The position numbers and the translations under genes are program-made. This document shows, piece after piece, positions 1 through 45,480 of a stretch of DNA of 45,480 bases (position 1 is its first letter; every line of letters begins with the position of its first letter). The DNA comes from a bacterium (GTDB lineage: Bacteria > Bacteroidota > Ignavibacteria > SZUA-365): the NCBI GenBank assembly GCA_020444325.1, contig JAHLLD010000019.1, positions 1-45,480 on the forward strand. Reading direction: 5' to 3'. The notes under the pieces are model-generated. The model was not told the origin of the DNA, made no database searches, and was given only the letters and a program-made list of their open reading frames with translations.

Positions 1-2
1 AC

Positions 3-1673
3 AACTGCGGCATCGTGACCGCGACTCTCATCAACTCCGATGTCTCGGGAACCGATTGCGCATGGACCGCAACCTACACATATACCATACGTGACGACTG
101 TTTCAACATGGGTCAGAACGCGGTGGTGACCTTCTCTGGTGGAGACACCGAAGCGCCGACGCTGACAGGAATCCTGCCCGGTGGTGACATCGGCAATTCC
201 TGCATGAGTGATGCACCGGCCGCACCTTCCGCGGCCAGCATCGGAGCACTGTACTCAGACAATTGTGGTATCGTCACCGCGACGCTGACTAGCTCCAGTG
301 TCACCGGTAACGACTGCGACTGGACAGCCACGTACACCTACACGGTGGAGGACGAATGTCAGAACTTCGCACCCAACGCCGTGGTCGTGTATACGGGTGG
401 TGATACCGAGGATCCTTACTGGATCAACTCGCCTCCAACGAATGTCCAGGTACCCTGCGCGACCGATCCAATACCGTTCTGGGATCCGAAGAACGACATC
501 GACTACGACGACAACTGTGATTCCAACCCTGCCCTCGTGCTCGTGATCGATCATGACATCATCCCACAGCCCGACGGGACGAAGTGGCATATTCGCTCAT
601 GGCGTGTCGACGATATCTGTCAGAATCAGTCGTCCGTGGTCACACAGACCATCGTCGAACTGCGCTGCCAGTTCTCGTCACTCACCCAGGGCTTCTACGG
701 GAACCAGGGCGGAACGTACTGCGGAAATGGGTATGGAACGACACAGCTCCTCAGCGGACTGCTGGCGCCGTCTCTGACGGTTGGTATCCCCTCAAACAAC
801 GGGTCTCTCACCATGTTGAGTGCCGATGCTTCCTGCGTGATTCAGTACCTGCCATCAGGCGGAACAGCAGCAGCACTGCAGGCACACGACTACGTCTTCG
901 GCAACAATTGCAAGTTCGTTCCCGGTAATTTCTCGCAGCTGAATAACGGCAGATTCTATAACATTCTGCTTGGCCAGACAATTACCTTTGCTCTGAACCT
1001 GCGGCTGGACCCGCATCTTACCACCGACATCAAACTGCCGCCCACAACGCTCCCATACCTCTGGACAATGGAAGCAAACTATGTGAACGGCATCTGCCTC
1101 GATGGAAATGATGTAGAGGTACCTCTCTCGACGAAGGGCTGGTACATTCCGCCCAGTGTCATTACCGCGCTCCAGTCCATGCTCCCAGCAGCCACGGATT
1201 TCTATCTGCCGGATCTCCTGGCACTGGCGAATCGTGGACTTGCCGGACTCGGCACGTATGGCGCTTCGCTTACCGATATCACGCAGGCACTCGACGCCTA
1301 CAACAAGGGCTTCGATGGCGCTCGCTTCTTTGCGGGCTACCATGCGGCCATTCCGAAACGTGACGGAACAGAAGTAATGCCGGAAGGTTTCGCGCTGCAT
1401 CAGAACCATCCGAACCCGTTCAACCCGGCGACAACGATTAAGTACACCGTTCCTGTTGAATGTCAGGTACGTCTGGTGGTCTACAATGCACTCGGCGAAT
1501 CCGTCGCGGTTCTCGTCGATGCCAGAGTACCAGCAGGGACACATTATGTCACCTGGGAAAGCAACCTCGCGAACACCTCTCTCGCTTCGGGTGTCTACAC
1601 CTACCGCATGCAGGCGGTCGGACCCGATGGCATTGAATTCAGTGATGTGCGAAAGATGATGCTGGTGAAATAA
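3..1673 (+). CDS. T9SS-exported repeat protein, C-terminal part (5' end outside window)
   Basis: The reading frame is open from the left edge, so this is the end of a larger gene; the GTG at 15 lies inside a repeat and is not a real start. An 86-residue (258-nt) unit recurs: an NCGIVTATL motif begins at 3 and again at 261, each followed by a conserved WTATYTYT block, paired cysteines and a GGDTE linker. A diverged third unit follows, giving an HYR/Ig-like stalk. A unique domain of about 200 residues comes next. The last ~95 residues are a T9SS type A sorting domain with HPNPFNPATT, a central VYNALGESV strand and a terminal MLVK. The protein is probably moved across the outer membrane by T9SS and surface-anchored or released. 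Its binding target is unknown. Confidence 0.85.
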   Translation, partial: NCGIVTATLINSDVSGTDCAWTATYTYTIRDDCFNMGQNAVVTFSGGDTEAPTLTGILPGGDIGNSCMSDAPAAPSAASIGALYSDNCGIVTATLTSSSVTGNDCDWTATYTYTVEDECQNFAPNAVVVYTGGDTEDPYWINSPPTNVQVPCATDPIPFWDPKNDIDYDDNCDSNPALVLVIDHDIIPQPDGTKWHIRSWRVDDICQNQSSVVTQTIVELRCQFSSLTQGFYGNQGGTYCGNGYGTTQLLSGLLAPSLTVGIPSNNGSLTMLSADASCVIQYLPSGGTAAALQAHDYVFGNNCKFVPGNFSQLNNGRFYNILLGQTITFALNLRLDPHLTTDIKLPPTTLPYLWTMEANYVNGICLDGNDVEVPLSTKGWYIPPSVITALQSMLPAATDFYLPDLLALANRGLAGLGTYGASLTDITQALDAYNKGFDGARFFAGYHAAIPKRDGTEVMPEGFALHQNHPNPFNPATTIKYTVPVECQVRLVVYNALGESVAVLVDARVPAGTHYVTWESNLANTSLASGVYTYRMQAVGPDGIEFSDVRKMMLVK

Positions 1674-1727
1674 ACAGTGCGCTTTCGCAAAGGCAGGAGC
1701 TAAGCGACCTGCATTTCCTGCTCAACA

Positions 1728-1761
1728 GAAAACGGATCCCACGCGAGTGGGATCCGTTTTC
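1728..1761. terminator. Bidirectional intrinsic terminator
   Basis: A perfect 15-bp stem (1728-1742 with 1747-1761) closes on a GCGA loop. The arms begin and end in A/T runs, so it can work on both strands. It lies between the rightward T9SS cargo gene and the leftward transketolase genes, where a shared terminator is expected. Confidence 0.85.
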
Positions 1762-1796
1762 ATATATCGGGTAAGAACGTGGAAAGCTCTGAACAG

Positions 1797-2720
1797 CTAC
1801 CCCTTCATGAATGCTGCGATCTGCTTTTTCACACCATCCTTGTCCAGTTCGTAATGCGTGTAGAGATCTTTCGGGGTTCCGGACCTGCCATAACTGTGCA
1901 TGCCGATGCGCTTCATCAATGTGGGCTGATGCTCCGCAAGCGTCTCCGCGACCGCACCGCCGAGTCCGCCGACCACACTGTGGTCTTCAACGGTAATGAC
2001 ACGACCGGTTTCCTTCGCGGCGCGCACGACATAGTCGACATCGAGCGGTGCGATCGTGTGGATGTTGACCACACGAAGGTCCAGTCCTTCCGCCGCAAGC
2101 TCTTCCGCAGCCTGCAGTGCGTTATGCAATACGCCACCGGTTGCGAAAATGACTGCGTCCTTGCCGCCACGCAGTTCGTCGGCCTTCCCGAATTCAAACG
2201 TATAATTATCGTCGTGCACTTCCTCGAGTCCCTGCCGAGTCAGACGCAGGAACGCAGGCTGATCATACTCCGCCAGGAAACGAACCGCAGCCCTGGCCTC
2301 ACGGTCATCCGCAGGCTGAATGATTGCCATGTTCGGGAGCGTGCGCATGAGTGCGATATCCTCAAGGGCCATCTGGCTGTAGCCGTCCTCCCCGATCGCC
2401 ACACCGCAGTGGGTGCCGACGACGGTGACATTGGCTTCGCTGTAGCCGATGGACATGCGAATAACCTCGAAACGGCCGACGACAAATGTAGAAAATGAAC
2501 AGATGAACGGCTTTTTGCCGCTGAGTGCCATACCCGCGGCGGCCCCGATCATATTGTGTTCCTGGATACCCATTTCGAAAAACCGCTGAGGATACTTCTC
2601 GGCGAACATCCAGGATTGCGTGGATTTTGAAAGGTCAGCATCGAACACCACGACGTCGGGGTGTGTGGCGCCTATTGCTGCGAGTTCTTCACCGAATGAT
2701 ACGCGTGTCGCTTTTGCCAT
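1797..2720 (-). CDS. Transketolase, C-terminal (pyrimidine-binding) subunit
   Basis: This 307-residue protein matches the second half of transketolase: the pyrimidine-binding domain followed by the transketolase C-terminal domain. The MGIQEHNMIG segment carries the glutamate that activates thiamine diphosphate. With the N-terminal subunit encoded just upstream it should form the two-subunit enzyme, which moves two-carbon ketol units in the non-oxidative pentose phosphate pathway. The start at 2720 (MAKATRVSFGEEL) is preferred over an open upstream extension because family homology begins there and a GAGGA site precedes it. Only 16 nt separate it from the partner gene. Split transketolases are common in archaea and many bacteria, so the split is not a frameshift. 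Confidence 0.9.
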   Translation of the reverse strand: MAKATRVSFGEELAAIGATHPDVVVFDADLSKSTQSWMFAEKYPQRFFEMGIQEHNMIGAAAGMALSGKKPFICSFSTFVVGRFEVIRMSIGYSEANVTVVGTHCGVAIGEDGYSQMALEDIALMRTLPNMAIIQPADDREARAAVRFLAEYDQPAFLRLTRQGLEEVHDDNYTFEFGKADELRGGKDAVIFATGGVLHNALQAAEELAAEGLDLRVVNIHTIAPLDVDYVVRAAKETGRVITVEDHSVVGGLGGAVAETLAEHQPTLMKRIGMHSYGRSGTPKDLYTHYELDKDGVKKQIAAFMKG

Positions 2721-2736
2721 GATATCGTAATGTTCC

Positions 2737-3564
2737 TCAGTTAAGTGTGGCTTCCAGTTCCTTGACGGCCGCTGCGGCCTGTTCATCGTTCGGGGCTTTC
2801 CCGTGCCATTCGGTGGGGTCTTCCATAAAGGAAACACCCTTGCCTTTTACCGTATGTGCGATAATGAAATGCGGGCGGCCGCCGTAGCCCTGCGCTTTTT
2901 CCAACGCAGCGTCGATGGCCTCGAAGTCGTGCCCGTCGATTTCCTGCACGTCCCAGTTGAAGGCGCGCAGTTTATCTGCCAGCGGTTCGAGGTTAACGAT
3001 ATCATTGGTCGGTCCGTCGATCTGTCCCTTGTTGTAATCCAGGATGACGACGAGATTGTCAAGTTTGAACATCGGTGCCGAGAGCAGCGCTTCCCAGACC
3101 TGCCCTTCCTGTGTTTCGCCGTCGCCCATGACGCAATACACTTTGTAGGGCTTGCTGTCGAGCTTGGCCGTCATGGCCATGCCCTGGGCGATACTGAGTC
3201 CCTGTCCGAGTGACCCGGTTGAGGCCTCGGCAGCGAAGAGTGATGCGTTGTGCGGGTGTCCCTGCAGACGGCTGTCTACCCTGCGAAGCGTCATCAGCTC
3301 GTCGTGGGGAATGACGCCGAGTTTTGCGAGAACGGCATAGAGGGCCGGAACGCCATGCCCCTTTGAAAGGACCATGCGATGCCGGTCAGGGTCTTCGACG
3401 TTTTCAGGTGTGCGCTTCACATAGCGCGTCATCAGTACAGTGAGGATGTCAATGAGGGAAAGCGAGCCGCCCGGATGCCCCGAGCCGGCCGCATGCAGCA
3501 TCTTGATGATGTCGATCCGCATTTCCTGGGCGGACCGCTGCAGAGCGGGAAGTGTGAGGTCCAT
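2737..3564 (-). CDS. Transketolase, N-terminal (TPP-binding) subunit
   Basis: This 275-residue protein corresponds to the TPP-binding half of transketolase. It has the substrate-channel histidine motif GSGHPGGSLS near residue 28 and the diphosphate/Mg motif that starts GDGETQEGQ and ends with an asparagine in LDYNKGQ about 30 residues later. It pairs with the downstream C-terminal subunit to make the active enzyme. It is the third gene of a leftward operon whose first two genes encode an AtuA/DUF1446 protein and its small partner; the gap to the latter is 51 nt. No strong Shine-Dalgarno site is visible before the ATG. Confidence 0.92.
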   Translation of the reverse strand: MDLTLPALQRSAQEMRIDIIKMLHAAGSGHPGGSLSLIDILTVLMTRYVKRTPENVEDPDRHRMVLSKGHGVPALYAVLAKLGVIPHDELMTLRRVDSRLQGHPHNASLFAAEASTGSLGQGLSIAQGMAMTAKLDSKPYKVYCVMGDGETQEGQVWEALLSAPMFKLDNLVVILDYNKGQIDGPTNDIVNLEPLADKLRAFNWDVQEIDGHDFEAIDAALEKAQGYGGRPHFIIAHTVKGKGVSFMEDPTEWHGKAPNDEQAAAAVKELEATLN

Positions 3565-3615
3565 AGTGGGATGTATGCGCGTGACTATGATGGAAGAAGG
3601 GTTTGTTTTCTGAAT

Positions 3616-3951
3616 TCAAAGCAGGGATTCGTCGATGTCGATTTCCATGCGCAACATGGCCGAACTGAGCGTTTTCCCCTGGGCGTCATTCTTCAGTGAC
3701 ACCGTCCCGCCGCCGCCGAGGGTATTATGCAGGATGAAGTTCAGTGCACCGAGATTCGGAAGTTCGTAACGCTCGACGGCCCCGTGACAGATACCCTCGA
3801 AGTGCTGCTTTACAGCATCGACAGTAAGTTGTTCCAGGAGAACGGGATAGAATCTATCATCACGAGCAATTACACCAACGTTTCCGGCATCACCCTTGTC
3901 ACCCGAGCGGGCGTGGGCGATCTCGATGAGACGAATGCGTTTCGTGGCCAT
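3616..3951 (-). CDS. AtuA-related small protein (AtuA C-terminal-like domain)
   Basis: This 111-residue protein begins with basic and hydrophobic residues leading to IAHARSGDKGDAGNVGV, the hallmark of the domain that follows DUF1446 at the C terminus of AtuA-type proteins. Here that domain is a separate polypeptide, encoded one nucleotide after the stop of the larger AtuA-like gene, so tight co-translation and complex formation are likely. In Pseudomonas, AtuA belongs to acyclic terpene (citronellol/geraniol) use, but the biochemical role of the family is poorly defined. No other terpene-degradation gene is visible here, so a terpene function should not be assumed. Confidence 0.8.
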   Translation of the reverse strand: MATKRIRLIEIAHARSGDKGDAGNVGVIARDDRFYPVLLEQLTVDAVKQHFEGICHGAVERYELPNLGALNFILHNTLGGGGTVSLKNDAQGKTLSSAMLRMEIDIDESLL

Positions 3952-3952
3952 A

Positions 3953-5314
3953 TCAGTTCTCCTCCACGATTACTTTCGGTGTAACAGCGGTTTTTGGTAA
4001 CAGGGCAGGCCAGTACGCGATGACGTCGCTGGGTTTGGGACGTCCACCTGCGAAGCCGGTGACGGATGGCGGTCCGGTAAGGATAAGCGGCGCGATTTCC
4101 TGTCCGAAACGGGCGATGTGATCCTTGTCCTTCCCGCGCACGCCGATGCGAAGAACGACTTCATTGATGTCGTCGGGGATGGTTGCAAGGGGACCGAAAC
4201 AGGAATTGAGTCCGACAAACTCACTGAGAATTTCGTCGAAATGCAGCCCCAGATCCTGCATGCGCTCACGAAGGATGGCATCGGCAGCTTTGGCCTTGTC
4301 GAGGGCGTCCGGCCAGGCGTACGTCAGGGTCCCTGACGCGGAATACCCGTCGTGATAGGAAGCGGACACCTTGTAAAACTCGGTTGCGGGACGGCCTTCG
4401 ATGCCATGTACGCGCACCCTGTTCTCTCCCTCCTGCTCGAGGTGAATGGAGGTGAAATCCGCCACACAGTCTGGTGTAATATATTCTGTGGGATCGCCGA
4501 TTTCGTACAGCAGTTGCTCTTTCACCGTGGCCTCGGAAACGAGTCCACCCGTATTTTCATGCTTGGTTACGGTGAAACTGCCATCGGGACGCGCTTCGAC
4601 AATCGGGAAACCGATATGCGCAAGGTCCGGCACCGCGCGCCAGTCGCCGAGGAAATTGCCGCCACTGCTCTGACCGCCGCATTCGAGAATATGTCCCGCA
4701 ACGGTCCCCGCGGAAAGCCTGTTCCAATCGTCGTTCTCCCAGCCGAACTCGTAAATCATCGGCGCCAGCGTGAGCCCCGTATCCGTCGTTCTCCCCGTGA
4801 TCACGATATCAGCCCCCTGCTTTAGCGCTTCAACAATTGGAAAGGCGCCGAAATACACATTTGCAGAAACAATATTCGTGCGAATCGTTGAGAGGGGCGC
4901 TCCGTTTTCCATGTTGGCAAGCTCAATACCACCCGCGATCATGGCATCCAATTCTTCGAGGATGTCGTCTCCGACGACAACACCCACTTTCAATCCTTTA
5001 ATCCCGGCTTTCTCCGCTTCACGGAAAATGGCATCGCGACAGGCGAGTGGATTCACTCCCCCACCATTTGTAATCACCTTGATGTTCTTTTCCACGATAT
5101 GCGGCAGCATGCGCCCGATCTGTCCGGGCAAATCACGTGCGTACCCGAGCTCGGGATTGCGCAGTTTCTGCTTCTGCATGATAGACATGGTGACTTCCGC
5201 GAGGAAGTCCATCATCACATAGTCCACAGGACCACGGGTGACCTGGTGATAGGGCGCGTCGATGAGATCGCCCCAGAATCCCTGGCCACTGGCGATGCGA
5301 ATTCGGTCTTTCAA
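3953..5314 (-). CDS. AtuA/DUF1446 family protein
   Basis: This 453-residue protein shows the DUF1446 pattern: an N-terminal [10 protein letters not shown] motif, a [12 protein letters not shown] segment, the glycine-rich ITNGGGVNP stretch and an [10 protein letters not shown] block. Homologues are annotated as acyclic terpene utilisation AtuA, but the reaction is not settled. The start is a TTG at 5314 preceded by GGAAGG six bases upstream; the next in-frame ATG would remove conserved sequence. It is first in an operon with its small C-terminal-domain partner and both transketolase halves, which suggests a role in carbon-skeleton or carboxylate metabolism (inference). A good Bacteroidota-type promoter lies 56-86 nt upstream. 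Confidence 0.82.
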
Positions 5315-5369
5315 GGATTACCTTCCGGGTGGGATGAAACGGACATGGAACATCTGTATTCCACTACTT

Positions 5370-5400
5370 CGAAAGTAATACTCCCCTGACTGATATACAA
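5370..5400 (-). promoter_or_regulatory. Bacteroidota-type promoter for the AtuA-transketolase operon
   Basis: On the minus strand, TTG (5398-5400) is followed by exactly 20 nt and then TACTTTCG (5370-5377), which matches the consensus TAnnTTTG at all but one position. Transcription would start near 5363, about 50 nt before the TTG start codon. Confidence 0.55.
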
Positions 5401-5586
5401 AGAAGCGCCACGAATTGCGCCGAAATGGGGTTCTTTTTCAGCACTTCAATTTCCTTTTTTCTCCCGCTCCCGTATTTCTTATCTTGGGCAATCACTGCAA
5501 TGCCCACTTCCCTGCACACAGAGGGAAAGGGACATGCCGCGGTACCGTCCCTCCCCCGGAGTTTCACAAAAAAACATCGAGTCTTT

Positions 5587-6999
5587 ATGGCTGAGAGCAA
5601 ACCCAAACCCCGTCTGAAGGATTTTCCAAAGAATTACTGGATTGTCATCCTCTTCGAATTTTTCGAGCGCGGATCGTACTACGGCATGATGAGCATTCTG
5701 TCGGTGTACATGACGGATCAGCTCGGATTCTCAAAGGAAGGTGTCGGACTGATCAAAAGTACCATTCAGCCTCTGCTGTACTTCCTTCCCATTTTCTCCG
5801 GCGCGGTGGCCGACCGCATGGGATACCGTCGAACACTCATGGTCGCGTTTACCCTGCTGGGCGGAGGCTACTTCCTGACGAGTCAGATGACGGAATACAG
5901 TGCTGTGTTTTTCGCCCTCGTCATCATGGGCTTCGGGGCCGGTACCTTCAAACCGGTAGTTTCGGGGACCATCGCGAAAGTGACGGACGAAAACAACAGC
6001 ACGCTCGGCTTTGGCATTTTCTACTGGACTATCAATCTCGGTGCATTCCTCTTCCCGCTGATTATCGTGCCAATGCTCAAAGCCATCGCCTGGCACTATG
6101 TCATTATCGCATCAGCCATCGGAACCGGCGCCATGCTGATTCCCACGATATTCCTGTTCAAGGAACCCAACGAGCCGCATCCTGACAAAGAGTCGTTCGG
6201 CACGGCGCTGAAGGGCATCTGGCAGAAACTCTGGATGGTGTTCACTGACTGGCGTTTCATTCTCTTCATCTTCATTTACAGCTGGTTCTGGATTCTGTAT
6301 TTCCAGATGTTCGACAGCGTTCTGTGGTATGTCAAAGCCTTTGTCGATGCCACGCCGCTGGATAACTGGGTACAGAGTACGCTCGGAATCGACTGGCATT
6401 TCGATGTCGAACACGTGACCGTCATCAACGCAGGCACAATCATCCTGCTGCAGCTCTTCATTTCTAAAATTGTGAGCAAGACGAAAGCCCTCCCCACCAT
6501 GGTCACGGGTATCGCTTTCGGCACCATCGGTATGGCCATCCTCGCCTTCGACACAAGCATCTGGGTGTTCATGGCGGGAATCATCATTTTCTCTATCGGT
6601 GAAATGACCGCGCATCCGAAATTCATCAGCTATCTCGGACTCATAGCGCCGCCGGACAAAAAGGCGACGTACATGGGTTTCGGTTTCCTTTACGGCGCAT
6701 TCGGCAGCCTGGTCGGCGGTATTCTCGGTGCCTTCCTTTACGTCCGCTTCATCGATAACCCGATGATTGCCTTCGTGAAGCAGACCATCGCGGAGCGTGG
6801 CGGAAACATTGCCGGCTCCGGCGAAATGACGATCGAAAGTGCTCTTGAAATCGGTAACCAGATTGGCTTGACCAAGTTGGATATCGCACAGCATGCGATG
6901 ACCAGCGAACTGTGGTTGCTGTTCAGTGGTATCGGAGTACTGTGTATCATCGGACTCCTGACCTATCAGAAAGTCATCGGAACACGTACCGGACATTGA
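5587..6999 (+). CDS. POT/PTR2-family proton-coupled oligopeptide transporter
   Basis: This 470-residue inner-membrane protein has about 12 hydrophobic segments. Its first helix carries EFFERGSYYG (E24, E27, R28), the ExxER proton-coupling motif of the POT family, and a later helix contains FYWTINLGAF, matching the FYxxINxG signature. It is likely to import di- and tripeptides with protons. The start at 5587 (MAESKPKPRL) is chosen because homology begins there; the open frame upstream to 5425 encodes a low-complexity stretch unlike the family. A strong terminator follows. It is flanked by unrelated divergent and convergent genes and is probably transcribed alone. Confidence 0.85.
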   Translation: MAESKPKPRLKDFPKNYWIVILFEFFERGSYYGMMSILSVYMTDQLGFSKEGVGLIKSTIQPLLYFLPIFSGAVADRMGYRRTLMVAFTLLGGGYFLTSQMTEYSAVFFALVIMGFGAGTFKPVVSGTIAKVTDENNSTLGFGIFYWTINLGAFLFPLIIVPMLKAIAWHYVIIASAIGTGAMLIPTIFLFKEPNEPHPDKESFGTALKGIWQKLWMVFTDWRFILFIFIYSWFWILYFQMFDSVLWYVKAFVDATPLDNWVQSTLGIDWHFDVEHVTVINAGTIILLQLFISKIVSKTKALPTMVTGIAFGTIGMAILAFDTSIWVFMAGIIIFSIGEMTAHPKFISYLGLIAPPDKKATYMGFGFLYGAFGSLVGGILGAFLYVRFIDNPMIAFVKQTIAERGGNIAGSGEMTIESALEIGNQIGLTKLDIAQHAMTSELWLLFSGIGVLCIIGLLTYQKVIGTRTGH

Positions 7000-7028
7000 T
7001 CGCCGCGCGTCGGTCCCATCTTGAAGTG

Positions 7029-7067
7029 AAAAGAGGTGTCCCTTGTTCAGCAAGGGACACCTCTTTT
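7029..7067. terminator. Bidirectional intrinsic terminator
   Basis: A perfect 17-bp stem (7029-7045 with 7051-7067) has a 5-nt loop and a T run on the plus strand. A short A run at the left edge serves the other strand. It separates the transporter gene from the convergent beta-propeller gene. Confidence 0.9.
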
Positions 7068-7107
7068 TTTATTACTCAGCCCGCCGGATGCAGTGCCGGT
7101 GGCTTTC

Positions 7108-9777
7108 CTATTTCAGAACCACCATCTTCCGCGTCTGCTTCGCATTGTCTGCGGTCAACTCGTAGAGATATAGGCCGCTGCGCAATCCCGAAGCATCGAC
7201 GCGCAGCTGATGCGTTCCAGCGTCACGCCACTCGTCGAGCAATGTCTGCAAGAGCTTGCCATCACTAGTATACAGGCGCACACGTACGTGAGAAGCCTTA
7301 TCCAGAGTGAAGGGAATGACGCTCGTGGGATTAAAGGGGTTCGGGTAATTCTGTCCGAGAGAAAACGAAAGCGGTGGCTGGGCTTCATCATCCACGGAGA
7401 CAATGGCCGATGTCCGCCACATGCCGCGGCCATGTGTGGCAGCGTAAAGGATATCGTCGGGGGTGATTTTCAGGTCGTCGATAACCACGTTCGGGAGTCC
7501 TTCGCCGAAGGGATACCAGTTGCGGCCGGCGTCCCTGCTGACGAACACGCCGAGATCCGTACCCACGTACACGACGTTGGGGTGCTTTTCCCAGATAGTG
7601 ATGGCACCGACAGGAATTTCAGGCAGCTGGGTTTCCTCCGTCTCGCCCTTCATGAATTCCCAGGTCTGACCGTAATCCGTCGTTTTGTACACGCCGGTAA
7701 CAGCGCTGAACGCCGCGGTTCCGACATAGGCGATGTTCGGCTCCGTGGGATGCACTTCGATATCGGCGAGGAAGAGATTCGGGAGGCCGTCATCGATACG
7801 TTCCCAGGTGATCTCACTGGTGTCTGCCATCACGTTTGTCGACACCCAGGCGGTACTCGAATATCCGGTGACGCCGTAAAGGACGTCAGGATTCGTCGGA
7901 CACTGCGAGAGGTCCTGGAATTGTGAAAGGGAGCTGCGTGAGCCTGTGAGGTCATCAGAGATGGGAATCCAATCCTGCGCCCCGTTGGTGGTGCGGTACA
8001 TGCGGTTGCCGCCGGTGAACAACGTCTTCGGCTGCGTCGGATGCATGATAAATGGCGTCACAAAACTGAAGAGGTAGTTGCCGTTGCTGTCCGTGCGGTC
8101 GAGACCGGAGCGCGCGGAACGGAACGACTGTCCCCCGTTGGTGGTCCTGGCGATGTTGCCGTACTGCGATGTGATGTAGAACACATCGCTGTCTTCGTAG
8201 TCGAATGCGACATAGCCTCCGTCACCGCCCCAGCTCAGGCGTTCCCATTCCCCTGTTGTCGCACTGCCGAGGTTGTTCCGCCGGTCCTGCGTCCCGCCCG
8301 CAACACGCGTCGGATCCTGACGGTCGAAGTCCATCGCATAGAACTGCATGGTTCCCAGGCCGACGTTGATTTCCTCGAACAGAGGCGAAGAACGTCTGCA
8401 ATCCTCGGTACGGAACAATCCCCCGTCACTCGCGACGATCATGACGTCAGGGTCGGTGGGACTGAAATCCGCATAATGCATATCCACCCAGGCGGCGCTC
8501 AGGCCGGTCTGCTTCGTGATCTGCGTAAAGGTTTTCCCGAAATCCGTACTGCGCCAGCTGTGAATGCCGCCAATAAAAATTGTGTTTGGATCAGTTGGAT
8601 GAAAACGCACATACAGATTGTAATCGCCCTGCGAACGAAGGATTTCCCGCATGTTCGATTGGTCGCTTCCTTCCGTGCGCTCCCAGGTCACACCATAATC
8701 GGTGCTTACATAAACGCCATAGAAGTCCTGCCGCTCGGTGGGACTCACATTGGGGACCCGCTGCATGACGGCGACAAGGGTACCGGGCTGCGAAAGGCTG
8801 GCATCCATGACGATATTCCCCGTGCTGTCAGGGGGTGGAAAGCTCTCATCGAGTATCTTGTTGAACGTCCAGCGATTGCCTTTCTGTTCAGAGACATACA
8901 GGCCGTTACTGCTCTGTCCCCCGCGATACCCCATAGCCACATACACCCGGTCGGGATTACTCGGATCCAGGATGACATCACGGACATAGCCATTAAGCAC
9001 TGTCGTCCAGCTCTCGCCGCCGTCAGTACTGCGCATGAGTCCACCGGAGGCGCCACCAAACGTTGCGGCGGCGTAAATATAATCAGAGTTCTCAGGATGC
9101 AGTTCCACGTGATTGATGGCGAAATCCTGTTCATTGATTTCGTCCAGCATCAGGTTGACCCAGTTGTGTCCGCCATCGGTACTGCGGTACAGTCCATCTC
9201 CATACACCTTGTCCCAGTTAAACGATCCTTCCCCCGTCCCGATGTAGATGTGCTCGGGATTGTTCCTGTCTATTGCCATGTGTCCGATCGACAGGGTGGG
9301 CAGACTGTCAGACATGGCCGTCCAGTGCGCACCGCCATCGGTGGATTTGAATACACCGCCGGATGCGGACCCAGCATAAATGATGGAGGGATTCGTTGGG
9401 TGGAATTTCACAACGCGGATGCGTCCCCCGATATCGTTGGGTCCGATGAAACTCCAGACATTGCCGATGCTGGCTTTTCTGAACGCGTTGGAATGACGCT
9501 GCTGCATGATATGTCGGCTGCCCTGACGCAGTCCCGCCGAGATACTTCTGTCGGCATTCCAGGTACGCGGGAGGAAATACCAGTCGAGATGCGGCACTTC
9601 GCCAATGGAACCTGCATCCGACGCCTCTCTCTGTTCCGCTTTTCTCTCCAGCTTCCGTGCACGATCGGTTGACATCAACGCTTCACCATCAAAGCGGGAC
9701 GGCAGCACATGCAATGCGCCCATGCCGAACGCGGCAAAAACACCTAAAACAACAATGCGAGGAACAATTTTCAGCAT
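7108..9777 (-). CDS. Sortilin-like (VPS10/BNR) beta-propeller protein with T9SS sorting domain
   Basis: This 889-residue secreted protein has an N-terminal signal segment (MLKIVPRIVVLGVFAAFG). It carries many Asp-box/BNR-type repeats of the form S(T/R)DGGxxW, for example KSTDGGAHW, RSTDGGHNW and KTTDYGQTW. These are spaced through the protein as in ten-bladed sortilin propellers. The last ~85 residues are a T9SS type A sorting domain starting near NYPNPFNPTS and ending in MVVLK. No sialidase catalytic signature was recognised, so a binding or structural role is more likely than glycosidase activity. The ATG at 9777 is preferred to an in-frame GTG at 9786 because AAGGTG lies six bases before it. 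The gene appears monocistronic. Confidence 0.85.
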   Translation of the reverse strand: MLKIVPRIVVLGVFAAFGMGALHVLPSRFDGEALMSTDRARKLERKAEQREASDAGSIGEVPHLDWYFLPRTWNADRSISAGLRQGSRHIMQQRHSNAFRKASIGNVWSFIGPNDIGGRIRVVKFHPTNPSIIYAGSASGGVFKSTDGGAHWTAMSDSLPTLSIGHMAIDRNNPEHIYIGTGEGSFNWDKVYGDGLYRSTDGGHNWVNLMLDEINEQDFAINHVELHPENSDYIYAAATFGGASGGLMRSTDGGESWTTVLNGYVRDVILDPSNPDRVYVAMGYRGGQSSNGLYVSEQKGNRWTFNKILDESFPPPDSTGNIVMDASLSQPGTLVAVMQRVPNVSPTERQDFYGVYVSTDYGVTWERTEGSDQSNMREILRSQGDYNLYVRFHPTDPNTIFIGGIHSWRSTDFGKTFTQITKQTGLSAAWVDMHYADFSPTDPDVMIVASDGGLFRTEDCRRSSPLFEEINVGLGTMQFYAMDFDRQDPTRVAGGTQDRRNNLGSATTGEWERLSWGGDGGYVAFDYEDSDVFYITSQYGNIARTTNGGQSFRSARSGLDRTDSNGNYLFSFVTPFIMHPTQPKTLFTGGNRMYRTTNGAQDWIPISDDLTGSRSSLSQFQDLSQCPTNPDVLYGVTGYSSTAWVSTNVMADTSEITWERIDDGLPNLFLADIEVHPTEPNIAYVGTAAFSAVTGVYKTTDYGQTWEFMKGETEETQLPEIPVGAITIWEKHPNVVYVGTDLGVFVSRDAGRNWYPFGEGLPNVVIDDLKITPDDILYAATHGRGMWRTSAIVSVDDEAQPPLSFSLGQNYPNPFNPTSVIPFTLDKASHVRVRLYTSDGKLLQTLLDEWRDAGTHQLRVDASGLRSGLYLYELTADNAKQTRKMVVLK

Positions 9778-9836
9778 ACAATACACCTTAAAAACGCTTG
9801 TAACTCACCGAACACCTGATTCAGAGTCCGGTGTTT

Positions 9837-9867
9837 TTTATATTCCAATCAATACATGAGTTGTCAA
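9837..9867 (-). promoter_or_regulatory. Possible sigma70-like promoter of the beta-propeller gene
   Basis: On the minus strand a perfect TTGACA (9862-9867) is followed after 19 nt by TATAAA (9837-9842). The spacing is a little long. The downstream leader could fold into a weak hairpin (ACACC with GGTGT). Confidence 0.4.
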
Positions 9868-9969
9868 TCAGTACCGGAGGGCACGGAGCCATCGATTCCG
9901 GACTCAAAAGATAGATGCACCACCATTACAACACAATGAAAATCGACGGACCAACGGTGATATCCCGCC

Positions 9970-10512
9970 ATGATGGATACTGAGCACAGGGCGATACTGG
10001 CTGAGGCAGAGGATGCCATCCGTGAATCACTTGACGCCGCAAGGCTTCCACGTGATCCCTGTCCTGAACGCGAGGCTTCGGGGCTCTTCGTCACCATTCA
10101 TGTCGACGGCAAACTGCGCGGCTGTATCGGCTTTCTTGAGATTCAGGTCAGTTTTGTCGCGACCCTGCGCGAAGTGGCGCGGCGGGCTGCCCATACCGAT
10201 CCGCGCTTCCCCTCGATCAGCGCTGACGAGGTGGACAACATGCAAATCGACGTTACATTGCTTGGTCCGCTCGAAGAACTGGAGGACCCGGAGCATTTCG
10301 ACATCGGTCTGCACGGCCTGGTGATCGAAGCACATGGACGCCGCGGATTGCTGCTGCCGCAGGTGGCGGTTGATCATGGCTGGTCGCATCGGCAGTTCCT
10401 GGAAGCCGTCGCCAGAAAGGCGCTGCTGCCGGAGAATGCCTGGAAACATGAGAACAGCCGGCTCTACCGCTTCGAAGGAATCGTACTCAAGGGCGCAACA
10501 CTGGACGAATGA
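9970..10512 (+). CDS. amrA: AmmeMemoRadiSam system protein A (AMMECR1 domain)
   Basis: This 180-residue protein is a single AMMECR1 domain. The conserved LRGCIG hexapeptide sits near residue 50, followed by the family's TDPRFPSIS block and a C-terminal LLPQVAVDHGW segment. It is followed after 10 nt by amrB (Memo domain), the usual partner in the AmmeMemoRadiSam set. The radical SAM member (amrS) is not encoded in the window. The biochemical function of the system is not established; a role in radical or redox modification of an unknown substrate is a family-level hypothesis. An alternative ATG lies one codon downstream. Confidence 0.9.
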   Translation: MMDTEHRAILAEAEDAIRESLDAARLPRDPCPEREASGLFVTIHVDGKLRGCIGFLEIQVSFVATLREVARRAAHTDPRFPSISADEVDNMQIDVTLLGPLEELEDPEHFDIGLHGLVIEAHGRRGLLLPQVAVDHGWSHRQFLEAVARKALLPENAWKHENSRLYRFEGIVLKGATLDE

Positions 10513-10522
10513 GAGGTTTGGC

Positions 10523-11365
10523 ATGAAAGCGATGAAAATCCGTCCCCCTGCCGTGAGTGGTCTGTTCTACCCCTCGGATCCCACGCTGCTCTCGCTCGAT
10601 GTCGACAACATGCTCGAAAATGTGACCGCGGCATCGCTGTCAGGTCCGCCGCTCGCCATCGTCGCACCGCACGCAGGATATGCATATTCGGGTCCAACAG
10701 CCGCCGCGGCTTACGCAACCCTGCGTAATCGTCCGTTCAAGACGGCAATCATCGTATCGCCGAGTCACCGGGAAGCGTTTCACGGGATTTCCGTGTATGA
10801 CGGCGATGCTTACCGCACGCCTCTCGGACTCATCAACGTCGACGTCGCATTGCGCGAAAAGCTTCTGGCGTACAAGGGTATCATCAAGTCCTCGGTGATG
10901 GGACACCGCGATGAGCACGCCGTCGAAGTGCATCTTCCTTTCATCCAACGTATCAACCCCGAAGCAAAAATACTTCCCATCGTGATGGGAGATCAGCGTA
11001 CGGAATACTGTCGCCTGCTGGGTGATGCGCTGGCAGAAATCGTGGACAGTGCGACAACAGTACTCATCGCAAGCAGCGACCTCTCTCATTTCCACACACA
11101 TGACCAGGCGGTTGAGCTCGATGCACTGACCGCCAGGCATCTGCGTTCCCTGCAGCCCGCCCGTCTGCTTGACGATATTGCAGGACATCGCTGTGAGGCC
11201 TGCGGTGCAGGTCCCATGGCTGCGGTGATGACTGCCGCCATGCAACTCGGCGCGGCACACAGCACCATTCTCCAACAGTGTACCAGCGGTGATGTCACCG
11301 GCGATCACTCCCGCGTGGTCGGCTACCTGTCAGCAGCATTCACCAGAGGTGAGCGTCCCGTATGA
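10523..11365 (+). CDS. amrB: AmmeMemoRadiSam system protein B (Memo family)
   Basis: This 280-residue protein of the Memo/class III extradiol dioxygenase-like fold keeps the family's putative metal and active-site residues: His in APHAGY (residue 50), His in SPSHREAF, Asp and His in SSDLSHF, and Cys in CEACGAGPM. Human MEMO binds copper or iron through equivalent residues. The start at 10523 (MKAMKIRPPAVSG) follows GAGAGG and lies 10 nt after amrA; the longer open frame from 10334 only overlaps amrA. Its stop overlaps the start of the next gene (ATGA), so amrA, amrB and the DUF2520 gene form one operon. Confidence 0.9.
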   Translation: MKAMKIRPPAVSGLFYPSDPTLLSLDVDNMLENVTAASLSGPPLAIVAPHAGYAYSGPTAAAAYATLRNRPFKTAIIVSPSHREAFHGISVYDGDAYRTPLGLINVDVALREKLLAYKGIIKSSVMGHRDEHAVEVHLPFIQRINPEAKILPIVMGDQRTEYCRLLGDALAEIVDSATTVLIASSDLSHFHTHDQAVELDALTARHLRSLQPARLLDDIAGHRCEACGAGPMAAVMTAAMQLGAAHSTILQQCTSGDVTGDHSRVVGYLSAAFTRGERPV

Positions 11366-12330
11366 TCGAAGATCAGCTGCCCTTTGAAGAACATCAGCCA
11401 CAGGAAGACCAGCGTCATGATGTGGAACAACATCTGACGGATGATACGCGTACTGCTGAGGACCTCCGCATCGGTGTCAGTCTTATCGGTGCGGGCAGGG
11501 TCGGACTCCCGCTGCTGCGGCACGCCGTTGCCAATAATCTCGAAATCTGCGCTGTCGTTGAACCCCGCATCGAACATCACCCCTCCATCCGTGCCATCGC
11601 ACCGGACGCAAGGGTATTGACGGCACTCCCACCGACGCTGCCGAGAAGCACGGATGTCTGCATTCTCGCCGTTCCGGACGATGCGCTGCCAGGCGTCGTG
11701 CAGCACCTTGCGGATCACGGCGCGCTGCATAACGGTGCGCTGGTTTTTCACCTTTCAGGACTGCTGAGTGATGAGGTGATGCTGCCCCTGCAGGAGGCAG
11801 GTTGCCACGCCGGCTGCATGCATCCGATTCAATCCTTCCCTGCATCCCCTCTTCCCCCGGAGCGTCTGATTGGCATCGGCTGCGGCGTGCAGGGACCTGA
11901 TGATTTCTGGTCACGGGCCAGTGACTTTGCCGAGCTGCTGGGCTGGTTCCCGATTCGCGTCAACGCCGAGCGGAAGGCGCTGTATCATGCCGCCTGCGTA
12001 TTCGCGGGCAATTTCACCACGCTCATCGCCCACCAGGCGGAACAGCTGCTGCGCCTCGCCGCTGAAGATGTGGAAACACCGATGGATTATCTCCTCCCCA
12101 TGATGGAATCCGTTCTGCAACAGCTCCGTGATCATCCCGCGGAGCAGGTGCTGACAGGTCCCGCCGCCCGTGGCGATACAACAGCTCTCGGCAGCCATAT
12201 GCAGGCCATTGACGACGCGGTTCCCGACCTCCTTGAAGAGTATCGCACGCTCACCCGGGCCGCCGCCGCGATGTCCCAGCTCACCGAGAGCGAAAAAAAA
12301 CAGATTGCGGATTATCTCCGCCAACGCTGA
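11362..12330 (+). CDS. Rossmann-like/DUF2520 domain protein
   Basis: This 322-residue protein has a charged N-terminal tail of about 38 residues. A Rossmann nucleotide-binding start, SLIGAGRVGLP (GxGxxG), follows, and the C-terminal part has the helical DUF2520 features including MHPIQSFP and the ACVFAGNF helix. The family resembles ketopantoate reductase and F420/NADP oxidoreductases, so NAD(P)-dependent reduction of an unknown substrate is plausible. Translation is coupled to amrB through an ATGA overlap. It ends convergently with the GT4 gene, with no visible terminator in the 36-nt gap. Confidence 0.82.
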   Translation: MIEDQLPFEEHQPQEDQRHDVEQHLTDDTRTAEDLRIGVSLIGAGRVGLPLLRHAVANNLEICAVVEPRIEHHPSIRAIAPDARVLTALPPTLPRSTDVCILAVPDDALPGVVQHLADHGALHNGALVFHLSGLLSDEVMLPLQEAGCHAGCMHPIQSFPASPLPPERLIGIGCGVQGPDDFWSRASDFAELLGWFPIRVNAERKALYHAACVFAGNFTTLIAHQAEQLLRLAAEDVETPMDYLLPMMESVLQQLRDHPAEQVLTGPAARGDTTALGSHMQAIDDAVPDLLEEYRTLTRAAAAMSQLTESEKKQIADYLRQR

Positions 12331-12366
12331 ACCCCGTACAAACCTCCCGGCAATCACATCTGCGCG

Positions 12367-13476
12367 TCAGAGCAGACCATCCAGCATGGTCAGGAAGCTT
12401 TCCTTCTCCCTGCTCCATTGAAAGATATCGGCATGTTCCCGGCAGCGCGCCCTGAGCACCTGGTAGTATTCGGTGTCATCGAGCAGTCGCGTGACCTGCT
12501 GTGCAAGCGCCTGCGCATCCCCTGCCGCCACAGGGACGCCCGTGCCGCTGTCTCGAAGGACCCTTCCGATTTCCGGAAAATCACTGCCAAGAACGGGCAC
12601 ACCGGCGGCGATGTACTCAAACAGCTTGTTCGGCAGACTCAGGTAATAGCTGCGTCCGAGGTTCTCAATCATGCATAGGCCGAGATCGGCGGAAGCGGTC
12701 CACTCGAGTACTTCACGGCTCGGTACGGCGGATTTGATATGCACACGGTCTGCGATCCCGAGTTCGTGCGCGGTTGATTCGATTTCCGCTGCGAGTGGAC
12801 CATCCCCGAGAAATACCAGGGCAACAGACGGCAGTTCCGCCAGCGCACGGACACAGAGCAGGGCTCCGCGTCCCTTCTGCAATCCTCCCTGCGAAAGCAG
12901 TACAGGGATGTTCTCAGGGATACCGAACTCCGTTCGCAAAAGCGCGGTACGTTTCTCCACCCGGCGATCCGGGTAATTGTGAAACACGTGAACAGGGCTG
13001 TATTCCGCTGCAAGAACCTCAGCGATGGCGGCATTTACGGTGAGGACGGCATCGGCGCGGCGCGCATACCGTTTCTCGAGAAGCGTCCAGAAGCGCTGCG
13101 TCACTTCGCGTCCCTCAAGGGCAGCGATGGCGCGATACAGCTCTCTCGCATCATAGACCAGCTTCGCCCCACTCTTTCGCGCCAGCCGCGCCGCAAGGGG
13201 AAGCGAATAAAGATCCGCTGCCACGCAGATATCAGGAGTAGTTGCTGCGAGAATATTTCCAGCGGTACGCCAGAAACCCGGCAGCGCCGCTCTCAGCGAA
13301 CCGCTGCGTTGTGTGGGATAAATGCGTGTGTCAGGAAGTGCTGCACTGGGATCTGCACTGAGAACCGCAATATGTACATCACCAAGCGCAATTGCCGCTT
13401 CGGCGAAGCGGCGCAGACGGGAATCACGTGTAACGTTTCCCACGAAGGTGAAACAGATCTGCGGCCGCGTGGACAT
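12367..13476 (-). CDS. Family 4 (GT-B) glycosyltransferase
   Basis: This 369-residue cytoplasmic or membrane-associated GT-B enzyme has an N-terminal acceptor domain (KLVYDARELY segment). Its C-terminal donor domain contains LSQGGLQKGRG and the nucleotide-sugar signature NKLFEYIAAGVPVLGSDFPE, with the E-x7-E type arrangement of GT4 retaining enzymes. Donor and acceptor sugars cannot be told from sequence. It is last in an operon after a lipoprotein, a T9SS cargo and two PorV-like proteins, six nt downstream of the second barrel. It may therefore modify the surface glycan or LPS to which T9SS cargo is attached (inference). Confidence 0.85.
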   Translation of the reverse strand: MSTRPQICFTFVGNVTRDSRLRRFAEAAIALGDVHIAVLSADPSAALPDTRIYPTQRSGSLRAALPGFWRTAGNILAATTPDICVAADLYSLPLAARLARKSGAKLVYDARELYRAIAALEGREVTQRFWTLLEKRYARRADAVLTVNAAIAEVLAAEYSPVHVFHNYPDRRVEKRTALLRTEFGIPENIPVLLSQGGLQKGRGALLCVRALAELPSVALVFLGDGPLAAEIESTAHELGIADRVHIKSAVPSREVLEWTASADLGLCMIENLGRSYYLSLPNKLFEYIAAGVPVLGSDFPEIGRVLRDSGTGVPVAAGDAQALAQQVTRLLDDTEYYQVLRARCREHADIFQWSREKESFLTMLDGLL

Positions 13477-13482
13477 GCTGCA

Positions 13483-14403
13483 TCAGAAAAGAATGGCGAG
13501 GGCGATGGTATGCGCGTCTCCAAAGCTGTCGCTCCACGGAACGTACGCGTAGTCAAAACGGAGCGAACTGTATCGGGCGCCCGCACCGAAGCTGATATCC
13601 TTGTTGTCATAACCGCTCAGATATCCCATGCGAATGAAAACCATATCGACATAGTCGAACTCGACACCGATACTGGCATGCGTGGTTTCTTCCTCGAGCA
13701 GGCTCAGTCCCGAAATCTCAACATTCAATGCGCTCTTAAGCGCGTTGATGGGAATCATGTAGCCTGCACCGTAACGGAGCAGCATCGGAAGTGTAGTCTC
13801 CTGCGCATTGAGCGCATTCATGCTGCCGACATTGGAAAGTGCGAGACCAAATCGGAGCTGCTCGAGATCCTCATCCTCGAAAGGTCTCGCGGAAATGCCG
13901 AAATCAAGGCCGTACCCGGAGGCATCATCCACATGAATTTTCTCGAAGAGATACTTGAGGTTCATTCCGAAATCGATCCCATCTGTCAGTGCAAAGGCGG
14001 CGGACACGCCTGCGGCGAGATTCTGTGATTCGAAAACACCGTCGGGCTCGAGCGACGGCGTGTCGCGCAGTTCGATGCCTGGGACGGAAGTAATACCGAA
14101 AAACACACCGAATGACCAGCTCTGTGCCGGAAGTGCTATGCCGACATACTCGGTGGTGATGTCCTGCACCCACTCCGTATGTTCGATGGAAATCGATGCC
14201 GCCTCGTCGTCAGCAAGAAGGGCCGGATTGTAATACGATGCGGCTCCCTCCTTTGCGGAGACGACACCGGTACTGCCCATCGCCACGTTTCGTGCGCCGA
14301 CACCGTTTTTCAGGAAGGAAAGTCCCGCCTTGCCGGATTGCGCCATCAGCATGGACGGCATGAGAAGGAAAAGGAAAAGCGTGACGGGTAAAATGCGCTG
14401 CAT
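13483..14403 (-). CDS. PorV/PorQ-family outer-membrane protein (second of pair)
   Basis: This 306-residue protein has a signal peptide (MQRILPVTLFLFLLMPSMLMAQ). Right after it comes the family's N-terminal pattern: GAGFL-like GLSFLKNGVGARNVAMG and AASYYNPALL. Alternating hydrophobic strands suit a 14-stranded FadL-like barrel, and the chain ends in a C-terminal phenylalanine typical of barrels. PorV shuttles T9SS cargo from the translocon to the attachment complex. This copy lies next to a cargo gene rather than T9SS core genes, so it may be a dedicated paralogue. It sits 20 nt downstream of a related barrel gene. Confidence 0.8.
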   Translation of the reverse strand: MQRILPVTLFLFLLMPSMLMAQSGKAGLSFLKNGVGARNVAMGSTGVVSAKEGAASYYNPALLADDEAASISIEHTEWVQDITTEYVGIALPAQSWSFGVFFGITSVPGIELRDTPSLEPDGVFESQNLAAGVSAAFALTDGIDFGMNLKYLFEKIHVDDASGYGLDFGISARPFEDEDLEQLRFGLALSNVGSMNALNAQETTLPMLLRYGAGYMIPINALKSALNVEISGLSLLEEETTHASIGVEFDYVDMVFIRMGYLSGYDNKDISFGAGARYSSLRFDYAYVPWSDSFGDAHTIALAILF

Positions 14404-14423
14404 AACAGGTACCGTGCTCGTTT

Positions 14424-15452
14424 TCAGAAGTGCAGGGCGAAGGAAAGCACATGCGTTGATGAAGGGGCCACTGGCTCGAGAACAAAGGCGTAGTGTATGA
14501 CTGGCTGCATGTTCGCAACAGGCTGTGCGATGGAGAATCCGAATGAAGGACGCGGGTCAATGCCGGCATCAGACAGATCGATACGCTCCACACCGCCACG
14601 CAGCCAGATATTCTCGACGACAGGGATTTCATAGCCGAGGCGTACAAGATACACATCCCCGTCGACCTGCTCCACCTCCGCGGCAGCCAGTCCGTAATCC
14701 GACGGCAGCGTATACCCGACACCGAGCCGGAAAATACGGGCGAACGGATCCTCCGTTGTGTTGCCACGTTCCGCACCGTAGAGATCGCTGGTATCCCACT
14801 TGTACTTCGTCAGCAGTTCCTGGGCCACGAGCGCGATACGGATGGATGGTGAGACGGTATACAACGCGCCGATGTCAACACCGAAACCGGAAGACGTCAC
14901 GCCCTCATACACGCCGCTGTAATAGAACTTCGCGTTGAAGCCCACCGCAAGCTTGTCGGAGAAGCGGGTGCCGAAATTGACGGCAAACTGATTTTCGAAG
15001 ACACTGAGCATATCCGTTTTGAAGCCGTCGCTGTCATATCCCTGAATTTCACTGTCGCCCGCGTTGATCCACGTGACGGACACACCGGAAATGGACTGCA
15101 CCCCGGGTTCGTCAGCGTAGATATTGGCTTCCTTGTTGTAGATGCGGATGGTCTGCGTGTAGCTGACCTGGTTGAAGGCGCGGTCGAGTGCGAGGAAACC
15201 GTAACTGCCATGCAGTACGTGTCCCTCCTGGAATGCGCTGAGGGCGGGATTGTAGTACGTGGATATCGTTCCACTGTTGACCGTCGACAGAGCGTTGCCC
15301 ATGCCTTGTCCCCGGGCGCCGAATCCCATGCGCGTGAATGCGCCGGCAGTACCGTTCTGCGCGGACAGTGTCAGCGGCATGAATGCTGCACACAGGATCA
15401 GGATGAACAGTGTTCGTGTTGCGCGTGTAACCATGTGCGATTTTCCTGTCAT
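14424..15452 (-). CDS. PorV/PorQ-family outer-membrane protein (first of pair)
   Basis: This 342-residue protein has a signal peptide ending near LSAQ. The conserved block follows: FTRMGFGARGQGMGNALS and STYYNPALSAF. Amphipathic beta strands and a C-terminal phenylalanine (LSFALHF) predict an outer-membrane barrel. It is related to, but clearly different from, the next gene, so the two are old paralogues. The start at 15452 overlaps the stop of the upstream beta-propeller cargo gene (ATGA), which implies coupled translation of cargo and barrel. An alternative ATG lies at 15434, and signal-peptide length is reasonable from either. Confidence 0.8.
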   Translation of the reverse strand: MTGKSHMVTRATRTLFILILCAAFMPLTLSAQNGTAGAFTRMGFGARGQGMGNALSTVNSGTISTYYNPALSAFQEGHVLHGSYGFLALDRAFNQVSYTQTIRIYNKEANIYADEPGVQSISGVSVTWINAGDSEIQGYDSDGFKTDMLSVFENQFAVNFGTRFSDKLAVGFNAKFYYSGVYEGVTSSGFGVDIGALYTVSPSIRIALVAQELLTKYKWDTSDLYGAERGNTTEDPFARIFRLGVGYTLPSDYGLAAAEVEQVDGDVYLVRLGYEIPVVENIWLRGGVERIDLSDAGIDPRPSFGFSIAQPVANMQPVIHYAFVLEPVAPSSTHVLSFALHF

Positions 15453-17017
15453 TGCAGCACCACCACCTTGGTCCAGTGCGGATCGCCGGAACCATTGTCG
15501 ACTTCAATGTAATAGACGCCATTCGCGGCACGGTCACCGGCGTCGGTGCGGCCGTCCCACACTTCATCGTGCTCTACTCCTGTCGAACGCGCGGCATTAC
15601 GCAGCAACGTACGCACTGGCATCATGGCGAAATCGTAGATGCGGATGGAAACGCTCCCGCTTTCCGTTTTGTAATGCACGCGACATACTTCGTCGTCCGG
15701 AGCAAAGGGATTCGGGTAGGCATACACTTCTTCGGCGGATTCAAGTGGCTGCGCCGCTCGCAGGATGGTCCACTGCGTTCCAAAAAACGTGGCGGCGTTA
15801 TCCGTGGTCTTCATCAGTCCGTCGCCGTTGGCTACCCATACCACATCCCCCACTGCTGCCGCGGAGAAACAGCGTTCATCGGCTGCCACCTGGCGGCTTC
15901 GGCTGTCAACGAAGCGTGAAAAACCGATCCAGCTTTTTCCACCGTCGTCGCTTCTGTAGATTCCGGAATTCGTAGGGGCATACACGACTTCGTCCCTGAA
16001 GCCGAAGTTGTGCGTGAATTCACCGCGAAGTGTCGTGTTCCACGTTTCACCCATATCGGTCGAATAGCTTACGGCACGGAATTCAATCGGATTCAGTGCG
16101 TTGATGGTCGAAGCCCAGATATAGCGGGTGCCGTCGACCATATTGTCGCCCAGCGCAACAACGAAATTTCCGCTGATGGGCTGCAGCTGATTATTGAAGG
16201 AAAACTTTCGCCAGGAAATCCCGCCGTCCGTGCTCAGATTGACCCCGCCCGCGGTGCCGACAAGAATGCTGTCGTCACTCATGGCGTGGACAGAGAAGAC
16301 GCGATGGTTAAGATTTTCGCGCAGGCCGAGGTCGGGACGACTCACGGGCGAAAGTTCGAAATCCAGTGTGTCGTCTGGTGCGATATCATCAAGTGCGTCC
16401 GGCGGAAGGACGACAGGCTCGAAACTTGCGCCGCCGTCGGTGGATTTTCGCAGTCCCCCTGCGAAACTGGCGATGAACACCGCTTTGCTGGTCACTGCGA
16501 TATCGTAAGTGATATTATTGATAGGCGTCGTCACTGCCAGGGCGGGAATCGTGTTTACCCCATACGTGATGTCGTACACGGACATATCCTCCGCTTCCAT
16601 CGGCTGGTCAATGTGTTCCCAGGTCTGCCCGTTGTCCGTTGACCGTGCCAGACCGAGTCCTACCGGCAGCGCGCCGTCCTGGCTGTCCTCTGATCCCGCA
16701 AGCGAAGCCCAGAAGGTGGAGCCATAGGCCTCGAGTGCGGCAATGTCTTCGGCATCGAACGGGGCGTCCTGACCGAAATGCGTCCAGTTGTTCCCGCCAT
16801 CAAAGGTGTAATCGATGCCCTTGCCACCGGCAACCCAGAGCGTGTCACCACGCACGAGCAGGTCCACCGCGGAGTTGCTCAGGGGACGATCGGATTGCGT
16901 GCTGCCGGATTTCTGCATTGTGAATTGTGCGGGACGCTCCTGTGCCCGGCTGCTGACAGCTGCGAGCAGCAGTATCGCTGCGAACAGGACTCCCTTTCTA
17001 AAACTGACTGTGTGCAT
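15449..17017 (-). CDS. Beta-propeller (BNR-repeat) protein with T9SS/FlgD-like C-terminal domain
   Basis: This 522-residue exported protein has a signal peptide (FAAILLLAAVSSRAQ). At least five BNR/Asp-box motifs are visible, such as YTFDGGNNW, RSTDNGQTW, KSTDGGASF, LSTDGGISW and RSDDGGKSW, predicting a propeller. The last ~90 residues, beginning at VYAYPNPFAPDDE, form a FlgD-Ig/T9SS-type sorting domain ending in KVVVLQ. It overlaps the preceding lipoprotein gene by one base (TGATG) and the following barrel gene by four. Such tight packing suggests a functional surface unit. No catalytic residues were recognised. Confidence 0.8.
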   Translation of the reverse strand: MHTVSFRKGVLFAAILLLAAVSSRAQERPAQFTMQKSGSTQSDRPLSNSAVDLLVRGDTLWVAGGKGIDYTFDGGNNWTHFGQDAPFDAEDIAALEAYGSTFWASLAGSEDSQDGALPVGLGLARSTDNGQTWEHIDQPMEAEDMSVYDITYGVNTIPALAVTTPINNITYDIAVTSKAVFIASFAGGLRKSTDGGASFEPVVLPPDALDDIAPDDTLDFELSPVSRPDLGLRENLNHRVFSVHAMSDDSILVGTAGGVNLSTDGGISWRKFSFNNQLQPISGNFVVALGDNMVDGTRYIWASTINALNPIEFRAVSYSTDMGETWNTTLRGEFTHNFGFRDEVVYAPTNSGIYRSDDGGKSWIGFSRFVDSRSRQVAADERCFSAAAVGDVVWVANGDGLMKTTDNAATFFGTQWTILRAAQPLESAEEVYAYPNPFAPDDEVCRVHYKTESGSVSIRIYDFAMMPVRTLLRNAARSTGVEHDEVWDGRTDAGDRAANGVYYIEVDNGSGDPHWTKVVVLQ

Positions 17018-17841
17018 CAGTATACGATGATCTTGTGAATGATGACGTTGCTCACGGCATTGGAGTAATCCACGGCACGGATCTGGAACTCGTATTCACC
17101 CTTCTGCGCCGTCGGCGGCAGGATGAAACGGCGGGAATACCAACCGTCACCGGCGACTTCATCTCCCTGCGCGGCTACACCCTGATCCCATAGGATGAAG
17201 GGATTGCCGTTCGCAGCACTCTTGTCGGGCAGAAAACTGCTGAGAACCACTTGTTTGATATCCTTGAGTCCACTTGCATCCTGCACGAGGACGCTGACAT
17301 CGAGCGTCGTGGTGTCGGCTTCCAGCTGCACAGAATCAGGAGCATGAATGTCAACAAGTTCAGGAGGATTGCTGCCGTATATCACGCGCAGTGTCGCGAA
17401 GGCGCTTGCGGCCTCCGCCCCGTTTGCATCCAGACCACTGATTTCGACGCGGTAGTCCCCGACATCGCCGCGACTGAGTTCGAGGTCGAAGTCGAAGGCC
17501 TGCAGTCCCTCAGCCGGGTTGTCGATGCTGCTGGTGAACACGGGGGTGATAGACCCGTTCTGCGTCACCGTGCAGCGCAGGGAGACGGCTTCGCCCGTCG
17601 CCGTGGGACGCCGGACCTGGACACCCACATGCAGCGGAATGGTCACCGGGTCATCAGGCGACTTGTCCTGGTTCGGGATCACATCGACCGTATCCGTATC
17701 TACAAGGAAATCGGATAACTCAAGGTCAGTAAACACGATAGGAGGATCAGTAAGAGTGGGATCAAGCGTACTGTCATCTTCGCTGCAACCTGCGGCGAGC
17801 GTCAGCACGAGCAGAAGAGGGAGAAATCGTTTCAGGCTCAT
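17017..17841 (-). CDS. Exported lipoprotein with Ig-like domains
   Basis: This 274-residue protein has a clear lipoprotein signal, LTLAAGC, with the lipidated cysteine at residue 19. A flexible acidic stretch follows. Two beta-rich Ig-like regions come next, the second containing GDGWYSRRFILPPTAQKGEYEFQIRAVD, a pattern common in Bacteroidota Ig/cohesin-type stalks. It is the first gene of the operon with a T9SS cargo, two PorV-like barrels and a glycosyltransferase, and probably sits in the outer membrane with them. No enzyme family was recognised. Confidence 0.75.
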   Translation of the reverse strand: MSLKRFLPLLLVLTLAAGCSEDDSTLDPTLTDPPIVFTDLELSDFLVDTDTVDVIPNQDKSPDDPVTIPLHVGVQVRRPTATGEAVSLRCTVTQNGSITPVFTSSIDNPAEGLQAFDFDLELSRGDVGDYRVEISGLDANGAEAASAFATLRVIYGSNPPELVDIHAPDSVQLEADTTTLDVSVLVQDASGLKDIKQVVLSSFLPDKSAANGNPFILWDQGVAAQGDEVAGDGWYSRRFILPPTAQKGEYEFQIRAVDYSNAVSNVIIHKIIVY

Positions 17842-17877
17842 GGGCTGGATATTCCTGTTTGAAATCCCGTGTAATGA

Positions 17878-17912
17878 AGCCGGGGCATGTCACAATTGAC
17901 CATGCCCCGGCT
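17878..17912 (-). promoter_or_regulatory. Leader hairpin of the surface operon
   Basis: A perfect 12-bp GC-rich stem (17878-17889 with 17901-17912) continues, after one bulged base, into 3 more pairs around a 4-nt loop. It lies downstream of the predicted promoter at 17940-17970 and upstream of the lipoprotein start at 17841, so it would be in the 5' leader. No U-run follows on the minus strand, which argues against a simple terminator. It may stabilise the mRNA, bind a protein or attenuate transcription. Confidence 0.6.
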
Positions 17913-17939
17913 TACGATCACACTATCAAGGAGGCAGTA

Positions 17940-17970
17940 CAAACATACACCGGGACCTCTCCAAAGTCAA
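17940..17970 (-). promoter_or_regulatory. Bacteroidota-type promoter of the lipoprotein/T9SS-cargo operon
   Basis: On the minus strand TTG (17968-17970), then exactly 20 nt, then TATGTTTG (17940-17947) gives a full match to TTG-N20-TAnnTTTG. The predicted transcription start is near 17933. The leader is about 90 nt and includes the strong hairpin at 17878-17912. Confidence 0.65.
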
Positions 17971-18027
17971 TTACAATCCCGGGACGGATGGATTTTTCCC
18001 CTACAGATCAGGACCTTATTACAGGCC

Positions 18028-19056
18028 TCATGCAATGAATATCGGCGCGGGAGAAAGACAGAGCAGGAACATCGCGTACGAGAACCATCCGAGCATGCGT
18101 CGACGTGGTGTAAGTTCTTGTGGATCAATGATTTCGTGATGTTTCACTTTGACCACGAACAGGATGAGCAGCGCCCAGAACAACCAGCCTGGCCAGAACC
18201 AGGCCTGGAAATTCCCGAACATCTCCATGAACGACACGGCCTCCGCCCCGAAGCCTGCGAGTTCCATCAGCGCGGGGAAAATGCCTATCCCTCCGACCAC
18301 CGCGAGCGTGACGACGGTGATGCGGCCGACAACATGCTGACGCTTCCCGAACATCGCATAGGTGATATGTCCCCCATCGAGCTGTCCCGCCGGCAGCATG
18401 TTCAGCGCCGTGACCAGCAGTCCGAACCATCCGGTCACGAGAAACGGATAGTGATACATTTCCGTCATGGGTGGGACGTAGGCACCGGGACGGCTGAACA
18501 CCTGCTCCAGGAGACTGTACAACAGGGTTTTGCCGAAGGTGAGTGTAAATCCGTCTCCCGTCCCCGCCGCTGCATGGGCGGTAAAGTCGTAGTCGGGATG
18601 AATGCTGAGCAGGAATTCATGTCCCGGGAGCGTCATGAATCCGACCGCAAGTACGAGAATGCTGGCGATGAAACCGGCGATGGGTCCTGCGATGCCGATA
18701 TCGAACAATGCGCGCCGGGTGTGTATCGGTGAGCGTGTTCTGATCACGGCGCCCATGGTTCCGAAGTTGATGAACTGTGGCAGTGGCGGAAGCGGGATGT
18801 AGTACGGAAGCGTCACACGCACACCGTGATGACGGGCAGCGAAGTAGTGACCGAATTCATGGCAGCTCAGTATGAACAGTCCGGACAGCGCGTAAGGGAT
18901 CCCCACCCACAGGTTGGCCAGGTCGATCTGGTTCTGCCAGAGCATACCAGCGATGCTGGTTGTCAGCAGCGTGATGAGGAACAGCGCCACGTGTTTGGCG
19001 ATCTGCGCGGGACGAAGTTCAGGGGGACGAAGGGCGGCATCCGTCATATCTGACAT
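18028..19056 (-). CDS. Site-2-protease-like M50 family metalloprotease
   Basis: This 342-residue polytopic inner-membrane protein has the zinc motif HEFGH at 66-70 in a hydrophobic helix and the second catalytic motif NMLPAGQLDGGH at 219-230, both diagnostic of intramembrane M50 proteases. There is no PDZ domain, and the layout resembles the EGY/S2P-like group rather than RseP. It probably cleaves transmembrane segments of regulators or signal-peptide remnants; the substrate is unknown. AAGGA precedes the ATG. It follows the HAD phosphatase gene by 32 nt and is the last gene of a long leftward operon. Confidence 0.88.
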   Translation of the reverse strand: MSDMTDAALRPPELRPAQIAKHVALFLITLLTTSIAGMLWQNQIDLANLWVGIPYALSGLFILSCHEFGHYFAARHHGVRVTLPYYIPLPPLPQFINFGTMGAVIRTRSPIHTRRALFDIGIAGPIAGFIASILVLAVGFMTLPGHEFLLSIHPDYDFTAHAAAGTGDGFTLTFGKTLLYSLLEQVFSRPGAYVPPMTEMYHYPFLVTGWFGLLVTALNMLPAGQLDGGHITYAMFGKRQHVVGRITVVTLAVVGGIGIFPALMELAGFGAEAVSFMEMFGNFQAWFWPGWLFWALLILFVVKVKHHEIIDPQELTPRRRMLGWFSYAMFLLCLSPAPIFIA

Positions 19057-19088
19057 GTATGATCCTTGTTTCAGGTCACGTTCGGTTT

Positions 19089-19835
19089 TCAGCCCATGCT
19101 CCAGAGCTGCCTGCGGCGGACCGCTGCCCGCTCACGTTTCCGGAGGTTGTGCTGATGCAGCATAAGTGAGAGCTGCTCTCTCACTGTCGTGAAATTGTAA
19201 AACCGGCGAAAGGTGACATTCTGTTCCTGGCAGAACTGCTCGAGTTCTCCGCGGGCGAACACCAGGTCTGCGTACATCGCGGCGTCGAAGTCCGAGCTTC
19301 CGTCACCGATATAGATAATCAAATCCTCATCCTGCGCCAGCAGCGCCACATGGTTGCTTTTGCAATTTGCGATTTCCGGGCAACGCGGGTCGAAATGCGG
19401 GAAACGCATCTCCACCTTGTTCCCTTCTATGCGCAGTTCATTTGCCAGCAGCGGCAGGTCGAGTCCCACCCTCTCCATCAACGGCTCGATGTAGGCATCG
19501 GATCCGTCACTGAGAATATGCAGGGGATACCCCTCCTTCTCGCACCATGCTGCGAAGCGTGGAAACGTCTCATCCACCGCGAAGCGGGAAAGAAACGTCT
19601 CAAAACGTTCCGCAGTGACATCCCGCATGGCCGCACACAGCGCGCTGTACGCGTCAGGAGCGGTACGGATGCCACGGAGCCACTCACCACGAATCCGGTC
19701 GAACACCGCGTTCCCGCAGAAGTGACGGAACAGCGCTTCGCCCACATCATCGTGCGTGATCGTCCCGTCGAAATCCGCGAAAATACGCACTGTCGGTTCC
19801 GGCAGCTGTGAGGTGAAGGACGGCATTTCAGGCAT
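19089..19835 (-). CDS. HAD-IB family phosphatase, MtnX-like
   Basis: This 248-residue HAD-superfamily hydrolase has motif I in FADFDGTIT (nucleophile and acid/base aspartates), a motif II region near HILSDGSDAY and a C-terminal acidic motif in IYIGDGSSDFDAA. The arrangement resembles MtnX of the methionine salvage pathway and phosphoserine-phosphatase-like enzymes, but the substrate is uncertain. The start at 19835 (MPEMPSFTSQ) has GGGAGG nearby and overlaps the gatA stop by 8 nt. The longer open frame up to 20099 is rejected because it only reads the antisense of the gatA repeat tail. A charged C-terminal tail (RKRERAAVRRRQ) is unusual. Confidence 0.75.
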   Translation of the reverse strand: MPEMPSFTSQLPEPTVRIFADFDGTITHDDVGEALFRHFCGNAVFDRIRGEWLRGIRTAPDAYSALCAAMRDVTAERFETFLSRFAVDETFPRFAAWCEKEGYPLHILSDGSDAYIEPLMERVGLDLPLLANELRIEGNKVEMRFPHFDPRCPEIANCKSNHVALLAQDEDLIIYIGDGSSDFDAAMYADLVFARGELEQFCQEQNVTFRRFYNFTTVREQLSLMLHQHNLRKRERAAVRRRQLWSMG

Positions 19836-21450
19836 CCGCGCTTCCCTCCCGTTCTTCCTCAGCGCCCGATTCCTCTGTGCTTGCGCCTGAAATATGCAGT
19901 TTCTGCATATTTTCACGACCCGATGTATGCGCATTCTGCAGATTTTCACCGGAATTATGCAGTTTCTGCATATTTTCGTCGCCGGGATTATGCAGTTTGT
20001 GCATAATTCGTTCGACTGCGGCTGCGGCTGTGTACAGGCTTTCCTCGCCGAAGGCAGGGGCCATAAACTGTACGGCCAGGGGATTTCCAGCCTCGTCATT
20101 CCCGGCGGGAACGCTGATGGCGGGAATACCTGTCAGGTTCGCGGCCGTATTGAACAGATCGGTCAGGTACATATGGAGGGGGTCATCGAGTCGCGCTCCG
20201 AAGGCGAATGGCGGACCCGGGGTGACGGGGGTCAGTAAAAGATCAGTGTTGCTGAACACGCCGGCAAACTCCTCACTGACACGACGCCGCATGCGCTGCG
20301 CCCTGCCAAGCCAGTCGTGCTCCTCGCTTCCGGCCAGCAGGGTAACGCCAAGCATGATGCGCCTGTGCACCTCGCGGCCAAAGCCTTCGCCCCGGTTTGC
20401 CGCATAGCGCTGCATGAGCATCGAGAGCGGGAATGAGGAATGAGAATCCGTAGCTGACGCGGGATTCGGGGAGGCCGTTCCCAGTCGCACACCGTCGTAG
20501 CGGGCAAGGTTCGATGAGGCCTCCGCGTTTGCAATCACGAAATACGCGGGAAACACGGAGGGCGTAAGCGGCAGAGATACCTCTTGCACTTCAGCCCCCT
20601 TGCTCTCGAGAGCATCTGCGACAAAGCGCAGACGCATGCGTATTTCTTCCGGTACATCTTCAGCCATGTATTCGGTGGGAATGCCGATGCGCAGGCCATC
20701 GATAGTTCGCTCCGTGGCCACGAGATAATCCGGTACCGGAAGGTCGGCCGAGGTCGCATCCGCCGGATCGTGTCCGGCAAGAACACCGAGCAGACGCGCG
20801 TTGTCGCGTACGCAGGAGGTTATCGGACCGATTTGATCGCAGGATGACGCAAAAGCGATGAGTCCGCTGCGCGAGACGCGTCCCCAGGTCGGTTTCATTC
20901 CCACCGTTCCGGTGTAGGCGGCGGGCTGACGGACCGACCCACCGGTATCGCTCCCGAGTGCGGCGTGAAGGAGTCCGGCCGCGACCGCCGCTGCGCTTCC
21001 GCTGCTGCTGCCGCCCGGCACGCGTCCCGGGAGAAACGGATGTTGTGTGGGACCGTAGGCCGATGTTTCCCCGGAAGACCCCATGGCGAATTCATCCATA
21101 TTGCAGCGCGCCATGAGCACCGCGCCTGCTTTGCGCAGACGCCTGACGACAGTGGCGTCATATGTGGCGATGTGGTCGGTGAGCATGCGGGAGCCAGCCG
21201 ATGCGGCTTTGCCGCGCATGCAGATATTGTCTTTGATCCCGACCAGGATGCCTTCGAGTGGACGGCATGTGCCCTCCCGCACCCTCCGATCGCTTTCCCG
21301 TGCCTGCCCGACTGCCTCATCGGCATGGATCTCCAGCAGGGCATTGAGCTGCGCATGACGGTCGCTGCGTTCGATTGCGCCGACAACAAGAGAGGCACAG
21401 AATTCCTTCCGTGCCTCTATGAGGGGTACGACATGTTCATACTGCATCAT
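19828..21450 (-). CDS. gatA: Asp-tRNA(Asn)/Glu-tRNA(Gln) amidotransferase subunit A, with repeat-derived C-terminal tail
   Basis: This 540-residue amidase-signature enzyme has the Ser-cisSer-Lys triad at K73 (GIKDNIC), S148 (PGGSSSG) and S172 (SDTGGS). The spacing fits GatA, which releases ammonia from glutamine to amidate mischarged tRNAs. GatB and GatC are not in the window. Typical GatA proteins end after about 480-490 residues, roughly at the ERI just before residue 483. Here the frame continues through four copies of a palindromic DNA repeat translated as MHKLHN, MQKLHN, LQNAHT and MQKLHI, each followed by a (S/P)G spacer, then an acidic tail. The extension is probably disordered and dispensable. 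No Shine-Dalgarno site is evident. Confidence 0.88.
   Translation of the reverse strand: MMQYEHVVPLIEARKEFCASLVVGAIERSDRHAQLNALLEIHADEAVGQARESDRRVREGTCRPLEGILVGIKDNICMRGKAASAGSRMLTDHIATYDATVVRRLRKAGAVLMARCNMDEFAMGSSGETSAYGPTQHPFLPGRVPGGSSSGSAAAVAAGLLHAALGSDTGGSVRQPAAYTGTVGMKPTWGRVSRSGLIAFASSCDQIGPITSCVRDNARLLGVLAGHDPADATSADLPVPDYLVATERTIDGLRIGIPTEYMAEDVPEEIRMRLRFVADALESKGAEVQEVSLPLTPSVFPAYFVIANAEASSNLARYDGVRLGTASPNPASATDSHSSFPLSMLMQRYAANRGEGFGREVHRRIMLGVTLLAGSEEHDWLGRAQRMRRRVSEEFAGVFSNTDLLLTPVTPGPPFAFGARLDDPLHMYLTDLFNTAANLTGIPAISVPAGNDEAGNPLAVQFMAPAFGEESLYTAAAAVERIMHKLHNPGDENMQKLHNSGENLQNAHTSGRENMQKLHISGASTEESGAEEEREGSADA
19890..20007. repeat. Four in-frame copies of an ATGCA-TGCAT palindromic repeat inside gatA
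   Basis: Units start at 19893, 19926, 19956 and 19989, with periods 33, 30 and 33 nt, all multiples of three. The best unit is a 10-bp perfect inverted repeat with a TTT loop (19890-19899 with 19903-19912). The fourth is 8 bp with a 5-nt loop (19987-19994 with 20000-20007). The second unit is degenerate. Spacers share a CCGG-plus-GAAAAT theme on the minus strand. The same repeat family occurs between genes at 39310-39361. Confidence 0.85.
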
Positions 21451-21483
21451 TGTAATTGATGTGCGGGGTATGCTGCCGATCCG

Positions 21484-21669
21484 TTACTTCTTCTCTTCCT
21501 TCTTTTCTTCAAGACTGATATCGTCCTGAATATCCTTTGCGGCTTTGCGGAACTCCTTGATGCCCTTGCCGAGTCCCTGTGCCAGATCGGGAATTTTCTT
21601 CGCGCCGAAGAAAATGAGGATAATGAAGATGATGATGAGAATTTCCCATCCGCCGATATTACCGAACAT
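21484..21669 (-). CDS. tatA: Twin-arginine translocase subunit TatA/TatE
   Basis: This 61-residue protein has the full TatA plan: a short N terminus (MFGNIGGWE), one transmembrane helix (ILIIIFIILIFF), the hinge FGAKKIPDLAQGLGKGI with its conserved FG, an amphipathic helix and a lysine/glutamate-rich tail. TatA oligomers form the pore for folded Tat substrates at the inner membrane; tatC is not in the window. AGGAGG lies 8 nt before the ATG. The gene sits between purQ (12 nt) and gatA (33 nt) in the operon. Confidence 0.95.
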   Translation of the reverse strand: MFGNIGGWEILIIIFIILIFFGAKKIPDLAQGLGKGIKEFRKAAKDIQDDISLEEKKEEKK

Positions 21670-21681
21670 AACGAGAACCTC

Positions 21682-22401
21682 CTATGAGAGAGCCGGGACT
21701 GTGCCCGAGATAGTTTCAACCAGGGAAGCGAACACTCCGAGTCCATCGCTGGAACCCAGGAGTCCTTCAACCACGCGCTCCGGATGCGGCATCATTCCCA
21801 GCACGTTGCCCTGCTGGTTGATGATACCCGCGATGTTATTCTGCGAGCCATTGGGATTGGCTGCGTCCGTTATGCTGCCGTCACTCTCCGCATAACGGAA
21901 CACAACCTGTCCGTTATCTTCGAGCGATTGCAGTGTATCCTTGTCAGTATAGAAATTTCCTTCCCCATGAGCAACGGGAATACGCAGTACCTGTCCCCCT
22001 GCATACTGCGAGGTGAACGCCGTCGAGGCGTTATCCACGCGAAGATTCACCGTCTTGCATACGAACTTGAGCGAGGCGTTGCGCAGCAGTGCACCGGGCA
22101 GCAGACCCGATTCGGTCAGAATCTGGAAGCCGTTGCATATTCCTATCACGTGACCGCCCCGTTCCGCATGCCGCACCACTTCCTTCATCACGGAGGAAAA
22201 CCGTGAAATGGCACCGCAGCGGAGATAGTCTCCGTAGGAAAAGCCACCCGGGAGGATGACGACATCCACATCCTTGAGGTCGCTCTCCTTGTGCCAGAGA
22301 AATTCCGCCCGCTGACCGAGCACATGTTTTGCGGCATGATAGGCATCGTGATCGCAGTTCGAACCCGGGAAGACGACGACGCCGAATTTCACATCAGCCA
22401 T
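21682..22401 (-). CDS. purQ: Phosphoribosylformylglycinamidine synthase, glutaminase subunit
   Basis: This 239-residue class I glutamine amidotransferase has nucleophile Cys89 in GICNGFQ and the His206/Glu208 pair in MPHPE. The N terminus [13 protein letters not shown] and the [14 protein letters not shown] segment are diagnostic of PurQ. It supplies ammonia to PurL for the fourth step of de novo purine synthesis, in complex with PurS. purS is directly upstream (3-nt gap) and an AGGAG site lies in its 3' end. purL is not in the window. Confidence 0.96.
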
Positions 22402-22404
22402 GAT

Positions 22405-22653
22405 TTACAGCTCCTGCAGTTCAAACGTGTAATCTTCCATGACGGGATTGGCGAGCAGCTTGCCGCACGCCTCATTGACCGTGCGCTCTGCCTCCTCACG
22501 CGATGTGGCGTCGACCTGAAGTTCAATCTCCTTGCCCACGCGCACACCTGAAAGCTGGCTGTAGTCCATCGACTGCAGCGCGTGTTCAATGGCCTTGCCC
22601 TCGGGATCGAGAATGGACGGCCGGAGTTTCACTGTGATAATCGCTTTGTACAT
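22405..22653 (-). CDS. purS: Phosphoribosylformylglycinamidine synthase subunit PurS
   Basis: This 82-residue protein matches PurS in size and pattern: AIITVKLRPSILDPEGKAI, then LQSMDYSQLSGVRVGKEIEL. PurS bridges PurQ and small PurL in the three-part FGAM synthase. AAGGA precedes the ATG. It starts 9 nt after pssA and is followed at once by purQ. Confidence 0.95.
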   Translation of the reverse strand: MYKAIITVKLRPSILDPEGKAIEHALQSMDYSQLSGVRVGKEIELQVDATSREEAERTVNEACGKLLANPVMEDYTFELQEL

Positions 22654-22662
22654 GATGATCCT

Positions 22663-23448
22663 TTATGATTGCGAATCAACGGAAACGGCTTCGTTCTGTT
22701 TACGGTCACTGTCCGCGCTTCCTCCCCGGCGCCTGCCGAGTTTGCGCAGCTGTCTGCCCGTCGCGGAGAGCGGACCGCTGATGCCCAGGGCCAGGAGTCC
22801 GGGAAACAGCAGTTCGCCGGACGAAAGCACGACGGCCAGGGCGCCGGCGATGAAGATACCCATGCGCACCGGCTGTGCGCGGAATGTGGAAAGCGAGATT
22901 TTCGGGATAACCGGGTAGCGCACGGTGCTGATCATCAGCGTGCCGCATCCCGCGGTGAGTGCGATAAGCGCATACTGCAGCTGTTCGGAAGCGATGACTT
23001 CCGCGGGATGGAAATACAGGACGAAGGAGACCAGCGTCAGCGCGGCGAGGGGAATCGGCATCCCGGTAAAATGATCTTTGGAAAACCCGACCAGCTGCAC
23101 GTTGAAACGGGCCAGGCGCAATGCGCCGAGAATGAGTGGTGTGGCCGAGACAAGCATGCCAAAGGTCCCGTACTCGTGCAGCACAAGAGAATAAATCAAA
23201 AACGACGGAGATACGCCGAAACTCACGACGTCAGCGAGGGAATCGAGTTCGACACCAAACTCGCTCGCGGAACGCGTCAATCGCGCCATGAACCCGTCCA
23301 GCGCATCGCAGCCCGCGGAGAGAATAATGTACCACGCGGCCTGCACATACAGCTCCTGCACAGCAAAAATAATGCTGAGGAAACCGAAGAAAATGTTCAG
23401 GACGGTGAACAGATTCGGGACAATAGACCTGCTGAGACGTATTCTCAA
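22663..23448 (-). CDS. pssA: CDP-diacylglycerol--serine O-phosphatidyltransferase
   Basis: This 261-residue integral membrane enzyme carries the CDP-alcohol phosphotransferase motif D-x2-DG-x2-AR-x8-G-x3-D-x3-D, seen as DALDGFMAR and then FGVELDSLAD. The N terminus SIVPNLFTVLNIFFGF is typical of PssA. It makes phosphatidylserine from CDP-diacylglycerol and serine. The decarboxylase gene psd lies 90 nt upstream in the same direction, completing phosphatidylethanolamine synthesis. The start appears to be a TTG at 23448, since no ATG or GTG lies at the homology boundary. The C-terminal tail is hydrophilic. Confidence 0.92.
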   Translation of the reverse strand: MRIRLSRSIVPNLFTVLNIFFGFLSIIFAVQELYVQAAWYIILSAGCDALDGFMARLTRSASEFGVELDSLADVVSFGVSPSFLIYSLVLHEYGTFGMLVSATPLILGALRLARFNVQLVGFSKDHFTGMPIPLAALTLVSFVLYFHPAEVIASEQLQYALIALTAGCGTLMISTVRYPVIPKISLSTFRAQPVRMGIFIAGALAVVLSSGELLFPGLLALGISGPLSATGRQLRKLGRRRGGSADSDRKQNEAVSVDSQS

Positions 23449-23538
23449 ACGGCGTTTCCGTGTATAGATAAGTGATCGGTCAGCCCGCGTTTCGAGCCTG
23501 CTTCCGAAAAAGAAACAGCGGAGGCTTCCCGCAGGCTG

Positions 23539-24189
23539 CTACTGCGGGACGGTGGCGAGTACGGTTTCTCCCGCCACGACATGCTGATCCATCTTGACAT
23601 GCAGCTGCGCATCGACGGGCATCAGCACGTCGACACGTGAACCGAATTTAATCATCCCGAAGCGCTTTCCCGCGACGGCACTGTCGCCGATGGCGATGGG
23701 ACACACGATGCGGCGGGCCACGAAGCCCGCGATCTGTTTGAACAGCACCTTGTAGCCACCGGCGTCTATACCGATAAGCGTGCGCTCGTTGAGGTCGCTG
23801 GATTTGTCCTCAAACGCCATGACATAACGTCCTTCGACATAGCGAAAGAACTCCACCGTTCCGTTGACGGGCCAGCGGTTGACATGAACGTTGAGGGGGG
23901 ACATGAAAATGCAGACCTGTTTCGCCCTGCCGCCGAGATATTCCGATTCTTCCACTTCTGAAATGTTCACGATCTTGCCGTCTGCGGGAGAGATGATGCC
24001 ACCCGCAACGACGGGGGTACTGCGGTCAGGATCGCGGAAAAAATTCAGCGTGAAAAGAAACACCGCGGCGCCGACCGCAATGAGCACAATGCGCAACGGG
24101 AGATTGGATACGAAAAACCCGATGATCACCACGGCAAGCGAAATGATCAAAATGGGGATCGCAACATCAAGGCCGTATTTCGTCAGCAT
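23539..24189 (-). CDS. psd: Phosphatidylserine decarboxylase proenzyme (short, archaeal-type)
   Basis: This 216-residue protein has two N-terminal transmembrane segments, then FFRDPDR and SPADGKIV (D70), MSPLNVHVNRWP (H102) and the self-cleavage site KFGSRVD with G183-S184, where serinolysis creates the pyruvoyl group. The length fits the short Psd class. It converts phosphatidylserine to phosphatidylethanolamine at the inner membrane. It is the first gene of the leftward operon leading to pssA, purS, purQ, tatA and gatA. Confidence 0.95.
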   Translation of the reverse strand: MLTKYGLDVAIPILIISLAVVIIGFFVSNLPLRIVLIAVGAAVFLFTLNFFRDPDRSTPVVAGGIISPADGKIVNISEVEESEYLGGRAKQVCIFMSPLNVHVNRWPVNGTVEFFRYVEGRYVMAFEDKSSDLNERTLIGIDAGGYKVLFKQIAGFVARRIVCPIAIGDSAVAGKRFGMIKFGSRVDVLMPVDAQLHVKMDQHVVAGETVLATVPQ

Positions 24190-24314
24190 GCAGGGTAAAT
24201 CCGGTACTGTAATAAGGATGCGGGCACTGAAGGTCCCACATTCATGAATCCATGTAAGATATTGAAATCGCGCGTGGAATCATAGCAGGATGGCCCATGC
24301 CGACTGCTTCCTGG

Positions 24315-24345
24315 TTGTTTTTCGACGGCGTGCGGCGTAATTTTG
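24315..24345 (+). promoter_or_regulatory. Bacteroidota-type promoter of the ICMT-lpxB unit
   Basis: TTG (24315-24317), exactly 20 nt, then TAATTTTG (24338-24345) is a full match to TTG-N20-TAnnTTTG. The predicted start near 24352 leaves a leader of about 20 nt with AGAGGA at 24361-24366, which supports the GTG at 24372 as the start codon. Confidence 0.65.
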
Positions 24346-24371
24346 TTGTTTGTGATAAACAGAGGAAAACC

Positions 24372-24944
24372 GTGACCGTTCGTCAGTTCCTGTTCCGTAA
24401 TCGAAGTTATACTCCCCTGCCCTTCCTGGTTGTGATGCTGGTGTTCGCACAGCCGACGCTGAGCAGTCTGCTCATCGGTTTTGTCGTCTCCGCACTCGGG
24501 GAATTTCTCCGTGCCTGGGGCGTGTTTTATGTCGGCAGCGAAACCCGGGTCACGGGTGAAGTCGGTGCAAGCAAGCTTGTCACGTCGGGACCTTTCGCCT
24601 TCGTGCGAAATCCCCTTTACGTGGGCAACATCCTGATTTATCTCGGCATCGGCATCATGTCACTGGCCCTGTGGCCATGGCTGCAAATCGCGGCACTTGT
24701 ATGGTTCCTTTTCCAGTACACGATGATCGTCAAGGAAGAAGAAGATTTCCTTCGTGAAAAATTCGGACAGGAATATGAGGACTACTGTAAAAAGGTGCCG
24801 CGCTTTCTCTTCCGTCTGACACCGTATCGCTCATGGCATCCGGTGGATATTGACTGGAAAGCAGGCTGGCAGTCGGAAACACGTACGCTGCAGGCATTCT
24901 CTATTGCGACATTAGTGTTGATCATTATATACATCGTTCGCTGA
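24372..24944 (+). CDS. Isoprenylcysteine carboxyl methyltransferase-like membrane protein
   Basis: This 190-residue protein of the ICMT/phospholipid-methyltransferase superfamily has hydrophobic helices and the cofactor-binding motif GPFAFVRNPLYVGN. The conserved EEEDFLREKFGQEYEDYCKKVPRF helix follows. Bacterial members are assumed to be SAM-dependent methyltransferases with unknown, probably lipid, substrates. The GTG at 24372 is chosen because AGAGGA lies 5 nt upstream and a promoter ends just before it. The open frame from 24297 would begin upstream of that promoter. lpxB follows after 34 nt, so a role in envelope lipids is plausible. Confidence 0.8.
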   Translation: MTVRQFLFRNRSYTPLPFLVVMLVFAQPTLSSLLIGFVVSALGEFLRAWGVFYVGSETRVTGEVGASKLVTSGPFAFVRNPLYVGNILIYLGIGIMSLALWPWLQIAALVWFLFQYTMIVKEEEDFLREKFGQEYEDYCKKVPRFLFRLTPYRSWHPVDIDWKAGWQSETRTLQAFSIATLVLIIIYIVR

Positions 24945-24978
24945 CAGGCTTCAGCGGCACAATCATTTCAGAGGAGTC

Positions 24979-26115
24979 ATGAGCCCCAGGGCACCTGTTA
25001 TCATGCTGGTCGCCGGGGAGGCGTCCGGCGATCTGTACGGGGCACGCCTCATCCGGGAGTTCCGTTCGGAACATCCTGACGCCGTATTCTTCGGTATCGG
25101 CGGTGATCACATGCAGGAGGAAGGCATGGAATTGCTGTATCACATCCGTGACACGGCAATTATGGGTTTTGTGGAAGTGCTCAAGCACTATCCGTTTCTG
25201 AAAGAGATGTTCCGCACCTGCCAGGAGGCGTATGCCGAGCGGAAGGCGGACGCCGCCGTGCTGATCGACTACCCCGGTTTCAATCTGCGGCTGGCGGAAA
25301 AGATCAAGGAGATGCAGGGAAAGGTCCTCTATTACATCAGTCCGCAGGTCTGGGCATGGGGAAAAAACAGGGCGCGGAAAATGAAAGCGTTGGTCGACCA
25401 CCTGGCCGTCGTCTTCCCTTTCGAGGAACAGATTTTCAGGGATGAAGGGATTCCAACCACGTTCGTGGGACACCCGCTGCTCGAAATTCTCGAACATACG
25501 GACCGTGACAGCTTTCTCGAAGAATGGGACCTTCCGAAGGACAAACCCCTGCTGGCCCTCCTCCCTGGCTCGCGCAAACAGGAAATCCAGCGTCTGCTCC
25601 CGGAAATGCTTGACGCAGCCGATCGCATTCAGCAGAAAACGGGATGTGCGGTGGCGGTCGGAGCAGCACGTCAGCCGGATGAGATGTACATGCAATGGAT
25701 GGATGCGTATCCCGATTTTCGCCTGCTGCGCGATGCCACGCATGCGCTCATGCAGCACTCGTATGCCGCTATTGTCGCCTCGGGCACGGCAACAGTGGAA
25801 ACGGCCTACTACGAAACGCCCATGGTCATCGTCTACAAAGCCTCAACGCTGAACTACCAGATCGGCAGACACCTGGTCAATGTCAAAGACATCGGTATGG
25901 CCAACATCCTCGCGGGAAAACGCATCGTGCCTGAACTCCTGCAGTCCAGCGCCAACGCGGAATACATCGCCTACTACACGCTGCACTATTTCAACGACAG
26001 CGAGCAATACGAAAAGACACGGCAGGAACTCCGCGGCGTACGTGAAAAGATGGGTTCACCCGGCGCCAGCCAGCGCGTCTCCTCCCTCCTCGCTGCGCTC
26101 GTCGGGAATGGCTAG
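24979..26115 (+). CDS. lpxB: Lipid-A-disaccharide synthase
   Basis: This 378-residue GT19 glycosyltransferase has the N-terminal VAGEASGDLYGARL motif, FGIGGDHMQEEGM, YYISPQVWAWG and LLPGSRKQEIQRLLP, all characteristic of LpxB. It joins UDP-2,3-diacylglucosamine and lipid X at the inner membrane face in lipid A synthesis, so the cell makes LPS. GAGGAG precedes the ATG. The last four bases (CTAG) overlap the stop of the convergent fmt gene, leaving no room for a terminator. Confidence 0.96.
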   Translation: MSPRAPVIMLVAGEASGDLYGARLIREFRSEHPDAVFFGIGGDHMQEEGMELLYHIRDTAIMGFVEVLKHYPFLKEMFRTCQEAYAERKADAAVLIDYPGFNLRLAEKIKEMQGKVLYYISPQVWAWGKNRARKMKALVDHLAVVFPFEEQIFRDEGIPTTFVGHPLLEILEHTDRDSFLEEWDLPKDKPLLALLPGSRKQEIQRLLPEMLDAADRIQQKTGCAVAVGAARQPDEMYMQWMDAYPDFRLLRDATHALMQHSYAAIVASGTATVETAYYETPMVIVYKASTLNYQIGRHLVNVKDIGMANILAGKRIVPELLQSSANAEYIAYYTLHYFNDSEQYEKTRQELRGVREKMGSPGASQRVSSLLAALVGNG

Positions 26116-27035
26116 CGCAGCTTGCTGCCTTCCTCCACCCGGTGTCCCCGCAGGTATTCCTGAACAGTCATACTCTTGCGTCCTTCGGGTTTAATCTCGT
26201 GAAGGAGGATGCTGCCTGTGCCGCATTGCACGCGCAGAACCCCCTCCGTGTGAGATAGTGAGCCGGGGGTGCCGGTGCTGCTTTCTTCGTGAACGCGGGA
26301 GACCAGCAGTTTCAGCTGTTTCCCATCCAGCATCGTCCATGCAGCGGGATAGGGACTGAGACCGCGGATGAAATTGTGGACCCGATGCGCATCTCCGCTC
26401 CAGTCTACCTGACAGGTATCCCGGAAAATCTTCGGTGCGGGAGTCGCGGCGCTGTCATCCTGTGCCTGTTCAGTAACCGTTCCGGTCTCGATCTGTTCGA
26501 CGGTTCGCAGCACCGCACCGGCACCGAGGTCGGCGAGGACGTCATGCAGTTGTCCGGCTGTCATGTTTTCATGCAGTTCGACACGCTCCTGCAGAATGAT
26601 ATTGCCGGTATCCACCTTCGGTTTGAGGAAAAATGTTGTGACACCGCTCTCGTGCTCCCCGTTGATGAGTGCCCAGTTGATGGGTGCGGCGCCGCGATAT
26701 TTCGGCAGCAGCGACGCATGCAGGTTGAAGCTGCCGCGCGGTGGAATGCTGAACACCGATTCGGGAAGTATGCGAAATGCGACGATGACGAAACAGTCTG
26801 CATCGAGCATGCGCAGCGCATTTGAAAACCCGGGGTCATTGAGCCCCATGGGCTGAATCACCCTGAGCCCATGCTCTTCTGCATATTCTTTGACAGGTGT
26901 GGGAGATAGTTGCTGGCCGCGGCCGCGCTTTTTATCTGCTGCTGTCACCACGGCGGCGATATCATGTCCCGCCTCGTGCAGGAGGCGGAGCGAGGGCACA
27001 GCGAAATCAGGCGTGCCCATGAAAATAAGCCGCAT
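26112..27035 (-). CDS. fmt: Methionyl-tRNA formyltransferase
   Basis: This 307-residue enzyme starts with the typical MRLIFMGTPDFAVPSL. It has the formyl-transfer motif FNLHASLLPKYRGAAPI (Asn and His of the active site) with the catalytic Asp in KVDTGNI, followed by an OB-like C-terminal tRNA-binding domain. It formylates Met on initiator tRNA using 10-formyl-THF. It lies 24 nt downstream of def, the usual def-fmt pairing, and the matching initiator tRNA gene is at the right end of the window. Confidence 0.96.
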   Translation of the reverse strand: MRLIFMGTPDFAVPSLRLLHEAGHDIAAVVTAADKKRGRGQQLSPTPVKEYAEEHGLRVIQPMGLNDPGFSNALRMLDADCFVIVAFRILPESVFSIPPRGSFNLHASLLPKYRGAAPINWALINGEHESGVTTFFLKPKVDTGNIILQERVELHENMTAGQLHDVLADLGAGAVLRTVEQIETGTVTEQAQDDSAATPAPKIFRDTCQVDWSGDAHRVHNFIRGLSPYPAAWTMLDGKQLKLLVSRVHEESSTGTPGSLSHTEGVLRVQCGTGSILLHEIKPEGRKSMTVQEYLRGHRVEEGSKLR

Positions 27036-27059
27036 GTTGCACTCCGGTTGTGTGAAAAA

Positions 27060-27620
27060 TCAGTCTGCGAGTTCGACCTGCGTTGCCATGGGATAATCCG
27101 CCTCGCTTTCGCCACGACGGATTTTCTTGAGGACGGGCATGACGAGCCGCTTCCGTAATCCCTTGAGGTAGTCCGTAAAGAAAATCCCCTGCAGATGGTC
27201 ATATTCATGCTGGATGACACGGGCGAGAAATTCATCCGCCTCCAGCTCCTGCGGTTCAAAATTGGCATCCCTGAATCGGATATGCAGCTTTTCGGGTCGA
27301 AAGACTTCTTCGCGCACATTGGGGACGCTCAGACAACCCTCTTCGAAACTGACATCCTCACCGTAAAATTCGGTGATTTCCGGATTGATCATCACCAGGG
27401 GCTGCGTGTCTTCATAGCCCTCCATGGGACGAAGGTTGATGACAAAAAGCGATTCCCCCTTTCCGACCTGGTTTGCCGCCAGTCCGACACCGTTTGCCTG
27501 ATCCATCGTGGCGAACATGTCGATAATCAGCTGTGTCAATTCAGGCGATGGCTTCTCGATGAGACGCGTTTCCTCGCGAAGAACGCGGGCATCGTAAGGA
27601 TAAATTGGCAGTATGGCCAT
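27060..27620 (-). CDS. def: Peptide deformylase
   Basis: This 186-residue iron/zinc hydrolase removes the N-formyl group from new proteins. All three motifs are present: GVGLAANQ (44-51), EGCLSVP (94-100, metal ligand Cys96) and HEYDH (138-142, two His ligands and catalytic Glu). The start at 27620 (MAILPIYPYD) matches the family; the open frame up to 27698 is not conserved. It forms an operon with fmt and is divergent from the SDR gene. Confidence 0.96.
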   Translation of the reverse strand: MAILPIYPYDARVLREETRLIEKPSPELTQLIIDMFATMDQANGVGLAANQVGKGESLFVINLRPMEGYEDTQPLVMINPEITEFYGEDVSFEEGCLSVPNVREEVFRPEKLHIRFRDANFEPQELEADEFLARVIQHEYDHLQGIFFTDYLKGLRKRLVMPVLKKIRRGESEADYPMATQVELAD

Positions 27621-27737
27621 GTGTAACTCTCTGTGAGGTGGACGGCAATTTTGTCCGCCCGGTGAAATACCGTAGTTTGCCTCTCTCCAACCCAACAAAA
27701 ATACGTAACGTATGGTTTACGAAGAAGCGAGGCATAT

Positions 27738-28526
27738 ATGAATCTCGAACTGAAAGGGAAACGCGCGTTCGTCGCCGGCTCGAGCGACGGCATCGGAAAG
27801 GCTGTTGCTGCGGGACTCGCAGCCGAGGGCTGCAAGGTCATGCTCTGTGCACGAAGCGAGGATAAACTCGCGGCACTTGCGAAGGAGCTCAGCACCGGCG
27901 GGGCGCAGGTCGCTTACGCCGTCGCGGATCTCGATGACGCAGATGCCATTGCGCAAGCCGTTGCGGCGATGAAGGACGTCTACGGGGGCTGCGACATACT
28001 CGTCACGAATAACGGCGGACCAAATCCCGGAGATTTTCGCTCGATGACCGAGGAACAGTGGCTGGCCGGATACAATCGTACGCTCATGAGCACCGTGCGT
28101 CTCATACGCGGGATGATCGACGGCATGATCGAGCAGGAATGGGGACGCGTGATCAATATCACTTCCATTTCCGTCAAGCAGCCCGTGCAGCGCCTGCTGC
28201 TCTCCAATACCTTTCGCGCGGGAGTCACCGGCATGGCCAAAACGCTGTCGGATGAAATCTCCAGGCACGGGGTCACAGTAAACAATATTGCACCGGGCTA
28301 CATACGCACGGGACGACAGACGCAGCTTTTCACCGACCGCGCCGAGAAGGCTGGGACCACCGTCGAAGACATTCGCGACAACGTCACGTCCATGGTACCT
28401 ATGGGACGCATAGGCAGGCCTGAGGAAATCGCACATCTCGCCGTATTCCTCGCTTCGGCGCGTGCTTCCTATATCACCGGCGCTACGATACAGGTCGATG
28501 GCGGACTCAATCGCAGTCTGCTTTAA
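27738..28526 (+). CDS. Atypical short-chain dehydrogenase/reductase lacking YxxxK
   Basis: This 262-residue Rossmann protein has the nucleotide-binding start AGSSDGIGKA, an NNGGP motif in place of NNAG, the catalytic-type Ser at 143 (INITSIS) and a PGYIRTG segment with a VDGG C-terminal block. At the place of the catalytic pair the sequence is SNTFRAGV instead of YxxxKAxV, so Tyr is Ser156 and Lys is Arg160. The 13-residue spacing from Ser143 shows this is the right position. A subfamily annotated as 3-oxoacyl-ACP reductase-like shares this form, so it may be a different catalyst or a binding protein. GAGG precedes the ATG. The gene ends convergently with pirin. Confidence 0.85.
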   Translation: MNLELKGKRAFVAGSSDGIGKAVAAGLAAEGCKVMLCARSEDKLAALAKELSTGGAQVAYAVADLDDADAIAQAVAAMKDVYGGCDILVTNNGGPNPGDFRSMTEEQWLAGYNRTLMSTVRLIRGMIDGMIEQEWGRVINITSISVKQPVQRLLLSNTFRAGVTGMAKTLSDEISRHGVTVNNIAPGYIRTGRQTQLFTDRAEKAGTTVEDIRDNVTSMVPMGRIGRPEEIAHLAVFLASARASYITGATIQVDGGLNRSLL

Positions 28527-28547
28527 TTCAGATTCGCGTCTGCGCGA

Positions 28548-29570
28548 TCAGGTCGAGGGCGTGACTTCCCTGCCGTCACTGTGCAGGGCAAAACGTCCCT
28601 TTGACTTCTCATGCACAGGATCAGGGCGATCCCAGGGCCATCCGCCAAATTGCGAACGCTGATAGTCTTCGAACGCCTCCTGGATTTCCGCCTTTGTATT
28701 CATGACGAAGGGACCGTACTGCACCACCGGCTCGTTGATGGGGCGTCCCTGCAGCAGCAGCAATCGCGCCGGCAGTTCTCCGCACGTGAGTTCAACGGGC
28801 CGGTCAGACTGCAGCTCCGCACCGTGATAATCAGGGAGGTCTCCGTCGTCGAGCTTCACACCGCTGCCTTCAAAAGCATAGAGGCGCCGGCTCAATCCCG
28901 CGGAAGCAGCCGGCAGCGTCCACTTCGCCCCGGCGTCCATGCGCAGCAGCCAGATGGCGACTTCGTTCTCGCCGTTGGCCGCCCAGGAATCAGGAGCCGG
29001 GGCCGGGGCACTCACATCGCGCAGGGATCCTGCCACCACTTTCACCTCGGTGTTTCTTCCACCGTCGTCCACAAACTTTTCTATGGGAATCTGCTCGGAC
29101 CAGAGCATGCGGAAGTGCGGCTCCACATATTTCCCGGATTTCGGCAGATTCAGCCAGATCTGGAAAAGCTCCAGCGGATTGTCTTCATCTTCCCTGAGCA
29201 GAGGGAACATCTCCGCATGCTGCAATCCTTTGCCCGCAGTCATCCACTGCACATCCCCGTTTCCGTAACGTCCCGCGGCACCACTCGAATCCGCATGATC
29301 GACGAATCCCTTCTGCACAAGTGTGACGGTTTCGAAGCCGCGATGCGGATGCGCGGGGAATCCCGGGACGGTACTCCCATGGTACATGCGCCAGCCGTCC
29401 TTTACCTGAAAATCCTGTCCGATATTTCGTCCCGCGAGCGATGCGGCCGGCCCCAGTTCACTGTTTCCATGCGGATACGCATCCCTGTGATGTACACAGA
29501 AGAGAAACGGATCACCCGTCTCCCACATGAATCCCAATGGAAATATATTTTTTACGGTTGTGCTTGCCAT
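28548..29570 (-). CDS. Pirin family protein
   Basis: This 340-residue bicupin has the pirin N-domain metal site in [17 protein letters not shown] with further ligands in a [14 protein letters not shown] segment, and the C-terminal pirin cupin. Pirins are iron-binding proteins; some have quercetinase activity and others regulate partners. The start at 29570 ([10 protein letters not shown]) has AAGGA upstream; the frame up to 29627 is not conserved. It is longer than the usual ~290 residues, with a C-terminal tail ([15 protein letters not shown]). Confidence 0.9.
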
Positions 29571-29780
29571 GTGCTGTCCTTTCGACTGTTTATTCCTCTC
29601 TGCCTGTACAACAACGGAGCGCAGCAAAAGCGTTCATATCGAACTGGCAGGGGAACAAATCTCCTCCCGTGCTGTCATGGCATCAGAAGAGATTTTTTAC
29701 GTACATTGTCCGCAAATGCAACGTGTGTGCATACGCAGCAGGAAGATTGTATGGAGTGCATGCTGGGAAAAGGTGAGTAA

Positions 29781-30683
29781 ATGAGCGACAGTGTTTCCCA
29801 ATTCGATACCGATCAGTCACACGAAAACGGTGCTGCTGACAGTATTCCGCCCGCTGATCACAGCGATGGCGCCCTGGGCATTGATGTGGAAGAATGGTTC
29901 TGTGCCCACAACCTGTCTCCCCCACTGCTTCGGAGGGACTGGCCGCGCTGTGAAAGCCGTGTCGAAGCATCCGTGATGCGTCTGCTCGATATGATGGAGA
30001 AGACGGAGAACCGGGCGACTTTTTTCCTCCTCGGATGGGTGATGGAACGTCATCCGGACCTTGCCTCGGAGATACTCTCTCGCGGACACGAGGTGGCGAC
30101 GCACGGATACGACCATCGTCCGCTGACCACGATGACGGCCGATGAGTTCGAACGGGATCTTGAAAGTGCCTTGAACCTCCACGTCCGTCAGCATTCGCAG
30201 CCTGTCATCGGATATCGTGCTCCATCCTTCACCCTGGTTACGGAGACGCTCTGGGCAATCCCGATTCTCGAGCGCTACGGTATCCATTACAGCTCCTCGG
30301 TATTCCCGGTGAAGGGACATCCGACGTATGGCATCCCCGATGCGCCGCTGTCCTGCTGGAAAATCGGCGACACACTGATGGAACTGCCGCTGACGGTAGC
30401 CGAACGCGTGTCCCTGCGCATTCCCTGTGCTGGCGGTGCGTACATGCGTCTTCTCCCGTTTTCCATGATCAGGTCACTGCTTCGTCAGGTGCGGAAAGAC
30501 GGCAGACCGCTGAATCTTTATCTGCACCCCTGGGAAATCGACAGTGACCAGCCGCGCGTCACGCTTCCCTTCTCGAAAGCATACCGCCACTATCACAACC
30601 TCGATAAAACCGAGCAGCGCCTTCAATTGCTGCTCGAGGAATTCCGCTTTACTCCACTCAAGGAACAGCCATGCCTGCAATGA
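29781..30683 (+). CDS. Polysaccharide deacetylase with DUF3473 (exopolysaccharide-type)
   Basis: This 300-residue NodB-fold hydrolase has the metal-site start GIDVEEWF, the HxxxH-type motif THGYDH and the arginine motif YRAPSF. The C-terminal part with LPFSMIRSLLRQ and LYLHPWEID matches the DUF3473 domain seen in exopolysaccharide-associated deacetylases. It probably removes N-acetyl groups from a cell-surface polysaccharide. AAGGTG lies before the ATG. It overlaps the next gene, a methyltransferase, by 13 nt. The 210-nt region upstream has no clear promoter of either type. Confidence 0.88.
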   Translation: MSDSVSQFDTDQSHENGAADSIPPADHSDGALGIDVEEWFCAHNLSPPLLRRDWPRCESRVEASVMRLLDMMEKTENRATFFLLGWVMERHPDLASEILSRGHEVATHGYDHRPLTTMTADEFERDLESALNLHVRQHSQPVIGYRAPSFTLVTETLWAIPILERYGIHYSSSVFPVKGHPTYGIPDAPLSCWKIGDTLMELPLTVAERVSLRIPCAGGAYMRLLPFSMIRSLLRQVRKDGRPLNLYLHPWEIDSDQPRVTLPFSKAYRHYHNLDKTEQRLQLLLEEFRFTPLKEQPCLQ

Positions 30684-31333
30684 ACGAGATTGACACGCAA
30701 CGCGATTACTGGAACAGGGAGCGCGAAGCATTCGACGCAATCTATACACATCGGAAATCCACGTTTTCATCGATGCTCGACAGCGTGTTCCGGAAAGACA
30801 TGTATGACCGGCTCAACAGTACACTCGCGGCGTGCGAACCACTGGAGGGAAGAAGCATCCTCGATGTAGGTTGTGGTACCGGAGTGTATGCGCTAGAACT
30901 CGCGCGGCGCGGTGCGCAGCATGTCTGCGGCATTGATATCGCAGAGCGCATGGTGGAAGCCTGCACGCAGCGCGCTGAAGAAGAGAAGCTGGAAAACACG
31001 AGCTTTATCCGCGGCGAGGTACAGGATCTCGAAAAGGAACGGCAATATGACGTCAGCATCGGTATCGGACTCTTTGACTATATCAAAGATCCCGTTCCCA
31101 CCTTGCGTGAAATGGCGCTGAGAACGAAATCGGACGTCGTTGCGACCTTCCCCAGGGTGAACACCTGGCGGGCACCGATTCGAAAGATCCGATTGTCCAT
31201 GCGCGGCTGCCCGGTGTATTTCTTTTCCGCCCGTGGCGTAAAAAGCATACTCCGCGAAGCTGGACTGCACATCGTGGAATTCAAACGCCTCGGCAAACTG
31301 TACTTTGTTGTCGCACGTCCTGAAAAACAGTGA
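30671..31333 (+). CDS. Class I SAM-dependent methyltransferase
   Basis: This 220-residue protein has the SAM-binding motif I ILDVGCGTGVYALEL, motif II GIDIAERMVE and a post-II acidic loop, in the Methyltransf_25/11 style. AAGGA sits inside the end of the deacetylase gene and the two reading frames overlap by 13 nt, so the pair is co-translated. It may methylate a sugar or lipid intermediate in the same surface polysaccharide pathway (inference); ubiquinone/menaquinone-type methylation is an alternative. A GC-rich hairpin follows within 60 nt. Confidence 0.82.
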   Translation: MPAMNEIDTQRDYWNREREAFDAIYTHRKSTFSSMLDSVFRKDMYDRLNSTLAACEPLEGRSILDVGCGTGVYALELARRGAQHVCGIDIAERMVEACTQRAEEEKLENTSFIRGEVQDLEKERQYDVSIGIGLFDYIKDPVPTLREMALRTKSDVVATFPRVNTWRAPIRKIRLSMRGCPVYFFSARGVKSILREAGLHIVEFKRLGKLYFVVARPEKQ

Positions 31334-31367
31334 CAATCTCCTCCCATAATTGTACGTGTGTTTTGGC

Positions 31368-31390
31368 AGGGACGGACATAATCCGTCCCT
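31368..31390. terminator. GC hairpin after the methyltransferase gene
   Basis: A perfect 9-bp stem AGGGACGGA/TCCGTCCCT has a 5-nt loop, 35 nt after the stop codon. No T run follows, so termination would be weak or factor-assisted. Confidence 0.4.
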
Positions 31391-31434
31391 CGCTGCTATA
31401 TTGACGCATTTTCGTGCATTCCTTGCTGAATATT

Positions 31435-31454
31435 ATATGGATAATCATCCATAT
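31435..31454. repeat. Operator-like inverted repeat
   Basis: ATATGGAT and ATCCATAT form an 8-bp perfect inverted repeat with a 4-nt centre, in an AT-rich setting. The size and symmetry suit a dimeric regulator site, but no matching regulator is known here. Confidence 0.35.
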
Positions 31455-31701
31455 TATTAGCGACTACGCTCCTATCCCTTCTGATCCACACTGAAATCGA
31501 AAATTCCGGACAGGAATTCAATTCCTCAGGGCATCACTGAAATATATACTTTATGTATTTCCTATTATCCATTCTTATATATGGGTTTATTGCTTTCCCC
31601 TGTATGCGTTTTCTTGCTGAGAGGCACTTTCCTTTCAAAAACGTAAGCATACTGTCAGCGTATTGTAATGTCGGATTTACCTAATAGAAAGGTCCTCATT
31701 C

Positions 31702-31709
31702 TAGATTTG
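31702..31709 (+). promoter_or_regulatory. Candidate Bacteroidota -7 element of the giant adhesin gene
   Basis: TAGATTTG matches TAnnTTTG exactly, but no TTG lies 19-21 nt upstream, so the -33 element is missing or diverged. Transcription would begin near 31716. Confidence 0.4.
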
Positions 31710-31715
31710 TACTGA

Positions 31716-31805
31716 ACACGGCGCTCCGAAAGCGAAGCCGAGAGGCGGGCTGAGTGGCCAGGGAGATGCCTGATAGTATTCATTTTCTGATCGGATGAGG
31801 CTTTT
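31716..31805 (+). other. Possible structured 5' leader of the giant adhesin mRNA
   Basis: This GC-rich leader lies within an AT-rich region. It can fold into short stems: CGCT/AGCG with a 5-nt loop (31722-31734) and GCC/GGC closed by a GAGA tetraloop (31737-31746), plus further GGC/GCC options to 31770. It ends in TGAGG five bases before the start codon. It does not match a riboswitch class I can recognise. Confidence 0.35.
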
Positions 31806-34800
31806 ATGTTACGAATGAGAGGAAGTTTGCCAGCATTGCTGCTGTTCATCCTCATGATGTCCGGTACGTTGCTGGCGCAGCCAACGGTAGATTTTCGCCA
31901 GGCTGCAAATGATGACAGCCCCTATCAGCTGGGTGACGTACACTGGGTCAACTCCATTCTTCAGAAGAACAACTCCGTGTACTTCGAAGGAATGTCCGTT
32001 CCACAGCGCATCATGTTTACCAGTGTTCCTTCTGCGAGGAAGAATCAGCATACGCTGACTTTCAAGCATCTGGCAAGCAAAAACATGGTACACGCATATG
32101 ATTTTCTCACCTCCTACGATCAGGCGCTCAGTTCATCGAAGGCGATCGCCGGTCCCACCACCCTCGTCAATCTGAACAACTGCGGCGCTGCCATTGGTCC
32201 CCCGCACAATCTGGGACAGATGTGCACTTCCCTGCGCAGCAACGGTTACAGTTTCAGTACGGATCTTCCGGACGACATGAAATGGGTGCTTTCGGACGAC
32301 ATCGCGAAAGTGGTCGCGAACTATGAGAATGCGTTCGGGAATCGTGAACTGAAGATTTATGGCGATCAGCCCATCAGTTCAGCAGTCGTCGTTTTCAATG
32401 GCTACAGCAAGGGCAGGGACCCGTACGCGGAATACACGCTGCATTGGACCTCGACTTCCTCCAGCATTCTTCTTGAGTTTGCGGGACATCTGTCCATGGC
32501 CGTCGACGTCCCGAATGTCACGAGTGGCGTGGGATACGGCATCGGACGTGGCGCCGGGAGCATCAAGGGTGCCCCTTTCCATTTCAAGCTCGACCGGCTT
32601 GATGGTTCTGCCCTCGGCAGCCAGGACAATCAGATTTCCAGCAGTGCCATCGTTGCGCGTCTCGAATGCGACATCACGGGCTCTGATGTCAGCTGTGCAA
32701 ATACACAGAGCGCGTTCACTTTCAACTCCGCATCCAAAAATGTGACCTACGCGTGGTCGCTGGAAAACAACAGCAGCGGCGCAAGCATAGTGGGTTCGAC
32801 GACCGGCAGAACCGTTGTTGTCGACGCAGGCAGTACTTCCGGCGGCTACACGGTGGTCGCAACGGTTTCTGACGGACGACAGACGGTCCAGTGTCCCTAC
32901 CCCGTCATCGTCAGTGACATTACGGTCACCGCGGCACCGACCACCGCGATTACGTGTTCCGGAGGTTCGGCCTCCATCGTCGTTTCCGCGACCGGCGGCT
33001 CGCCGCCCTACACGGGAACAGGGACATTCAACAAACAGGCAGGGTCTTACACCTTCACGGTGACGGACGCAAACGGCTGCTCGGGCAGCACGACGCTTTC
33101 GCTCTCTGAGCCCGCACAGCTTGCCGCCTCGGCCAATGCAACGATCATCTCCTGTACCACCGGCAATGCCGAGGTAACGGTGAATGCCGTGGGTGGAAAG
33201 CCTCCTTACAAGGGCACGGGCAAATTCATGCGCGGACCCGGAAAACACAATTTCACCGTTCTCGACGACAACGGCTGCAGCGACATCGCCACCGTCACCA
33301 TCACATCCGCCCCGGTCATGCAGATCGGCGCCAACGTCACGACACCGGTGTCCTGCAATGGCGGAAACGCAACCGTGACCGTCAGCGCCTCGGGTGGCAC
33401 CCCGCCGTACACGGGCGTTGGTACATTCACGCGCAGTGCCGGCACATACGCATTTACCGTTTCCGATGCCAACGGATGCAGCGGGACTACCTCGGTCACC
33501 GTCACCGAACCAGCGCAGCTTTCAACATCGGCAGCAATCGCAACGCCGATCAGCTGCAACGGAGGTGATGCTGCCGTCACCGTTACGGCCACTGGTGGAA
33601 CAGCACCGTATTCGGGAACCGGAACCTTCAACAAACCTGCGGGAACGCATACGTTCACCGTGACGGATGCCAACGGCTGCACGTCCTCGTCCTCCCTGAC
33701 GATTACAGAACCTGCACAGATGGCGGTCACCGCCAGTGCTACACCGCTTACCTGTGGAAATACCACGTCAACTGTCACCGTGACCGCCAGTGGCGGCACA
33801 CCGCCGTACAGTGGTATCGGTACCTTCAGCAAATCGGCGGGTACGCATACATTCACCGTGACGGATGCGAACAACTGCAGTGCGAGCGCAACGGTCACCA
33901 TTACCGGGTCGCCGTCTCTGAACGTCACGGCCACGGCCTCCCCGATCGGATGCAATGGCGGAAATTCCACAGTCACCGTCGCGGCGAGCGGTGGTACACC
34001 GCCCTATTCAGGCGTCGGCAGTTTCAGTAAACCCGCCGGCACCTATACGTTCACCGTGACAGACGCACAGAACTGCTCTTCGAGTGCAACGGTGACGATC
34101 ACACAGCCTTCCGCCATCACCGCGACGGCGAATCCGACCTCGCTCATTCAGTGTTACGGCGGACAGGGCAGTATTGCCGTCTCCGCGACCGGAGGCACTC
34201 CGCCGTATACCGGCACCGGAACCTTCAGCAAGTCCGCCGGCACACACACCTTTACCGTGACGGACGCCAACGGCTGCACGGCAACGGCTTCAGCAACGCT
34301 GACTCAGCCGTCCTCTGCCCTTGCAGCATCCTCATCGGCAACTCAGATTCAATGCTACGGCACGAATGCCACCGTCAGCGTCACCGCATCAGGCGGTACC
34401 CCGCCCTACACCGGCATCGGCAGCTTTGCAGCCGCAGCTGGTACGCACAATTACACGGTGACGGACGCCAATGGCTGCACCGCCGTCACCTCCATTACCA
34501 TCACGGAGCCGCCGCAACTCGTTGCCGGTGTGACCGCGACTTCCATCACGTGCAGTAATACGACATCGACCGTTACGGTCTCCGCTGCTGGCGGAACACC
34601 GCCCTACCTGGGCATCGGGACGTACACCAAGGCACCGGGCACGTACACCTTCACGGTCACTGATGCACTTGGCTGTACCGATACTGCAACGATCACCATT
34701 TCGGGACCCTCGTCACTTATCGTATCCGTCAACGCTTCCCCGATCAACTGCAACGGCAGCAGCAGTACCGTAACGGTATCCGCATCGGGTGGTACGCCGC

Positions 34801-37800
34801 CCTACACTGGCGTCGGCACGTTCAGCAAGTCCGCGGGCACACATACGTTCACCGTGACGGACGCCAACAACTGTTCTTCCAGTCAGACCGTGACCATCAC
34901 GCAGCCTTCACAGCTGACCGCATCGTCATCGGCCTCGACCATCCAGTGCTATGGCGGCACGGCTGCCGTCACCGTCACTGCCAGCGGCGGCACCCCGCCG
35001 TATACGGGCACCGGGACGTTCCAGGCCCAGGCCGGCACCCATACGTACACGGTAACGGATTCCCTCGGCTGCACGGCGACGACTTCGGTCACCGTCACCG
35101 AACCGACGCAGCTGATCGCCGGACTCAGTGCGACCCCGATCACGTGCACGACGACAACGTCGACCATTACCGTCTCCGCTGTCGGTGGAACGCCCCCGTA
35201 CAGCGGTACCGGTTCGTTCACGAAATCCCCGGGCACATATATCTTCACCGTCACCGATGCGAACGGATGCCAGGACACTGCGTCCATCACCATCACAGGC
35301 GCTCCTTCGCTGATCGCAGCGGCCTCGGCCACGCCGATCAACTGCAACGGAAGCAGCAGTACCGTGACGGTATCCGCCTCCGGTGGCACCCCGCCGTATT
35401 CCGGCGTTGGGACATTCAGTAAGACTGCCGGGACGTATACCTTCACCGTCACCGATGCCAACAATTGCTCGGCAAGTGCGACCGTGAACATCACACAGCC
35501 ACCGCTGCTTACCGCGTCCTCGTCGGCAACGAATATTGCCTGCTACGGCGGCACAGCCATTGTGACCGTCGCCGCCAACGGTGGAACTCCTCCTTATTCC
35601 GGGACGGGCAGCTTCCCGGCGCAGGCAGGGACCCATACCTACACCGTGACGGATTCCCTCGGCTGCACGGCAACGACCTCCGTCACCGTCACCGAACCTA
35701 CGGAGCTGATCGTCGGACTCAATGCAACGCCGATTACCTGTTCGGTCACGACTTCCACGGTTACGGTTTCCGCCGTGGGCGGTACACCGCCTTACAGCGG
35801 AACAGGTACCTTTACGAAATCCCCCGGGACGTACATCTTTACCGTCACCGACGCCAACGGTTGTCAGGACACGGCGTCCATCACCATCACCGGTGCCCCG
35901 CAGCTGGTCGCATCTGCCATTCCCACACCGATCAACTGCAATGGAGACAATAGTACAGTCACCGTTTCCGCATCCGGCGGTACTCCCCCGTACGTCGGAG
36001 TCGGGACGTATACTCGCGGTGCCGGTACATATACATTTACCGTGACGGACGCGAACAACTGTTCGGCCTCCACCACGATCACCATCACGCAGCCGCCTCT
36101 CCTCACAGCGAACTCGTCGGCAACATCCATTCAGTGCTATGGTGAGGATGCGACGATTACGGTAACCGCCAGCGGTGGTACGCCGCCCTACACCGGCACC
36201 GGAAAATTCTACGAAGGCGCAGGCACTTACTCGTTCATGGTGACCGATTCCCTCGGCTGCACGGCAACAACCTCGATAACCATCAGTGAACCTCCTGAAC
36301 TGACAGCCGCAATAAACGCCACGCAGATCCAGTGCAACGGCAGCGGGTCCACCGTCACCGTGACCGCGACCGGCGGCACCCCGCCATACAGCGGCACAGG
36401 AACGTTTACGCGTCCTGCGGGCCTCTATTCCTTCGCCGTAACCGACGCGAACGGCTGCTCCGATACTGTTTCCGTAAACATCTCGGAACCGCCTCTGCTC
36501 ACGGCATCATCTACCGCGACACCGGTGCTCTGCTACGGCGATAATTCCACGGTGACCGTCAACGGTGCCGGTGGCACGCCGCCTTACAGCGGGACCGGAA
36601 CGTTCTTCGTCACCGCGGGCACCTACACCTATACCGTCACCGACGCTTTCGGATGCACCGCATCCACCACGGTGACCATCACGGAACCGACGAAGCTGAT
36701 GGCCGACGCCGATGCCCAGCCTATTCTCTGCTACGGCGGCAGTACGGTTGTGGACGTCGATGCGGTAGGCGGCACACCTCCCTACTCCGGCACAGGCAGC
36801 TTCACACGCACGGCGGGAACGCACAGTTTCATCGTAACCGATGCAAATGGATGCGCAGATACCGTTGGCATCACGCTGACAGAACCGACGCCGCTGATCG
36901 TTACTGCCAGCGGAACGCCCATTCTCTGCAACGGCGGCACTTCCACAATTACCGTCTCCGCTTCCGGTGGCACTCCTCCGTACTTCGGAACGGGTACCTT
37001 CAGCAGGGGCGAAGGCACATATTACTTCCAGGTCACCGATGCGAACGGCTGCTCCGACACCGTCTCGATCACCCTGACCGAGCCGCCGTTGCTGACTGTC
37101 AACATCACGAAAACCCCTGTGCTGTGCTATGGGGACTATTCCACTGTCGTCGTTACCGCCACGGGAGGAAAGCCGCCCTACACGGGAACGGGGACGTGGA
37201 ATCTCACTGCCGGTACATACAGCTTTACCGTTACCGACTACAACAACTGTTCCGCAACCGAGACCGTCATCATCACCGAGCCGCCCATGCTTCGCGCAGA
37301 TGCGACGGCGCCGGACATCCTCTGCTACGGAGGAACCACGGTGGTGGATGTTGACGCTGTCGGTGGAACGCCTCCCTATCAGGGCACCGGCAAGTTCACC
37401 CGCCATGCGGGCACGCATACCTTCGTCGTCATCGACGCGAATGGATGCACCGACACGGTCTCGATCACATTAACGGAACCCACTCCGCTGATTGCAACCG
37501 CCGATCATACACCCATCGCCTGTAATGGCGGCACGTCCATCGTCACCGTCAACGGCTCCGGTGGTACGCCGGGCTACACTGGCACAGGAGGCTTCACCCG
37601 TGGCGCGGGGACACACACCTTTGTCGTCACCGACGCCAATGGCTGCACCGCGCAGGTCTCGGTGACCATTACCGAACCCCCGAAACTCGTGGCACACGGT
37701 TCGGCACTGCCGGTGAACTGCGGACGCGACAGCTCGACTGTCACGGTGACAGCATCCGGTGGAACGCCTCCATATCAGGGCATCGGCACCTTCAAGCGGC

Positions 37801-39248
37801 TGCCCGGATACCACAGCTTCACCGTCATCGATTCCATGGGCTGCATCGCCACGATCTCCGTGCTCGTCGATGGACCCACGCCGATCATCATTGATGTCGA
37901 TGCAACACCGATTCTGTGCTACGGCGACAAGTCGATCATCACCGTTTCCGCTTCCGGCGGCACGGCACCGTACAGTGGCGTCGGCACCTTCCAGAAGGGA
38001 CCCGGGACATACGTATTCACGGTTATCGATGCCCATGGCTGCGAGGATACGGATACCATCACACTGGTGGAACCGCCTCCGCTCAACGCGGCTTCGACAT
38101 TCACACCGATTCTCTGTCATGGCGACAACAGTACGGTCACCGTTACTGCGAGTGGTGGCACCCCTCCCTATCAGGGTACCGGGACCTACCTCCGCGGCGC
38201 GGGCACCTACAGCTTCACCGTTGTGGATTCCAACGGCTGCACCGCAACCACGTCTGTCACCATCCTGGAACCGCCTGAGCTCGTCGTCAATGCAAGTGCG
38301 ACTTCAGTCATCTGTGGAAAAGACAGCGCCACAGTCACCATCACGGCATCAGGCGGCACCCCGCCGTATCAGGGTACCGGCACGTTCAAACGCGTACCCG
38401 GCACCTATACCTTCACCGTGACCGATGACAACAACTGCAGCAAGACCGTATCGGTGACTGTCAACGGTCCTCCGCCCCTCGTGGCGGCGGCGGTGGTCGG
38501 CGACATCCTCTGCAACGGCGGTACAACATCGGTTACAGTTTCCGCCAGCGGCGGCACCCCACCGTACAGTGGCGTCGGCACCTTCACCAAGGGTGCTGGA
38601 ACCTACACTTACGTGGTCAGCGATGTGAACAACTGCACGGATACAGTCACGATCACGGTGACCGAACCGGCACCGCTCATCGCGACGTGCAAGATCACGG
38701 AATGCATCAACGGGGTCCGCACGGTATCAGCCGTCGTGACCGGTGGAACACCACCGTACCAGTACACCTGGAACCCGGGCAACCATCAGGTTCCGCAGTT
38801 CGACGTGCCCTGCAGCTACTACGGCACCATCACACTGGTCGTGCGCGACGCGAACTGGAATTCGATTAATCCCAACAACTCGAGCTGCCAGGCAACCTGC
38901 AGTCTCAACGTAATCTCGAAGGCTGGCGGCCGTCCGGCTGAGGCAACAGCGAACGACTACAGCCTCTTCGAGAACTATCCGAACCCCTTCAATCCCTCGA
39001 CCACTATCAGCTACTTCATACCAGAGCGCAGCCGCGTGCACCTGAGCATCATCAACACTCTTGGCCGCACGGTCAAGACACTGGTGAACGAGGAAGTCAC
39101 ATACGGTCTGCACTCCACGGTTTGGGACGGTCTTGGAGACAGCGGCGAAACGCTTCCCGCGGGCAGCTACATCTACCGCATCAATGCGCAGTCGCTGATC
39201 AGTGAACGGAAGTACGTCCGCGAGCGCCTCATGCTCATGCTCAAGTAA
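31806..39248 (+). CDS. Giant T9SS-exported SprB-repeat adhesin (2480 residues)
   Basis: An N-terminal signal peptide ends near LLAQ. Residues ~25-310 form a unique domain with no recognised family. A PKD/Ig-like segment follows to residue 372. From 373 to about 2294 there are 29 SprB-type repeats of 66 residues, each with a GGTPPY core, a (T/S)FTVTDANGC strand and two cysteines, one in the C(N/Y)G turn and one in NGC/NNC. A diverged thirtieth unit follows. The last ~95 residues are a T9SS type A sorting domain with NYPNPFNPST and terminal LMLMLK. SprB in Flavobacterium is a mobile gliding adhesin, but the repeat also occurs in non-gliding bacteria. The function here is probably adhesion or filament formation. 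Confidence 0.92.
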   Translation: MLRMRGSLPALLLFILMMSGTLLAQPTVDFRQAANDDSPYQLGDVHWVNSILQKNNSVYFEGMSVPQRIMFTSVPSARKNQHTLTFKHLASKNMVHAYDFLTSYDQALSSSKAIAGPTTLVNLNNCGAAIGPPHNLGQMCTSLRSNGYSFSTDLPDDMKWVLSDDIAKVVANYENAFGNRELKIYGDQPISSAVVVFNGYSKGRDPYAEYTLHWTSTSSSILLEFAGHLSMAVDVPNVTSGVGYGIGRGAGSIKGAPFHFKLDRLDGSALGSQDNQISSSAIVARLECDITGSDVSCANTQSAFTFNSASKNVTYAWSLENNSSGASIVGSTTGRTVVVDAGSTSGGYTVVATVSDGRQTVQCPYPVIVSDITVTAAPTTAITCSGGSASIVVSATGGSPPYTGTGTFNKQAGSYTFTVTDANGCSGSTTLSLSEPAQLAASANATIISCTTGNAEVTVNAVGGKPPYKGTGKFMRGPGKHNFTVLDDNGCSDIATVTITSAPVMQIGANVTTPVSCNGGNATVTVSASGGTPPYTGVGTFTRSAGTYAFTVSDANGCSGTTSVTVTEPAQLSTSAAIATPISCNGGDAAVTVTATGGTAPYSGTGTFNKPAGTHTFTVTDANGCTSSSSLTITEPAQMAVTASATPLTCGNTTSTVTVTASGGTPPYSGIGTFSKSAGTHTFTVTDANNCSASATVTITGSPSLNVTATASPIGCNGGNSTVTVAASGGTPPYSGVGSFSKPAGTYTFTVTDAQNCSSSATVTITQPSAITATANPTSLIQCYGGQGSIAVSATGGTPPYTGTGTFSKSAGTHTFTVTDANGCTATASATLTQPSSALAASSSATQIQCYGTNATVSVTASGGTPPYTGIGSFAAAAGTHNYTVTDANGCTAVTSITITEPPQLVAGVTATSITCSNTTSTVTVSAAGGTPPYLGIGTYTKAPGTYTFTVTDALGCTDTATITISGPSSLIVSVNASPINCNGSSSTVTVSASGGTPPYTGVGTFSKSAGTHTFTVTDANNCSSSQTVTITQPSQLTASSSASTIQCYGGTAAVTVTASGGTPPYTGTGTFQAQAGTHTYTVTDSLGCTATTSVTVTEPTQLIAGLSATPITCTTTTSTITVSAVGGTPPYSGTGSFTKSPGTYIFTVTDANGCQDTASITITGAPSLIAAASATPINCNGSSSTVTVSASGGTPPYSGVGTFSKTAGTYTFTVTDANNCSASATVNITQPPLLTASSSATNIACYGGTAIVTVAANGGTPPYSGTGSFPAQAGTHTYTVTDSLGCTATTSVTVTEPTELIVGLNATPITCSVTTSTVTVSAVGGTPPYSGTGTFTKSPGTYIFTVTDANGCQDTASITITGAPQLVASAIPTPINCNGDNSTVTVSASGGTPPYVGVGTYTRGAGTYTFTVTDANNCSASTTITITQPPLLTANSSATSIQCYGEDATITVTASGGTPPYTGTGKFYEGAGTYSFMVTDSLGCTATTSITISEPPELTAAINATQIQCNGSGSTVTVTATGGTPPYSGTGTFTRPAGLYSFAVTDANGCSDTVSVNISEPPLLTASSTATPVLCYGDNSTVTVNGAGGTPPYSGTGTFFVTAGTYTYTVTDAFGCTASTTVTITEPTKLMADADAQPILCYGGSTVVDVDAVGGTPPYSGTGSFTRTAGTHSFIVTDANGCADTVGITLTEPTPLIVTASGTPILCNGGTSTITVSASGGTPPYFGTGTFSRGEGTYYFQVTDANGCSDTVSITLTEPPLLTVNITKTPVLCYGDYSTVVVTATGGKPPYTGTGTWNLTAGTYSFTVTDYNNCSATETVIITEPPMLRADATAPDILCYGGTTVVDVDAVGGTPPYQGTGKFTRHAGTHTFVVIDANGCTDTVSITLTEPTPLIATADHTPIACNGGTSIVTVNGSGGTPGYTGTGGFTRGAGTHTFVVTDANGCTAQVSVTITEPPKLVAHGSALPVNCGRDSSTVTVTASGGTPPYQGIGTFKRLPGYHSFTVIDSMGCIATISVLVDGPTPIIIDVDATPILCYGDKSIITVSASGGTAPYSGVGTFQKGPGTYVFTVIDAHGCEDTDTITLVEPPPLNAASTFTPILCHGDNSTVTVTASGGTPPYQGTGTYLRGAGTYSFTVVDSNGCTATTSVTILEPPELVVNASATSVICGKDSATVTITASGGTPPYQGTGTFKRVPGTYTFTVTDDNNCSKTVSVTVNGPPPLVAAAVVGDILCNGGTTSVTVSASGGTPPYSGVGTFTKGAGTYTYVVSDVNNCTDTVTITVTEPAPLIATCKITECINGVRTVSAVVTGGTPPYQYTWNPGNHQVPQFDVPCSYYGTITLVVRDANWNSINPNNSSCQATCSLNVISKAGGRPAEATANDYSLFENYPNPFNPSTTISYFIPERSRVHLSIINTLGRTVKTLVNEEVTYGLHSTVWDGLGDSGETLPAGSYIYRINAQSLISERKYVRERLMLMLK
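32922..38690 (+). repeat. 198-nt (66-codon) SprB repeat array, 29 units
   Basis: Twenty-nine units follow one another without interruption and nearly all are 66 codons long. Units fall into sub-types by the residues around the first cysteine, such as IQCYG, ITCxxTTST and INCNGxSST. The sub-types recur every three units: 8-10, 11-13 and 14-16 are matching triplets, as are 19-21 with 22-24. This gives a higher-order period of about 594 nt. Confidence 0.9.
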
Positions 39249-39273
39249 GCCCTCTCATAACATAGCCTCATGA

Positions 39274-39310
39274 AACGGGATGCATGTTCACAGCATGCAT
39301 CCCGTTTTTA
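39274..39310 (+). terminator. Intrinsic terminator of the giant adhesin gene
   Basis: A perfect 14-bp stem (39274-39287 with 39295-39308) has a 7-nt loop and a run of five T at 39306-39310. It lies 25 nt after the stop codon. The stem itself includes ATGCATG/CATGCAT and directly abuts the palindromic repeat that follows. Confidence 0.85.
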
Positions 39311-39361
39311 TGCACTTTCTGCATATTCACATCCTGCCGGATATGCACTTTCTGCATATCT
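39310..39361. repeat. Two intergenic copies of the ATGCA-TGCAT palindromic repeat
   Basis: Unit A is TATGCA-CTTTC-TGCATA (39310-39326). Unit B is GATATGCA-CTTTC-TGCATATC (39341-39361), an 8-bp perfect inverted repeat. The period is 33 nt, the same as in the gatA copies, and the spacer also has a CCGG core and a GAAT edge when read on the minus strand. It sits between a terminator and a promoter. Confidence 0.8.
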
Positions 39362-39383
39362 ACATGCATCCCTCGTGATGACT

Positions 39384-39412
39384 TGACACAAGACCCTGCG
39401 CTTCCTATTATA
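39384..39412 (+). promoter_or_regulatory. Sigma70-like promoter of the 1082-residue cargo gene
   Basis: TTGACA (39384-39389), 17 nt, then TATTAT (39407-39412) gives a perfect -35, a 5/6 -10 and optimal spacing. Transcription would start near 39420, about 55 nt before the start codon. The form differs from the TAnnTTTG promoters elsewhere in the window. Confidence 0.5.
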
Positions 39413-39473
39413 TGGCATTATAAAGGATTTTTTGGTCCTGTTAACTCTCTACATCACGACACCGGGGGGAAAC

Positions 39474-42400
39474 ATGAGATTGTTGTTTTCTGGCTTGTTC
39501 CTTGTTCTGGGTCTGCAATGCATTACGCAGGCACAGTCCCTGCCTCCTACCACCTTACAAAACGATGCATGGGATTTCATCAGCGCCAACCGCCTGTTGA
39601 TGTGGGCGAGTAATAACGGTTCGATGGGACACAATCCCCTGACCGCAGCAGCCGGAACCGAATGGCCACGCGGCAGCGGAAAGTATATCACCTTCGCCGA
39701 GGGACTTGTGATTACCGCCGTCATCGACGGCGACATGTGGGCCGGAGGGGCAACGTACGCATACAGCTGGCAGGCGGGTCCGATACTCCCCGATGGAACG
39801 GCAAGCGATCCGAATGATCCACAGAATCGCCTTTTCAACGTCCATCGATACGACCCTCAGTGGTGGAATGCGCTCACGAGTTCCGAGCAATGGCGCTTCG
39901 CGAAGGATATTGCCGAATGGCCCGTTCAGCTGGGAGCTCCGTGGGTGGACAGCAACGGCAATGGCATTTACGATCCGGATACTTCCATCTGGAAAACCGG
40001 CGGCGACACTGACCACCCCCACTATCGCGGTGTGCAGTCACTGTTCTGCGCCAGCAACGCTATGGACGACATACGTCTGACGAATCTTTACGGATCACCT
40101 GCCTATCCACTCGAATTGCACACGCATATCTGGGCGGACAGCGGACACCCTCTCCTCGACGATGTCGTATTTCGCGAACACACCATTATTAACCGGGGGA
40201 ATCTTCCTCTGGAGGACGCGTATGCAGCCATCTGGCAGGATCCAGACTTTGGTGACCCCCTCAACGATTTCTGTGGAGTTGACACCATCTCTGCAGTGGC
40301 ATATACATACAATGGGCGTGAAATTGATGCAGTGTACTCACCCCCGGCAGCGGCAGGAACGGTCTGGCTGCAGACACCGATCGTGCCTGCATCCGGAGCC
40401 GTCGCCCGCTTCGGAGATGCCGTACGGGACGGATACCGCAACATCCCACTGTCGAGCTTCGTGTATTACATCAGTGCCGATCCAAGGTACAGGGATCCGC
40501 AGTTGAAAAACCCGGTCGGAACGACAAGCATGTACTACAACACGACGGGACGACTGTGGAATGGCGAGAGTCAGGCAGATCCCGTTCGATCCGGCGCCGA
40601 AACCACGCTCTCGCTCTCAGGCGATCCGGTACGGAATCACGGCTGGGTTGACGGCATCATCAATCCTCCCGGAGACCGCCGCTTTCTCTCCGCCTGCGGT
40701 CCCTTCACTCTCCTGCCCGGCGATACGCAGAAAGTCATCACCGCAACGCTGGCAGCGGATGCAAAAAACCGTCTGCTGAGTATCCGCGATCTGCGACTGG
40801 CTGCGCTTCAGTTGCGCGATATCTACAGGAATCTCCCTTTCGGATTCCTGGCACCGGAGTTCGCATCAGAAATATCCTTTCCTCAGAATAATGATGCCTA
40901 CCGCATTGCCGTCTCAGGCGGACCGTTTCCAGCCGGGACCAGCAGTGTGCAGACTGTATTGCGCTCAGCCGATGGGAAGGAAATACAGAGGAATACAATT
41001 ACCGACGATGGGCTGAATGGAGATGCTGTGCCATCGGATGGGATTTACGGGGGTGTGATCGAAGGTTCCGGGCAGACGGAAGGAGCTGATCTGTACATCG
41101 TCACAGTCGATGCAGGCGGAGAAAAGGAATGGCTCGTGGAACGCGAGCTGCCTCTGCCCGGTCCCGCCACTGTTTCTCTAACCAATCTCGTATTTGATAG
41201 CCCGGAGGTTGACGGGAAAGCGCAACCGGGTGAAGTGGTCAGATACGAATACCGTATTGAAAATCTGACCACGGAAGCAATGGGACCATGGCATGTGTTC
41301 TTCACCGGCCTGCAATCACCCACGGGCGACAAGGCGGTCATGCGGTATGACACTGTGCTCTCCGCGCTATCGTCGCTCGAGACCACCTATGACGAACTGA
41401 ACCCGAAGAGTTATTTCCAGTTTCAGATCAGCGATACCGTCTCCCAGGGAGAGTGGCATGTCCCTGTGGTCCTGATGAACGACAGACACTGTACCTGGAA
41501 AACGGAGTTCACGCTTGTGGTTGAGCCTCCTCCCCCGGTGTACAAGCACGGCTTGCTTGAACATGTTGAAGGCAATGCCGTGGGATCACTGGGATACTCT
41601 ATCACCAATCTTGCTGCGTTGACGGACCACGATTATCGAGTGAGCATTACAGGGGAGGATAATGCTTCGAAGACCATGGTGATCGAGGATGTGACTCTTG
41701 GAAAGACGCTGTTTCCGTCCGAACCTGTTCCCGGTGCGGTGTTTCCCGCTTCGGTGGAAATCGACGGCTGGCGCATCAACATCGGTACAACCTTCGATGA
41801 TGAGGTATACGACGAGAACTGGGGACGTGTGGTGAATTACACGCATGATGCGGATGGATACTTCAGTGATCCTGCACACGCATGGTTCACGGTGTTTGAT
41901 GATGAGTTTTATACAGCCGATGAGTGTCCATTCGGCTCAGCCCTCCATCTGTATGATTGCTACCCCGTACGTATCGTATTTGATCAATCCAATGGACAGA
42001 AAGCGGCGGGCTACATGAGGGGAAGCAGGCCGAACTACGGCTATACGGGATACCATGATATCCCCCTCCGTGTCTATGATATTCGCGATACTGCAAATCC
42101 ACGACAGCTGATGGTAGGTTTCTCCGAACGATTGCATCGTCCCGCCGCCGACAGCATGTATTTTCCGGGTGCATTCCCCGACGACCGGGAACTGCTCTGG
42201 ATTTTCGCGGACGATTACGCCACTACACCACCCGCAGCATATCAGCGACCTCTCTCAGACCTTTCACAGGAGGCAGATCTGATGTATATGCTGTGGGCGA
42301 TTCGCGATACCACGATTTCCCTCCCGGCGGATGGCGAGAGCTACACCATAGTTCCCAACATCCCGGTCAGCAACAGGGATGTTTACATCCTCGCAAAACC

Positions 42401-42722
42401 ACGAAGTCTGGAGGTGCGCAGCACCCCGGGAACTCCGGCAAGCATGGCGCTGCAGCAGAATCATCCCAATCCCGTCGGCAGTGGCAGCATCCACGGACAC
42501 AGCTCTACCGTCATCGAATTCGCAACGGCACGTGATGGCGCTGCAACGCTGCGCGTCTTTGACATGCTGGGACGATGTATCGCCACACTCATTGATTCTC
42601 CGCTCCCTTCCGGGAATCACCTGCTGACCTATGATGTGTCGAAGCTGCCTACTGGAAGCTATCTGCTGCGATTACAGAACGAAGGAGAAATACTGAGCCG
42701 TGTCATGACCGTGGTTCAGTAA
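39474..42722 (+). CDS. Large T9SS-exported protein of unknown function
   Basis: This 1082-residue secreted protein starts at 39474 (MRLLFSGLFLVLG), with GGGGGGA just upstream and a signal peptide ending near TQAQ. Residues ~20-480 form a Trp/Asp-rich region with segments such as WVDSNGNGIYDPD, which resembles a calcium-binding loop. The middle holds two or more Ig-like beta domains (including EVVRYEYRIENLT). The final ~90 residues form a T9SS type A sorting domain starting at QQNHPNPVGSG and ending RVMTVVQ, with the PNPFNP motif diverged to PNPVGSG. No enzyme family was recognised. It has its own promoter and terminator and is separate from the adhesin gene. Confidence 0.8.
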   Translation: MRLLFSGLFLVLGLQCITQAQSLPPTTLQNDAWDFISANRLLMWASNNGSMGHNPLTAAAGTEWPRGSGKYITFAEGLVITAVIDGDMWAGGATYAYSWQAGPILPDGTASDPNDPQNRLFNVHRYDPQWWNALTSSEQWRFAKDIAEWPVQLGAPWVDSNGNGIYDPDTSIWKTGGDTDHPHYRGVQSLFCASNAMDDIRLTNLYGSPAYPLELHTHIWADSGHPLLDDVVFREHTIINRGNLPLEDAYAAIWQDPDFGDPLNDFCGVDTISAVAYTYNGREIDAVYSPPAAAGTVWLQTPIVPASGAVARFGDAVRDGYRNIPLSSFVYYISADPRYRDPQLKNPVGTTSMYYNTTGRLWNGESQADPVRSGAETTLSLSGDPVRNHGWVDGIINPPGDRRFLSACGPFTLLPGDTQKVITATLAADAKNRLLSIRDLRLAALQLRDIYRNLPFGFLAPEFASEISFPQNNDAYRIAVSGGPFPAGTSSVQTVLRSADGKEIQRNTITDDGLNGDAVPSDGIYGGVIEGSGQTEGADLYIVTVDAGGEKEWLVERELPLPGPATVSLTNLVFDSPEVDGKAQPGEVVRYEYRIENLTTEAMGPWHVFFTGLQSPTGDKAVMRYDTVLSALSSLETTYDELNPKSYFQFQISDTVSQGEWHVPVVLMNDRHCTWKTEFTLVVEPPPPVYKHGLLEHVEGNAVGSLGYSITNLAALTDHDYRVSITGEDNASKTMVIEDVTLGKTLFPSEPVPGAVFPASVEIDGWRINIGTTFDDEVYDENWGRVVNYTHDADGYFSDPAHAWFTVFDDEFYTADECPFGSALHLYDCYPVRIVFDQSNGQKAAGYMRGSRPNYGYTGYHDIPLRVYDIRDTANPRQLMVGFSERLHRPAADSMYFPGAFPDDRELLWIFADDYATTPPAAYQRPLSDLSQEADLMYMLWAIRDTTISLPADGESYTIVPNIPVSNRDVYILAKPRSLEVRSTPGTPASMALQQNHPNPVGSGSIHGHSSTVIEFATARDGAATLRVFDMLGRCIATLIDSPLPSGNHLLTYDVSKLPTGSYLLRLQNEGEILSRVMTVVQ

Positions 42723-42740
42723 AGAATTGATACTGGAACA

Positions 42741-42773
42741 AAAAACCCCGACACATTGTGCCGGGGTTTTTTG
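42741..42773. terminator. Bidirectional intrinsic terminator
   Basis: AAAAAACCCCG (42741-42751) pairs perfectly with CGGGGTTTTTT (42763-42773). An inner CAC/GTG extends the stem past a mismatch. A and T runs on the two sides serve both the cargo gene and the convergent katG. Confidence 0.88.
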
Positions 42774-42790
42774 TCTCCTGTGATGGTATG

Positions 42791-45025
<2,235 letters not shown>

Positions 45026-45177
45026 CTATCACTGAAATCAGGATACTACCGCTTCCCTGACCAATACCGATCAGATCGCGGCAAATACCATTCTGGAATT
45101 GTCTTAAAAATTTAGCAGGAAGGACAGCGAATGTCAAGAAAGGGGCACCGATTCTCCCTACCCCATAAGCACAACGC

Positions 45178-45208
45178 AAAAAGGCAAAGCCAGACGGCTT
45201 TGCCTTTT
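45178..45208 (-). terminator. Intrinsic terminator of the initiator tRNA gene
   Basis: A perfect 13-bp stem (45179-45191 with 45196-45208) has a 4-nt loop and ends in a T run on the minus strand, four bases after the tRNA 3' end. Confidence 0.85.
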
Positions 45209-45212
45209 CTTG

Positions 45213-45285
<73 letters not shown>

Positions 45286-45359
45286 GTGGATTTTTAATAT
45301 ACGAAGACTCCCTGCTGAATGCAAACAAAATAGCAATTTACCGTGATCATCCCGCACGA

Positions 45360-45376
45360 GTCCCTCGCAGAGGGAC
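45360..45376. repeat. Small hairpin at the head of the tandem repeat block
   Basis: GTCCCT and AGGGAC form a 6-bp stem with a CGCAG loop, four bases before the GC-rich tandem repeats begin. Confidence 0.45.
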
Positions 45377-45380
45377 GAGT

Positions 45381-45480
45381 TCCCGCGCGATGCGAAGCGG
45401 CGCTCCTGCGTGAGCGCAAGCGAACTCCCGCGCGATGCGAAGCGGCGCTCCTGCGTGAGCGCAAGCGAACTCCCGCGCGA
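45381..45480. repeat. 45-bp GC-rich tandem repeat running off the window
   Basis: Identical 45-nt units start at 45381, 45426 and 45471 (TCCCGCGCGATGCGAAGCGG...), the last cut by the window end. Each unit has an inverted repeat GCGCTC-CTGCGT-GAGCGC and an in-frame TGA, so it is unlikely to be coding. Copies appear exact, which suggests recent expansion. Confidence 0.85.

What the first reader, a model, noticed from the sequence alone, without database searches (positions are those of the whole stretch)
12367..17841. Self-contained surface unit: lipoprotein, T9SS propeller, two PorV-like barrels, glycosyltransferase
Five genes with 1- and 4-nt overlaps or gaps of 6-20 nt encode a T9SS substrate together with two different PorV/PorQ-type proteins. 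PorV is normally a general shuttle encoded near T9SS core genes. Coupling a cargo to its own barrels suggests a dedicated export or attachment module, with the GT supplying the anchor glycan.
Basis: partly seen in the sequence, partly recalled or inferred. Interest (0 to 1): 0.6.

Follow-up and report, generated by a model that had tools for sequence, protein, structure and literature searches.

The report
Surface propeller with own barrel pair
Four neighbouring genes, kept together across a large group of little-studied bacteria, appear to build a cell-surface complex in which a secreted propeller protein is held by its own pair of outer-membrane barrels instead of the usual shared carrier.

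Summary
In detail: five same-strand genes with 1- and 4-nt overlaps and 20- and 6-nt gaps. Four form a conserved cassette: surface-type lipoprotein (LP), single propeller with a type IX secretion (T9SS) C-terminal domain (PROP), and two PorV-family barrels (PV1, PV2). In the class (Ignavibacteria by record titles) PROP is single-copy in 45 of 61 genomes; PV1 and PV2 follow it in 56 of 56 loci with room; PROP and PV1 presence agrees in 60 of 61 genomes. The genome separately encodes canonical PorU, PorV, PorQ and PorZ. PV1 and PV2 are each their own clade. PROP's best fold match is PorZ; PV1's is PorV. The glycosyltransferase is not part of the conserved unit (adjacent in 16 of 54 class loci), so the anchor-glycan idea is not supported. 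Barrel-cargo pairing is common here: 30 of 40 other PorV-family paralogs have a CTD gene immediately upstream (background 8 of 1004), though 28 of those cargos are one co-duplicated family. Best reading: a second PorQ-PorZ-like surface complex with a retained CTD. Binding, retention and function are inferred; PROP's own CTD is intermediate, which weakens the retention argument. New variant of a known kind.

The parts
17017..17841 (-). LP: 274-aa lipoprotein, Ig-like; cysteine followed by S-E-D-D, like a surface lipoprotein export signal
   Evidence: the lipobox cysteine column is invariant in 27 aligned orthologs (A4); at least 2 acidic residues at +2..+7 in 21 of 26 rows where the script found a cysteine; motif compared with PMC5080379 (passages)
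15449..17017 (-). PROP: 522-aa secreted protein, signal peptide, one beta-propeller (about 45-425), T9SS-type C-terminal domain (about 430-522)
   Evidence: model pLDDT 91.3; PorZ 5m11 is top Foldseek match; VIA Z 23.9, 367 residues, model 40-522 on PorZ 326-776
14424..15452 (-). PV1: 342-aa PorV/FadL-type outer-membrane barrel, own orthologous clade
   Evidence: clade 100/100; PorV 6h3i_F Z 31.4, 281 residues
13483..14403 (-). PV2: 306-aa PorV/PorQ-family barrel, own orthologous clade
   Evidence: 144.9 bits, cut-off 90; clade 100/98; profile against PorV of 6h3i, 4.5e-27
12367..13476 (-). GT: GT4-type glycosyltransferase, last gene of the run here, optional neighbour elsewhere
   Evidence: directly adjacent in 16 of 54 class loci
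18028..19056 (-). M50-family membrane peptidase, frequent upstream neighbour (47 of 56 class loci), separated here by 186 nt and a strong hairpin

Best explanation
LP, PROP, PV1 and PV2 form a conserved cell-surface complex of T9SS-bearing Ignavibacteria and some other Bacteroidota. PROP is exported by Sec and crosses the outer membrane through the T9SS using its CTD. It is then held at the surface by PV1 and/or PV2, two PorV-family barrels reserved for it, rather than handed by the general PorV to the PorU sortase for cleavage. This is how PorZ is held by PorQ. The surface-type lipoprotein LP is a further subunit. Shown: gene identity, conserved order, co-occurrence, fold relationships, and a complete canonical PorU/PorV/PorQ/PorZ set elsewhere in the genome. 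Inferred: secretion of PROP, binding to the barrels, retention of its CTD, LP on the surface, and the biological task, most likely sugar or LPS binding or surface assembly by analogy with PorZ.
For: Conserved block: PV1 and PV2 in 56 of 56 class loci with room, LP in 57 of 58. PROP single-copy in 45 of 61; PV1 in 44 of 61, presence agreeing with PROP in 60 of 61, the exception being a contig that ends in PROP. PROP at E<=1e-30 in 167 of 395 phylum genomes, 105 of them outside the class. Canonical PorU 957 bits, PorV 263, PorQ 254, PorZ 359, all over cut-off, elsewhere in the genome. PV1 and PV2 are separate supported clades apart from PorV and the own-genome paralogs. PROP is closest in fold to PorZ propeller 2 plus CTD; PV1 to PorV. 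PROP CTD matches the PorU model in 27 and the PorZ model in 13 of 32 orthologs, TIGR04183 in 8. CTD at least as conserved as the propeller over the class (0.50 vs 0.43 mean pairwise identity, 32 rows). Precedents in print: PorQ anchors PorZ and PorV anchors PorU (PMC5562754, passages); type B CTD proteins appear to stay on PorP-like barrels uncleaved (PMC9143113, passages); a review suggests cognate PorV-like barrels protect CTDs (PMC10202324, passages).
Against: No binding, localisation or cleavage data. PROP's CTD does not group with the barrel-paired CTDs of other loci: the paired model scored higher than the unpaired one in only 2 of 32 PROPs (means 25.2 and 35.6 bits; window 25.3 and 26.2). 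The cassette is missing from 16 of 61 class genomes that do have PorU, so it is not a core T9SS part. Outside the class both barrels lie downstream in only 13 of 23 loci, with PV1 upstream in 4. PV1 is below the PorV family cut-off. In six related genomes PROP's CTD is slightly less conserved than its propeller (0.66 vs 0.69).
Confidence: 0.55

Rival explanations
1. PROP is an ordinary type A cargo carried by the general PorV, cleaved by PorU and released or joined to a glycolipid; PV1 and PV2 are neighbours with another job.
For: PROP's CTD keeps a YPNPF start and the classical CTD model scores at least as well as the paired one in 30 of 32 orthologs; canonical PorU and PorV are present.
Against: Both barrels adjacent in 56 of 56 class loci with room and PROP/PV1 presence agreeing in 60 of 61 genomes; TIGR04183 matches only 8 of 32 PROPs but 33 of 33 unpaired CTDs.
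Confidence: 0.2
2. The four proteins are an outer-membrane assembly or LPS-delivery accessory, comparable to the Bacteroidota BAM canopy (FadL-type barrel BamG, lipoprotein BamH, propeller lipoprotein BamI), rather than a carrier-cargo set.
For: Same kinds of parts: FadL-type barrel, surface lipoprotein, propeller (PMC12611786 and PMC12578637, passages). PorZ, the nearest fold of PROP, provides A-LPS to PorU (PMC10202324, passages).
Against: PV2 matches BamG at only 16.8 bits against a cut-off of 250; a better BamG candidate lies on another contig (202.9 bits, itself below cut-off). PROP carries a T9SS-type CTD, whereas BamI is a lipoprotein. PV1 and PV2 are nearest PorV.
Confidence: 0.15
3. 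One reading: a dedicated export and attachment module in which the glycosyltransferase supplies the anchor glycan.
For: GT follows PV2 by 6 nt here and is directly adjacent in 16 of 54 class loci.
Against: GT is not directly adjacent in 38 of 54 class loci and 20 of 22 outside; no other glycan gene is in the run.
Confidence: 0.07

Closest known systems
PorQ-PorZ half of the T9SS attachment complex (P. gingivalis)
   Same: Propeller protein with a T9SS CTD plus a PorV-family barrel; PorZ is the top Foldseek match of PROP
   Different: PROP has one propeller, not two; two barrels and a lipoprotein are co-encoded; the genome also has canonical PorQ and PorZ; PROP and the barrels fail the equivalog cut-offs
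Type B CTD substrates with dedicated PorP/SprF shuttles (F. johnsoniae, P. gingivalis)
   Same: Cargo co-encoded with its own FadL-family barrel
   Different: Barrels are PorV/PorQ-type, not PorP/SprF-type; the CTD is not type B (TIGR04131 matched 1 of 32 PROPs)
PorU-PorV
   Same: CTD protein encoded beside its barrel; PROP's CTD matches the PorU model in 27 of 32
   Different: No sortase; PV1 and PV2 are separate clades from PorV
Bacteroidota BAM extracellular canopy (BamG, BamH, BamI)
   Same: FadL-type barrel with surface lipoprotein and propeller
   Different: Different families, separate BamG candidate, T9SS CTD present in PROP

Membership tests
PorV/PorQ family (NF033709), PV2 | Family model over 90 bits | tested here: met
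   PV2 144.9 bits; in-genome locus 143.2
PorV/PorQ family (NF033709), PV1 | Family model over 90 bits | tested here: not met
   62.5 bits, below cut-off; the fold nevertheless matches PorV 6h3i_F at Z 31.4 over 281 residues, with FadL 3pgr tied at Z 30.6, so PV1 is filed as PorV-like, not as a member by this model
PorV equivalog (NF033710) | Over 250 bits | tested here: not met
   PV2 64.1, PV1 25.6; the true PorV scores 263.3
PorQ equivalog (NF033711) | Over 220 bits | tested here: not met
   PV2 76.7, PV1 41.6; the true PorQ scores 253.6
PorZ (NF052228) | Over 260 bits, two propellers plus CTD | tested here: not met
   PROP 27.2 bits, CTD part only; 522 aa with one propeller; true PorZ elsewhere 358.8
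T9SS type A CTD (TIGR04183) | Over 23 bits | tested here: not met
   PROP 14.9 bits; 8 of 32 orthologs at E<=0.001
T9SS type B CTD (TIGR04131) | Model match | tested here: not met
   no match listed for window PROP; 1 of 32 orthologs
Retained-CTD class (as PorZ, PorU) | CTD uncleaved and bound to a barrel | not testable with these tools
   sequence hints only: PorU model 27 of 32, PorZ model 13 of 32; against: 2 of 32 with the paired-CTD model
Surface lipoprotein export signal | Acidic residues just after the lipid cysteine | tested here: met
   window C-S-E-D-D-S; 21 of 26 orthologs with 2 or more acidic residues at +2..+7; the signal is known from other Bacteroidota (PMC5080379, passages), not tested in this class
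BamG (NF053685) | Over 250 bits | tested here: not met
   PV2 16.8 bits, PV1 no listed match

The most novel reading that the evidence does not exclude
Deep-branching Bacteroidota use PorV-family barrels as a set of dedicated carrier-anchors for individual T9SS substrates, parallel to PorP/SprF for type B. The window's LP-PROP-PV1-PV2 cassette is the conserved, single-copy case: a second surface complex with two different barrels holding one uncleaved propeller.
Probability: 0.45. Interest if true: 0.75.

Novelty: new variant of a known kind. Interest (0 to 1): 0.58.

Why it matters
A recent abstract states that type A CTDs are all recognised by PorV (PMC12618676, abstract). If PorV-family paralogs are dedicated carriers for other CTD proteins, the T9SS has many more cargo-specific routes than described, and barrel choice would decide whether a cargo is cleaved or kept. 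The cassette also gives a clear, conserved, unannotated target in lineages with almost no T9SS biology.

Tried and rejected
Canonical PorV, PorQ or PorZ identity for PV1, PV2 or PROP was rejected on equivalog scores. BamG identity was rejected. PROP by sequence found only generic propellers in the PDB; the profile search gave mostly propellers plus a weak hit to the PorU CTD (0.0016). LP has no informative solved relative (best 0.00025, a GH9 enzyme module). The idea that PROP's CTD belongs to the barrel-paired CTD class failed (2 of 32). The glycosyltransferase as a module part was rejected. Terminator-like sites across the run were not clearly above shuffles (7 against mean 5.1, sd 2.5).

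Limits: the 40 paralog loci were picked by hand from the rows one search listed (more were not listed), roughly by rank, not at random. 28 of their 30 paired cargos share one body family, so they are not independent events. The CTD model used to find them included one such CTD and several PROP CTDs. The background genes came from other neighbourhoods. The cross-validation folds hold related sequences. One search scored only 3 candidates per genome, so copy number there is weak. Cassette loci examined: 43 of 44 non-own hits (one left out because its contig ends in PROP), plus 40 of the further hits, picked by hand.

Not in print: searches listed no paper that I recognised, by title or abstract start, as describing such a cassette or PorV-family paralogs paired with cargo in these classes. 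Subscription papers and preprints are not held, and only 15 of 158 hits were listed.

Full report
WHAT IS THERE. The five genes are real and tightly packed on the minus strand. They encode a lipoprotein (LP), a BNR propeller protein with a C-terminal FlgD-like/T9SS domain (PROP), two PorV-family proteins (PV1, PV2) and a GT4-type glycosyltransferase. Upstream, 186 nt away, ends an M50-type peptidase gene, with a strong hairpin between (17870-17925, -32.6 kcal/mol, z -6.5).

CONSERVATION. PROP has a single match in 45 of 61 genomes, the own one included (E<=1e-20). PV1 is found in 44 of the same 61, and presence agrees in 60; the one difference is a contig that ends inside PROP. In 59 class loci, PV1 and PV2 follow PROP in 56 of 56 with room, LP precedes it in 57 of 58, the M50 gene in 47 of 56, and a GT comes directly after in 16 of 54. 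In 24 loci from outside the class, LP is present in 22 of 23, both barrels downstream in 13 of 23, one barrel only in 5, PV1 upstream instead in 4, none in 1, and GT in 2 of 22. Across 395 phylum genomes PROP matches in 167 (E<=1e-30), 62 in the class and 105 outside (my count of its rows). So the conserved unit is LP-PROP-PV1-PV2, with the GT optional.

NOT THE CANONICAL SET. The genome holds PorU (957 bits), PorV (263.3, cut-off 250) and PorQ (253.6, cut-off 220) and PorZ (358.8, cut-off 260). PorU passes its cut-off in 60 of 61 relatives and PorZ in 51 of 61. Since PorU is also present in the 16 genomes without PROP, the cassette is not needed for T9SS as such. A 70-row tree puts PV1 (100/100) and PV2 (100/98) in separate clades from PorV (100/100) and from the other own-genome paralogs; the PorQ row has a long branch and its place is unsure.

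FOLDS. PROP was modelled with confidence (pLDDT 91.3, pTM 0.86). The top Foldseek match is PorZ, 5m11 (6.3e-15, but TM-score only 0.34). VIA-align puts model residues 40-522 on PorZ 326-776, that is propeller 2 plus CTD (Z 23.9, 367 residues, rmsd 14.6, so the two domains probably sit at a different angle). Xyloglucanases score higher, mainly on the propeller (Z up to 26.5). PV1 (pLDDT 91.6) matches PorV first (6h3i_F, Z 31.4, 281 residues), with FadL proteins within 1. LP carries acidic residues after its cysteine in 21 of 26 orthologs tested, like known surface export signals (PMC5080379, passages).

A WIDER PATTERN. In 18 genomes, PorV-family matches number 6 to 24. Of 40 further paralogs, 30 have a gene ending in a T9SS-like CTD directly upstream on the same strand, against 8 of 1004 background genes with such an end. 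Five of the ten misses (L264, L265, L267, L275, L286) are closest to the own-genome C2 paralog, whose cluster has its CTD gene some 4 kb upstream, and two are PorQ-like. The paired CTDs differ from unpaired ones: the PorZ model matches 18 of 30 paired and is not listed for any of 33 unpaired, while TIGR04183 matches 5 of 30 and 33 of 33. In cross-validation 30 of 30 and 33 of 33 were assigned correctly, and 13 of 13 PorZ CTDs scored with the paired class. This hints that paired CTDs are of the PorZ kind, the kind reported as retained (PMC10202324, passages). Two cautions. First, 28 of the 30 cargos are one family that duplicated with its barrel. Second, PROP's own CTD is intermediate: the paired model wins in 2 of 32, though the PorU model, another retained CTD, matches 27 of 32.

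HOW IT MOST LIKELY WORKS. Type A substrates leave the SprA translocon bound to PorV loops, and type B substrates on other carriers that then anchor them (PMC10994853, passages). PorQ holds PorZ and PorV holds PorU (PMC5562754, passages). By analogy PROP leaves on PV1 or PV2 and stays there with its CTD, with LP joining from the surface. Why two different barrels are needed is open: one may be the carrier and the other a permanent anchor, or they may act as a pair. PROP may bind sugar or LPS as PorZ is thought to; nothing here tests that.

VERDICT. The glycan part is not. It is a new variant of a known kind, with moderate interest that would rise if the carrier role were shown.

Noticed in passing
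L091 5465-9244, L093 6559-9708, L094 10226-13507, and upstream of the barrel in L260-L297: A family of roughly 860-1300-aa CTD proteins directly upstream of PorV-family paralogs, repeated within genomes. Five tested (L283, L271, L260, L091, L093) have no Pfam match; 28 of 30 paired cargos plus three own-genome ones share one body family.
   Followed up: partly
L089 5454-14243: Canonical PorU-PorV pair of this genome beside an M6-like T9SS protein.
   Followed up: yes
window 17870-17925: Very stable hairpin (z -6.5) between the M50 peptidase gene and LP, without a clear T-run; terminator or leader element.
   Followed up: no
window 7108-9786: 892-aa sortilin/BNR propeller protein with a classical type A CTD (TIGR04183 37.4 bits); a useful contrast to PROP. 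Its CTD is less conserved than PROP's in six genomes (0.44 vs 0.66).
   Followed up: partly
G017, G020, G024, G027, G030, G033, G036, G039, G042, G045, G048, G051, G054, G057, G060 (families f5, f8, f12, f16, f17): Class members with PorU but with neither PROP nor PV1; their PorU scores are lower than those of most cassette carriers.
   Followed up: no
window 18028-19056: M50-family peptidase conserved upstream of the cassette in 47 of 56 class loci and 10 of 23 outside; a functional link is possible but untested.
   Followed up: no

Follow-up and report, generated by a model that had tools for sequence, protein, structure and literature searches.

MatP, SlmA and Noc bind sites that occupy only a part of the chromosome and are usually retained among the members of one genus. 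In Rickettsia palindromic elements and PARCELs, the unit is longer and is either inserted or repeated in tandem within coding DNA. In lambdoid phages, dyad-symmetric iterons lie within the O initiator gene (PMC7466680), and for E. coli the chromosome is reported to titrate DnaA (PMC12371093). In Neisseriaceae, DNA uptake sequences (DUS) number in the thousands per genome, and dyad-symmetric pairs of DUS are known in Simonsiella and Kingella (PMC3630211). The repeat described here is a 17-base palindrome, TATGCA-GAAAC-TGCATA, which is dispersed over a genome of the class Ignavibacteria (4.65 Mb in 25 contigs). No relevant account of a repeat of this kind in Ignavibacteria was found in the literature.

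The window, i.e., the whole stretch of 45,480 nucleotides that was analysed, is contig C19 of this genome. At the 3' end of its gatA gene, four copies of the palindrome, three good and one degenerate, follow each other with periods of 33, 30 and 33 nt and are translated as part of the protein (Table 1). The first-pass annotation had described these copies, their periods and the four peptides correctly, and its proposal that they form a repeat-derived extension of GatA of ~58 residues was confirmed by comparison with relatives. The body of GatA stops near residue 482. Orthologues from the same genus align over residues 1-483/492 at 65-67% and extend 10-25 residues past the end of the alignment in short tails that are mutually unrelated; among the named relatives, the most similar GatA (68% identity) belongs to an uncultured Ignavibacteria MAG. 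Since the relatives lack the repeat tail and have unrelated short ends, the tail is, to judge from these alignments, a lineage-specific addition. The net extra length resulting from the array amounts to roughly 30-45 amino acids. The order of gatA and the gene for a HAD-type phosphatase is conserved in relatives. In one congener (G001), the tail of GatA (locus L033) also consists of a short local repeat, ASRGDASRGEASR, in units of 15 nt; thus, the C terminus of GatA seems to be generally permissive. We judge the tail to be a by-product of the motif, the array being translated passively as in other linkers and tails.

Table 1. Palindrome copies in the window and the genes and protein segment associated with them
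Feature	Position	Strand	Remark
gatA, amidase subunit of Glu-tRNA(Gln)/Asp-tRNA(Asn) amidotransferase, 540 aa	19828..21450	(-)	ORF
Repeat-derived C-terminal tail, residues 483-540, ~58 residues	19831..20004	(-)	Absent in relatives
Palindrome copy, exact TATGCAGAAACTGCATA, MQKLHI	19893..19909	(-)	
Degenerate copy, 4 mismatches, LQNAHT	19926..19942	(-)	Read from sequence
Palindrome copy, exact, MQKLHN	19956..19972	(-)	
Palindrome copy, 1 mismatch, MHKLHN	19989..20005	(-)	
HAD-type phosphatase, next operon gene	19089..19835	(-)	Start overlaps gatA stop (ATGCCTGA)
Intergenic copy, 1 mismatch	39309..39325	(-)	
Intergenic copy, 1 mismatch	39342..39358	(-)	33 nt from the 39309 copy

The exact 17-mer is found at 139 places in the genome, in balanced orientation (69/70 on the two strands), and only once in a set of 394 further genomes from the phylum. 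The pattern ATGCAGTTTCTGCAT with at most one mismatch occurs at 283 places genome-wide, vs. 0 for a reversed-pattern control, and chance is thereby ruled out as the origin of the specific motif. The shorter pattern ATGCA-N5-TGCAT (≤2 mismatches) is present 39 times in the window, where a mean of 25.4 is expected, which is a modest excess only. About a quarter of the assembly was read contiguously. A sample of 1.19 Mb contains 98 copies with ≤3 mismatches (control 0), which scales to ~380 copies per genome at a density of ~1 per 12 kb. In this sample, the mismatches among the copies form a graded series, and the spacing of the loci is mildly even (CV 0.87 and 0.65). The exact 15-mer is found at 25-43 places per Mb on the five large contigs, C1-C5, and on these five, which are not ordered relative to each other, no restriction to a chromosome domain was seen. 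A scan of ~85,000 species, from which the source genome was apparently left out, revealed no dimers of the exact core.

With genes called by a simple codon-usage script rather than a published gene finder, 52 of the 98 copies lie within predicted genes, vs. a coding fraction of 86%. The intergenic loci are flanked by tandem, divergent and convergent genes in 13, 7 and 6 cases, respectively, with no sign of a promoter preference, which speaks against a gene-regulatory role. The genes next to arrays of the palindrome, as read by eye, are assorted and mostly have housekeeping functions, e.g., those for UvrB, release factor 1, GlyRS, GlnRS, HtpG and GltX. Thus, there is no regulon pattern.

Aligning the 98 copies gives the consensus AWTATGCA-GAA[A/T][C/G]-TGCATAWT, with 6-bp arms that are nearly invariant and have a centre-to-centre distance of 11 bp. 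The flanks of the copies in this genome show no strong conservation outside the palindrome with its A/T edges. Departures from the arm sequence number 21, none of which is restored by a compensatory change in the opposite arm, and this result rules out the hairpin as the selected feature. In addition, 34 of the 98 copies lack an intact inner G:C pair. Together, these observations suggest that the sequence is recognised as double-stranded DNA and not as a hairpin.

The segments around in-gene copies were searched in relatives with a concatenated query. The alignment is ungapped around the motif for 25 of the 26 single in-gene copies that have an alignable orthologue. The orthologues agree with the motif at 8.8 of 17 positions, and at 6.8 of 17 for the exact copies, while the flanking DNA is 69% identical. 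For example, a fumarase has NMQKLHN where its orthologue has ALMTLQE, a glycosyltransferase has NMQKVHI in the place of NLLTNAP, and a racemase-like enzyme has NMQKLHK in the place of NRTAIDA (family names assigned by eye). These ungapped alignments to orthologues without the motif show that single copies were written over existing codons, i.e., that they arose, as read from the sequences compared, by in-place substitution and not by insertion; the orthologues have diverged so far that individual mutational steps are not traceable. Exact copies tend to be located at variable positions of the proteins and imperfect ones at conserved positions. Nearly all in-gene copies (51/52) are read in the frames xMQKLHx or YAETAY or their antisense counterparts, and the frame ICRNCI is used once. 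The arrays within genes are situated in variable linkers and tails and add net length; the gene at C2:182815, for instance, gains 16-21 residues. Local growth of arrays inside genes, including gatA, is real.

A further characteristic of the repeat is its phasing. In a set of 37 arrays, 49 of the 59 close neighbours are separated by exactly 33 nt. The set comprises 20 triples, 16 pairs and one quadruple, and it was partly picked where arrays were already seen, so that the share of arrays in it is biased; the 1.19-Mb sample, which is unbiased, contains 50 singles, 12 pairs and 8 triples. The 33-nt step is equally exact in intergenic arrays, which rules out the keeping of the reading frame as its cause. 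The centres of neighbours at 33 nt have the same orientation in 39 cases and the opposite orientation in 10. The spacers are only slightly more similar within arrays (0.38) than between arrays (0.31; p 0.03, 37 arrays). That the arrays stem from recent tandem duplication is mostly ruled out by the nearly unrelated spacers and by the 10 neighbours in opposite orientation, while the orientation bias and the slight likeness of the spacers suggest that some arrays may descend from old duplications. No half-strength partners were found hidden at 33 nt from single copies. Given the 11 bp between the arms and the step of 33 bp, all half-sites would point to roughly the same side of the helix.

The same site is present in viral contigs. 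In one of them (L354), a five-copy array at positions 1055-1165 lies inside a gene and is translated as YAETAHEASMQKLHTSSAETAHEGMQKLHT (YAETAH/MQKLH). The N-terminal part of the protein encoded by this gene matches HTH_36 just below the cut-off, as well as phage replication-initiation families. Another contig (L353) has four copies between a gene with weak matches to RepA_N and to phage DnaD-type proteins and an HTH_3 gene, and in a third (L388) the array, at 6035-6095, lies inside a gene that was read as wHTH-like and is translated as MQEVH. A looser scan for pairs of TATGCA-N5-TGCATA identified 30 viral contigs with steps of 26-48 nt, most of them in no initiator gene; the majority of these matches were inspected for the array and the overlapping ORF only. 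From its sequence context, the site in these unrelated viral elements is plausibly a protein-binding array. In the source genome, a search with HTH_36 gave no match above the cut-off and the best match to phrog_186 (phage DnaD-type) had an E value of 0.11, so that no convincing homologue of the viral initiators was found with these two families. A triple array of the source genome (L091:8299-8381, near position 333299 of contig C5) is located ~150 nt upstream of a gene resembling BlaI/MecI-type HTH regulators, and the product of this gene is a possible candidate for the binding protein.

Copies with at most one mismatch are scarce in congeners: 11 in G001, 24 in G004 and 2-3 in G002 and G003. 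G004 has its own version of the motif, GTGATGCAGAAACTGCATCAC, and at one of its loci (L105) the 33-nt unit is truly duplicated in tandem. At four other loci of G004 (L107, L108, L109 and L121), a full site is followed by the half-site TATGCA ~30 nt on and by a second full site at 51 nt. G001 contains arrays of a palindrome resembling TTTTACCCGGGTAAAA, with three and four copies at a step of 21-22 nt (contig C1, ~225498-225551 and 374548-374623), which is absent from 380 kb of the source genome; a scan of 380 kb of G001 for a motif analogous to that described here found none that is equally abundant.

The source genome has a single gene for a Y1/RAYT-type transposase (Y1_Tnp, C4:175149). No copy of the palindrome is present in the 20 kb around this gene (C4:165001-185000), which rules out a RAYT/REP reading. 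The gene is flanked by a second dispersed repeat family, CGCAGATTTTCG / CGCGGATAATCGCGGAT (C4:175149-175373, locus L061; also C1 33135-37155 and 142156-146731), and this may be the true REP family of the genome. A third repeat, a hairpin of the CCCCACGCAGAGCGTGGGG type, is found on C1 near 206700 (L006), with 8-9 copies in 380 kb.

The reading that we favor, with a probability of about 0.5, is that the repeat is the lineage-specific, chromosome-wide binding site of a putative sequence-specific, probably dimeric, DNA-binding protein. The dispersal and even spread of the copies, their in-place origin, the conservation at the level of the sequence, the 33-bp phasing, the lack of a regulon pattern and the viral arrays at initiator-like genes all argue for it. 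One dimer would bind each palindrome; adjacent dimers, spaced by three helical turns, would face the same side of the DNA and touch each other. The protein would act chromosome-wide, in folding, segregation or titration of an initiator, and not on a regulon. In constrained stretches of a protein, sites that are single and imperfect would evolve over existing codons, whilst in linkers and tails, such as the C terminus of GatA, entire phased arrays could grow and be translated passively. Several points count against such a binding site. The searches with HTH_36 and phrog_186 turned up no cognate protein, a confinement to part of the chromosome as for MatP, SlmA and Noc was not seen on C1-C5, and copies are few or lacking in congeners. 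In addition, the biased orientation of the centres and the slight likeness of the spacers within arrays point to a possible descent of some arrays from old duplications.

The main rival is a sequence of the DUS/USS type, in which case motif-bearing fragments would be favored in natural transformation and the motif would accumulate in place by biased import. Import of this kind fits with the in-place substitution within genes, the presence of copies both in and between genes in balanced orientation, the graded mismatches, the differing version in a congener and the mildly even spacing of the loci. Moreover, ComEC and DprA are present in the source genome, and the DUS pairs of Simonsiella and Kingella provide a precedent for dyad symmetry. 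However, pairs and triples phased at exactly 33 bp are no known feature of DUS, the density of the palindrome is far under that of DUS in Neisseriaceae and under the order of one copy per kb expected of a DUS, and nearly all relatives possess ComEC and DprA, even where the motif is scarce or absent. We regard biased import as possible but less likely. A further rival starts from the resemblance to viral arrays. In this reading, the sites would be the iterons of a replication initiator of the plasmid or phage type that came to be distributed across the chromosome of the host and titrate this initiator there, as decoys or for control of copy number. The arm sequence and the 5-bp centre match those of the viral arrays, two of which lie within wHTH initiator-like genes and one between RepA_N-like and HTH genes, the looser pairs recur in 30 viral contigs, and the lambdoid iterons and the reported titration of DnaA are precedents. 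Yet, many of the 30 viral matches are outside any initiator gene, the assembly lacks an HTH_36 match above the cut-off and a convincing one to phrog_186, and only weak selection is expected on each of ~400 extra decoys. Such a spread of iterons appears improbable.

The first-pass annotation had favored a mobile or self-amplifying palindromic element that is tolerated in coding DNA and that keeps the reading frame by a spacing in multiples of three. An element of this kind would be comparable to REP/RAYT or to inserts like the Rickettsia palindromic elements. The palindrome is indeed dispersed and has copies in frame, the arrays within genes do add length, and a true tandem duplication of the 33-nt unit exists in a congener; dispersal, the repeat-derived tail and the growth of arrays in genes are thus parts of that annotation which stand. 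Its mobility and the frame-keeping insertion of single copies do not. Insertion is contradicted by the ungapped alignments, according to which 25 of the 26 single in-gene copies add no residues, there is little conservation outside the palindrome and its A/T edges, the spacers are nearly unrelated, and the Y1_Tnp gene is situated in 20 kb that are free of copies and is flanked by a different repeat; the step of 33 nt, moreover, is kept where there is no frame to preserve. We consider a mobile element very unlikely. Returning to the binding site, it is conceivable, though rather unlikely, that an initiator-type or other dimeric protein stamped an iteron-like site over the whole chromosome, overwriting codons in a three-turn phasing and creating a lattice of decoys or of organising sites. 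If this were true, stamping without insertion would be a route by which a short motif passes through essential genes.

The repeat clearly illustrates that a palindrome which is long and near-perfect can spread by substitution; it has done so in one species only and has reached the genes for fumarase, dTDP-glucose dehydratase and, as an array, GatA. The system lends itself to testing directly whether such a genome-wide signature spreads by biased uptake, by selection for protein binding or by templated overwriting. It also implies that the peptide tails of essential enzymes can be by-products of selection at the level of the DNA.

Compared with the known systems, the palindrome resembles the DUS of Neisseriaceae and the USS of Pasteurellaceae as a short motif with many in-place copies in coding and non-coding DNA, in balanced orientation and with dialects between relatives. 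Unlike these, it is palindromic throughout, about ten-fold rarer and arranged in exact 33-bp phased arrays. With the sites of Noc, SlmA and MatP it shares the form of a palindromic dimer site dispersed over the chromosome, but there are more sites here, they form phased arrays and are nearly absent from congeners, and the protein is putative. REP/REPIN sequences with their RAYT likewise comprise hundreds of dispersed palindromes per genome, whereas about half of the copies described here lie in genes and in place, the RAYT-type gene is unlinked, and the arms are conserved without compensation. Rickettsia palindromic elements and PARCELs (for the latter, see PMC2996958) are, like the present arrays, palindromic DNA translated within proteins, but single copies of the present motif replace codons. 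As to the iterons of phages and plasmids (lambda O, RepA_N), the resemblance consists in phased arrays of one dyad site, with 49 of 59 steps at 33 nt here, and in the translated MQKLH/YAETAH of the viral contig L354; in contrast to these iterons, the palindrome occupies hundreds of chromosomal loci, and the searches for an initiator were negative.
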